From NCBI GenBank assembly GCA_012718945.1, contig JAAYBL010000114.1:1-39654 (forward strand): a stretch of DNA of 39,654 bases, written 5' to 3'. A program made the position numbers and the translations under genes. Numbering within the stretch: position 1 is the first letter of the stretch; each line of letters begins with the position of its first letter. Positions 1 to 39,654 of the stretch are shown one piece after another. The stretch comes from Bacteroidales bacterium (GTDB lineage Bacteria; Bacteroidota; Bacteroidia; Bacteroidales; UBA1402). The notes under the pieces are model-generated. The model searched no databases. It was not told the origin of the DNA and worked only from the letters and a program-made list of their open reading frames with translations.

Positions 1-35
1 AGTCCTCTTTTATTTATTTTATTATTTTTTATTTT

Positions 36-281
36 ATGAACATTTACATTGGTAACCTGAACTACAGCGTTCGGGAAAATGACTTGAAAGAAGTGATGGA
101 AGATTACGGTACCGTTCTTTCTGTTAAGATTATCAAAGACCGCGAAACCGGACGTTCCAAAGGTTTTGCTTTCTGCGAAATCGAAGAAGAAGATGGTGCT
201 AAAAAAGCCATCGCCGAACTGAACGGTTCAGACTACGCCGGTCGCCCCATGGTTGTCAAGGAAGCTCTTCCTAAAAACTAA
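36..281 (+). CDS. RRM-domain RNA-binding protein (81 aa)
   Basis: MNIYIGNLNYSVRENDLKEVMEDYG...RSKGFAFCEIEEEDGA: canonical RNP2 (IYIGNL) and RNP1 (KGFAFCEI) motifs. Confidence 0.93.
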   Translation: MNIYIGNLNYSVRENDLKEVMEDYGTVLSVKIIKDRETGRSKGFAFCEIEEEDGAKKAIAELNGSDYAGRPMVVKEALPKN

Positions 282-326
282 GCAACCTACTACACTGATT
301 GATCTCACTTACTATAAGTCATCCAG

Positions 327-360
327 GAAAACCGCTTCACGAAGCGGTTTTCTTTTTTTT
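327..360 (+). terminator. Intrinsic terminator after RRM gene
   Basis: GAAAACCGCTTC-AC-GAAGCGGTTTTC perfect inverted repeat followed by T8. Confidence 0.92.
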
Positions 361-384
361 ACACCTTTTCAAAGAGCGTTTATT

Positions 385-416
385 AAAAAGGGGGCCACTA
401 CCAGCCCCCTTTTTTT
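385..416. terminator. Bidirectional terminator between convergent RRM and OadA-like genes
   Basis: AAAAAGGGGGC-CACTACCA-GCCCCCTTTTTTT: GC stem with U-tract on either strand. Confidence 0.85.
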
Positions 417-426
417 CCTATCGGCA

Positions 427-2214
427 TCAATCAGCCAACACAAAGCCTAACACCTGGTTTTTCTGCACCGCCTTACCCTGGGGCACGTCCACCTGAATCA
501 GATTACCATCGGCCGCAGGATACACAGGTTCAAGGCCATAGGCATTCTGCACCCAGCAGAACGGTTCTTTCTTTTTCACCGGAGTGCCTATGGTTGGCGA
601 TGTGGAGGGGCCGGTAACATCGACCTGCCACAACACTTGACCAGCCGTCGGGGCCTGGATGGCCAGCGCTCCTGGATGGGCCTTCAACAGACCTTCGGCA
701 TCGATATTGGGCACTTCCACCACGGGTCTTTCCACGAAGATGGGCGCTCCAGCCTTAATTTTGGCCTGTTCCAATTCCTGTTCAAAACGTTGTTTGGCAA
801 TACCCGACTTATAATCCCTGTACTGCCTATCGTGCATGGCCAATTCAAAGAGTTCTTCCTCATCTTTGCCCAATTCCCAGCCGTTGGCCTCCATTTCAGC
901 CCTATAGGTGGGCAAGGCATCGGGATAAGCGTCCTGAGGATTGCCTGTATAGAATTCCAGTTCCTTTTCTTTGATAACCTTATGAATCTCCGGTGCCAAC
1001 TCGCCGGGCAGTTGTCCCATCCGACCCAGGATCATGTTCCAACTATCCTTGTCAATGTTACTGAAACGGGGTTCACCCTTGGCCATGGAGAAGATGTTCA
1101 TCAAGGCCACATTTTTCACATATTGGCTGAACGGAGTCACCAAGGGAGGATAGCCCAGACGCGGCCACACATAGGCCACTTCGTTGAATAGCTGAACCAC
1201 CAGGTCATTAAACGTAACTTCCTTTTTCTTATGCTGACGCAAGGCCATGTTGATAGCGTTGTGCATGCCCTTCAGGTCGGCCATCATGGAGCCCATCATA
1301 CCGCCAGGCAACCCGCATCCAACCAGCAGGGAGGACATTTGCTTGTTGCTGCTGTCGATGAAGTACCCCAGAAAATCGTCCATAAAGCTCTGCGTCAATC
1401 GCCTGGCTTCCATGTAGGCATCCATGTTGATGTCTTTCACCAGGAATCCGGCCTCTTTAAGCATGGCCTGTATGGTGATCACATCGGGGTGAACCATGCC
1501 CCAGGAAAGGGGTTCCATAGCCACATCGAGGTAATCGGCACCAGCCTTGGCTACTTCCAACATGGAAGCCGTGGAGAACCCAGGTCCAGTATGGCCATGG
1601 TATTCCACCTTCACATCAGGATGCCTTTCTTTAATCATTTTCGTCAATTGTCCCAGGAAGGTGGGACGGCCAATACCGGCCATGTCCTTGAGACAAATCT
1701 CCTGGGCACCCATATCCACCAACTTGTCGGCCAAACCCGAGTAATAATCAACCGTGTGAACGGGAGAATGAGTGATACAAAGCGCAGCCTGAGAAATCAT
1801 ACCGGCTTCTCTGGCATATTTGATAGACAATTCGAGGTTTCTGGGGTCGTTCAGGCCACAAAACGAGCGGGCAATATTGGTTCCTTGGGCTTGCTTGACC
1901 TTGAACATCAGACGGCGCACATCAGCGGGAACGGGATTCATGCGGATACCGTTCAGGGCTCTCTCCAGCATGTGTGTTTGAATACCGGCTTTGTTGAAAG
2001 GCGCGGTCCACTCACGAACCGCCTTGTTGGGATTTTCGCCAAACAGAAGGTTGACCTGCTCAAAGGCTCCTCCATTGGTTTCTACTCGATCAAAACACCC
2101 CATGTCAATGATGACGGGTGCGATTTGTGTTAGTTGATCCACGCGTGGCACATACTTGCCTGAAGACTGCCACATGTCTCTGTAAACCAGGCTAAAGCGA
2201 ATTTCCTTGCCCAT
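427..2214 (-). CDS. Oxaloacetate decarboxylase alpha / pyruvate carboxylase subunit B-like carboxyltransferase with degenerate biotinyl domain
   Basis: KEIRFSLVYRDMWQSSGKY...GLNDPRNLELSIKYAREAG...EICLKDMAG...YHGHTGPG; C-terminal biotinyl-like fold without an MKM motif. Start set at the internal ATG 2214 (MGKEIRFSL) rather than 2256, because a -7 box lies at 2254-2261. Confidence 0.88.
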   Translation of the reverse strand: MGKEIRFSLVYRDMWQSSGKYVPRVDQLTQIAPVIIDMGCFDRVETNGGAFEQVNLLFGENPNKAVREWTAPFNKAGIQTHMLERALNGIRMNPVPADVRRLMFKVKQAQGTNIARSFCGLNDPRNLELSIKYAREAGMISQAALCITHSPVHTVDYYSGLADKLVDMGAQEICLKDMAGIGRPTFLGQLTKMIKERHPDVKVEYHGHTGPGFSTASMLEVAKAGADYLDVAMEPLSWGMVHPDVITIQAMLKEAGFLVKDINMDAYMEARRLTQSFMDDFLGYFIDSSNKQMSSLLVGCGLPGGMMGSMMADLKGMHNAINMALRQHKKKEVTFNDLVVQLFNEVAYVWPRLGYPPLVTPFSQYVKNVALMNIFSMAKGEPRFSNIDKDSWNMILGRMGQLPGELAPEIHKVIKEKELEFYTGNPQDAYPDALPTYRAEMEANGWELGKDEEELFELAMHDRQYRDYKSGIAKQRFEQELEQAKIKAGAPIFVERPVVEVPNIDAEGLLKAHPGALAIQAPTAGQVLWQVDVTGPSTSPTIGTPVKKKEPFCWVQNAYGLEPVYPAADGNLIQVDVPQGKAVQKNQVLGFVLAD

Positions 2215-2253
2215 TTTTTGCCCAATCTTTAACGTTAATGTCGTTCGACCAGA

Positions 2254-2261
2254 CAAAATTA
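2254..2261 (-). promoter_or_regulatory. Putative Bacteroidetes -7 box (TAATTTTG) for the OadA-like gene
   Basis: Reverse complement of CAAAATTA matches TAnnTTTG. Confidence 0.5.
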
Positions 2262-2304
2262 AGGAAAATTTTCTCCAATTATCCCGTATTACGGAAATAA
2301 TTCT

Positions 2305-2934
2305 TTAATTCTTTGAATTTTTATGCACTCGCTTGATAATCAAGTAGACTACAAAAAGTACCCCAACACCAATGGCGGCCAAGGAAAGTTCCTTGTAATA
2401 CAGTTCAAACGTCGCTTGATTCTTGCCAAAATAATAACCCAACAGCGCCAGAATGACATTCCACAAGGTAGAGCCCAAAACGGTGTAGATAATGAAGGGC
2501 TTCATTTTCATTTTTGCCAATCCAGCGGGTATGGAAATCAACTGACGGATACCGGGTATGAGGCGTCCGATAAAGGTGGAGGTATTGCCGTTCTTGATGA
2601 AGTAATCCTCTGCTTGCTGAATTTTATTCTTATTGAGCAAAAACAACCTGGCATACTTGCTGTCGGCCAATTTATAGACGAGAGCCCTACCCAAATAAAG
2701 CGCCAGGTAATAGTTAAACAAGGCACCAAGCAGACAGCCCACTGAGGCCGATAAAATAACGAGAAACAAGTTGAGTTCGCCCTGTGAGGCTAAATAAGCA
2801 GCCGGGGGCAGTACGATTTCACTGGGGAAGGGAATAAAGGAACTTTCCACGGTCATCAACAAGGCGATGGTCCAATAATTCAGGTTGGACATATACCAGT
2901 CGGCGACGGTGCTGAAAATAGAAAGAAGCATCAT
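2305..2934 (-). CDS. DedA family (SNARE-associated/VTT domain) membrane protein
   Basis: ESSFIPFPSEIVLPPAAYLAS...FIGRLIPGIRQLISIPAGLAKM, typical DedA motifs. Confidence 0.92.
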   Translation of the reverse strand: MMLLSIFSTVADWYMSNLNYWTIALLMTVESSFIPFPSEIVLPPAAYLASQGELNLFLVILSASVGCLLGALFNYYLALYLGRALVYKLADSKYARLFLLNKNKIQQAEDYFIKNGNTSTFIGRLIPGIRQLISIPAGLAKMKMKPFIIYTVLGSTLWNVILALLGYYFGKNQATFELYYKELSLAAIGVGVLFVVYLIIKRVHKNSKN

Positions 2935-3039
2935 GGTGGAAATGGTTATGGATTTGGAATGTGCCTGGCAAAGATGTCTCCTGCCTTGATTGACTGCGCA
3001 AAGAAAGCAAAAAAAAGTAAGCTAATCTGTTAACGGCCG

Positions 3040-3891
3040 TTAAAACCGGCGTGTCCGGAAATGGCAATACGGCTCTGTACCCTTGCGTTCGTAGTAATCC
3101 TGATGGTAGCCTTCTGCCTCCCAGAACGTATCGGCTGGCGTCACCTTAGTCACCACTTTGTATCCCTTTTCTTTCAGCAGGTTGATGAGCTTTTCAGCAA
3201 CCTCTCGCTGTTGGGGTGTCGTATAGAATATTTCAGAGCGGTATTGAGGGCCTATATCTGGTCCTTGACCGTCAGCCTGTTCCGGATCATGGATCTCGAA
3301 AAAGACCTTGGCCAGGTGTTCGTAGGTGGTTATGTCCGGATCGAAAAAGATGGAGACAGCTTCGGCATGGCCAGTCGTATGCGCTTTGACGGCCTCGTAG
3401 GTGGGATGTTGCAGATGGCCACCAATGTAACCGCTGGTCACCGACAAGACGCCTGGCTCCTTCTGCATCAGGTGCTCAACTCCCCAAAAACAGCCACCGG
3501 CAAAAATGGCGGTTTCCATGCGTTGCAAGGTAGCCAAAGGCAATGTGGTAAACTCCAACGAGATAGAATTGACACAATGCCTGGTATCGGTCGGTGTGAA
3601 TCCTTCCCCTTCAAAGACATGCCCCAAGTGACCGCCACAATTAGCACAGACGATCTCCGTACGACGGCCATCAGCATCGGGTTGACGCTTGACAGCACCT
3701 GGCAACGCTTTGTCAAAACTGGGCCAGCCGCAACCAGCATCAAATTTATCAACAGAAACATACAGCGGTGCATTGCATTGTTTGCACAGATAAGTACCTG
3801 GTTCGTCAAAATGTTCATAGATGCCACTGTTCGGCCTTTCCGTTCCTTTATCAAGTATGACGGCCTTTTCCTGAGGTGTTAAAAATTTCAT
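3040..3891 (-). CDS. msrBA: Bifunctional peptide-methionine sulfoxide reductase, MsrB-MsrA fusion
   Basis: N-terminal MsrB (CKQC/CANC zinc motifs, RHCVNSISLEF) fused to MsrA (AIFAGGCFWGVEHL...GYIGG). Confidence 0.95.
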   Translation of the reverse strand: MKFLTPQEKAVILDKGTERPNSGIYEHFDEPGTYLCKQCNAPLYVSVDKFDAGCGWPSFDKALPGAVKRQPDADGRRTEIVCANCGGHLGHVFEGEGFTPTDTRHCVNSISLEFTTLPLATLQRMETAIFAGGCFWGVEHLMQKEPGVLSVTSGYIGGHLQHPTYEAVKAHTTGHAEAVSIFFDPDITTYEHLAKVFFEIHDPEQADGQGPDIGPQYRSEIFYTTPQQREVAEKLINLLKEKGYKVVTKVTPADTFWEAEGYHQDYYERKGTEPYCHFRTRRF

Positions 3892-4853
3892 CGGTCTTTA
3901 TTTTTTGGATAGAGATCAAAACCAACCCCAGCCTGCACCCTGCGGAAAGGGTAATCGTGCAAGGCATGCTGGTACTGTACGTAGTATTTCAAGGGGCCAT
4001 TGCCGTACGTCAACTTACTGCGTAGCACCATCGGCCTGTCGCCCTTGTCGGTCCAACCATAATAGCCGGCAGCCTCATTTGACCAGGTAAGGTGATTGCG
4101 TCTCAGTTGCACTTGAAGGGCACCAGTGGAGGCGTCATTTTGTTGATGATTGTTCAATTGATACGACAAAAATCCCACGTTGCCAACCAATCGAAGTTCC
4201 TGAACAAACGCCTGAGGCCTTATCCAGGATTTGCCGACAGCCCCCCTTAACGCGTAACCTGGTGTGTCAAAATTGCGAGCTCCTGCCGATGTATTGCTAG
4301 AAGCGGTCTTCAGAACCCACTCAATCTTCAAGTCGGGTCTATACTTCGCTTCCTCTACTATGCGCACCTGTGTGGATAGGTATAAGTCACCAATAATAAA
4401 AGTCTGTTCGCCCGATTCTACGGTGGAAGCCCTGATATCACGGATGGCCATGGTTGTCTTGTAGTGTTCCACCAGCGTCCCCCAACCACTCACCACCACC
4501 CGACCCGGCCACAACATATAATTGATTTGAGCCGATATACTCTGTGTTTGATCACCAAAGCCCCAAAAAACATCGGAGGCGACATCGATACGGTGCGTTT
4601 TCAGTGTACGGGCATCGAGGGTCTCAAAAACTGGCATGGCATTGGGGCCGAAAAATGCGGCCGTATAGGTCATGTAGCTATTCCAAGGCTTGGTGCCATC
4701 GTACCCATGAACCGCTTGCCACCAAAGAGGCGGCCAGGCCATAGTGGGTACCAACAGACTACATAAGAGCCAGCAAGTCAAGCCCCAACTCATTCTCAAC
4801 CAATGGTTGGGTCGGGAGGTCAGCGTTTTGTGTTTTCCATGGCTGGGGCACAT
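3888..4853 (-). CDS. Putative outer-membrane beta-barrel protein of unknown function
   Basis: Hydrophobic N-terminal leader, then alternating amphipathic strands to the C-terminus (LKYYVQYQHALHDYPFRRVQAGVGFDLYP); 4-bp ATGA overlap with msrBA. Confidence 0.7.
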   Translation of the reverse strand: MCPSHGKHKTLTSRPNHWLRMSWGLTCWLLCSLLVPTMAWPPLWWQAVHGYDGTKPWNSYMTYTAAFFGPNAMPVFETLDARTLKTHRIDVASDVFWGFGDQTQSISAQINYMLWPGRVVVSGWGTLVEHYKTTMAIRDIRASTVESGEQTFIIGDLYLSTQVRIVEEAKYRPDLKIEWVLKTASSNTSAGARNFDTPGYALRGAVGKSWIRPQAFVQELRLVGNVGFLSYQLNNHQQNDASTGALQVQLRRNHLTWSNEAAGYYGWTDKGDRPMVLRSKLTYGNGPLKYYVQYQHALHDYPFRRVQAGVGFDLYPKNKDR

Positions 4854-4874
4854 GGTTATTTAGTGGTTATTTAG
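4853..4874. repeat. Perfect 11-bp tandem duplication (TGGTTATTTAG x2)
   Basis: TGGTTATTTAG|TGGTTATTTAG read directly; spans the mrp stop codon and the start of the next gene. Confidence 0.95.
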
Positions 4875-5970
4875 TGGTCACCTCTACCCGTTTGGTGGGG
4901 GCCATTGTTTCATTGCGGATGGACACCTGACGTACGACGTTGTCAGCCAATTCCATGAATGCCATCCCTGTAAGGCTGTCTGCATTCAAGGCCACCGGTT
5001 TGCCTTGGTCACCGCCTTCACAGATGCTCTGCACGACAGGAATCTGTCCCAACAAGGGAATGTTCAATTCCTCAGCCAACCGCTTGCAGCCTTCCTGCCC
5101 AAACAGGTAATACTTGTTGTTCGGCAATTCGGCCGGCGTAAACCATGCCATATTTTCCACCAAACCCAATACAGGCACATTGACCTTGTCACCCATAAAC
5201 ATACTGATACCCTTGCGAGCATCGGCCAACGCCACCTGCTGTGGCGTACTCACGACAACAGCGCCGGTAATGGACAAGGTTTGAACCAAGGTGAGGTGAA
5301 TATCGCTGGTACCCGGAGGCAAATCGAGCAGGAGAAAATCGAGCGCTCCCCAATTGGCATCAGCAATCAGTTGCTTGAGGGCGTTGGAAGCCATGCCGCC
5401 CCTCCATACCACCGCATCGTTTTTATTGACAAAAAATCCGATAGACAATAACTTGATCCCGTATTTTTCTTCGGGCTGGATCAAGTCACGTCCGTCAATG
5501 CGTTCCAACGCGGGTCTGGCATCTTCTACATCAAACATCTTGGGAACGGATGGACCGAAAATATCAGCATCGAGCAAGCCAACCTTGTAGCCCTTCATTG
5601 CCAAAGCAACAGCCAGATTTGAAGCAACGGTCGATTTACCCACCCCTCCCTTTCCAGAGGCTATCGCAAGGATGTTCTTCACCTGAGGAAGAAGTTTGTC
5701 CGGTTCAGGCCTGGCCAATTGGGCAGCCTTTACATCGATGGTCACGACCACTTCCTCACCTACATAGGTATGGATGGCTGCCTCTGCGGCTTTGACGACC
5801 GACTTGACAAACGGATCGTTGGGTTTTTCAAACTTCAACGTAAAAGAGACATTGGCGCCTTCAATGCGGATATTATCTTCCACCATGCCGGCAGCAATCA
5901 AATCTTTTCCTGTGCCCGGATAACGAACCTTCTCGAGGGCATCTGTTATGAGTTTTGGATAAATAGTCAT
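4867..5970 (-). CDS. mrp: Mrp/NBP35 (ApbC) family P-loop ATPase, Fe-S carrier
   Basis: ASGKGGVGKSTVASNLAVALA, DIFGPSVP, LDLPPGTSDIHLTLVQ. Confidence 0.95.
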   Translation of the reverse strand: MTIYPKLITDALEKVRYPGTGKDLIAAGMVEDNIRIEGANVSFTLKFEKPNDPFVKSVVKAAEAAIHTYVGEEVVVTIDVKAAQLARPEPDKLLPQVKNILAIASGKGGVGKSTVASNLAVALAMKGYKVGLLDADIFGPSVPKMFDVEDARPALERIDGRDLIQPEEKYGIKLLSIGFFVNKNDAVVWRGGMASNALKQLIADANWGALDFLLLDLPPGTSDIHLTLVQTLSITGAVVVSTPQQVALADARKGISMFMGDKVNVPVLGLVENMAWFTPAELPNNKYYLFGQEGCKRLAEELNIPLLGQIPVVQSICEGGDQGKPVALNADSLTGMAFMELADNVVRQVSIRNETMAPTKRVEVTTK

Positions 5971-5981
5971 ATTACAAGGTA

Positions 5982-6752
5982 TTAAAGCGATGATTCAACC
6001 CCGGAGCCAGGTGCCACGCGGACACTTCGACCGAAACTACGGTAAGGATCAGGGGTGATTTCAGTTTCCGGCTCCTGCCAATCCACGTTGGAAGGCATCC
6101 TAAACTGCAAATATTTGATGGTCAGGCCACGCATAAGCCATTGACTTTCGTAGAACGTTTTGATACTCAACAAGGGGTCGTTCCAGCCACAGTGGTATAG
6201 ATCGTCAGTATCGTGCACCACAGGGAGATTGTTGAGCTGAACCATTTCCTTGGTATATTGGTACATAAAGGCGCTGTCCGTTTTGAGATGGATCAAGCCA
6301 TCTGGTTGCAGAATGCGTTGATAATCTTGCATAAAGCGCGTGGACGTCAGGCGTTTGCGCACCTTTTTCATCTGAGGATCGGGGAACGTCAGCCAAATCT
6401 CAGCCACTTCACCCGGGGCAAAGAAACGACCGATGTATTCAATGTGTGTCCTAAGGAAAACAGCATTGGACAAACCATTGTCCTGAACTGCCTTGGCACC
6501 TGTCCACATACGGGCCCCCTTAATATCGATACCGATGACGTTTTTATGAGGGTACAATTCGGCCAATGCGACGGTATACTCACCCTTGCCACAACCGAGT
6601 TCCAGCACCAGGGGGTGGTCATTCTTGAACACAGAGCGGCTCCATTGACCCTTGAATGGATGGTCAATCAGTCTGTCTTCATGCCCTGCGCATTCGAAGA
6701 CGTGCGGCCACTCGCTCATATCACTGAATTTCTGCAATTTATTCTTGCCCAT
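5982..6752 (-). CDS. trmB: tRNA (guanine-N7-)-methyltransferase
   Basis: LELGCGKGEYTVALAELYPHKNVIGIDIKGARMW...WLTFPDPQMKKVRKRLTS. Confidence 0.95.
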   Translation of the reverse strand: MGKNKLQKFSDMSEWPHVFECAGHEDRLIDHPFKGQWSRSVFKNDHPLVLELGCGKGEYTVALAELYPHKNVIGIDIKGARMWTGAKAVQDNGLSNAVFLRTHIEYIGRFFAPGEVAEIWLTFPDPQMKKVRKRLTSTRFMQDYQRILQPDGLIHLKTDSAFMYQYTKEMVQLNNLPVVHDTDDLYHCGWNDPLLSIKTFYESQWLMRGLTIKYLQFRMPSNVDWQEPETEITPDPYRSFGRSVRVAPGSGVESSL

Positions 6753-6846
6753 AATCAGGTCGTGTGAGGGTCATATTACGTAAAAAAAAGGAAAGCACGC
6801 AGAGGCGATTCACGGTCGGCTCTGCGGCGGTATGCGATAGGAACCG

Positions 6847-7866
6847 TCAGTCAATTACGGTCGTCCATCCGTGGGGGTCTGCCATTTCTCCGTATTGGAT
6901 AGCCCTCAATTCGTGGTAGAGTTTGCTCGACACGGGGCCTGGTTCTCCATCCTTGGAAATCACATAGTTGACACCTTTTTCCGGATCATCGATCCAACCG
7001 ATGGGTGAAATGACGGCGGCTGTTCCGCAGGCACCAATTTCGTCAAATTCGGGTATCTCGTCCAACGGCACAGGGCGGCGTTCCACCGTCATTCCCATGT
7101 CCTTTGCCAACTGCATCAAGCTTTTATTGGTAATGGAGGGCAGGATACTGGTCGATTCCGGTGTCACATAGGTGTTGCCTTTGATCATGAAGAAATTGGC
7201 AGCGCCGCATTCGTCGATGTATTTCTTTTCCTTGGCATCCAGGTAAACCACCATAGAATAGCCTTTATCATGGGCAAGTTGTCCTGACTTCAAACTGGCA
7301 GCGTAGTTGCCACCTACCTTGATGGTGCCGGTGCCGTGTGGAGCAGCCCTGTCGAAGTCGCGCATGACAATGACCTTCGATGGTTTGAAGCCCGTTTTGA
7401 AGTAGGGGCCAACCGGTGACACAAACAGTACAAACAGGTATTCATCGGAAGGTTGCACACCCACCTTGGCACCCACTCCTATCAGAAGGGGCCTTATGTA
7501 TAAGGAAGCACCTGATTCATAAGGGGGCACAAAACGCTCGTTCAGTTTGACCACTTTTTTGACAGCCTCCGTGAACAGTTCAACCGGAAAGGGTTCCATC
7601 ATGATTTCCTCAGCCGACCGTTTCAAACGTGCGGCGTTTTCATCCATGCGGAACACCCTGATTTTTCCGTCAGGTCCCCTGAAGGCCTTCAAACCCTCAA
7701 ACGCTTCTTGTCCATAATGCAGGCAAGTTGCTGCCATGTGCATGGTAATATTTTCTGACGTGGAGACTTCAAGGTTTCCCCATTGACCGTTCCGGAAATA
7801 ACAACGGATGTTGTAATCGGTTGGCAAGTAGCCAAAAGACAGTTCTGACCAGTTAAGTGTGTTCAT
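6847..7866 (-). CDS. ilvE: Branched-chain amino acid aminotransferase
   Basis: Class IV aminotransferase: GQEAFEGLKAFRGPDGKIRVFR, DECGAANFF, EIGACGTAAVISPIG; start at ATG 7866 (MNTLNWSEL). Confidence 0.94.
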   Translation of the reverse strand: MNTLNWSELSFGYLPTDYNIRCYFRNGQWGNLEVSTSENITMHMAATCLHYGQEAFEGLKAFRGPDGKIRVFRMDENAARLKRSAEEIMMEPFPVELFTEAVKKVVKLNERFVPPYESGASLYIRPLLIGVGAKVGVQPSDEYLFVLFVSPVGPYFKTGFKPSKVIVMRDFDRAAPHGTGTIKVGGNYAASLKSGQLAHDKGYSMVVYLDAKEKKYIDECGAANFFMIKGNTYVTPESTSILPSITNKSLMQLAKDMGMTVERRPVPLDEIPEFDEIGACGTAAVISPIGWIDDPEKGVNYVISKDGEPGPVSSKLYHELRAIQYGEMADPHGWTTVID

Positions 7867-7914
7867 TAGACTAAAAAAAAGCCTGTGAGGCGTCAAATCA
7901 TTTTGAGTGTGGTG

Positions 7915-7922
7915 CAAAAATA
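7915..7922 (-). promoter_or_regulatory. Putative -7 box (TATTTTTG) for ilvE
   Basis: Reverse complement of CAAAAATA matches TAnnTTTG; lies upstream of ATG 7866. Confidence 0.5.
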
Positions 7923-8076
7923 CAGGTTTGTTTGGATTTTTAGCATGATTTTGTTGGGAAGTTCGAAATTTTGCTGCATTGGTCAATGTACGAAGGTATC
8001 GGCAGTAAAAGTATCAAATATTACGGCTATTTTTGATTTTAATCCTCCTTTTGATAGTTATATACACTTTTTTATA

Positions 8077-8084
8077 TACATTTG
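8077..8084 (+). promoter_or_regulatory. Putative -7 box (TACATTTG) for asnB
   Basis: TACATTTG 28 bp upstream of ATG 8113; TTTG also present at 8050-8053. Confidence 0.55.
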
Positions 8085-8112
8085 TCGCATTATACCATTA
8101 TTCACTTACATT

Positions 8113-9777
8113 ATGTGTGGATTTACCGCCGCTTTTGAACTCAGCCAGCAGGCTGACTTGTTAAGACCACAGGTCCTTAAGATGGTTAAACAACTGCGTC
8201 ACAGAGGCCCCGATTGGTCTGGCATTTATTGTGGCGAAAAGGCCATCCTGGCTCACGAACGACTTTCCATTGTCGATCCCATGTCAGGGAGTCAACCCCT
8301 GTATTCACCAGACGGCACGTGTGTATTGGCTGTCAACGGTGAAATATATAACCACGAATCCATCAGAGAGCAGTATGCCAACCGATACAACTTTCAAACC
8401 AAATCGGATTGCGAAGTGATACTGGCGTTATACCAGGACAAGGGTGTGGACTTTCTGGAAGACCTGAACGGCATTTTTGCCTTTGCTTTGTATGACATCA
8501 AAGCTGACCGTTACCTCATTGCGAGGGATCACATTGGCATCGTGCCGCTTTATATGGGTAAAGATAAACGAGGGCAACTATTCGTGGCTTCAGAAATGAA
8601 AGCCCTTCTTCCATGGTGCGAAGAGGTCAATACCTTTCCTCCCGGACACTTGTACGACAGCAGGGAGGGCACCTTTAAGCGTTGGTATAAAAGGGATTGG
8701 CAAGACTATGAGGCCGTCGCCAATGCGACCAGTTCGATCGTCGCCATCCGAACAGCATTGGAAGAGGCCGTAAAGCGACAATTGATGTCTGATGTACCCT
8801 ACGGGGTACTCCTGTCAGGTGGTCTGGATTCATCCATCATCGCCGCCATCGCCAAAAAATATGCGAGTCGACGCATCGAAAGCGGGGGAAAACAGGAAGC
8901 TTGGTGGCCTCAGTTGCACTCGTTTGCCGTTGGCCTGATCGGATCGCCAGATCTTGCTGCCGCCCGCAAGGTCGCGGCCCATATTGGCACCGTTCACCAT
9001 GAAATCAACTTTACCATTGAGCAAGGTATGGACGCCATCAGCGATGTCATTTACCACCTGGAAACGTATGATGTAACCACAGTGAGGGCCTCAACACCTA
9101 TGTATATTCTGGCTAGAGCCATCAAAGCCATGGGCGTTAAGATGGTGCTTTCCGGCGAAGGATCCGACGAATTATTCGGTGGTTATCTCTATTTCCACAA
9201 GGCTCCCAACCCAAGGGCACTGCACGAAGAAACGGTGCGCAAGCTTGACAAATTGCACCTCTATGATTGCCTGAGGGCCAACAAATCGCTGGCGGCCTGG
9301 GGCGTGGAAGGCAGAGTACCTTTCCTGGACAAGGTGTTCATGGATGTAGCCATGCAACAAAACCCGACCGACAAGCTCTGCCGCAACGGCAGGATGGAAA
9401 AATGGCTGTTGCGCAAAGCGTTTGAGGATGACCTGCCTGCAGAGGTAGCCTGGCGTCAAAAAGAACAATTTTCCGATGGCGTTGGCTACGGCTGGATTGA
9501 CCACCTCAAGGCGCATGCCGCCACGACCGTCAGCGATGCAGATATGGCTGCTGCCGCCGATCGTTTTCCCATAAATCCGCCCCTTTCCAAGGAAGAATAC
9601 GTCTATCGCAGCCTCTTTGCCGAACACTTCCCAACGGTAGCAGCAGCGAAGACAGTCCCATCCGTACCATCCGTGGCCTGCAGCACACCGATTGCACTGG
9701 AATGGGACGAAGCCTTTAAAAAAATGAACGACCCTTCAGGAAGGGCCGTTCAAGCAGTTCATAGTCAGGGGTACTAA
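8113..9777 (+). CDS. asnB: Asparagine synthase B (glutamine-hydrolysing)
   Basis: Starts MCGFTAAFE (catalytic Cys2); RHRGPDWSG, LLSGGLDSSIIAAIA, LSGEGSDELFGGY; start corrected from ORF start 7885. Confidence 0.95.
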   Translation: MCGFTAAFELSQQADLLRPQVLKMVKQLRHRGPDWSGIYCGEKAILAHERLSIVDPMSGSQPLYSPDGTCVLAVNGEIYNHESIREQYANRYNFQTKSDCEVILALYQDKGVDFLEDLNGIFAFALYDIKADRYLIARDHIGIVPLYMGKDKRGQLFVASEMKALLPWCEEVNTFPPGHLYDSREGTFKRWYKRDWQDYEAVANATSSIVAIRTALEEAVKRQLMSDVPYGVLLSGGLDSSIIAAIAKKYASRRIESGGKQEAWWPQLHSFAVGLIGSPDLAAARKVAAHIGTVHHEINFTIEQGMDAISDVIYHLETYDVTTVRASTPMYILARAIKAMGVKMVLSGEGSDELFGGYLYFHKAPNPRALHEETVRKLDKLHLYDCLRANKSLAAWGVEGRVPFLDKVFMDVAMQQNPTDKLCRNGRMEKWLLRKAFEDDLPAEVAWRQKEQFSDGVGYGWIDHLKAHAATTVSDADMAAAADRFPINPPLSKEEYVYRSLFAEHFPTVAAAKTVPSVPSVACSTPIALEWDEAFKKMNDPSGRAVQAVHSQGY

Positions 9778-11268
9778 TCACTTGGTGGCTGTCCATTTCC
9801 CGGGAACAGCAGGCAGTCCTTCCTTGTTGAAAAAGTTAGGCATGGCCGCTTCGTTCCAGGCAAACCGAACGGTAACGGGCCGCTTTACTTCGGGGCTGTA
9901 TACCTCCACGAGATCACCTTTAATGACAGCCGTGGCGTCATGAAAGATTCCGTCTTTGCCGGCCACTTCAAACCAGGTCAGGTTTTCATCCACACACTCG
10001 AAGGCATTGGTTTCCGGGTTGTGGCGACCAGCCGTCAACCCACTACCCATGTGTTCGAACCTCAGTGTGGCCTTGTTTTTTTTCACCGTCACACCGGTTG
10101 CCTGGGGGCCTGAATACACCACGTCTTTCTGTTCATAGGTCTTGGCCAGAGCCCACAATGCCAGGCGGCGTCCCACTTCCCATTTGTAGGAAGGGTGAAT
10201 ATCGGTCAACTTGTCAACCAGATCGGTTACGATGACCTGGCCGGTTTGAGGCAACTCCAGGCAGGCCGTTTGCAAGGCACAGAACTCAGCCATGGTCTGG
10301 GGCGTATGTGACATTTTGTCCTTCCGTTTGGTGTAGGCATAGGGGGCCACCTGAACGTAATAAAAGGGAGCATCAGCACTGTTGAAGTCTTGACGCCAGG
10401 CGTCCAGCAGTAAGCGCGTCTTTTCCACATAGCGCGCATCGTGAAACATGACATTGGATTCACCTTGATACCAGATAAAACCCCTAAGGGTATAAGGGGC
10501 TAACGGAGCTATCATACTATTGTAGTGCAATCCCGGGTCTATGTTGTCGATACGAACAGGCTTGGCCTTGGCTTCTTCAGCAAAAACAGGTGATTGTTCG
10601 TAGGCAGTGGCCGGTGTCCAACGCTCAATGCGGCTGCCTCCCCAATTGGAGCTGATCAAGCCGACGGGGACATCCAAGGCCTCCTGCAACGCTTTTCCAA
10701 AATAGTAGCCGATGGCAGAGAAAGGCGCCAAGGTACTGTCGGCACAAGGCGTCCACCCTTGAGTGGTGCAATCGGGCAAACTGTTCACCTTTTCAATACG
10801 CAACAAGCGGATGTGCGGACTACCCCCCTTTTGCAACTCTGCTTCAGACAGGTCAAGTCCCCTACCGGGGGCCGCATACTTCTTCAGGCGACGGTTCATG
10901 GGGTATTCCATATTGGATTGTCCCCCACACAACCAGACTTCACCCACCAGGATGTTGGTCAGGACCGTGTCTGCATCGTTGGTGCTGATGTGCAGATCGC
11001 GGGGAACAAAAGAGGCTTTCATGGGAGCGAGTTGTAGTTGCCAGGCACCATCTGAGCCGGCCACAGCGGTCTGTTGCTGAGCGTCAAAGGTGACCAGGAC
11101 GCGTTGTCCCGGCGTGGCTGAGCCCCAGATGGCCACAGGCTGATCGCGCTGAAAAACCATGTTTGAGGTCAAGACATTGGGCAACTTGAGCAAGGCAAGA
11201 GCAGGAACAGCAAAAAGAAAGGTCAGCAGGATGGTCATCAGGCCACCCATCATACACGTGCGTTTCAT
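9778..11268 (-). CDS. Sialate O-acetylesterase-like SGNH esterase, secreted
   Basis: Signal peptide; LTSNMVFQRDQPVAIWGSATPG, GEVWLCGGQSNMEYPM, SSNWGGSRIERWTP, WYQGESN. Confidence 0.92.
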   Translation of the reverse strand: MKRTCMMGGLMTILLTFLFAVPALALLKLPNVLTSNMVFQRDQPVAIWGSATPGQRVLVTFDAQQQTAVAGSDGAWQLQLAPMKASFVPRDLHISTNDADTVLTNILVGEVWLCGGQSNMEYPMNRRLKKYAAPGRGLDLSEAELQKGGSPHIRLLRIEKVNSLPDCTTQGWTPCADSTLAPFSAIGYYFGKALQEALDVPVGLISSNWGGSRIERWTPATAYEQSPVFAEEAKAKPVRIDNIDPGLHYNSMIAPLAPYTLRGFIWYQGESNVMFHDARYVEKTRLLLDAWRQDFNSADAPFYYVQVAPYAYTKRKDKMSHTPQTMAEFCALQTACLELPQTGQVIVTDLVDKLTDIHPSYKWEVGRRLALWALAKTYEQKDVVYSGPQATGVTVKKNKATLRFEHMGSGLTAGRHNPETNAFECVDENLTWFEVAGKDGIFHDATAVIKGDLVEVYSPEVKRPVTVRFAWNEAAMPNFFNKEGLPAVPGKWTATK

Positions 11269-11291
11269 GTTTATCTGATTTGTTAAACGGA

Positions 11292-11594
11292 TTAAACCTC
11301 GTAGTCAATGACCATCCGTTGGGAGGTAACAGCCTGAATAAACGTTTTTACAGCTTCGTGTTCAGGATGCACCTGATAGACAGCCAAGGCCTCCAGGTCG
11401 GCAAATTCGCTGTACAAGGCCACATCAGCACTGGCCGGGCTTTGCAACAGATCAAGACCCACTTCAAGATGAATCAACTCGGGAATACGACCATTCAAGG
11501 CTTCAAGCCTCGATTTAATCTCCAATGCGTTGGCCTGGCTGTCCTTATCCAAGGCCGTGGGCTTCAATTTCCAAAAAACAAGGTGTTTAATCAT
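11292..11594 (-). CDS. Dabb family (stress-responsive alpha/beta barrel) protein
   Basis: MIKHLVFWKLK...DVALYSEFADLEALAVYQVHPEH, typical Dabb. Confidence 0.88.
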   Translation of the reverse strand: MIKHLVFWKLKPTALDKDSQANALEIKSRLEALNGRIPELIHLEVGLDLLQSPASADVALYSEFADLEALAVYQVHPEHEAVKTFIQAVTSQRMVIDYEV

Positions 11595-11616
11595 ATACTA
11601 TCTACTTTTCGTTCAC

Positions 11617-11624
11617 CAAAGGTA
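11617..11624 (-). promoter_or_regulatory. Putative -7 box (TACCTTTG) for Dabb-esterase operon
   Basis: Reverse complement of CAAAGGTA, 22 bp upstream of ATG 11594. Confidence 0.5.
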
Positions 11625-11685
11625 AGGAATCCGATGGTCCCCTCGAACACCCTCACCTATTTTCGTACGTTTCTCCTATTTTTTG

Positions 11686-11693
11686 TACTTTTG
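11686..11693 (+). promoter_or_regulatory. Putative -7 box (TACTTTTG) for MscS gene
   Basis: TACTTTTG 23 bp upstream of ATG 11717. Confidence 0.5.
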
Positions 11694-11716
11694 AACTCCC
11701 ATCAAATCCGATTATT

Positions 11717-12640
11717 ATGATTGATACAACCACACTATCTGCCGACTCAACCAATTTACTGTCAACACTTTCCGAAATCGACGCCACCTCAGTGAATGAT
11801 TTTTGGCAAAACATCCTCCACTGGTTTCTGACCAGCGGTATCAGAATAGTCCTGATTATTGCCGTTGCCTGGTTACTAAAAATGCTTTCCAAGCGAATAG
11901 TGAACAGACTGACCCATGCGGCTTCCAAATCAAACCGCATCAGCCTCAACGAAGGCGAAGCCAAGCGGATGGGCACCATCGCCCGCCTTTTCAATTGGAC
12001 CTTCAGCACCGTGATTGTCCTTATTGCCACCATGATGGTGCTCGTTGAGTTCAAGGTAAACATCGCTCCCATCCTGACCGGTGCCGGTATCATGGGTGTC
12101 GCCATCGGTTTTGGTGGCCAATACCTTGTACGCGACATCATCACCGGCTTCTTCATCATCTTCGAAAACCAATACCGCATCGGCGATGTCGTCAACATCG
12201 GAGGCCTCAGCGGCAGTGTGGAAGACATTACCCTGCGCGTCACGACCTTGAGGGATGCGGACGGCACAGTCCACCACATTCCACACGGCGAGATCAAAAC
12301 TGTTTCCAATTCAAGCAAGGAATATTCCAAGATCAACCTCAACATCGGCGTTTCCTACACAGCCGACCTGAACCAGGTAAAGGAGGTGATCAACCAGGTT
12401 GGGGCTACTCTAGCCGCCGAAAAATACTGGAAAGACCTTATCATAGAGGCTCCCGCTTTCCTACGGGTTGATTCACTCGATGATTCGTCCGTTGCCCTTA
12501 AAGTGGTCGGCGTCACCAAGCCATCCAAGCAATGGGAAGTAACGGGTGAATTGAGAAAACGCCTCAAGGAGGCCTTCGACGCCAACGGTATTGAAATTCC
12601 TTTCCCTCAACACGTTGTTTATTCCGCTCCGACCAAATGA
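11717..12640 (+). CDS. MscS family small-conductance mechanosensitive channel
   Basis: GAGIMGVAIGFGGQYLVRDIITGFFIIFENQYRIGDVVNIGGLSGSVEDITLRVTTLRDADG. Confidence 0.95.
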   Translation: MIDTTTLSADSTNLLSTLSEIDATSVNDFWQNILHWFLTSGIRIVLIIAVAWLLKMLSKRIVNRLTHAASKSNRISLNEGEAKRMGTIARLFNWTFSTVIVLIATMMVLVEFKVNIAPILTGAGIMGVAIGFGGQYLVRDIITGFFIIFENQYRIGDVVNIGGLSGSVEDITLRVTTLRDADGTVHHIPHGEIKTVSNSSKEYSKINLNIGVSYTADLNQVKEVINQVGATLAAEKYWKDLIIEAPAFLRVDSLDDSSVALKVVGVTKPSKQWEVTGELRKRLKEAFDANGIEIPFPQHVVYSAPTK

Positions 12641-13113
12641 AGACAAGCATGACCAGCCTGGAACGGTGCGACTTTTCACAGGCTCCGCACAGACAAGCCT
12701 TTTGCTCGTTGCTGAGGCATTACATGGAAGACCCTATGGGGGATTACACGCCTCATACGGAGGCCCAGGAAAAACAGTTGATTGATGACCTTGCCGCCCA
12801 CCCCACAGCCGCCGTTTACCTGATGAAGTTGGATGGCGTTTACGTCGGATTGGCCACCACCTTTATGAATTATTCCACCTTCAAACGTCAACCTTACTTG
12901 TACTTACACGATGTGGTGATTCACCATGCCGTACGGGGAAAAGGGCTGGGAAAAAAAATGGTCAGCGGATTGATAGACATAGCCAGGGCCGCTGGTTGTT
13001 GCAAAGTCAGTCTTGAAGTGAGGTCAGACAACCCCGCTGCACAGAAAGCGTACAAAGCATTGGGTTTCGACACCTGCGATCCCGCCATGTTGTATTGGGA
13101 AAAGAGTTTGTGA
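12637..13113 (+). CDS. GNAT family N-acetyltransferase
   Basis: LYLHDVVIHHAVRGKGLGKKMVSGLIDIARAAGCCKVSLEVRSDNPAAQKAYKALGF; ATGA overlap with MscS. Confidence 0.92.
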   Translation: MKTSMTSLERCDFSQAPHRQAFCSLLRHYMEDPMGDYTPHTEAQEKQLIDDLAAHPTAAVYLMKLDGVYVGLATTFMNYSTFKRQPYLYLHDVVIHHAVRGKGLGKKMVSGLIDIARAAGCCKVSLEVRSDNPAAQKAYKALGFDTCDPAMLYWEKSL

Positions 13114-13148
13114 CGCCTCAGGCAACTTCAATCAGTGCGATTGCCTTT

Positions 13149-14303
13149 TCAGCGCTGACCGGAGGGTGTCCTTTCAATACCCAGTGAGGAGCAAATAGCC
13201 TTTGCCGTACGATCAGCAGCCCCCGGCTCGCCAAGCAGCGACTGGACGGTCGCATAACCATCGAGCATGGCCGATCTTTCCGGTGTGTCTGTCAACAGCG
13301 GTTTTAGGGCTGCGGTGAGGTTTTCTACCTTCAGCCGCCCTCCCATCAATTCAGGAACAATGGCTTTGCCTGCAATCAGATTGACCAACGAAAAGAAAGG
13401 CACTTTCATAAAATGGTCAAACGCCCAGTTGGCCGCCTCCCCGCCTTTCACAGCGTAGCAAACCACTTGGGGCACTCCAAACAAGGCCGTTTCCAACGTG
13501 GCCGTACCTGAGGTGACCATGGCTACGTGCGCAGTCTTCAACAAATCGTACGTCGCATTGAAAACCAAGGGCGTTGATGCCGGTAAAAACGGGCTGTACA
13601 CTTCAGGGTTGACTCCTGGCGCTCCAGCCACCACGACTTGAAAATCCGGACATGTGGCAGCCACTGTCATCATAACGCTCAGATTGCTGCGGATCTCCGC
13701 CAGCCGGCTGCCAGGCAACAAGGCCAGAATAGGTCGATCATCCAACCCATATTGATGCCTGAAAACCTCAGCATCACTTGCCACCGCCTTAAAGGCAGCC
13801 ACACTGTCTACAGAGGGATTTCCCACATACAAGGCTTTGTACGCATGTTTTTCAAAGAAGGCAGGCTCAAACGGAAAGATTACATACAGCGCATCAATGT
13901 GACGCCTGAAGGCACGGATCCGATACGTTTTCCAGGCCCATAATTTGGGAGCGATGTAAAAATGTATAGGCAGGTTCGGACGATGGCGCTTGATATACGC
14001 CGCCACCCGCAGGTTGAAACTGGCGTAATCAACCAGGATGAGCACGTCGGGTTCCCAGTCCAGGATGGCTTTCTTACAGCCATTCATGATGCTCATGAGG
14101 CTGCGGGCATGCATGACCACAGCAATAATACCCATATACGCCATGTTCCTGTAGTGGGTGATGGGTTCCCCACCATGTTCAGCCATGCGGTCACCACCCA
14201 AGAATTTAAACTGGGCATCAGGATCCTTTCGTTTGATGACCGCCATCAGATTGGCAGCGTGCAAATCACCGGAAGCCTCACCGGCAACCAAAAAGTATTT
14301 CAT
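13149..14303 (-). CDS. lpxB: Lipid-A-disaccharide synthase
   Basis: MKYFLVAGEASGDLHAANLM...FLGGDRMAEHGGE...LLPGSRLAEIR...VTSGTATLETALFGVPQVV. Confidence 0.95.
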   Translation of the reverse strand: MKYFLVAGEASGDLHAANLMAVIKRKDPDAQFKFLGGDRMAEHGGEPITHYRNMAYMGIIAVVMHARSLMSIMNGCKKAILDWEPDVLILVDYASFNLRVAAYIKRHRPNLPIHFYIAPKLWAWKTYRIRAFRRHIDALYVIFPFEPAFFEKHAYKALYVGNPSVDSVAAFKAVASDAEVFRHQYGLDDRPILALLPGSRLAEIRSNLSVMMTVAATCPDFQVVVAGAPGVNPEVYSPFLPASTPLVFNATYDLLKTAHVAMVTSGTATLETALFGVPQVVCYAVKGGEAANWAFDHFMKVPFFSLVNLIAGKAIVPELMGGRLKVENLTAALKPLLTDTPERSAMLDGYATVQSLLGEPGAADRTAKAICSSLGIERTPSGQR

Positions 14304-14337
14304 AACCAGTATGGTTAGCGTTTATCAGCGTATAACA

Positions 14338-15114
14338 TCAAGGGCGTTCAAGGCCCCAGTCTTGCATCTTTATCATCAAGGCATAATCGGTCATATCAAT
14401 GTTTGACGGCACCACCGCAACAAAGCCCTCCTTCATGGCACGCATGTCGGTGTCTGCCGCCTCTGGCTCGTCGTTGCAAAAATTACCGGTCAACCAAAAA
14501 TAATGATCACCCCTGGGATGTTTACGCTCATCGAATTCTTCCACCCAACGTCCTCTGGCTTGTCGACACAACCGCAAACCCTTAAGGTCGGGTGTACAAG
14601 GAATGTTCACATTCAGGCAACAGCCTCTGGGCAACCCTTTGGCGAGCACCTGCTCGGCCAGGAGCCTAATCCAGGGACGAGAGGGCTCGAAATTTGCCTG
14701 CCAGTCGTGATCGTCCAACGACAGACCTACAGCAGGAATATCGTTGATACAGGCCTCAATAACCGCGCCCAATGTTCCGGAATAATGGATGGCCACTGAG
14801 GCGTTGGTTCCGTGGTTGATGCCGGAGAATACCGCATCGGGCTTCCGATCTTTGAATAAATGATTCAACGCCAGCTTCACACAATCCACCGGCGTGCCGT
14901 TGGTCTTGTAGATGGTCAATCCTGGCTCTTCAGATACCAGGCGCATGCGCAACGGAACGGTCACCGTAATGGCGGCCGACATACCGGATCGTCCCGTATC
15001 GGGGGCACAGACCACCAGGTCAGCCAAAGGTCTTAGCACATCAATCAAAAAGGCGATACCTGGCGCCGAAAAACCATCGTCGTTGGATATCAAAATCAAG
15101 GGTCGTTGCGTCAT
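14338..15114 (-). CDS. surE: 5'/3'-nucleotidase SurE
   Basis: PLILISNDDGFSAPGI...APDTGRSGMSAAIT...VFSGINHGTNASVAIHYSGTLGAVIEA; start at ATG 15114, downstream of a -7 box. Confidence 0.95.
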   Translation of the reverse strand: MTQRPLILISNDDGFSAPGIAFLIDVLRPLADLVVCAPDTGRSGMSAAITVTVPLRMRLVSEEPGLTIYKTNGTPVDCVKLALNHLFKDRKPDAVFSGINHGTNASVAIHYSGTLGAVIEACINDIPAVGLSLDDHDWQANFEPSRPWIRLLAEQVLAKGLPRGCCLNVNIPCTPDLKGLRLCRQARGRWVEEFDERKHPRGDHYFWLTGNFCNDEPEAADTDMRAMKEGFVAVVPSNIDMTDYALMIKMQDWGLERP

Positions 15115-15136
15115 ATGAGGGAGCGTTAGAAGTACA

Positions 15137-15144
15137 CAAAGGTA
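15137..15144 (-). promoter_or_regulatory. Putative -7 box (TACCTTTG) for surE-lpxB
   Basis: Reverse complement of CAAAGGTA, 22 bp upstream of ATG 15114. Confidence 0.5.
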
Positions 15145-15290
15145 ACAAATTGCCTCCATTTTACAACGTTACCGCCGTATGGTCAACCACCCACTCCATC
15201 GTCAACACCCAGACCAAGTTATTAACAAACTATATGACTCGGTGTTGACAACAGGCCTTGTTATGGCTGCACGCAATCCGAAAAAATACC

Positions 15291-15298
15291 TATCTTTG
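15291..15298 (+). promoter_or_regulatory. Putative -7 box (TATCTTTG) for parA operon
   Basis: TATCTTTG upstream of ATG 15354. Confidence 0.5.
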
Positions 15299-15353
15299 CG
15301 CATTGTTTTACCGACCGATCCAGCAGGACGGTCTTTCACAAGCAACTGACCTT

Positions 15354-16121
15354 ATGGGAAAAATAATCGCAATTGCCAATCAAAAGGGCGGCGTGGGAAA
15401 AACCACCACCTCTATCAACCTGGCGGCCTCCTTAGCCGTTCAGGAAAAACGCGTCCTGATTGTCGATGCCGACCCTCAAGCCAACTCTTCCTCCGGCCTG
15501 GGCATTGATGTGAAAACCCTTGAAAGCACTATCTACGAGTGCCTCATCAATCAGGAAGCGGCTGAAAAAGCCATCCTCCCCACGGAACTTGAAAACCTGA
15601 GCATCCTGCCTTCCCACATCGACCTGGTGGGAGCGGAATTGGAAATGATCAATCTCAGCGACAGGGAACGCATCATGCGCCGCTTGCTGGATCCCCTTCG
15701 CAACCAATTCGACTATATACTGATCGACTGCTCACCCTCTCTTGGTCTTATCACGGTCAATGCACTGACTGCCGCCGATTCCGTCATCATACCCGTTCAA
15801 TGCGAGTATTTTGCACTCGAAGGCATCAGCAAGTTATTGAACACCATTAAGATCATCAAGTCCAAGCTCAACCCAACCCTGGAAATAGAAGGCTTCCTAC
15901 TGACCATGTTCGATGCCAGGCTGCGACACGCCCGCCAGGTAGCCGATGAGGTCAGGCGTCATTTCCAGGATCTGGTATTCAAGACGTATATACAACGTAA
16001 TGTGAAGCTGAGCGAAGCCCCCAGCTTCGGGACCCCCGTTTTGCTGTTCGACGCCGATTCGAAAGGCTCGGTCGATTACATGCAACTCGCCCTGGAAATC
16101 ATCCGGAAAAACAAGCATTGA
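15354..16121 (+). CDS. parA: Chromosome-partitioning ATPase ParA/Soj
   Basis: MGKIIAIANQKGGVGKTTTSINLAASLA, deviant Walker A; followed by parB; start corrected from 15258. Confidence 0.95.
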   Translation: MGKIIAIANQKGGVGKTTTSINLAASLAVQEKRVLIVDADPQANSSSGLGIDVKTLESTIYECLINQEAAEKAILPTELENLSILPSHIDLVGAELEMINLSDRERIMRRLLDPLRNQFDYILIDCSPSLGLITVNALTAADSVIIPVQCEYFALEGISKLLNTIKIIKSKLNPTLEIEGFLLTMFDARLRHARQVADEVRRHFQDLVFKTYIQRNVKLSEAPSFGTPVLLFDADSKGSVDYMQLALEIIRKNKH

Positions 16122-16159
16122 ACCCTGGCACGTGGTGACTAACGTGCTCTTTCTAGCCT

Positions 16160-17038
16160 ATGGTACGCAAAAACTCGTTGGGAAGAGGGCTTGACGCCTT
16201 GCTCAGCACCGAAGCAATCCGCACGGAGGGCTCCTCCTCCATCAACGAAGTGGATTTATCCCTGATTGTCCCCAATCCGGACCAACCCCGCCGTGAATTT
16301 GACGAAGAAGCGTTGGCCGAATTAGCCACTTCTATCCGCACGATAGGGTTAATCCAACCCATTTCCTTACGCATGATGCCCGATGGTCACTATCAGATCA
16401 TCGCGGGCGAACGCCGTTACAGGGCCGCCAAGCTGGCCGGCATCGCCACCCTGCCTGCCTATATCAAAACAGCCGAGGACGACCTGGTCATGGAAATGGC
16501 CTTGATCGAGAACATCCAACGGGAAGACTTGAACGCCATAGAAATAGCCCTGGCCTTCCAGAAGCTATTGGAGATCTATCAGCTTACCCAGGAAAAACTC
16601 AGCGATCGACTGGGGAAAAAGCGGGCCACCATCGCCAATTACCTACGCCTTTTAAAGCTGCCGGCAGAAATTCAGCTGGGTCTTAAAAACCATAAGATAG
16701 ACATGGGGCACGCCAAGGCCCTTATGAGCCTGAATGATCCGGCCAAGCAGATAGATTTGTACGAAGATCTCCTCACCAACGGCTACTCGGTTCGTAAGAT
16801 GGAAGAATTGGTCAAAGCCGAAATGGAACCTGCCCAGGAAGCAAAAAGCGTCCCCCAAAAGGCCCCATCGAAGACCCCGGAAGAATTTATGCTGCTCCAG
16901 CAACTCTTGTCCGACCAACTGAGCACCAATGTCAAGTTTGTCATTGGCAAAAAGGGCAAGGGCAGCATCACCATCCCTTTCAACTCCGAAGCTCAGCTCG
17001 AAGACCTATTGGCTCGTTTTGACAAATTGATGCATTGA
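16160..17038 (+). CDS. parB: Chromosome-partitioning protein ParB/Spo0J
   Basis: NSLGRGLDALLS...PNPDQPRREFDEEALAELATSI...GERRYRAAKLAG...ALIENIQREDLN. Confidence 0.95.
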   Translation: MVRKNSLGRGLDALLSTEAIRTEGSSSINEVDLSLIVPNPDQPRREFDEEALAELATSIRTIGLIQPISLRMMPDGHYQIIAGERRYRAAKLAGIATLPAYIKTAEDDLVMEMALIENIQREDLNAIEIALAFQKLLEIYQLTQEKLSDRLGKKRATIANYLRLLKLPAEIQLGLKNHKIDMGHAKALMSLNDPAKQIDLYEDLLTNGYSVRKMEELVKAEMEPAQEAKSVPQKAPSKTPEEFMLLQQLLSDQLSTNVKFVIGKKGKGSITIPFNSEAQLEDLLARFDKLMH

Positions 17039-17766
17039 TTTTGAGACGTCCTGTCTATTCATACCGGTTTATCTGCGGACTGATCATCAGTCTTCTAACG
17101 TTGACAGGGCCCTTGACACCAAGTGTCCGAGCAGAAGTCACGGACAGCCTTAGCCTGATTGAGGGCCAGCCCCAACAAGTCATCCAGACGGAGGTGCCGC
17201 CCCGGCAAGTCGTCCAGACCGAGGAGCTTCCCCAGCAGGTTATCCAGGCCGACTCCGTGTTCACCGCTCTCCCTGACAGCATGGTGTATAAACCCAATCC
17301 CACAAAGGCTATTTGGTATTCAGCCCTCTTTCCGGGTTTGGGTCAATTGTACAACAAGCGCTATTGGAAATTGCCTGTTGTGGCAGCCGGCGTGGTGGGC
17401 ATCTCCTATGCTATCGGTTGGAACAGCAAATACTATGTAGCCTACACCAATGCGTACAGGGACATCTCAGACACCAATCCTCAAACAACCAGCTACCTAG
17501 ACTTACTACCCCCTGGCACCACTACTTTTAACACGGGCCAGCTGACCACTATTTTGAAAAACAGGCAGCAAAAATACAGGCGATCCCGTGATTTAAGTTA
17601 CATCGGCGCTGTAGGTTTGTATATAATTTGTATCTTGGACGCGTATGTTGACGCCGAACTGTACGACTTCGACATCAGCCCAGACCTGTCACTGAGCCCC
17701 CTACCAACGCCACAAGGATACGGAGGAGCCAGGGCTGTTGAATTAAGTCTTTCGTTTCGTTTTTAA
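17035..17766 (+). CDS. DUF5683 family membrane protein with N-terminal Pro/Gln repeats
   Basis: Signal peptide-like N-terminus; KAIWYSALFPGLGQLYNKRYWKLPVVAAGVVG; follows parAB as in other Bacteroidetes. No ATG near the 5' end (TTG 17035 or 17041). Confidence 0.8.
   Translation: MILRRPVYSYRFICGLIISLLTLTGPLTPSVRAEVTDSLSLIEGQPQQVIQTEVPPRQVVQTEELPQQVIQADSVFTALPDSMVYKPNPTKAIWYSALFPGLGQLYNKRYWKLPVVAAGVVGISYAIGWNSKYYVAYTNAYRDISDTNPQTTSYLDLLPPGTTTFNTGQLTTILKNRQQKYRRSRDLSYIGAVGLYIICILDAYVDAELYDFDISPDLSLSPLPTPQGYGGARAVELSLSFRF
17169..17258 (+). repeat. Three imperfect 30-bp (10-aa) in-frame tandem repeats
   Basis: PQQVIQTEVP / PRQVVQTEEL / PQQVIQADSV. Confidence 0.85.
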
Positions 17767-17778
17767 ATCCGTTACCTC

Positions 17779-19047
17779 ATGAATCGTTGTTATACCCTCC
17801 TGCTGTGTTTGTTGTGTAGTGCCCCCTTCCTGGCCAATGACAGCATACCAAGCACCAGAGATTTGGCTGGTCAGGCCTGGACGGACGAAGGCATAGACAT
17901 TCCCGAGAGCCTCAACACAGACCTGGACAGTCTGCTCAGAGACTGGCACATCAAGGTGCGTCACAGCCAGCGTAAAGATTGTGACTGCGATTCAGCACAT
18001 GTTCCCTCCTTTTCCGATGACGTTCTGATGAAACGGCTGGCTTCCATACCAACCACTATTCCTATGTCGTTCAACCCCGTCACCAAGCGATGCATAGACC
18101 TGTACACCAAGGAACGCAGACCACAAGTGCAAATCATGCTGGGATTGGGCCAATACTACAATCCCTTGTTCGAACAAGCCCTGGAACGTTACCAGATGCC
18201 CCTGGAGCTCAAATACCTACCCGTTGTGGAGTCAGCCTTAAACCCCAACGCCGTATCCAGAGCGGGAGCCACCGGCCTTTGGCAATTCATGTTTGGTACA
18301 GGAAAAATGTACGGACTGGAAATCAACACCTTGCTTGACGAACGCAGGGATCCTATCAAATCGACGAATGCAGCCGTCAAATACCTGAATGACCTGTACC
18401 GCATTTTTGGAGATTGGCACCTGGCCATTGCCGCCTATAACTGCGGCCCCGGAAATGTCAACAAAGCCATACGCCGTGCCGGAGGCAAGAAGGATTACTG
18501 GCAAATCTACAACTTCCTGCCCAGGGAAACCAGGGGCTATGTACCCTTGTTCATAGCAGCCAACTACGTGATGCACTATTACAAGGATCACAACCTTTGC
18601 CCCATCGAGACCGAGCTGACCACCATCACCGACACCCTTTGGCTGGATAAGAAAGTACACTTCGATCAAATAAGTGCGGTGATTGGCATCAACAAGGAAA
18701 CCTTGCATGCGATGAACCCGCAGTACAGGCACAACATCATCCCCGGATCCTCCGAGAAACCCCACGTGCTCTGCCTGCCTGCCGAGTATTCCCTGGCCTA
18801 CCTGGATTATCAGGACAGCATTCCCAGGTTCCTGGCAGACTCCTTGCTCAATGAAGGCAAACTGCTGGCAGCCCCTCAGAACATCACGGCCTCATCCAAC
18901 GGTAAATACCACGTCTACAAAGTTAGAAGGGGCGACACCCTGTCAACCATCGCCCGACGCAATCGCGTCACTGTCAATAAAATAAAACAGTGGAACGGCT
19001 TGCACACCAGCCGCATCTACCCTGGACAACGGTTGAAAATTTACTAA
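17779..19047 (+). CDS. MltD-like lytic transglycosylase with one C-terminal LysM
   Basis: LKYLPVVESALNPNAVSRAGATGLWQFMFGTGKMYGL; C-terminal YKVRRGDTLSTIARRNRVTVNKIKQWNGL LysM. Confidence 0.93.
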   Translation: MNRCYTLLLCLLCSAPFLANDSIPSTRDLAGQAWTDEGIDIPESLNTDLDSLLRDWHIKVRHSQRKDCDCDSAHVPSFSDDVLMKRLASIPTTIPMSFNPVTKRCIDLYTKERRPQVQIMLGLGQYYNPLFEQALERYQMPLELKYLPVVESALNPNAVSRAGATGLWQFMFGTGKMYGLEINTLLDERRDPIKSTNAAVKYLNDLYRIFGDWHLAIAAYNCGPGNVNKAIRRAGGKKDYWQIYNFLPRETRGYVPLFIAANYVMHYYKDHNLCPIETELTTITDTLWLDKKVHFDQISAVIGINKETLHAMNPQYRHNIIPGSSEKPHVLCLPAEYSLAYLDYQDSIPRFLADSLLNEGKLLAAPQNITASSNGKYHVYKVRRGDTLSTIARRNRVTVNKIKQWNGLHTSRIYPGQRLKIY

Positions 19048-19055
19048 GGCCGACC

Positions 19056-21323
19056 ATGAGCGAAACTTCTTCATTCAGCCCGGCTGAAAACGAAGCCATT
19101 GATGCCGCGTTTCAAGCGTTATTGCAGGAATATTTGGATTCCAACCACCGCAAAAAGGTGGAAATTATTCAAAAAGCCTTCAATTTTGCCAACCGGGCAC
19201 ACAAGGGCATCAGAAGACGCTCAGGCGAACCCTACATCATGCACCCCATTGCGGTGGCACGCATCTGTTGCGCTGAAATAGGCTTGGGTTCCACCTCTAT
19301 TTGTTCCGCGTTGCTGCACGATGTCGTGGAAGACACGGAGTATACAGTAGACGACATCAATAAAAACTTCGGCCCCAAGATAGCCTCCATCGTTGAAGGA
19401 CTGACAAAAATTTCCGGAGGTATCTTCGGCGTGCAAGCCTCAGCCCAGACGGAAAACTTCAGGCGCCTCCTGCTTACCATGTCTGAAGACATCAGGGTGG
19501 TGCTCATCAAGATGGCCGACCGTCTCCACAACATGCGCACCCTGGGTGTCATGTTGCCCAGCAAACAATACAAGATTGCGGGTGAAACCATGTACCTGTA
19601 CGCGCCTTTGGCCAACAGACTGGGTCTTAACCGCATCAAGACAGAGTTGGAGAACCTCAGCTTCGCCTACGAACACCCCGACAAGTACAAAGAGATAGCC
19701 ACATTGCTGGAAAGCAATGCCGACCAAATGCGCCAGCGGTTTGATGAATTCGCCGCACCCATCAAGGTCAAATTAAACCAACTTGGGTTGGATTACGTCA
19801 TCAAAGCCCGTATCAAATCCATCTATTCCATTTGGAATAAGATGCAAACCAAAGGGCTCAAGTTTTCGGAGATCTACGACTTGATGGCTGTCCGTATTAT
19901 CTTCAACCTACCCGAACAAGACTCTGAGGCCATCAGGCTGCAAGAGGAAAAGAAAAAATGCTGGGACGTCTATTCAGCCGTCACAGAGTTATACCGCCAC
20001 CACCCTGACCGCATCCGCGACTGGGTGAGCACTCCCAAGGCCAACGGCTACCAGGCACTTCACGTTACCACCATGTTCAAGGGTGAATGGATCGAAGTTC
20101 AGATTCGTAGCCAACGCATGGATGAGATTGCTGAAAAAGGACTGGCCGCCCACTGGAAGTACAAGACAGGGGAATTCGAAGAGGAATCGGAACTCAACAA
20201 ATGGATTGTCACCATCAAGGAAATACTGGATAATCCAGACCCCAACGCCATTGACTTCTTGGATACCATCAAGATGAACCTGTATTCATCTGAAATCTTC
20301 GTTTTTACTCCCAAAGGCGACATCAAGATCATGGCCGCCGGCTCCACGGCCCTGGATTTCGCCTTTGAACTACACTCCGAACTCGGCTTCCATTGCATCG
20401 GTGCCAAGGTGAACCATAAACTGGTACCCATGAGTCACGTGCTGACCAGCGGTGACCAAGTGGAAATCCTGACATCCAAAACCCAGCAACCCAAACCCGA
20501 ATGGCTGAACTTTGTCACCACAGGCAAGGCCAAGTCCAAGTTGCAATCCCGCTTCAGAAGGGACAACAAAGACCTGATTAAATTGGGTGAGGACGCCTTG
20601 TTGGAATACTTGCACAAACACCGCATCAATCCCGACAACGAAGTATTTGAAACGCTGATTGGCAAATTCGATGCCAAGAGCCGGGAAGATTTACTTGTAA
20701 AGATTGCGACGGGCGAAGTCAGCCTCAACGACGCTGAATCCGTCATAAAAACAGAAAAAGGCGGCAGTCGCCTGGTGCGCTACTGGAAAGAAGCCTTCGG
20801 CAGCGGAAAAAGCAGCAACAAACAGGATAACCAGCCGATCAACACCATCGATCTGAAAAAAACCTACCGGCTTACGGAAGAGACCTTACAGCATCAGTGT
20901 CGGTTGGCCGACTGCTGTCAACCCATACCAGGCGATGACGTGGTTGGTTTCCTGGAAGACAACGGCCATATTTCCGTCCATAAACGGCAATGTCCCACGG
21001 CTATGAACCTGAAGAGCACCTATGGATCACGCATTGTATCGTTGGAATGGGCAACCCGCCGGGAACTCTCCTTCCCTGCCATCATTGAGTTAAGGGGTAT
21101 CGACCAGGTCGGCCTGGTCAGTCAAGTGGCCCGTATTGTTTCCGATGAAATGGCGGTCAACATGACACGCGTTGTTTTTGACACCAAAGATGGCATCTTC
21201 AAGGGCAGCATTGAACTGTATGTACACGATGTGGAAGACTTGTTCAACCTAAACAAAAAGCTTCAAGGCATCAAAAGCATACAAAGCATCGTCAGGCAAG
21301 AAAAACGACAGAGCAATGCGTAA
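19056..21323 (+). CDS. RelA/SpoT family (p)ppGpp synthetase/hydrolase
   Basis: HD domain (ALLHDVVEDTEYT), synthetase domain (IYDLMAVRII, GYQALHVTT), TGS (DIKIMAAGSTALDFAFELHSELG), C-terminal ACT; start corrected from 18990. Confidence 0.95.
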   Translation: MSETSSFSPAENEAIDAAFQALLQEYLDSNHRKKVEIIQKAFNFANRAHKGIRRRSGEPYIMHPIAVARICCAEIGLGSTSICSALLHDVVEDTEYTVDDINKNFGPKIASIVEGLTKISGGIFGVQASAQTENFRRLLLTMSEDIRVVLIKMADRLHNMRTLGVMLPSKQYKIAGETMYLYAPLANRLGLNRIKTELENLSFAYEHPDKYKEIATLLESNADQMRQRFDEFAAPIKVKLNQLGLDYVIKARIKSIYSIWNKMQTKGLKFSEIYDLMAVRIIFNLPEQDSEAIRLQEEKKKCWDVYSAVTELYRHHPDRIRDWVSTPKANGYQALHVTTMFKGEWIEVQIRSQRMDEIAEKGLAAHWKYKTGEFEEESELNKWIVTIKEILDNPDPNAIDFLDTIKMNLYSSEIFVFTPKGDIKIMAAGSTALDFAFELHSELGFHCIGAKVNHKLVPMSHVLTSGDQVEILTSKTQQPKPEWLNFVTTGKAKSKLQSRFRRDNKDLIKLGEDALLEYLHKHRINPDNEVFETLIGKFDAKSREDLLVKIATGEVSLNDAESVIKTEKGGSRLVRYWKEAFGSGKSSNKQDNQPINTIDLKKTYRLTEETLQHQCRLADCCQPIPGDDVVGFLEDNGHISVHKRQCPTAMNLKSTYGSRIVSLEWATRRELSFPAIIELRGIDQVGLVSQVARIVSDEMAVNMTRVVFDTKDGIFKGSIELYVHDVEDLFNLNKKLQGIKSIQSIVRQEKRQSNA

Positions 21324-21342
21324 CAACAAGTGAACGACTTGT

Positions 21343-21735
21343 TTAGAACAACGCCTGATCCTTGATGCTTTTCGTTTCCGTCACCTTTTCTTCAGTCGGC
21401 TCCAGGTCAGATAAGCCCCGCTTTATCGACAACACCATTGCTTTCACCTTCTTCAATCGTTCGATGGCTTCGATTTGCGTGGAAACCTTGCGCCCCTTGG
21501 TCTTCAACTGACTTTTGGCTCCAGCCAGGGTCATCTTACGCTCCTTAACCAAAAAATACACCTGACGGATGGCCTCAATGTCCTCCTTGGTATACATGCG
21601 GGTACCTTTGGCATTCTTTTTAGGCTTGATGCTGTCGAACTCCTTTTCCCAAAAGCGTAGCAGTGATTCGTTCACTCCAAATTGGTCGGCCACCTCGCCG
21701 ATGGAGTAATACAGTTTGGAAGGATGTGTTGTCAT
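21343..21735 (-). CDS. MerR family transcriptional regulator
   Basis: LYYSIGEVADQFGVNESLLRFWEKEFDSIKPKKNAKGTRMYTKEDIEAIRQVYFLVKE, MerR winged helix; start at ATG 21735. Confidence 0.9.
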   Translation of the reverse strand: MTTHPSKLYYSIGEVADQFGVNESLLRFWEKEFDSIKPKKNAKGTRMYTKEDIEAIRQVYFLVKERKMTLAGAKSQLKTKGRKVSTQIEAIERLKKVKAMVLSIKRGLSDLEPTEEKVTETKSIKDQALF

Positions 21736-21754
21736 CGGTCTGGGATTTAGGTCA

Positions 21755-22726
21755 TTAATCCATTGTCTGTCCGAAATTGGACGCAATTTGTACCATCATA
21801 TCATATTCTTCAGGCGACAAATCCATGTAGTAATAATTGGCAGGGTTCTGGGGCTTGCCTCTGTAATGCACTTCATAGTGCAAGTGAGGACCCGTCGATT
21901 TACCCGTGCTACCTACGCCACCGATGACCTCTCCTCTAACCACCTTCTGGCCTTTTTTGACACCAATGGTATGGAGATGAGCGTATAGCGTCTGGTACTG
22001 ATAGCCGTGATCAATAACGATACAGTTGCCATAACCGCGTCTCCATCCAGCCTGGAGCACCTTACCCTCACCCGTTGCGTAGACATCGGTGCCCTGAGGA
22101 GCCGTAAAGTCCATGCCATAATGGAAGGTCGGTACCCTGTAGATGGGGTCGATGCGGGGGCCGTAACCGGAAGCTGTTCGGGTCAAATCCTGGTTGAGAA
22201 CGGGTTGAATGGCAGGTAGGCAAAGCAACCGTGTTTCTTTGTTTTTTACCAGTTCCAACAACTCATCGTACGACTTCGACTGCACATAGACCATCTTGGT
22301 GAGGACGTCTACCTGCTGAGTGGTTGACGCCATCAACTCCGAATTGTTCATCTTGGCAAAACTGGCATAACGGTTGGTGCCCGAGAAGTCACCTTCTCTC
22401 ACATTGCTGGCTATGGGTTCAGCCTGTAAAATGGCCCTGTACAAATTATTGTCGCGCTGTTGCAAATCATCCAACACCTCACGTAGTCCTTCCGATTGTT
22501 TCTGAAGGGCTTTGTATTGCACTTTCAGTTCTTCGTTCTCCTCACGCAGTCGTTTGGTAAGCGGCGTATCAAAAAACGTCAGGTAAAGGAAAAAAAAGAT
22601 CAATCCCATGGACACCCCAGTGAACGCGTGAAACAAAAACGATTTCAACCAATCGAAAGCCGTCTTCTGAATGCGTTCGAAGCGTAAGAGTTCCTGATTG
22701 AAGTGATATTTAGGTTTTTTACCCAC
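21755..22726 (-). CDS. M23 family metallopeptidase (LytM/NlpD-like), membrane anchored
   Basis: FHYGMDFTAPQGTDVYATGEGKVLQAGWRRGYGNCIVIDHGYQYQTLYAHL...GSTGKSTGPHLHYEVHYRG; likely GTG start at 22726 (VGKKPKYHFNQELLRFE), because the promoter box lies between the ORF-track start and this codon. Confidence 0.85.
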   Translation of the reverse strand: MGKKPKYHFNQELLRFERIQKTAFDWLKSFLFHAFTGVSMGLIFFFLYLTFFDTPLTKRLREENEELKVQYKALQKQSEGLREVLDDLQQRDNNLYRAILQAEPIASNVREGDFSGTNRYASFAKMNNSELMASTTQQVDVLTKMVYVQSKSYDELLELVKNKETRLLCLPAIQPVLNQDLTRTASGYGPRIDPIYRVPTFHYGMDFTAPQGTDVYATGEGKVLQAGWRRGYGNCIVIDHGYQYQTLYAHLHTIGVKKGQKVVRGEVIGGVGSTGKSTGPHLHYEVHYRGKPQNPANYYYMDLSPEEYDMMVQIASNFGQTMD

Positions 22727-22759
22727 TGGTGGTGTTGACTTTTTTGAGATGTATGGCTG

Positions 22760-22767
22760 CAAAAGTA
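22760..22767 (-). promoter_or_regulatory. Putative -7 box (TACTTTTG) for M23-MerR operon
   Basis: Reverse complement of CAAAAGTA. Confidence 0.5.
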
Positions 22768-22779
22768 ATAATAAAGCCG

Positions 22780-22787
22780 TATTTTTG
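22780..22787 (+). promoter_or_regulatory. Putative -7 box (TATTTTTG) for alaS
   Basis: TATTTTTG 47 bp upstream of ATG 22835. Confidence 0.5.
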
Positions 22788-22834
22788 CACTCCATTCTGT
22801 AAAATACACTGTAAAATAAGTCAATACACGCGGC

Positions 22835-25444
22835 ATGACATCTACCGAAATCAGAGCCTCTTTTACGCAGTTTTTTGCTTCCAAAGGACACAAAATAGTA
22901 CCTTCTGCCCCCATGGTGATTAAGGATGACCCCACCCTGATGTTCACCAACGCCGGCATGAACCAGTTTAAAGACATCATCCTGGGCAACGCCGTGCCCT
23001 CCAGCCGACGGGTGGCCAATTCCCAGAAATGCCTGCGAGTCAGCGGCAAACACAATGACTTGGAGGAGGTAGGTCACGACACCTACCACCACACCATGTT
23101 TGAGATGTTGGGCAACTGGTCGTTCGGTGATTATTTCAAGGAAGAAGCCATATCCTGGGCCTGGGAATACCTGGTTGACGTATTGAAGATAGATCCGAAC
23201 AGACTTTACGCCACGGTATTCGAAGGCTACGCCCCCGAAGGACTGGAACGCGACAACGAAGCCGCTGCCATCTGGGGCCGTTTTTTGCCAATCGATCGCA
23301 TCATAAACGGTAATAAAAAAGACAACTTCTGGGAAATGGGTGACACCGGCCCCTGTGGACCCTGCTCAGAAATTCACATCGATCTAAGGCCAGATGAAGA
23401 ACGGGCCAAGGTGGACGGATTGACCCTGGTCAACGAGAGCCATCCCCTGGTCATCGAAATCTGGAACAACGTGTTCATGCAGTACAACCGCAAAGCAGAC
23501 GGTTCCCTAGAATTGCTGCCAGCTCGTCACGTGGACACAGGTATGGGCTTCGAACGCCTCTGCATGGCCATTCAGGGCAAATTCTCCAACTACGACACCG
23601 ACGTTTTCCAGCCCATCATCCAAACCATCGCCAACCACTGCCAAGTGACCTACGGCGAAGAGCCCAAGGCCGATATCGCCATGCGCGTCATTGCCGACCA
23701 CATTCGCACCATCGCCTTCTCCATCACCGACGGACAACTACCCTCGAATGCCAAAGCCGGGTATGTGATCCGACGCATCCTGAGAAGGGCCGTCAGGTAC
23801 GGTTACACCTTCCTGGGCCGCCGCCACGCCTTCCTGTATCAACTGATTCCATCCCTCATCCGATCGATGGGCGCTGCCTACCCCGAGCTTTCAGCCCAGC
23901 AGCCACTTATTGAAAAGGTCATTAAGGAAGAAGAAGAATCCTTCCTGCGCACCCTCGAAACCGGTATCCGCTTGTTGGATAAATTGATGGCAGATGCCAG
24001 GGCCGCAAAAACCGACACTTTGTCGGGAAACGATGTCTTTACCCTGTACGACACCTACGGCTTCCCGGTAGACTTGACCGAACTCATTCTCAAGGAAAAC
24101 GGCCTGAAAGCCGACCTTGAAGGCTTTCAAACAGCCATGCAGGCCCAGAAAGACAGGGCCCGCCACGCCGCCGTTGAAACCAGCGACTGGGTGGTACTCA
24201 AGGATGCCACCTCCGACTTCGTAGGCTACGATTACACCACCTGCGATGTGGAAATCCTCAAATACAGACAACTGGCTCAAAAGGGCAAGACTTACTACCA
24301 ACTGGTGCTCGACAAAACCCCCTTCTACGCAGAAATGGGTGGTCAGGTCGGCGACAGTGGGTACCTCGAGGTCGATGGCCAACGCCTGGTGGTTGAAACC
24401 GTGAAAAAGGAGAACAACCTCAGCGTACACATCACCGCCAGCCTGCCGGCCGACCCCACTCAGGTATTCAAAGCCGTGGTCGATCTGGAAAAACGCAAAG
24501 CCACTTCACGCAACCATACCGCCACACACCTCCTGCACGAAGCCCTCAGGGAAGTGCTGGGCAGCCATGTGGAACAAAAAGGCTCCCTGGTGAGCCCCGA
24601 CAACCTGCGCTTCGACTTTGCCCATTTCCAGAAAGTGAGCTACGAAGAACTGAGACTGGTCGAACAAAAGGTCAATGCCGCCATTCGGGCCAACTTACCC
24701 CTGGACGAACACCGCCACACCACCATTGCCGAAGCCAAAGCCATGGGCGCCATGGCCTTGTTTGGTGAGAAGTACGGGGAAGAGGTACGCGTCATCCGCT
24801 TTGGTTCCTCCGCCGAACTCTGCGGTGGCACCCACGTACAAGCAACCGGTGAAATCGGAGCCTTCCGCATCGTAGCCGAAAGTTCCATTGCCGCCGGTAT
24901 CCGACGCATAGAAGCCATCACCGGAGAAGGGGCCGACAACCAATACTTCAGCATGCAGGATGAACTGAAGAACATCCGCGCCCTGTTTAACAACAGCCCT
25001 CAACTGACAGCCGCCATCGAGAAACTGGTGTCCGAACACCAGGAAGCACAGAAGAAACTAGAAGCCTTGATGGCAGAAAAAACCATTTCCCTAAAACAGA
25101 GCCTCTTGCAAAACGCCAAGACAGTCAACGGCATCAAGCTGGTGGTGTTCGAGGGCGAAGCGACGGCTGATGCCATCAAGCAAATCGCTTTCCAACTCAG
25201 GGGGGAACAACCCCAGGGCCTGGCCTTCATAGCTGGCAGCATGGAAAATGGAAAACCCCTGTTGACGGTAGCCTTTAGCGACGACCTGGTTGCCAAGGGC
25301 CTCAACGCCGGCCAACTGGTCAGGGAAGCAGCCAAAGCCATCCAAGGCGGCGGGGGCGGTCAACCTCATTTTGCTACAGCAGGCGGAAAACACCTGAGCG
25401 GCTTGAAGGATGCCGTCAACCAACTGGTTGCCTCAATCGGCTAA
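22835..25444 (+). CDS. alaS: Alanine--tRNA ligase
   Basis: [42 protein letters not shown]...[12 protein letters not shown]...ELCGGTHV...[14 protein letters not shown]. Confidence 0.98.
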
Positions 25445-26851
25445 ATCCAGACATTCATCGTTGAAATTGACCAGGTACACCCGCTCGGTGGCCCTGGTCA
25501 AAGCGGTGTACAGCCAACGGTAATAATCCAACCCCAGACGGTCTTCGGTCACATAGCCCTGATCGATAAACACGTGCTTCCATTGTCCACCCTGGGCTTT
25601 GTGGCAAGTAAACGCATAACCATACTTGATCTGAAGCGCATTGAGCCAGGGATCCTTGCGCAGTGCCTGGTACAGCGTTCGTTTTGAGGTGTGGGCAGGC
25701 GCATAGTCTTCCAATACGGCTTGATACAAACGTTCCTGCCTGGGACCATCCAAGGCTGGCGCTTCGGCTTCCAGTGCATCGAGCAGCACCCTGACCTCCA
25801 GTTCCCAATCGTAATCGGGGAAACGCACATCCACATCGGCAAAACGGAAACCATACATCTCATAATGCTTGCGCACCCTGACCACTTCCACCAGGTCGCC
25901 GTTGGCGATGAAAGGAATCTCGGGATAGGGGTCAGACCACAAGTAGTTGTTACGTCCCACCAGCAAGCTGTCGCCTGTTGTCAATTCATCTTCCTTGTAC
26001 AACACCGACGCACGAATGCCTTTATTGAACAGCACAGCCCGCTTGTTGGACACACAAATCACCTTACTTTCTTCAGGTCCTACTTTGTCGTAAGAAGCTG
26101 ACAAGACGTCGGACAATTCATCGCCGGCCAAGCGAATAACGTCCACCTTATTGACTTTCAAGCGCGGAAAGCGTTTCACTTCATCGAAACGGATGGCGTC
26201 TCTCAAGTCAGTCGCATTGCGCAGGATGCCACTGTCACCAGCCTGGCGAAGCACTTGTGTGAGTTCAATGCCTTGTGCTTCCATACCCAGGGCACGCAGT
26301 CTATCAGGATCCAAGGCAGGACTCAACACCTGGCCAACGGGGGGCAACTGAGCAGTATCACCCATAAGGATCAAGCGGCAATGATCACCCAAAAAGACGA
26401 ATTCCAGGAGGTCTTCCAATAAGTGACCACTCCCGAATTGCGCGTTTTCACCGGCTTCGTTGGCAATCATCGAAGCCTCATCCACGATAAACACAGCATT
26501 GCGGTGTCGGTTCCAGTTGAGGCCGAAGCTACCGTTCTCTCCAGAAGCTTTGCGGTAAATGGTTTTATGGATGGTAAAAGCCGGATGTCCGCTGTAACTG
26601 GACAGGACTTTGGCCGCCCTTCCGGTGGGGGCCATCAGCACACAATCAAGCTGGTTGGCCTGAAGGTACCGAATCAAGGCGCTGATCAGGCTGGTCTTAC
26701 CCGTACCGGCATACCCCTTGAGCAAAAACACATCGGTGTCATCCCCTGTCAACAAATACGTGGACAAACGGTTTAGAGCCTCGGTTTGCTCAACCGTAGG
26801 CTCAAAAGGGAAGTAGGTGGTTATTTGCTTAACCAGGGAAGAAGGGGTCAT
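25433..26851 (-). CDS. RecD2/Dda-like ATP-dependent DNA helicase (UvrD_C_2 domain)
   Basis: [21 protein letters not shown] (Walker A), [62 protein letters not shown]; start corrected to ATG 26851. Confidence 0.9.
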
Positions 26852-26869
26852 TTTACGGATATTTACACC

Positions 26870-26877
26870 CAAAAGTA
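26870..26877 (-). promoter_or_regulatory. Putative -7 box (TACTTTTG) for helicase gene
   Basis: Reverse complement of CAAAAGTA, 18 bp upstream of ATG 26851. Confidence 0.5.
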
Positions 26878-26898
26878 GTACGTTTCTGTGGGATTTGC

Positions 26899-26906
26899 TA
26901 CATTTG
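26899..26906 (+). promoter_or_regulatory. Putative -7 box (TACATTTG) for DUF3822-rsmD
   Basis: TACATTTG 21 bp upstream of ATG 26928. Confidence 0.55.
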
Positions 26907-26927
26907 TCCAACCCTATTCGGTTTATC

Positions 26928-27701
26928 ATGTCTGCATCAGAACAACCCGTCCAGCCCATTGCCCTCAAACACCTGGCCATCGTCACAACACCCGATGGTT
27001 TCCTGTTTTACGACGTGGAACAACCCGGCTTGTCTGCCCTGTCGTTAAGCCTGGAAGCCCCGATTGATTTCCCCGATCATTTTGAACAGTATGTGACCGC
27101 TTCGGGGTGGGCCCAGGAGCCATCGTTACGTGTTTCCATTTCCCAGCATACCGACCGTTTCATGGTGCTGCCGGCCGGCATTAACGAACCAGACCAAATC
27201 AGGTCGTTGTTTGAGACGGCGTTTATCAAAGGAAGCGGGGCCGATTTATCCCTCTTCCCCATGAGCGATGGCAAACAGGCCTTTTGTTGTGAGTTACCCT
27301 CTGCCAATCTGGAGGCATACAAGCGGACATTTGCTCAGTTTGCCGTGTTCAATCCTACCTTTCTGATGGCCGAATGGGTGTTCAGAGAAGCCCGAACCAG
27401 ACAGGAAACCCTATTACTAGCCTATCAATACGGGCAAAGCCTGCATATGATGGCCGCCAGCCCTGAAAAATGGTTGTTCCTAAATGCCTTTACAGCCAAA
27501 ACGGAACAAGAAACCTTGTACTTCACCTTGCGTGTATTGGAACAACTGAACCTTGATCCCTTCACCGTACAAGCGTATATCGGCTCCCCCTACCAAACAC
27601 CGTCACCCTTATACGAGGCGTTGGAGCCCTATTTGAAGGAACGCACTCCCTTTGTATACACCGGGCTACCCGAAGCCCCTGTTTGTTCCATCGTTATCTG
27701 A
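26928..27701 (+). CDS. DUF3822 family protein
   Basis: Length, composition and position directly upstream of rsmD match the Bacteroidetes DUF3822-rsmD pair. Confidence 0.65.
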   Translation: MSASEQPVQPIALKHLAIVTTPDGFLFYDVEQPGLSALSLSLEAPIDFPDHFEQYVTASGWAQEPSLRVSISQHTDRFMVLPAGINEPDQIRSLFETAFIKGSGADLSLFPMSDGKQAFCCELPSANLEAYKRTFAQFAVFNPTFLMAEWVFREARTRQETLLLAYQYGQSLHMMAASPEKWLFLNAFTAKTEQETLYFTLRVLEQLNLDPFTVQAYIGSPYQTPSPLYEALEPYLKERTPFVYTGLPEAPVCSIVI

Positions 27702-27703
27702 CC

Positions 27704-28234
27704 ATGCGCATTATCAGCGGTTTGTATAAAGGCAGGCGTTTCCAACTACCCAAAGGGTTGATGGCCAGACCTACCACCGACTTCGCCAAAGAGGGCTTGT
27801 TTAACTTGCTCAATAACAGGGTCGATTTCGAAGGCTTACGCATGCTTGATCTTTTCTCCGGCACAGGCAGCATCAGCCTGGAATGCCTCTCAAGAGGAGC
27901 TGATCTGATTACGTGCGTGGAACAAGTTCCTCTCCATGCCCAGTTTATCCGATCCGTAGCCAAACAACTGGAAGCAAACAACCTACACGTGATTCAAGGG
28001 GATGTTTTCACCTGGTTACAACGGCCCACAGGCTCCTTCGATTTGATTTTCGCCGACCCTCCCTACTCAGAACCCAGGCTGGAAAGCATACCGGACAGCA
28101 TCTTCTCCTCCACACTATTAGCCGACGAGGGCCTCTTCGTATTGGAACATTCGAAGAAAAACGACTTCAGCAAGCATCTGCGCTTCAAAGAGGAGCGCCG
28201 CTATGGCAACGTCCACTTCAGCTTTTTTACATAA
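27704..28234 (+). CDS. rsmD: 16S rRNA (guanine966-N2)-methyltransferase
   Basis: MRIISGLYKGRRFQLPKG.MARPTTDFAKEGLFNLL...LDLFSGTGSISLECLSRGA...LIFADPPY. Confidence 0.95.
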   Translation: MRIISGLYKGRRFQLPKGLMARPTTDFAKEGLFNLLNNRVDFEGLRMLDLFSGTGSISLECLSRGADLITCVEQVPLHAQFIRSVAKQLEANNLHVIQGDVFTWLQRPTGSFDLIFADPPYSEPRLESIPDSIFSSTLLADEGLFVLEHSKKNDFSKHLRFKEERRYGNVHFSFFT

Positions 28235-29669
28235 GAGGTCCGAAAAGGCGGCAAACTGATTCCGTCCACTTGACCACCCGGGGTCGTTTATTCCAGACAG
28301 CCGGATCAATCAACCTACAGTCTTTCATATCATTATGAAAGGTCTCCTTCATAAGGTGAGCAAAGGAGGCATCGTACATGAAAGCGTTCACTTCGAAATC
28401 CAGTTCAAAACTACGGTAATCGAAATTGGTGGAGCCCACGGTAGAGATGATGTCATCGGCCACCAACGTTTTGGCGTGCAGGAATCCCTTCTTATAAAGG
28501 TACACTTTGACGCCAGCATCCATTACTTCAGAAAAATGAGAGCGCATGGCTTGGGCTGTGAGGGGAGTATCTGTTCTGGCAGGCACCATGAGCCGCACAT
28601 CGACCCCGCTCAAGGCTGCCGTTTGCAAAGCCGTCAACAAGCTCTCACTGGGCAGAAAATAAGGTGTTTGCAGGTAAATGTAGCGCTTCGCTTTACCGAT
28701 AATACTGAAAAACGCTTGTAGAATGTTCTCCCAATCCGTGTCTGGCCCACTGGTAGCAATCTGCACCAGGCTCTTGCCTTTTTCGCTCAAATCGGGGAAA
28801 TAGAATTTGGAGGTCAACAGCTGACGACTCACAAAAAACCAGTCGATCAAAAAAGCGGTTTGCAAGCCATAGACGCCCTTCCCTTCAATCCGCACGTGGG
28901 TATCGCGCCAGACCTTGAACTTTCCCTTGCCCAGGTAACGGTCAGCCACATTCAAACCTCCCGTGTAGCCTATTTCCCCATCAATCACCACGATTTTCCG
29001 GTGATTTCTGTAGTTGAACTTGGGTGAAAGGTAAGGCAACAGCACTTTCAGGAACGGATAAACCTGAACGCCGGCGTCTTTCATCTCCTGGAAAAACCGT
29101 TTTTTGGTATGCCAGGAACCCATGTCATCGTACACCAGCCTGACTTCTACGCCCGACTTGGCTTTTTCAATGAGCAGTGCCTGCAATTGATGCCCGATAC
29201 GACCACTTTCGATGATGTAATAATCCAGGTGAATGTGCTTCCTGGCATTCCGAATATCTTCAAACAAGGCATCAAACGTTTCCTTCCCATTGGTAAACAA
29301 GCGCACCTCATTGCCCGAAAAAACCGGGTGTGTATTGTTACGACGGAGCAACTCGATGAGGCTTTCACAATTCTCGGGATACAGTGCCGGATCCAACTCT
29401 TCGTAGAGATAGGCAGGGTTGTTTTCGATGCTGCGGATACTTTTCTTGGAGATAATCTTCTTTTTTCGGTATCGCTGACCGAGGAAAATGTACAACAGCA
29501 GGCCCAGGTAGGGGAGGAAAATAAGCACCATAACCCAGGATATGGTCTTTACCGGGTTGCGGTTATCCAGCACCACAATCAGGATGGTTCCCACCAAGGT
29601 GAACAAATAGAAGGAATACAACAACCATCTGAACAGTTCGGGCCAGGAATCAATCGGTAGTTCGGGCAT
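28227..29669 (-). CDS. cls: Cardiolipin synthase (phospholipase D superfamily)
   Basis: N-terminal TM helices; two HKD motifs NHRKIVVIDGEIGYTGGLN and LHAKTLVADDIISTVGSTNFDYRS. Confidence 0.95.
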   Translation of the reverse strand: MPELPIDSWPELFRWLLYSFYLFTLVGTILIVVLDNRNPVKTISWVMVLIFLPYLGLLLYIFLGQRYRKKKIISKKSIRSIENNPAYLYEELDPALYPENCESLIELLRRNNTHPVFSGNEVRLFTNGKETFDALFEDIRNARKHIHLDYYIIESGRIGHQLQALLIEKAKSGVEVRLVYDDMGSWHTKKRFFQEMKDAGVQVYPFLKVLLPYLSPKFNYRNHRKIVVIDGEIGYTGGLNVADRYLGKGKFKVWRDTHVRIEGKGVYGLQTAFLIDWFFVSRQLLTSKFYFPDLSEKGKSLVQIATSGPDTDWENILQAFFSIIGKAKRYIYLQTPYFLPSESLLTALQTAALSGVDVRLMVPARTDTPLTAQAMRSHFSEVMDAGVKVYLYKKGFLHAKTLVADDIISTVGSTNFDYRSFELDFEVNAFMYDASFAHLMKETFHNDMKDCRLIDPAVWNKRPRVVKWTESVCRLFGPLM

Positions 29670-29786
29670 GGATCAAGCGTATAGCATAGGTGACGGGACA
29701 GGTCAAAACGGCCATCCAGTTGTTGAACTGCCGTTCTGTGTACCTGCAAATATGAAAAAAATCGGGCGATAATGCAATAAATCCCT

Positions 29787-29794
29787 TACCTTTG
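29787..29794 (+). promoter_or_regulatory. Putative -7 box (TACCTTTG) for aroB
   Basis: TACCTTTG 22 bp upstream of ATG 29817. Confidence 0.5.
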
Positions 29795-29816
29795 TGGCTC
29801 AACAGCCCCTTTTACC

Positions 29817-30896
29817 ATGCTTCCAGCCAACCTTTTATTCTCCGAAAACCTGGAATCCACCCTTGAACAGTTACTCAAGGGCTATGCGCCTCAGCAACGT
29901 TTTATTTGCTGTGACTCAACCACGGCAACGACCTGTTTACCGTTGATCAGCGGGTTCGACTGCCTGCGTGACGCCAGGCAGGTAACCATACCGGCCGGTG
30001 ATGACCACAAGTCGGTAGAAAGTCTGAGTCTGTTGTGGCGTTTCTTCAGTCAGGAAGGGGCTACACGCCGTTCTGTACTCATTAACGTGGGCGGTGGCAT
30101 GGTCTCAGACCTGGGTGGCTTTGCGGCCGCCACTTTCAAGCGTGGCATGGATGTCATCAACCTGCCCACCACCATCCTGGGCGCTGTCGATGCTGCCGTT
30201 GGTGGCAAAACGGGTATCAACTTCAACGGATTAAAAAACGAAGTCGGAGCCTTCCACCAGCCCAAAGCAGTGGTCTTCTACGCCCCTTTCTTCGCCTCAC
30301 TGGATCAAGCGAATTGTTTGTCGGGTTTTGCCGAAATGCTGAAACACGGGTTACTGTCTGACGCAGCCTACCTCAACAGCCTTTTCAAACTTGATCTCAG
30401 TCAACCTTCAGCCCCAGCCTTCCTGGAGGCTGTGCGCCGCTCGGTCGAAATCAAACACGCCATAACCAGCCAGGATCCCCACGAGAAGGGTTTACGCAAA
30501 GCCCTAAACCTGGGTCACACCATGGGCCATGCCCTCGAAAGCCTCTCCCACCATATTCAAAAGCCTGTCTTGCACGGTTACGCGGTGGCCTGGGGTTTGG
30601 TCTGCGAACTGTTCCTGGCTCATCGCCTCTTGGGCTTCCCTTCTGAGGAACTTTCCCGGATCAGTGCTTTCGTCAAAATCACCTATGGGTCCCTACCCTT
30701 CACCTGCGCAGACTACCCCTACCTGCTTGAAGCGATGACCCACGACAAGAAAAACGACAACAAGGGCTTGAATTTCACCCTATTGGCCGGCATTGGCGAC
30801 CTTCGCCTTGACCAAACCCTGTACCTCGACCAAACGTCAGACAAAGCCCTGCTTGAAGCCAGTCTCGACTACCTGAGGGACATCATGGGCATTTGA
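29817..30896 (+). CDS. aroB: 3-dehydroquinate synthase
   Basis: VGGGMVSDLGGFAAATFKRGMDVINLPTTILGAVDAAVGGKTGINF...ALNLGHTMGHALES...HGYAVAWGL...MTHDKKND. Confidence 0.96.
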   Translation: MLPANLLFSENLESTLEQLLKGYAPQQRFICCDSTTATTCLPLISGFDCLRDARQVTIPAGDDHKSVESLSLLWRFFSQEGATRRSVLINVGGGMVSDLGGFAAATFKRGMDVINLPTTILGAVDAAVGGKTGINFNGLKNEVGAFHQPKAVVFYAPFFASLDQANCLSGFAEMLKHGLLSDAAYLNSLFKLDLSQPSAPAFLEAVRRSVEIKHAITSQDPHEKGLRKALNLGHTMGHALESLSHHIQKPVLHGYAVAWGLVCELFLAHRLLGFPSEELSRISAFVKITYGSLPFTCADYPYLLEAMTHDKKNDNKGLNFTLLAGIGDLRLDQTLYLDQTSDKALLEASLDYLRDIMGI

Positions 30897-30991
30897 GAAC
30901 GATGCTGCATTGGCTATGCCACTTAAAGGCAGCATGTTCCATCACTGAGCTTCTTAAAATGTATGTTTTGATTCTTTTTTGAGGCAGCAAA

Positions 30992-31023
30992 TTTGCTCCT
31001 TCCCAAAAAAAGCGCTACATTTG
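30992..31023 (+). promoter_or_regulatory. Bacteroidetes-type promoter for tRNA-Pro
   Basis: TTTG (30992-30995) - 20 bp - TACATTTG (31016-31023): full -33/-7 match at consensus spacing. Confidence 0.75.
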
Positions 31024-31036
31024 CACCGCAAAAGCA

Positions 31037-31112
31037 CGGGGTGTAGCTCAGCCCGGTTTAGAGTACTCGTCTGGGGGGCGAGTGGTCGCTAGTTCGAATC
31101 TAGTCACCCCGA
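31037..31112 (+). tRNA. tRNA-Pro (anticodon GGG)
   Basis: Cloverleaf by hand: acceptor CGGGGTG/CACCCCG, D stem GCTC/GAGT, anticodon stem CTCGT/GCGAG with loop CTGGGGG, T arm GCTAG-TTCGAAT-CTAGT, discriminator A; CCA not encoded. Confidence 0.92.
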
Positions 31113-31126
31113 CCGCTGAGAATCAA

Positions 31127-31161
31127 GGACTTACAGGAAACTGTAAGTCCTTTGTTTTTTT
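31127..31161 (+). terminator. Intrinsic terminator after tRNA-Pro
   Basis: GGACTTACAG-GAAA-CTGTAAGTCC perfect 10-bp stem, then TTTGTTTTTTT. Confidence 0.93.
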
Positions 31162-31189
31162 AGGGTGCCGTTTTGGTGACGTTTTTGAA

Positions 31190-31429
31190 TCATAGAAGTT
31201 TTCCCTTATGGCGTTTTGTTGCCTCCGTTCTTTTCCTGGTGATGATCATTCCCGGATTTCCCCGAAAACAGAATTCTAGTTCTTCAACTTCTTCTAATTC
31301 CCCTGTTTCTATAGGTTGTTCTGTAGAGACTGACTCAAATGAAGGATCTTGTGACGATATAGAGCAATCTCGTAGTATCTCGCTTGTGGCTTTGCTGCCG
31401 TGTCTGGCTTCCTTGCTGTGTTCTGACAT
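31190..31429 (-). CDS. Hypothetical 79-aa protein, no recognised family
   Basis: ATG-initiated ORF preceded by a TATATTTG box at 31462-31455; the opposite strand is also open but lacks an ATG start. Confidence 0.4.
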   Translation of the reverse strand: MSEHSKEARHGSKATSEILRDCSISSQDPSFESVSTEQPIETGELEEVEELEFCFRGNPGMIITRKRTEATKRHKGKLL

Positions 31430-31454
31430 AGTATGAATTGTAAGGTCCTAACCT

Positions 31455-31462
31455 CAAATATA
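31455..31462 (-). promoter_or_regulatory. Putative -7 box (TATATTTG) for small ORF
   Basis: Reverse complement of CAAATATA; GTTG about 20 bp upstream as a weak -33. Confidence 0.5.
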
Positions 31463-31532
31463 CCCTTCATTTTCTTGGGAACCAACTTCAATGAGAACAA
31501 TCACGGAGTGAACTTATTTTATAGCGACATGT

Positions 31533-31540
31533 TATCTTTG
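31533..31540 (+). promoter_or_regulatory. Putative -7 box (TATCTTTG) for acyltransferase gene
   Basis: TATCTTTG upstream of ATG 31587. Confidence 0.5.
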
Positions 31541-31586
31541 TTCAAAGAGATGACCATTGACAACCAAACCCAAACCTGCTTTTTAC

Positions 31587-32597
31587 ATGAACACGCAAAA
31601 GAACAACACACTGATATCCTTCCTGCAGGCTTTTGGCATTGTTTTGGTGGTGGTAGGACATTCATTTTACGGCAACCCAACGGCTTTCTTTAATCGGTGG
31701 ATCTACACGTTTCACATGCCCCTGTTCATGTTCATCTCGGGTTTTCTGCTGTGTTATGGCGTTTTGAAAAAGGGACAACCGCTGGCAGACAAAGCCCTGC
31801 TGGGTAAGAAGGGTTTTATCGTATCCAAGATCAAACGCCTGCTCGTCCCCTACGTTGCCATCAGCAGCCTCGCCTTCCTCCCCAAATCACTGATGAACGC
31901 CTACACTATTCACCCGGTAGAAGTATCTTTAAACAGCTACATACATTCACTGATCTACCCCTGGGACAACGCCATCATTTTCTTTTGGTTCTTACCCACG
32001 TTGTTTCTGATCTTCATGCTGGTTATCATCGCCGCCAAGGGATTGAGGAAAACGCATATTCCCATGGAAATATGGGTAGTGGGCACCTTGCTGCTGCACT
32101 TATTCAATACTTTGAAAGACATTCAACTGCTTAACATCGGAGGCATAGCCTCTTACCTGTTTTATTTTGTGCTGGGGTACTATGCCTGTCAACGAAAACT
32201 GGATGACCACGTGGGGAAAAAGCCTTGGTTGATTGGTGTGTGCACTTTGATACTCTCCATCCTCCTGGTCGCCTTGCCAGATTTCTGGGGCAAAGGGCCA
32301 CTGGCTGCCATCAATGGCATCACCTTCAGCCTCGCACTAGCCAACCTCTATGTTCGCTACCAAGGTCGGTTTATGCACCACCTTTTTGGTGCCTCCTACG
32401 CGATTTACCTTTTTTCCTGGTTTCCTCAAGTGCTTTCACAGCAGGTCTTTCTGCAGGTAACCCACGCCCCCTGGCAGGTTGGAACCTTTTTATCCATTGC
32501 CACCGGGATCTACCTACCCTGGTTGATTTATAAATGGATCATTGCTCACAAGACCACCAGATTGGGGGCCGCAGCTGCTTTCCTGACAGGGCATTGA
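31587..32597 (+). CDS. Acyltransferase family 3 (fucose 4-O-acetylase-like) membrane protein
   Basis: LISFLQAFGIVLVVVGHSFYGNP...RWIYTFHMPLFMFISGFLL, KIKRLLVPYV, multiple TM helices. Confidence 0.9.
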   Translation: MNTQKNNTLISFLQAFGIVLVVVGHSFYGNPTAFFNRWIYTFHMPLFMFISGFLLCYGVLKKGQPLADKALLGKKGFIVSKIKRLLVPYVAISSLAFLPKSLMNAYTIHPVEVSLNSYIHSLIYPWDNAIIFFWFLPTLFLIFMLVIIAAKGLRKTHIPMEIWVVGTLLLHLFNTLKDIQLLNIGGIASYLFYFVLGYYACQRKLDDHVGKKPWLIGVCTLILSILLVALPDFWGKGPLAAINGITFSLALANLYVRYQGRFMHHLFGASYAIYLFSWFPQVLSQQVFLQVTHAPWQVGTFLSIATGIYLPWLIYKWIIAHKTTRLGAAAAFLTGH

Positions 32598-32640
32598 GGC
32601 AGCTACCGTCCCGCTCAGGGCAGTGAAATCAGCGTAGCGT

Positions 32641-34992
32641 TCAACGGGTGACCCTGAACCAATCGACATCCATGAAGCCGCTGTCGTTTTTCCAGGCAGG
32701 TCTTGTACAGAAAAGTCCTACCTTGGCTCCTATCCATTGGCCTTCTCTAGCTTGGAATTCAGTACCAAGCGGTTTGTAAGAACGTCCATCGACACTGTAG
32801 CTAAACGTACAGTCACGCATGCCTTTGACGGCCACCCTCAGGTAAACCTCGTTGGAAGGCAAGGTCACCGATGCCTGTGACGATTCTGATGAGCCCTTAT
32901 CTGCCTTGGTACAGGATACCATGCTTAGGACATACCCTTCGGCGGTCTGACTCAACGATAACGCTCCGTAGTCCAAACCGATGATACCCAGACCACAGCG
33001 CTCACCCTTCATGGTTGGATTGGGTGAAAAACGCACCTTGGCTGTGGCTGTGAAATCGGGCGATGGAAATTTCTGCAGTAAAAGGTTGGGATAGAACAAC
33101 AAGTTGGGAACAGCCTCATCAGGGTTATCGGAGAAAAGACGTATAAATCCCTTATCACCGTGGAAGTAAGCCCAGGTTGGTTTAGGATTGGCATACCATT
33201 GCCATTGTTTGCCCAGCGTATAGCCGTCAAACTCATCACTTTCAGCCGGTGTGGCTTGAGGGAAAGTACGCGGCATGATCGGCTTTTTGTAGGTAGTCAC
33301 TGGTTCACCAATGCCATTTCCATCAGGATCCAGACCAATCACAGGCCAATCATTGATCCAGGTCATGGGCTGCAGGTGTACCACCCTACCCAACGGTTTC
33401 AGTTCCTGGAAATGGAAAAACCAATGCTCTCCTTGAGGCGTTTCCACCCATGCCCCCTGATGGGGACCATTTAATGGAGAGGCGCCTTGTTCCATCACAC
33501 GCCTGGCCTCGTAAGGGCCATAAACGGAGCGGGATCGCATGACCATTTGCCAGCCATCCTTGACACCACCTGCTGGGAAAAATACATAGTAGTACCCATT
33601 ACGCTTGTGGAATTTCGGACCTTCGCTCGTATCGTTGCCCTCGTGTCCGTCAAACACCAACACATCCTCCCCGATGACTTTTGAGGCGTCTGGAGACAGT
33701 TCACAAATAGCCAGGACACTTTTCATACCCTGCCGGCTGCCAGCATAGGCATGCACCAGGTACACCCGGCCATCGTCATCCCACAAAGGACTGGTATCAA
33801 TGGTTCCCTTGCAAGCCTTGACCAGCACCGGTTTCGACCAGGCTCCTTCCGGATCTCTGGTTTTAACCATGTAGACACCATGATCGGGATCCCCATAAAA
33901 AATGTAGTAAAAACCTGCGTGATAACGGATGCAGGGAGCCCAGACGCCACAACCAAGTTGGGGTTTTGAGAAAAAGTCCAATGGCTCTACGGCTGGCAAG
34001 GCATGGTTGATCAACGTCCAGTTGACCAGGTCGTAGGATCGCAAAATGGGCAAACCCGGTGCGCAGTTAAAACTTGAAGCCACCATGTAGTAGATCCCAT
34101 CGACCACACAAACATCAGGATCAGAGTAATCCGCATACAGAATAGGGTTTTTATAGCGACCATTACCCAGGTCTGGCGCCCAAACCTGCGACACATACGA
34201 CGAACTGTTCTTTTTCAATGCAGCGACCAAGGGCTTTATTTCCAAGGCCTCCAAACCATCAACAAAGAAACCGGCGACCACTTTGGCGCCCGATTCATTG
34301 AAATGGGTATTATCAGATAAGCCATTGGGGTACAATGGATTTTCACCAGCCGGCATTTGATGGAAGAATCGGGCTGAAGGCTCAACACCGACCGCTTCCA
34401 ACCATTGAGTCGTTTTGGCTTGCAAATCGATTATGGGGACTTTTTGATCCTTAGCCACTTTGCGGGTTAACTCAGGGTAGACACCATGTGTGTCAACAAG
34501 CTTTCCTTCAGCATCAAACTTCCGACGCATAACGGCAGTTGCCAGGATAGGGTGAGCGCCCTTTGCTCTCACATCCTTAATCATACGCACCAGGTTGGCT
34601 TCGTAGGCTTCAGGGCTGGTATACCGATCAGGCTTGTTGACAGCGCCATCGTTATGTGCAAACTGAATGACAACATAATCGCCTTTCATCGTGTTTGCCA
34701 ATAGCTTGTCCCACCAACCTTCTTCAATGAAGCGTCTGGTGCTGCGACCGTTCTGAGCCCAATTTTCCACTTTGACGCGGTCGGTAAAATGAGCTTGAAG
34801 CAACATACCCCACCCCTTTTCGTGAAAGGGTACCGGTGTTACTTCACCAGAAAGTGGGTTGATACTGTTTTTATACGCAGGCTTGTCTGCCATGGTGGAG
34901 TCTCCGGCCAGCAATAAGTGGACGGGGCGTTCGTTGGCTGCAGCAAAGAGTAGCGCAACAAGTGCTAGAATGACGACGGATACGTTTTTCAT
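32641..34992 (-). CDS. Secreted two-domain enzyme: SGNH (rhamnogalacturonan-acetylesterase-like, CE12-type) + GH43 + C-terminal beta-sandwich
   Basis: Signal peptide; LLLAGDSTMADK ... FAHNDGA ... DNTHFNESGA (SGNH blocks I, III, V), then NPILYADYSDPDVCVVDGIYYM ... IDTSPLWDDDGRVYLVHAY ... TSEGPKFHKRNGYYYVFF (GH43); start corrected to ATG 34992. Confidence 0.92.
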   Translation of the reverse strand: MKNVSVVILALVALLFAAANERPVHLLLAGDSTMADKPAYKNSINPLSGEVTPVPFHEKGWGMLLQAHFTDRVKVENWAQNGRSTRRFIEEGWWDKLLANTMKGDYVVIQFAHNDGAVNKPDRYTSPEAYEANLVRMIKDVRAKGAHPILATAVMRRKFDAEGKLVDTHGVYPELTRKVAKDQKVPIIDLQAKTTQWLEAVGVEPSARFFHQMPAGENPLYPNGLSDNTHFNESGAKVVAGFFVDGLEALEIKPLVAALKKNSSSYVSQVWAPDLGNGRYKNPILYADYSDPDVCVVDGIYYMVASSFNCAPGLPILRSYDLVNWTLINHALPAVEPLDFFSKPQLGCGVWAPCIRYHAGFYYIFYGDPDHGVYMVKTRDPEGAWSKPVLVKACKGTIDTSPLWDDDGRVYLVHAYAGSRQGMKSVLAICELSPDASKVIGEDVLVFDGHEGNDTSEGPKFHKRNGYYYVFFPAGGVKDGWQMVMRSRSVYGPYEARRVMEQGASPLNGPHQGAWVETPQGEHWFFHFQELKPLGRVVHLQPMTWINDWPVIGLDPDGNGIGEPVTTYKKPIMPRTFPQATPAESDEFDGYTLGKQWQWYANPKPTWAYFHGDKGFIRLFSDNPDEAVPNLLFYPNLLLQKFPSPDFTATAKVRFSPNPTMKGERCGLGIIGLDYGALSLSQTAEGYVLSMVSCTKADKGSSESSQASVTLPSNEVYLRVAVKGMRDCTFSYSVDGRSYKPLGTEFQAREGQWIGAKVGLFCTRPAWKNDSGFMDVDWFRVTR

Positions 34993-35008
34993 GATACAAA
35001 AGGTTGTT

Positions 35009-35887
35009 TTAGGCCTTGGATAAATAGGCGTTGAGTTGATCTCTGGGGATAAAATCGGTAGGCATGGGCATGTCGTACACCGATTTACGGACATAACGGC
35101 TTAGTTCATCCAAGGTTTTGAATGAAGCCACCTTCTCTGGGGTAATGAATTCGCCAATGCCGATGCGGGGGCGTTGTTTGGCTTTATTAAAGACTTCCCT
35201 GGGCATACGCAAGGAGCGTACACGCCAATTGATGACGCCCAGGAAATAAAAAAACGGAGAATTCTGGTCAAAAAAACGGATAGGCAACACAGGCACTTTG
35301 GCCATTTGAACCAATCGAATGATGGTCTCCTGCCATTCCCTGTCCCTAACTTTCATGTCTTTGAAGCGGAACATGGATACGGCACCTGCCGGAAAAAAAC
35401 CAACCGGATGGCCATCCCTCAAGTTGGACAGGGTACGACGAATGCCGTTGACACTATTTGAGGGATCATTTTCCTTTTTGCCGGTTTTGGGCCTGACAGA
35501 GATAAAATTGACATCCATGGCCTTAATGAGCGACAGAAACTGATTGACCATAACCTTATAGTCCGGACGCAAATCGGCCAAAAGGTCAATGAGCATGATG
35601 CCATCTATACCACCATAGGGATGGTTGGAAACAGTGATAAAGGCGCCTTCGGGTAGTAAACGCAACCGGTCGGGGTTACCAATCTGGTAACTGACACCCA
35701 AATCTTTCAGCAAACTATCGGCAAAAGCAGCACCCTCCATGTGGCAGGAACGCCCATATACCCAGTTTACCTTATCAATGGCAAAGGCACGCATGACAGT
35801 TTTGGCCAACTTATGCCCTCGCTCACCCCTAAAGATGGGAGACAGGCTTTCCATCACTTTCAAATCAATGACTTCGCGTTTCAACAT
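35009..35887 (-). CDS. Lysophospholipid acyltransferase (PlsC-like) family protein, NHPYGGIDG type
   Basis: ITVSNHPYGGIDGIMLID ... VGFFPAGAVSMFRFKD; PlsC/LPLAT blocks; start at ATG 35887. Confidence 0.88.
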   Translation of the reverse strand: MLKREVIDLKVMESLSPIFRGERGHKLAKTVMRAFAIDKVNWVYGRSCHMEGAAFADSLLKDLGVSYQIGNPDRLRLLPEGAFITVSNHPYGGIDGIMLIDLLADLRPDYKVMVNQFLSLIKAMDVNFISVRPKTGKKENDPSNSVNGIRRTLSNLRDGHPVGFFPAGAVSMFRFKDMKVRDREWQETIIRLVQMAKVPVLPIRFFDQNSPFFYFLGVINWRVRSLRMPREVFNKAKQRPRIGIGEFITPEKVASFKTLDELSRYVRKSVYDMPMPTDFIPRDQLNAYLSKA

Positions 35888-35897
35888 ACAAACTAAA

Positions 35898-36917
35898 TTA
35901 AGAATCAACCGGCAGCTTTGTAGACGTCTTGCCGTGAACTTTCATGAGCAGGATACCGACGCCCATCCAGAACAGTTCCCTTACCCTGGTAACCAGGCTA
36001 ACGTAAATACCCAACCCTCCTGACAAGGATAAGGCTCTGAATGCAATCAGGAAACCGCCCTCCCTGGTACCCACCTGCATGGGTGAGAAAAAGAGGATGT
36101 TGGTAAACAGGCTCATGAAGGTGTAGATAACCACCGATTGGATCAATGTCACTTCAGAAGTGACGGTAAGAAGGATGACATACACCTCCAGGCAGTTGCA
36201 CACGCGGGCAAAAAACTCAAGGGCCAGCGTTTTTAAAAAGGCCTTCCGCCGCTTGTTGTACAAATGCGAAATCTGGTGATCGATCAATATCAGCTTATCG
36301 TTGTACTTCATGAAAAAAGGCAGCACCCAACGTTTGAGATAGGGCAACTTACAACAGATATGAAAGAATCGCACGGTCATCCCCTTGCGGTAACCACGCC
36401 ACAATAAATACAAGAGGGCAGTGAAAAAGACAAAGGAGCCCAATAAGAAAATACGGAAATTCAACGGCACCGGCAAAAAAGCGACTGTAGCCAGAATGGC
36501 CAGTGTCCAAAACAAGAAATGAGCCGTCATGTGTGTCATGGAATACAAGACCACCGATGACGTGGCTTTTTCCACCCCGAACAAGGCCCTGAATTCGATG
36601 ATTTTGTATGGATCGCCACCAAGAAAACCCAGCGGTGTCGCCGCCTTCAAGGCAAAACCGCTGAGGTTGATTTTGAAGATGTGCAGAAAAGAGGCCTTGT
36701 GGTTGGCCGGGTCTTCATCCCTGACGATGGTCACAAAAGCCAGCGTGTTTATCAGGTAGATGGGCAACCACATACCGATAATGGCCAGAAACCACCAACC
36801 CGTTTTACACACATTGGAAACGATCTCGTTCAAGCCAATAGCCCATACCATGATCACCAGCGCCAAAAAGCCGATGATAAAAAAGATGTTCTGGGCGTTG
36901 AGTTTGAACTTTTTCAT
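35898..36917 (-). CDS. Lysylphosphatidylglycerol synthase-TM (UPF0104/YbhN-like) membrane protein
   Basis: ALKAATPLGFLGGDPYKIIEFRALFGVEKATSSVVLYSMTH ... FFSPMQVGTREGGFLIAF ... RVRELFWMGVGI, multi-TM. Confidence 0.88.
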   Translation of the reverse strand: MKKFKLNAQNIFFIIGFLALVIMVWAIGLNEIVSNVCKTGWWFLAIIGMWLPIYLINTLAFVTIVRDEDPANHKASFLHIFKINLSGFALKAATPLGFLGGDPYKIIEFRALFGVEKATSSVVLYSMTHMTAHFLFWTLAILATVAFLPVPLNFRIFLLGSFVFFTALLYLLWRGYRKGMTVRFFHICCKLPYLKRWVLPFFMKYNDKLILIDHQISHLYNKRRKAFLKTLALEFFARVCNCLEVYVILLTVTSEVTLIQSVVIYTFMSLFTNILFFSPMQVGTREGGFLIAFRALSLSGGLGIYVSLVTRVRELFWMGVGILLMKVHGKTSTKLPVDS

Positions 36918-36921
36918 CGTA

Positions 36922-37824
36922 TTAAGACGGATTCAGTGATTTGCACATGCGTTCATGACGCTTGATGGCAATGAACAAGAGGGGATTGAATACCAGTATC
37001 TCTACCGCAAAATAAATCCATTCCAGGTTGAGCACCAACGTGAGCAACATCACCAAACTGCGGCTATTGAACGTGAAAACATCTAACAAGGGCATCATTT
37101 TAAGGCTCTTAGCCCTAAAGGCATGCTTGACATCTTCAGGGTATCCATCAGGATACTGGCCGTTTAGACCACCCAGATAGCGCCTCAGCTCAGGCGTCTT
37201 GGATTCCTGGTTTTTCGTGTAGATGAAATACAGCTTCATCAGGATTTTTGCAACCGGCTTGTTCCACCCCAGGGCCTTGTATTTTTCCCGAACGTCGTCG
37301 GTACTGGAAAACTCACTGTTGATTCCCCCTTTTAGAAAATGCAGGTGCAGGGTTTTGTAGTAATCCACCATGCCGGCTTGGTTGAAATGCGAATAGGCAG
37401 ACGCCAAAGCAATCAGAATGGTCCACCAACCCCAGCCTTCGCTGTTGATGAGACGCATCGTCATGACGGTGTAGAAAGTCAGGAACCAGATATCGCCGCA
37501 GAAGCCATCGAGTATACGTCCCAATTCAGACTTAATGCCTGTCATGCGGGCTAATTGACCGTCTACGCAATCCAAGATGTTGGCAAACACCAACAAAAGA
37601 AATCCAATCAGATTGATCCACAAGGCATTGTCAGGGTAAAACAACAAGCAAGCGGCCACGCCCACGAAAATGGAAATGATGGTAATGGCGTTGGGGGTGA
37701 TGCCCGTGTTTCTCAGCAATAATGCCAGTTTGTAACCAATAGGGCGATAAAAGCCCCTATCGAGGTAGTTTTCAGTATCCCAGGATTTTAGGGAGTCTTT
37801 AAAGGAGGGTTTTTCTGTTGTCAT
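36922..37824 (-). CDS. CDP-alcohol phosphatidyltransferase family protein
   Basis: DCVDGQLARMTGIKSELGRILDGFCGD matches most of the CDP-AP signature; multi-TM. Confidence 0.9.
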   Translation of the reverse strand: MTTEKPSFKDSLKSWDTENYLDRGFYRPIGYKLALLLRNTGITPNAITIISIFVGVAACLLFYPDNALWINLIGFLLLVFANILDCVDGQLARMTGIKSELGRILDGFCGDIWFLTFYTVMTMRLINSEGWGWWTILIALASAYSHFNQAGMVDYYKTLHLHFLKGGINSEFSSTDDVREKYKALGWNKPVAKILMKLYFIYTKNQESKTPELRRYLGGLNGQYPDGYPEDVKHAFRAKSLKMMPLLDVFTFNSRSLVMLLTLVLNLEWIYFAVEILVFNPLLFIAIKRHERMCKSLNPS

Positions 37825-37834
37825 AAGAATCTAA

Positions 37835-38563
37835 TTACGCTGTTGCATAGCCACCGTCGCACACAATCACTTCACCGTTCATGTAGGTGTTGTGAATGAG
37901 CATCAGGTAAACCTCTGCCACCTCTTCCGGTGAGCAGAAGCGACCAGCGGCCAGCTTGTCGGTGATGTTGTTACGTATTTCAACCGGCTTGTTGCGATGC
38001 CAGTCGGTTTCCACAAAGCCAGGTGCAACGGCATTGACACGAATATGCTTGGGAGCCATAAACTTGACCAGGTTTTTGACCAAGGCATGTACGGCCGCTT
38101 TGCTGACTCCGTAGGACAGCGACATGGCATGAGGGTAAATACCCATCAGGGAGCCTGTAAACACAATGGCTGCCTGCTCGTTCATACGGTTGAAAAGACG
38201 TTGAATTAAAAAAACCGGGTAGTCAATATTGGCTGTAAAAACGCGTCGCCAACTCTCCGGTGTGATGGAAGAGAAGTCCGAACGGTCGGTCAGGCCGGCG
38301 TTGATGACCAACGCATCCAGCATCAGCCTGTGTTCATCCAGGAAAGTGTCAACGTCGGATAGACGACTCAGATCTGTACAATCTGCCTGTAGCGCGAAAA
38401 AACGTCCGGGAGCCTCTGAGGCGTAGGTTTCAGTTCGTTCTGCGGCTGTCTGGGTATCCGAACCAAACGTAGCCACAACAATCCAACCATCACTAAGCAG
38501 ACTTTCACAAACGGCGCGTCCAATGCCCTTTGTTCCTCCGGTAACTAAAGCAGTTTTGCTCAT
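37835..38563 (-). CDS. Short-chain dehydrogenase/reductase (FabG-like SDR)
   Basis: ALVTGGTKGIGRAVCESL, INAGLTD, SYGVSKAAV (YxxxK), IRVNAVAPGFVETDW, CDGGYATA. Confidence 0.94.
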   Translation of the reverse strand: MSKTALVTGGTKGIGRAVCESLLSDGWIVVATFGSDTQTAAERTETYASEAPGRFFALQADCTDLSRLSDVDTFLDEHRLMLDALVINAGLTDRSDFSSITPESWRRVFTANIDYPVFLIQRLFNRMNEQAAIVFTGSLMGIYPHAMSLSYGVSKAAVHALVKNLVKFMAPKHIRVNAVAPGFVETDWHRNKPVEIRNNITDKLAAGRFCSPEEVAEVYLMLIHNTYMNGEVIVCDGGYATA

Positions 38564-38614
38564 CAGCAGCTTGGTGGGTTGTAGGCAACAGCAAGGTAGG
38601 CCGTCCCTAATTAA

Positions 38615-39076
38615 CTATTTTTCCTTTTTAATGGTTTCAGGCTTGGTTTGTTGCACAGCCTTGAGGTGTTGTTCGTAGGTATCGTGGATGGTTTTTTTCA
38701 GTGAGGAAGAAGACACGCCATTGCCATAAGGGAAATAAAACACCTTGACGCCCATTTCCTCCAGGTAATCGTACTTGCCATTCCAATCATCGCCTACAAC
38801 GAAAGCATCAATGTGCAGTTTCTTGACAATTTCGGTGTGATCGAGTGTGTGTTGAGGAATGACAATGTCGGTGGCCTTGAGCGCTTCAATAATCTGGAAG
38901 CGTTCATTGAAGGGGATGATGGGAGGAGCCTTGTACGATGAGACCAATTCGTCGGTACTGACCCCTACAATCAGGATGTCAGCCAACCCCCTAGCGTAAT
39001 TGATCATTTTCAAATGGTTCGTATGGAACATATCAAACGTACCCGACGTATAGACGATGGTCTTGCTGTTAAACAT
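38615..39076 (-). CDS. TagD-like cytidylyltransferase (nucleotidyltransferase superfamily)
   Basis: VYTSGTFDMFHTNHLKMINYARGLADILIVGVSTDEL ... FVVGDDWNGKYDYLEEMGVKVFYFPYGNGVSSSSLK. Confidence 0.9.
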   Translation of the reverse strand: MFNSKTIVYTSGTFDMFHTNHLKMINYARGLADILIVGVSTDELVSSYKAPPIIPFNERFQIIEALKATDIVIPQHTLDHTEIVKKLHIDAFVVGDDWNGKYDYLEEMGVKVFYFPYGNGVSSSSLKKTIHDTYEQHLKAVQQTKPETIKKEK

Positions 39077-39124
39077 GGCTTACATTGATGTGTGAAACAT
39101 AATGGCTACGGAAACACATTACCG

Positions 39125-39132
39125 CAAAGGTA
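39125..39132 (-). promoter_or_regulatory. Putative -7 box (TACCTTTG) for the lipid operon
   Basis: Reverse complement of CAAAGGTA, 48 bp upstream of ATG 39076. Confidence 0.5.
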
Positions 39133-39190
39133 TTGAATTTTTCATACCCTTGACATTTTTCAGACATTTTAATAAGCGGCGCGGATTCGT

Positions 39191-39654
39191 TCAATAAACC
39201 TTCACACAAGAAGCCAGTTCGGGTGTCGCAAAGGAAAAACGGTCTTTGGATGGTGCTTGTTTAAACATCAGATCGACACTGCGTTGTCCTTTTACGTGGA
39301 CAGCGGGGCTCACCGAGGGGGGACAAGTGAATCCGTCAACCGTCATATTCTTCACATTGTTCAACAGCAGGGCAGGCCCTTCAGCTGGTTCTACGTGCAC
39401 ATTGGTGAAGACGATACTGTCCGATTCCGAGAGTTCGGCACCATATTTGGCCGTTATGCTGACGTTTTCCAGGAAGATGCCGCTGATGTTCATTTCAGGC
39501 AGGCCGTTGAAGAAAAGGGCCCTTCTGGCGTTGCGGGAAACCAGGTTTTTGACATGGATGTTCCTGAATACAGGGGTCTCCTCGGTTACGGGCAGCAAGT
39601 GGTCTTCAACAGGAGTCATATCGCCATCGGCCAACGACTCAGATGCAGACTTGC
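39191..39654 (-). CDS. GH28 (polygalacturonase-like) beta-helix protein, C-terminal fragment truncated by window edge
   Basis: TPVFRNIHVKNLVSRNARRALFFNGLPEMNISGIFLENVSITAKYGAELSESDSIVFTNVHV, typical GH28 C-terminal beta-helix; frame stays open to 39654 (KSASESLADGDM). Confidence 0.8.
   Translation of the reverse strand, partial: KSASESLADGDMTPVEDHLLPVTEETPVFRNIHVKNLVSRNARRALFFNGLPEMNISGIFLENVSITAKYGAELSESDSIVFTNVHVEPAEGPALLLNNVKNMTVDGFTCPPSVSPAVHVKGQRSVDLMFKQAPSKDRFSFATPELASCVKVY

Follow-up and report, generated by a model that had tools for sequence, protein, structure and literature searches.

Among known systems, one of the closest to the locus analyzed here is a putative alternative inositol lipid cluster found in B. 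vulgatus and Prevotella (Heaver et al. 2022, PMC9246714), which likewise combines a CDP-alcohol phosphotransferase (CDP-AP) with a soluble cytidylyltransferase-type activating enzyme and has an LPG-synthase protein in its vicinity, but whose myo-inositol-phosphate synthase (MIPS), NTP transferase, ITPK-like kinase, and HAD are missing from our locus, where a TagD-like cytidylyltransferase, an SDR, and an acyltransferase are found instead. In Bacteroides thetaiotaomicron, the inositol sphingolipid cluster BT_1522-BT_1526 also relies on a CDP-AP that adds a phospho-alcohol to dihydroceramide; it proceeds by way of CDP-DAG, with PIP as an intermediate, and uses a MIPS and a PIP phosphatase (PMC9246714). 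Our CDP-AP scores only 30 bits against the BT1523 model. The ceramide phosphoglycerate pathway of Caulobacter (CpgA-D) equips ceramide with a phospho head group that is anionic and has three carbons, as would the pathway proposed below, and CTP activates the second unit there; it differs in following a ceramide kinase route, and its CpgD belongs to COG1213 and has no relationship to TagD (PMC12275187). As for the acyltransferase, the closest named family is GlsA (lyso-glycine-lipid acyltransferase), along with OlsF. Finally, insect CPE synthase joins a CDP-alcohol to a lipid alcohol, ceramide, with ethanolamine/choline-type head groups and a canonical fourth Asp (D4), and eukaryotic CEPT1 resembles our CDP-AP in this CDP-alcohol plus lipid alcohol logic, while differing by its ethanolamine/choline head groups and canonical D4.

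The phosphoglycerol dihydroceramides (PG-DHC) of Bacteroidota are lipids with immunological activity, in their plain as well as their acylated form, and both forms are found in Porphyromonas gingivalis (PMC9045371); in the literature searched, no gene is named for the attachment of the head group. Here, we describe a five-gene cluster of an uncultured Bacteroidales bacterium, located in a 39,654-nucleotide stretch of DNA analyzed as a whole (the window), which, if our reading is true, would offer a first candidate at the gene level for the synthesis of acylated phosphopolyol ceramides and point to the genes behind a lipid class without named makers in Bacteroidota.

Layout and conservation of the cluster

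The five ORFs all lie on the minus strand, in the order cytidylyltransferase, SDR, CDP-AP, LPG-synthase-TM (LPG-TM) protein, and acyltransferase from the operon head, with intergenic gaps of 51, 10, 4, and 10 bp (table 1). The tight packing and the gaps given in the preliminary description are thus borne out by the ORF coordinates, and its protein family names match the Pfam assignments of all five genes, but position 34992, which it gave as the cluster start, falls at the ATG of a neighboring GDSL/GH43 gene unrelated to the cluster, the acyltransferase ORF being 35009-35887. The TAnnTTTG box that it saw at the operon head does exist at 39125-39132, but as a promoter signal it is weak: the window contains 29 such boxes where 21 +/- 4.5 would be expected, and the first two genes themselves carry two more (39034-39041 and 38464-38471), so that the box alone proves little.

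Table 1. Features of the five-gene cluster, from the operon head (positions in the window)
Feature	Position	Strand	Basis or remark
TAnnTTTG promoter-like box TACCTTTG	39125..39132	-	49 bp upstream of first gene's ATG
TagD-like cytidylyltransferase, 153 aa	38615..39076	-	PF01467 (CTP_transf_like) 3.6e-17
HTNH nucleotidyltransferase signature, HxNH replacing HxGH	39014..39025	-	alignment
Classical SDR, 242 aa	37835..38563	-	PF00106/PF13561 (adh_short/adh_short_C2) about 1e-40
CDP-AP, 300 aa	36922..37824	-	PF01066 (CDP-OH_P_transf) 1.4e-12
CDP-AP signature DCVDGQLAR-x8-GRILDGFCGD	37492..37572	-	first three Asp present
LPG-synthase-TM (flippase-like) membrane protein, 339 aa	35898..36917	-	PF03706 1.1e-23
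GlsA/OlsF-like O-acyltransferase, 292 aa from ATG	35009..35887	-	PF19576 (Acyltransf_2) 6.7e-21
Acyltransferase motif NHPYGGID	35603..35626	-	N88, H89, P90, G92, D95 invariant in nine carriers' proteins

A neighborhood comparison, which bore out the co-conservation expected for the gene set, retrieved the cytidylyltransferase-SDR-CDP-AP-acyltransferase association at 11 loci in 10 genomes, window included. The full five-gene set is also present in two other genomes of the same genus and in a second family, and a third family retains the set except for the LPG-TM gene; this gene is not beside the cluster in four genomes of one carrier family (G407, G608, G690, and G751). The flanks of the cluster vary among members of the genus, and the association is more than a chance adjacency of genes. 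When named genomes were scanned, one relative only was found (L061, a Bacteroidota MAG).

Proposed head-group activation and pathway

We give about even chances to the reading that these five genes form a sphingolipid head-group operon, in which a CDP-glycerol-like polyol and dihydroceramide would yield a phosphopolyol ceramide that is then acylated. In the first step that we propose, a soluble CDP-polyol (CDP-glycerol being the likeliest) is made by the TagD-like enzyme together with the SDR, which would reduce the keto precursor of the polyol either before CTP activation, as a keto-phosphate (e.g., dihydroxyacetone phosphate), or after it, as a CDP-bound ketose. The CDP-AP would then move the phosphopolyol onto dihydroceramide, releasing CMP and PG-DHC or a close relative, to which the GlsA/OlsF-like enzyme would add a fatty acid, perhaps on the polyol head group, giving a product that resembles the acylated PG-DHC of P. 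gingivalis, and the LPG-TM protein would translocate or otherwise handle the lipid. PG-DHC is made in Porphyromonas and the cluster is not recorded from that genus, which counts against this assignment.

The assignment of the first step comes from the relatives of the cytidylyltransferase: its best matches in both the PDB and NCBIfam are glycerol-3-phosphate cytidylyltransferases, the closest structure being 1coz (GCT, 1e-21). It shares with TagD/TarD of teichoic acid synthesis the fold family and a predicted CTP dependence, but it scores 103 bits against the TagD equivalog TIGR01518, below the cut-off of 165.4, lacks both TagD signatures (HxGH and RTEGISTT, in place of which it has HTNH and YGNGVSSS), and has a membrane CDP-AP as its partner, so that its substrate may not be glycerol-3-phosphate. 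In our alignment, HxNH is found in the window protein and in orthologues of at least 65% identity (the truncated L131 having Tyr for the first His), and HxGH in TagD and more distant homologues. Orthologues at this identity occur in 17 genomes of the order; away from the cluster, several of them adjoin CDP-glycerol glycerophosphotransferase (Glyphos_transf) genes, and LicD is also found as a neighbor, one such arrangement being cytidylyltransferase-SDR-Glyphos_transf-WecG. These neighborhoods point to a putative CDP-glycerol or similar CDP-polyol. As Glyphos_transf was detected neither in nine of the ten carriers nor in the window genome, the CDP-AP is the likely consumer of this CDP-polyol.

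The SDR, whose catalytic motifs TGGTKGIG and YGVSK are intact, is paired with the cytidylyltransferase in both lipid and capsule-type contexts: it accompanies the latter in all carriers and in the majority of its capsule-type loci. An SDR is not required for a simple CDP-glycerol route, which counts against that route. Such a pairing, together with the departure of the cytidylyltransferase from the TagD signature, would also suit the same ceramide route with another SDR-made and cytidylyltransferase-activated head group, namely a reduced C4-C6 polyol phosphate such as ribitol or erythritol, and pairs of a reductase and a cytidylyltransferase are known to make CDP-ribitol, CDP-mannitol, and CDP-6-glucitol (PMC10918830). 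We nevertheless find this substitution rather unlikely, for the known pairs are PF01128 and PF01370 proteins (PMC10918830) and not PF01467 with a classical SDR, and the best-matching relatives noted above act on glycerol-3-phosphate. The SDR was also considered as a 3-ketodihydrosphingosine reductase and rejected in this role, since a KdsR-like gene (an SDR whose best family is KdsR, 292 bits against a cut-off of 400) lies next to the serine palmitoyltransferase (SPT) gene of the window genome and since the cluster SDR also accompanies the cytidylyltransferase in loci of the capsule type; KdsR is not among its best 25 families.

At the other end of the proposed pathway, the acyltransferase keeps its motifs NHPYGGID and FPAGAVS intact but scores 143 bits against OlsF (cut-off 620) and 119 bits against GlsA (NF053697, cut-off 260), and a true GlsA, distinct from this GlsA-like paralogue, is encoded elsewhere in the window genome.

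The CDP-AP and its likely acceptor

Against PF01066, the CDP-AP reaches 48.7 bits for a gathering cut-off of 22, and the profile of its family has AF2299 as its best match (7.2e-16), followed by CEPT1. It departs from the full DX2DGX2ARX8GX3DX3D signature by a Gly at D4 and an Asp at +5; all 11 loci invariably retain D1, D2, the AR pair, and D3, together with the Asp one residue past the D4 position. By homology, it is a divergent branch of PF01066 and no canonical member. The missing fourth Asp counts against the proposed transfer. Models of the CDP-AP and the cytidylyltransferase, predicted from alignments of two sequences each, were of poor quality (pLDDT 39.5 and 47.6, respectively).

The window genome encodes an SPT (G000:C133; 3a2b match, 5.5e-149). 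With tests that ignore phylogeny and comparison genomes that were chosen non-randomly, SPT at 63-81% identity is found in 10/10 carriers tested (counting G694, whose CDP-AP is divergent) versus 0/7 comparison genomes (Fisher 5e-5), and among relatives in 10/11 versus 15/49 (Fisher 3e-4). Moreover, the SPT gene lies physically inside a sister cluster in L067 and L069. From this distribution and linkage, ceramide is the likely acceptor, although G445 and G023 (61% complete) have a close CDP-AP and no SPT found at the cut-off, which counts against ceramide. The Kennedy-like head-group route of the preliminary description is retained for its CDP-alcohol logic, with the acceptor narrowed to a likely ceramide. 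Diacylglycerol or another glycerolipid, which would make the product a Kennedy-type phosphatidyl-polyol and no sphingolipid, is used by CDP-APs such as CEPT1, and Heaver et al. propose that DAG is used first by the related CDP-AP (PMC9246714); we judge such an acceptor improbable in view of the SPT distribution and linkage, and of a separate PssA-like/Psd-like pair for PE, recognized from ORF translations on another contig, which also agrees with the earlier view that the cluster is not a PE pathway. Least probable is that the CDP-AP, with Gly at D4, is no longer canonically catalytic and that the operon product is an envelope glycan or something else that is not a lipid, as the capsule-type loci of cytidylyltransferase orthologues might suggest, given the signature residues and displaced Asp kept at all 11 loci, an acyltransferase and an SPT link that favor a lipid, and the polymer transferase Glyphos_transf going undetected in nine of ten carriers.

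Sister inositol-type clusters and a possible head-group exchange

In our tree, the CDP-APs of the 11-locus cluster form a single clade (100/99 support) nested among those of NTP-MIPS clusters (99/94 and 100/99). These sister clusters encode an NTP transferase, MIPS, an ITPK-like kinase (7pup, 2.3e-7), and HAD, a gene content, compared as such and not through B. vulgatus protein sequence, that corresponds to what has been described for B. vulgatus as a putative "alternative inositol lipid cluster" (PMC9246714). In the window type, the cytidylyltransferase and SDR replace the inositol genes and the acyltransferase replaces HAD; NTP transferase and HAD are absent beside the CDP-AP at all 11 loci, and no MIPS (PF01658) was found in the window genome, which is 90% complete. 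The architecture is accordingly not free-standing, its CDP-AP being placed by phylogeny in the same family as that of the CDP-inositol-type cluster.

Two families with different cluster types have the cluster adjoining the same PdxA and 343-aa/706-aa genes, which suggests that the head-group exchange may have happened in place; PdxA itself was considered for a role in the pathway and set aside as shared chromosomal context. More broadly, we entertain, with somewhat less than even confidence, the idea that Bacteroidota possess a modular CDP-alcohol:ceramide phosphotransferase family with a non-canonical active site, whose exchangeable activation modules (MIPS, NTP transferase, and ITPK-like kinase, or HxNH cytidylyltransferase and SDR) would set the head group as inositol or as a glycerol-like polyol with acylation. 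With a glycerol-like unit taking the place of inositol around a single CDP-AP family, the operon would be a direct candidate for head-group genes and would allow the head groups of sphingolipids to be predicted by rule from genome sequences.

Several other candidates were discarded. The idea that the ITPK-like protein is a variant of the acyltransferase was dropped (hhalign probability 3%). Weak Prevotella-like hits proved to be PgsA-like, and two of the loci with f72 hits include a 430-aa protein that matches the cytidylyltransferase profile and resembles PepM-CTP fusions; neither group represents the B. vulgatus cluster.

The five-gene operon and its conservation

The five minus-strand genes encoding a cytidylyltransferase, an SDR, a CDP-alcohol phosphotransferase (CDP-AP), an LPG-synthase-TM protein (LPG-TM), and an acyltransferase form a real operon, whose strand, spacing, and family names all agree with the preliminary description. 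The TAnnTTTG box reported there is indeed present but is weakly informative as evidence. The set is also co-conserved, as that description had anticipated: among 393 genomes of the order, 17, window genome counted, encode a close cytidylyltransferase orthologue sharing 65% identity or more, above a clear gap (next match, 50%), and in nine of these 17 genomes as well as in genome G001, this gene heads the series cytidylyltransferase–SDR–CDP-AP–(LPG-TM)–acyltransferase. Genome G621 has two copies of the cluster, the acyltransferase is doubled in G014, and LPG-TM is absent in the family of G407, G608, G690, and G751. Because the genus member G002 lacks the cluster, the latter is not a core trait.

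Neither the downstream GDSL/GH43 gene nor the upstream fragment is co-conserved with the cluster, which has other flanking genes in the genus member G003. A PLD-type protein and its 359-aa divergent neighbor (DHQ synthase) are both kept in G003, on the other side of the contig region bearing its cluster.

Proposed head group, acceptor, and acylation

The function of the operon is read from genomics. The open-licence literature on phosphoglycerol-ceramide, CDP-glycerol, and cytidylyltransferase yielded no assignment of it, the related systems found being the Caulobacter phosphoglycerate pathway (PMC12275187) and inositol clusters. The CDP-alcohol lipid head-group route initially proposed is very likely. 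The cytidylyltransferase is nearest to TagD (1coz, 1e-21), scores 103 against a TagD cut-off of 165, and belongs to a subfamily in which HxNH replaces HxGH and PYGxG(V/I/A)S replaces PRTEGIS. Outside lipid clusters, its orthologues adjoin Glyphos_transf (CDP-glycerol glycerophosphotransferase), LicD, or WecG-type genes (cytidylyltransferase–SDR–Glyphos_transf–WecG at locus L126), and Glyphos_transf went undetected in the window genome and in 9/10 genomes carrying the window-type cluster, which together favors CDP-glycerol as the CDP-alcohol. The rival is another CDP-polyol, as known reductase–cytidylyltransferase pairs make CDP-ribitol, CDP-mannitol, or CDP-glucitol, the last two by reduction of a CDP-ketose (PMC10918830). 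Among these options, glycerol stands at about even chances, or slightly better, of being the head group.

Regarding the acceptor, the window genome encodes a serine palmitoyltransferase (SPT; 3a2b match, 5.5e-149) adjoining a KdsR-like (3-ketodihydrosphingosine reductase) SDR. In tests that ignore shared ancestry and use genomes and thresholds of our own choice, SPT (63–81% identity) occurred in 10/10 carriers, including G694 with its divergent CDP-AP, versus 0/7 genomes without the lipid cluster, namely G002 and six whose cytidylyltransferase gene lies in a capsule-type locus (Fisher 5e-5, 17 genomes); in 10/11 relatives with the CDP-AP family versus 15/49 others (60 relatives; 3e-4); and, with a weaker contrast, in 18/19 versus 279/377 genomes of a phylum sample (0.03). 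That SPT is located inside the sister, inositol-type cluster in G032 and G249 independently supports a role for the CDP-AP family in sphingolipids. A ceramide is probably the acceptor.

The acyltransferase resembles GlsA and the acyltransferase half of OlsF, below both cut-offs, and a true GlsA–GlsB-like pair is located elsewhere in the window genome. Since P. gingivalis has both plain and acyl-substituted phosphoglycerol dihydroceramides (PMC9045371), the cluster enzyme may, by analogy, acylate the head group.

CDP-AP phylogeny and inositol-type clusters

Throughout this CDP-AP branch, the signature has Gly in place of its fourth Asp, the presumed base in known enzymes, and the residue after this Gly is Asp in every window-type protein and in most of the others, or else Asn; more distant relatives (L080, L125, L136–L139, and a second L067 protein) keep the canonical residue. 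Either the adjacent residue assumes this function or catalysis proceeds by another mechanism.

CDP-AP relatives at 33–47% identity belong to another cluster type, composed of an NTP transferase, a 286-aa protein with no Pfam match, CDP-AP, LPG-TM, HAD, and myo-inositol-1-phosphate synthase (MIPS), the last of which is missing from the window genome. In a tree of 35 CDP-APs, the window-type proteins form one clade (100/99) nested within this NTP–MIPS type, and the parsimonious history is therefore a single change of head-group module. Compatible with an exchange in place, the window-type cluster of G690 and G751 adjoins PdxA, 343-aa, and 706-aa genes, which also neighbor the inositol-type cluster of G040. 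Both types co-occur in G014 (L063 and L081), where the two products may coexist.

In gene content, the sister clusters match what has been put forward as an alternative inositol lipid cluster in B. vulgatus, down to its LPG synthase and CarboxypepD_reg protein; CDP-inositol was proposed there as intermediate, with putative gene functions (Heaver et al., PMC9246714). The 286-aa protein profile matches ATP-grasp ITPK-type inositol phosphate kinases (7pup, 2.3e-7; ITPK1, about 4e-4), and this family (12 relatives of the L070 protein, alignment A1) is a constant part of inositol-type clusters. At L073, L074, L076, and L077, an inserted class III aminotransferase and GFO/IDH (IolG-like) gene suggest that the head group is an inosamine; L073 additionally has MlaD/MlaF/MlaE genes, as do, per homology clusters, L074 and L077.

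Coordinates of features in the window and in related loci
Locus	Position	Feature	Reading
Window	28227-29669	PLD-type protein	Likely a cardiolipin synthase
Window	32641-34992	GDSL esterase fused with GH43 and GH43_C2 domains	Plant-polysaccharide enzyme
Window	35887	Acyltransferase start codon, ATG	
Window	39125-39132	TAnnTTTG box	
L067	4333-7811	HisC/CobD-like PLP enzyme, CDP-AP (28-29%, canonical fourth Asp), IPCT-like NTP transferase, LysE-like protein; adjoins SPT	Possible CDP-ethanolamine-type head-group module
L138	8499-11154	Same set as L067, minus the LysE-like protein	Possible CDP-ethanolamine-type head-group module
L069	7678-18058	Single run: SPT, 373-aa protein (no Pfam match), epimerase-type SDR, NTP-ITPK-CDP-AP-LPG-TM-HAD genes	Looks like a complete sphingolipid locus
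L070	10271-11131	Pfam-unmatched protein	Remote ITPK-like ATP-grasp kinase
L072	16495-18661	Second CDP-AP (35%) and SDR (31% to window SDR); inositol-type cluster in same genome	Perhaps another head-group variant
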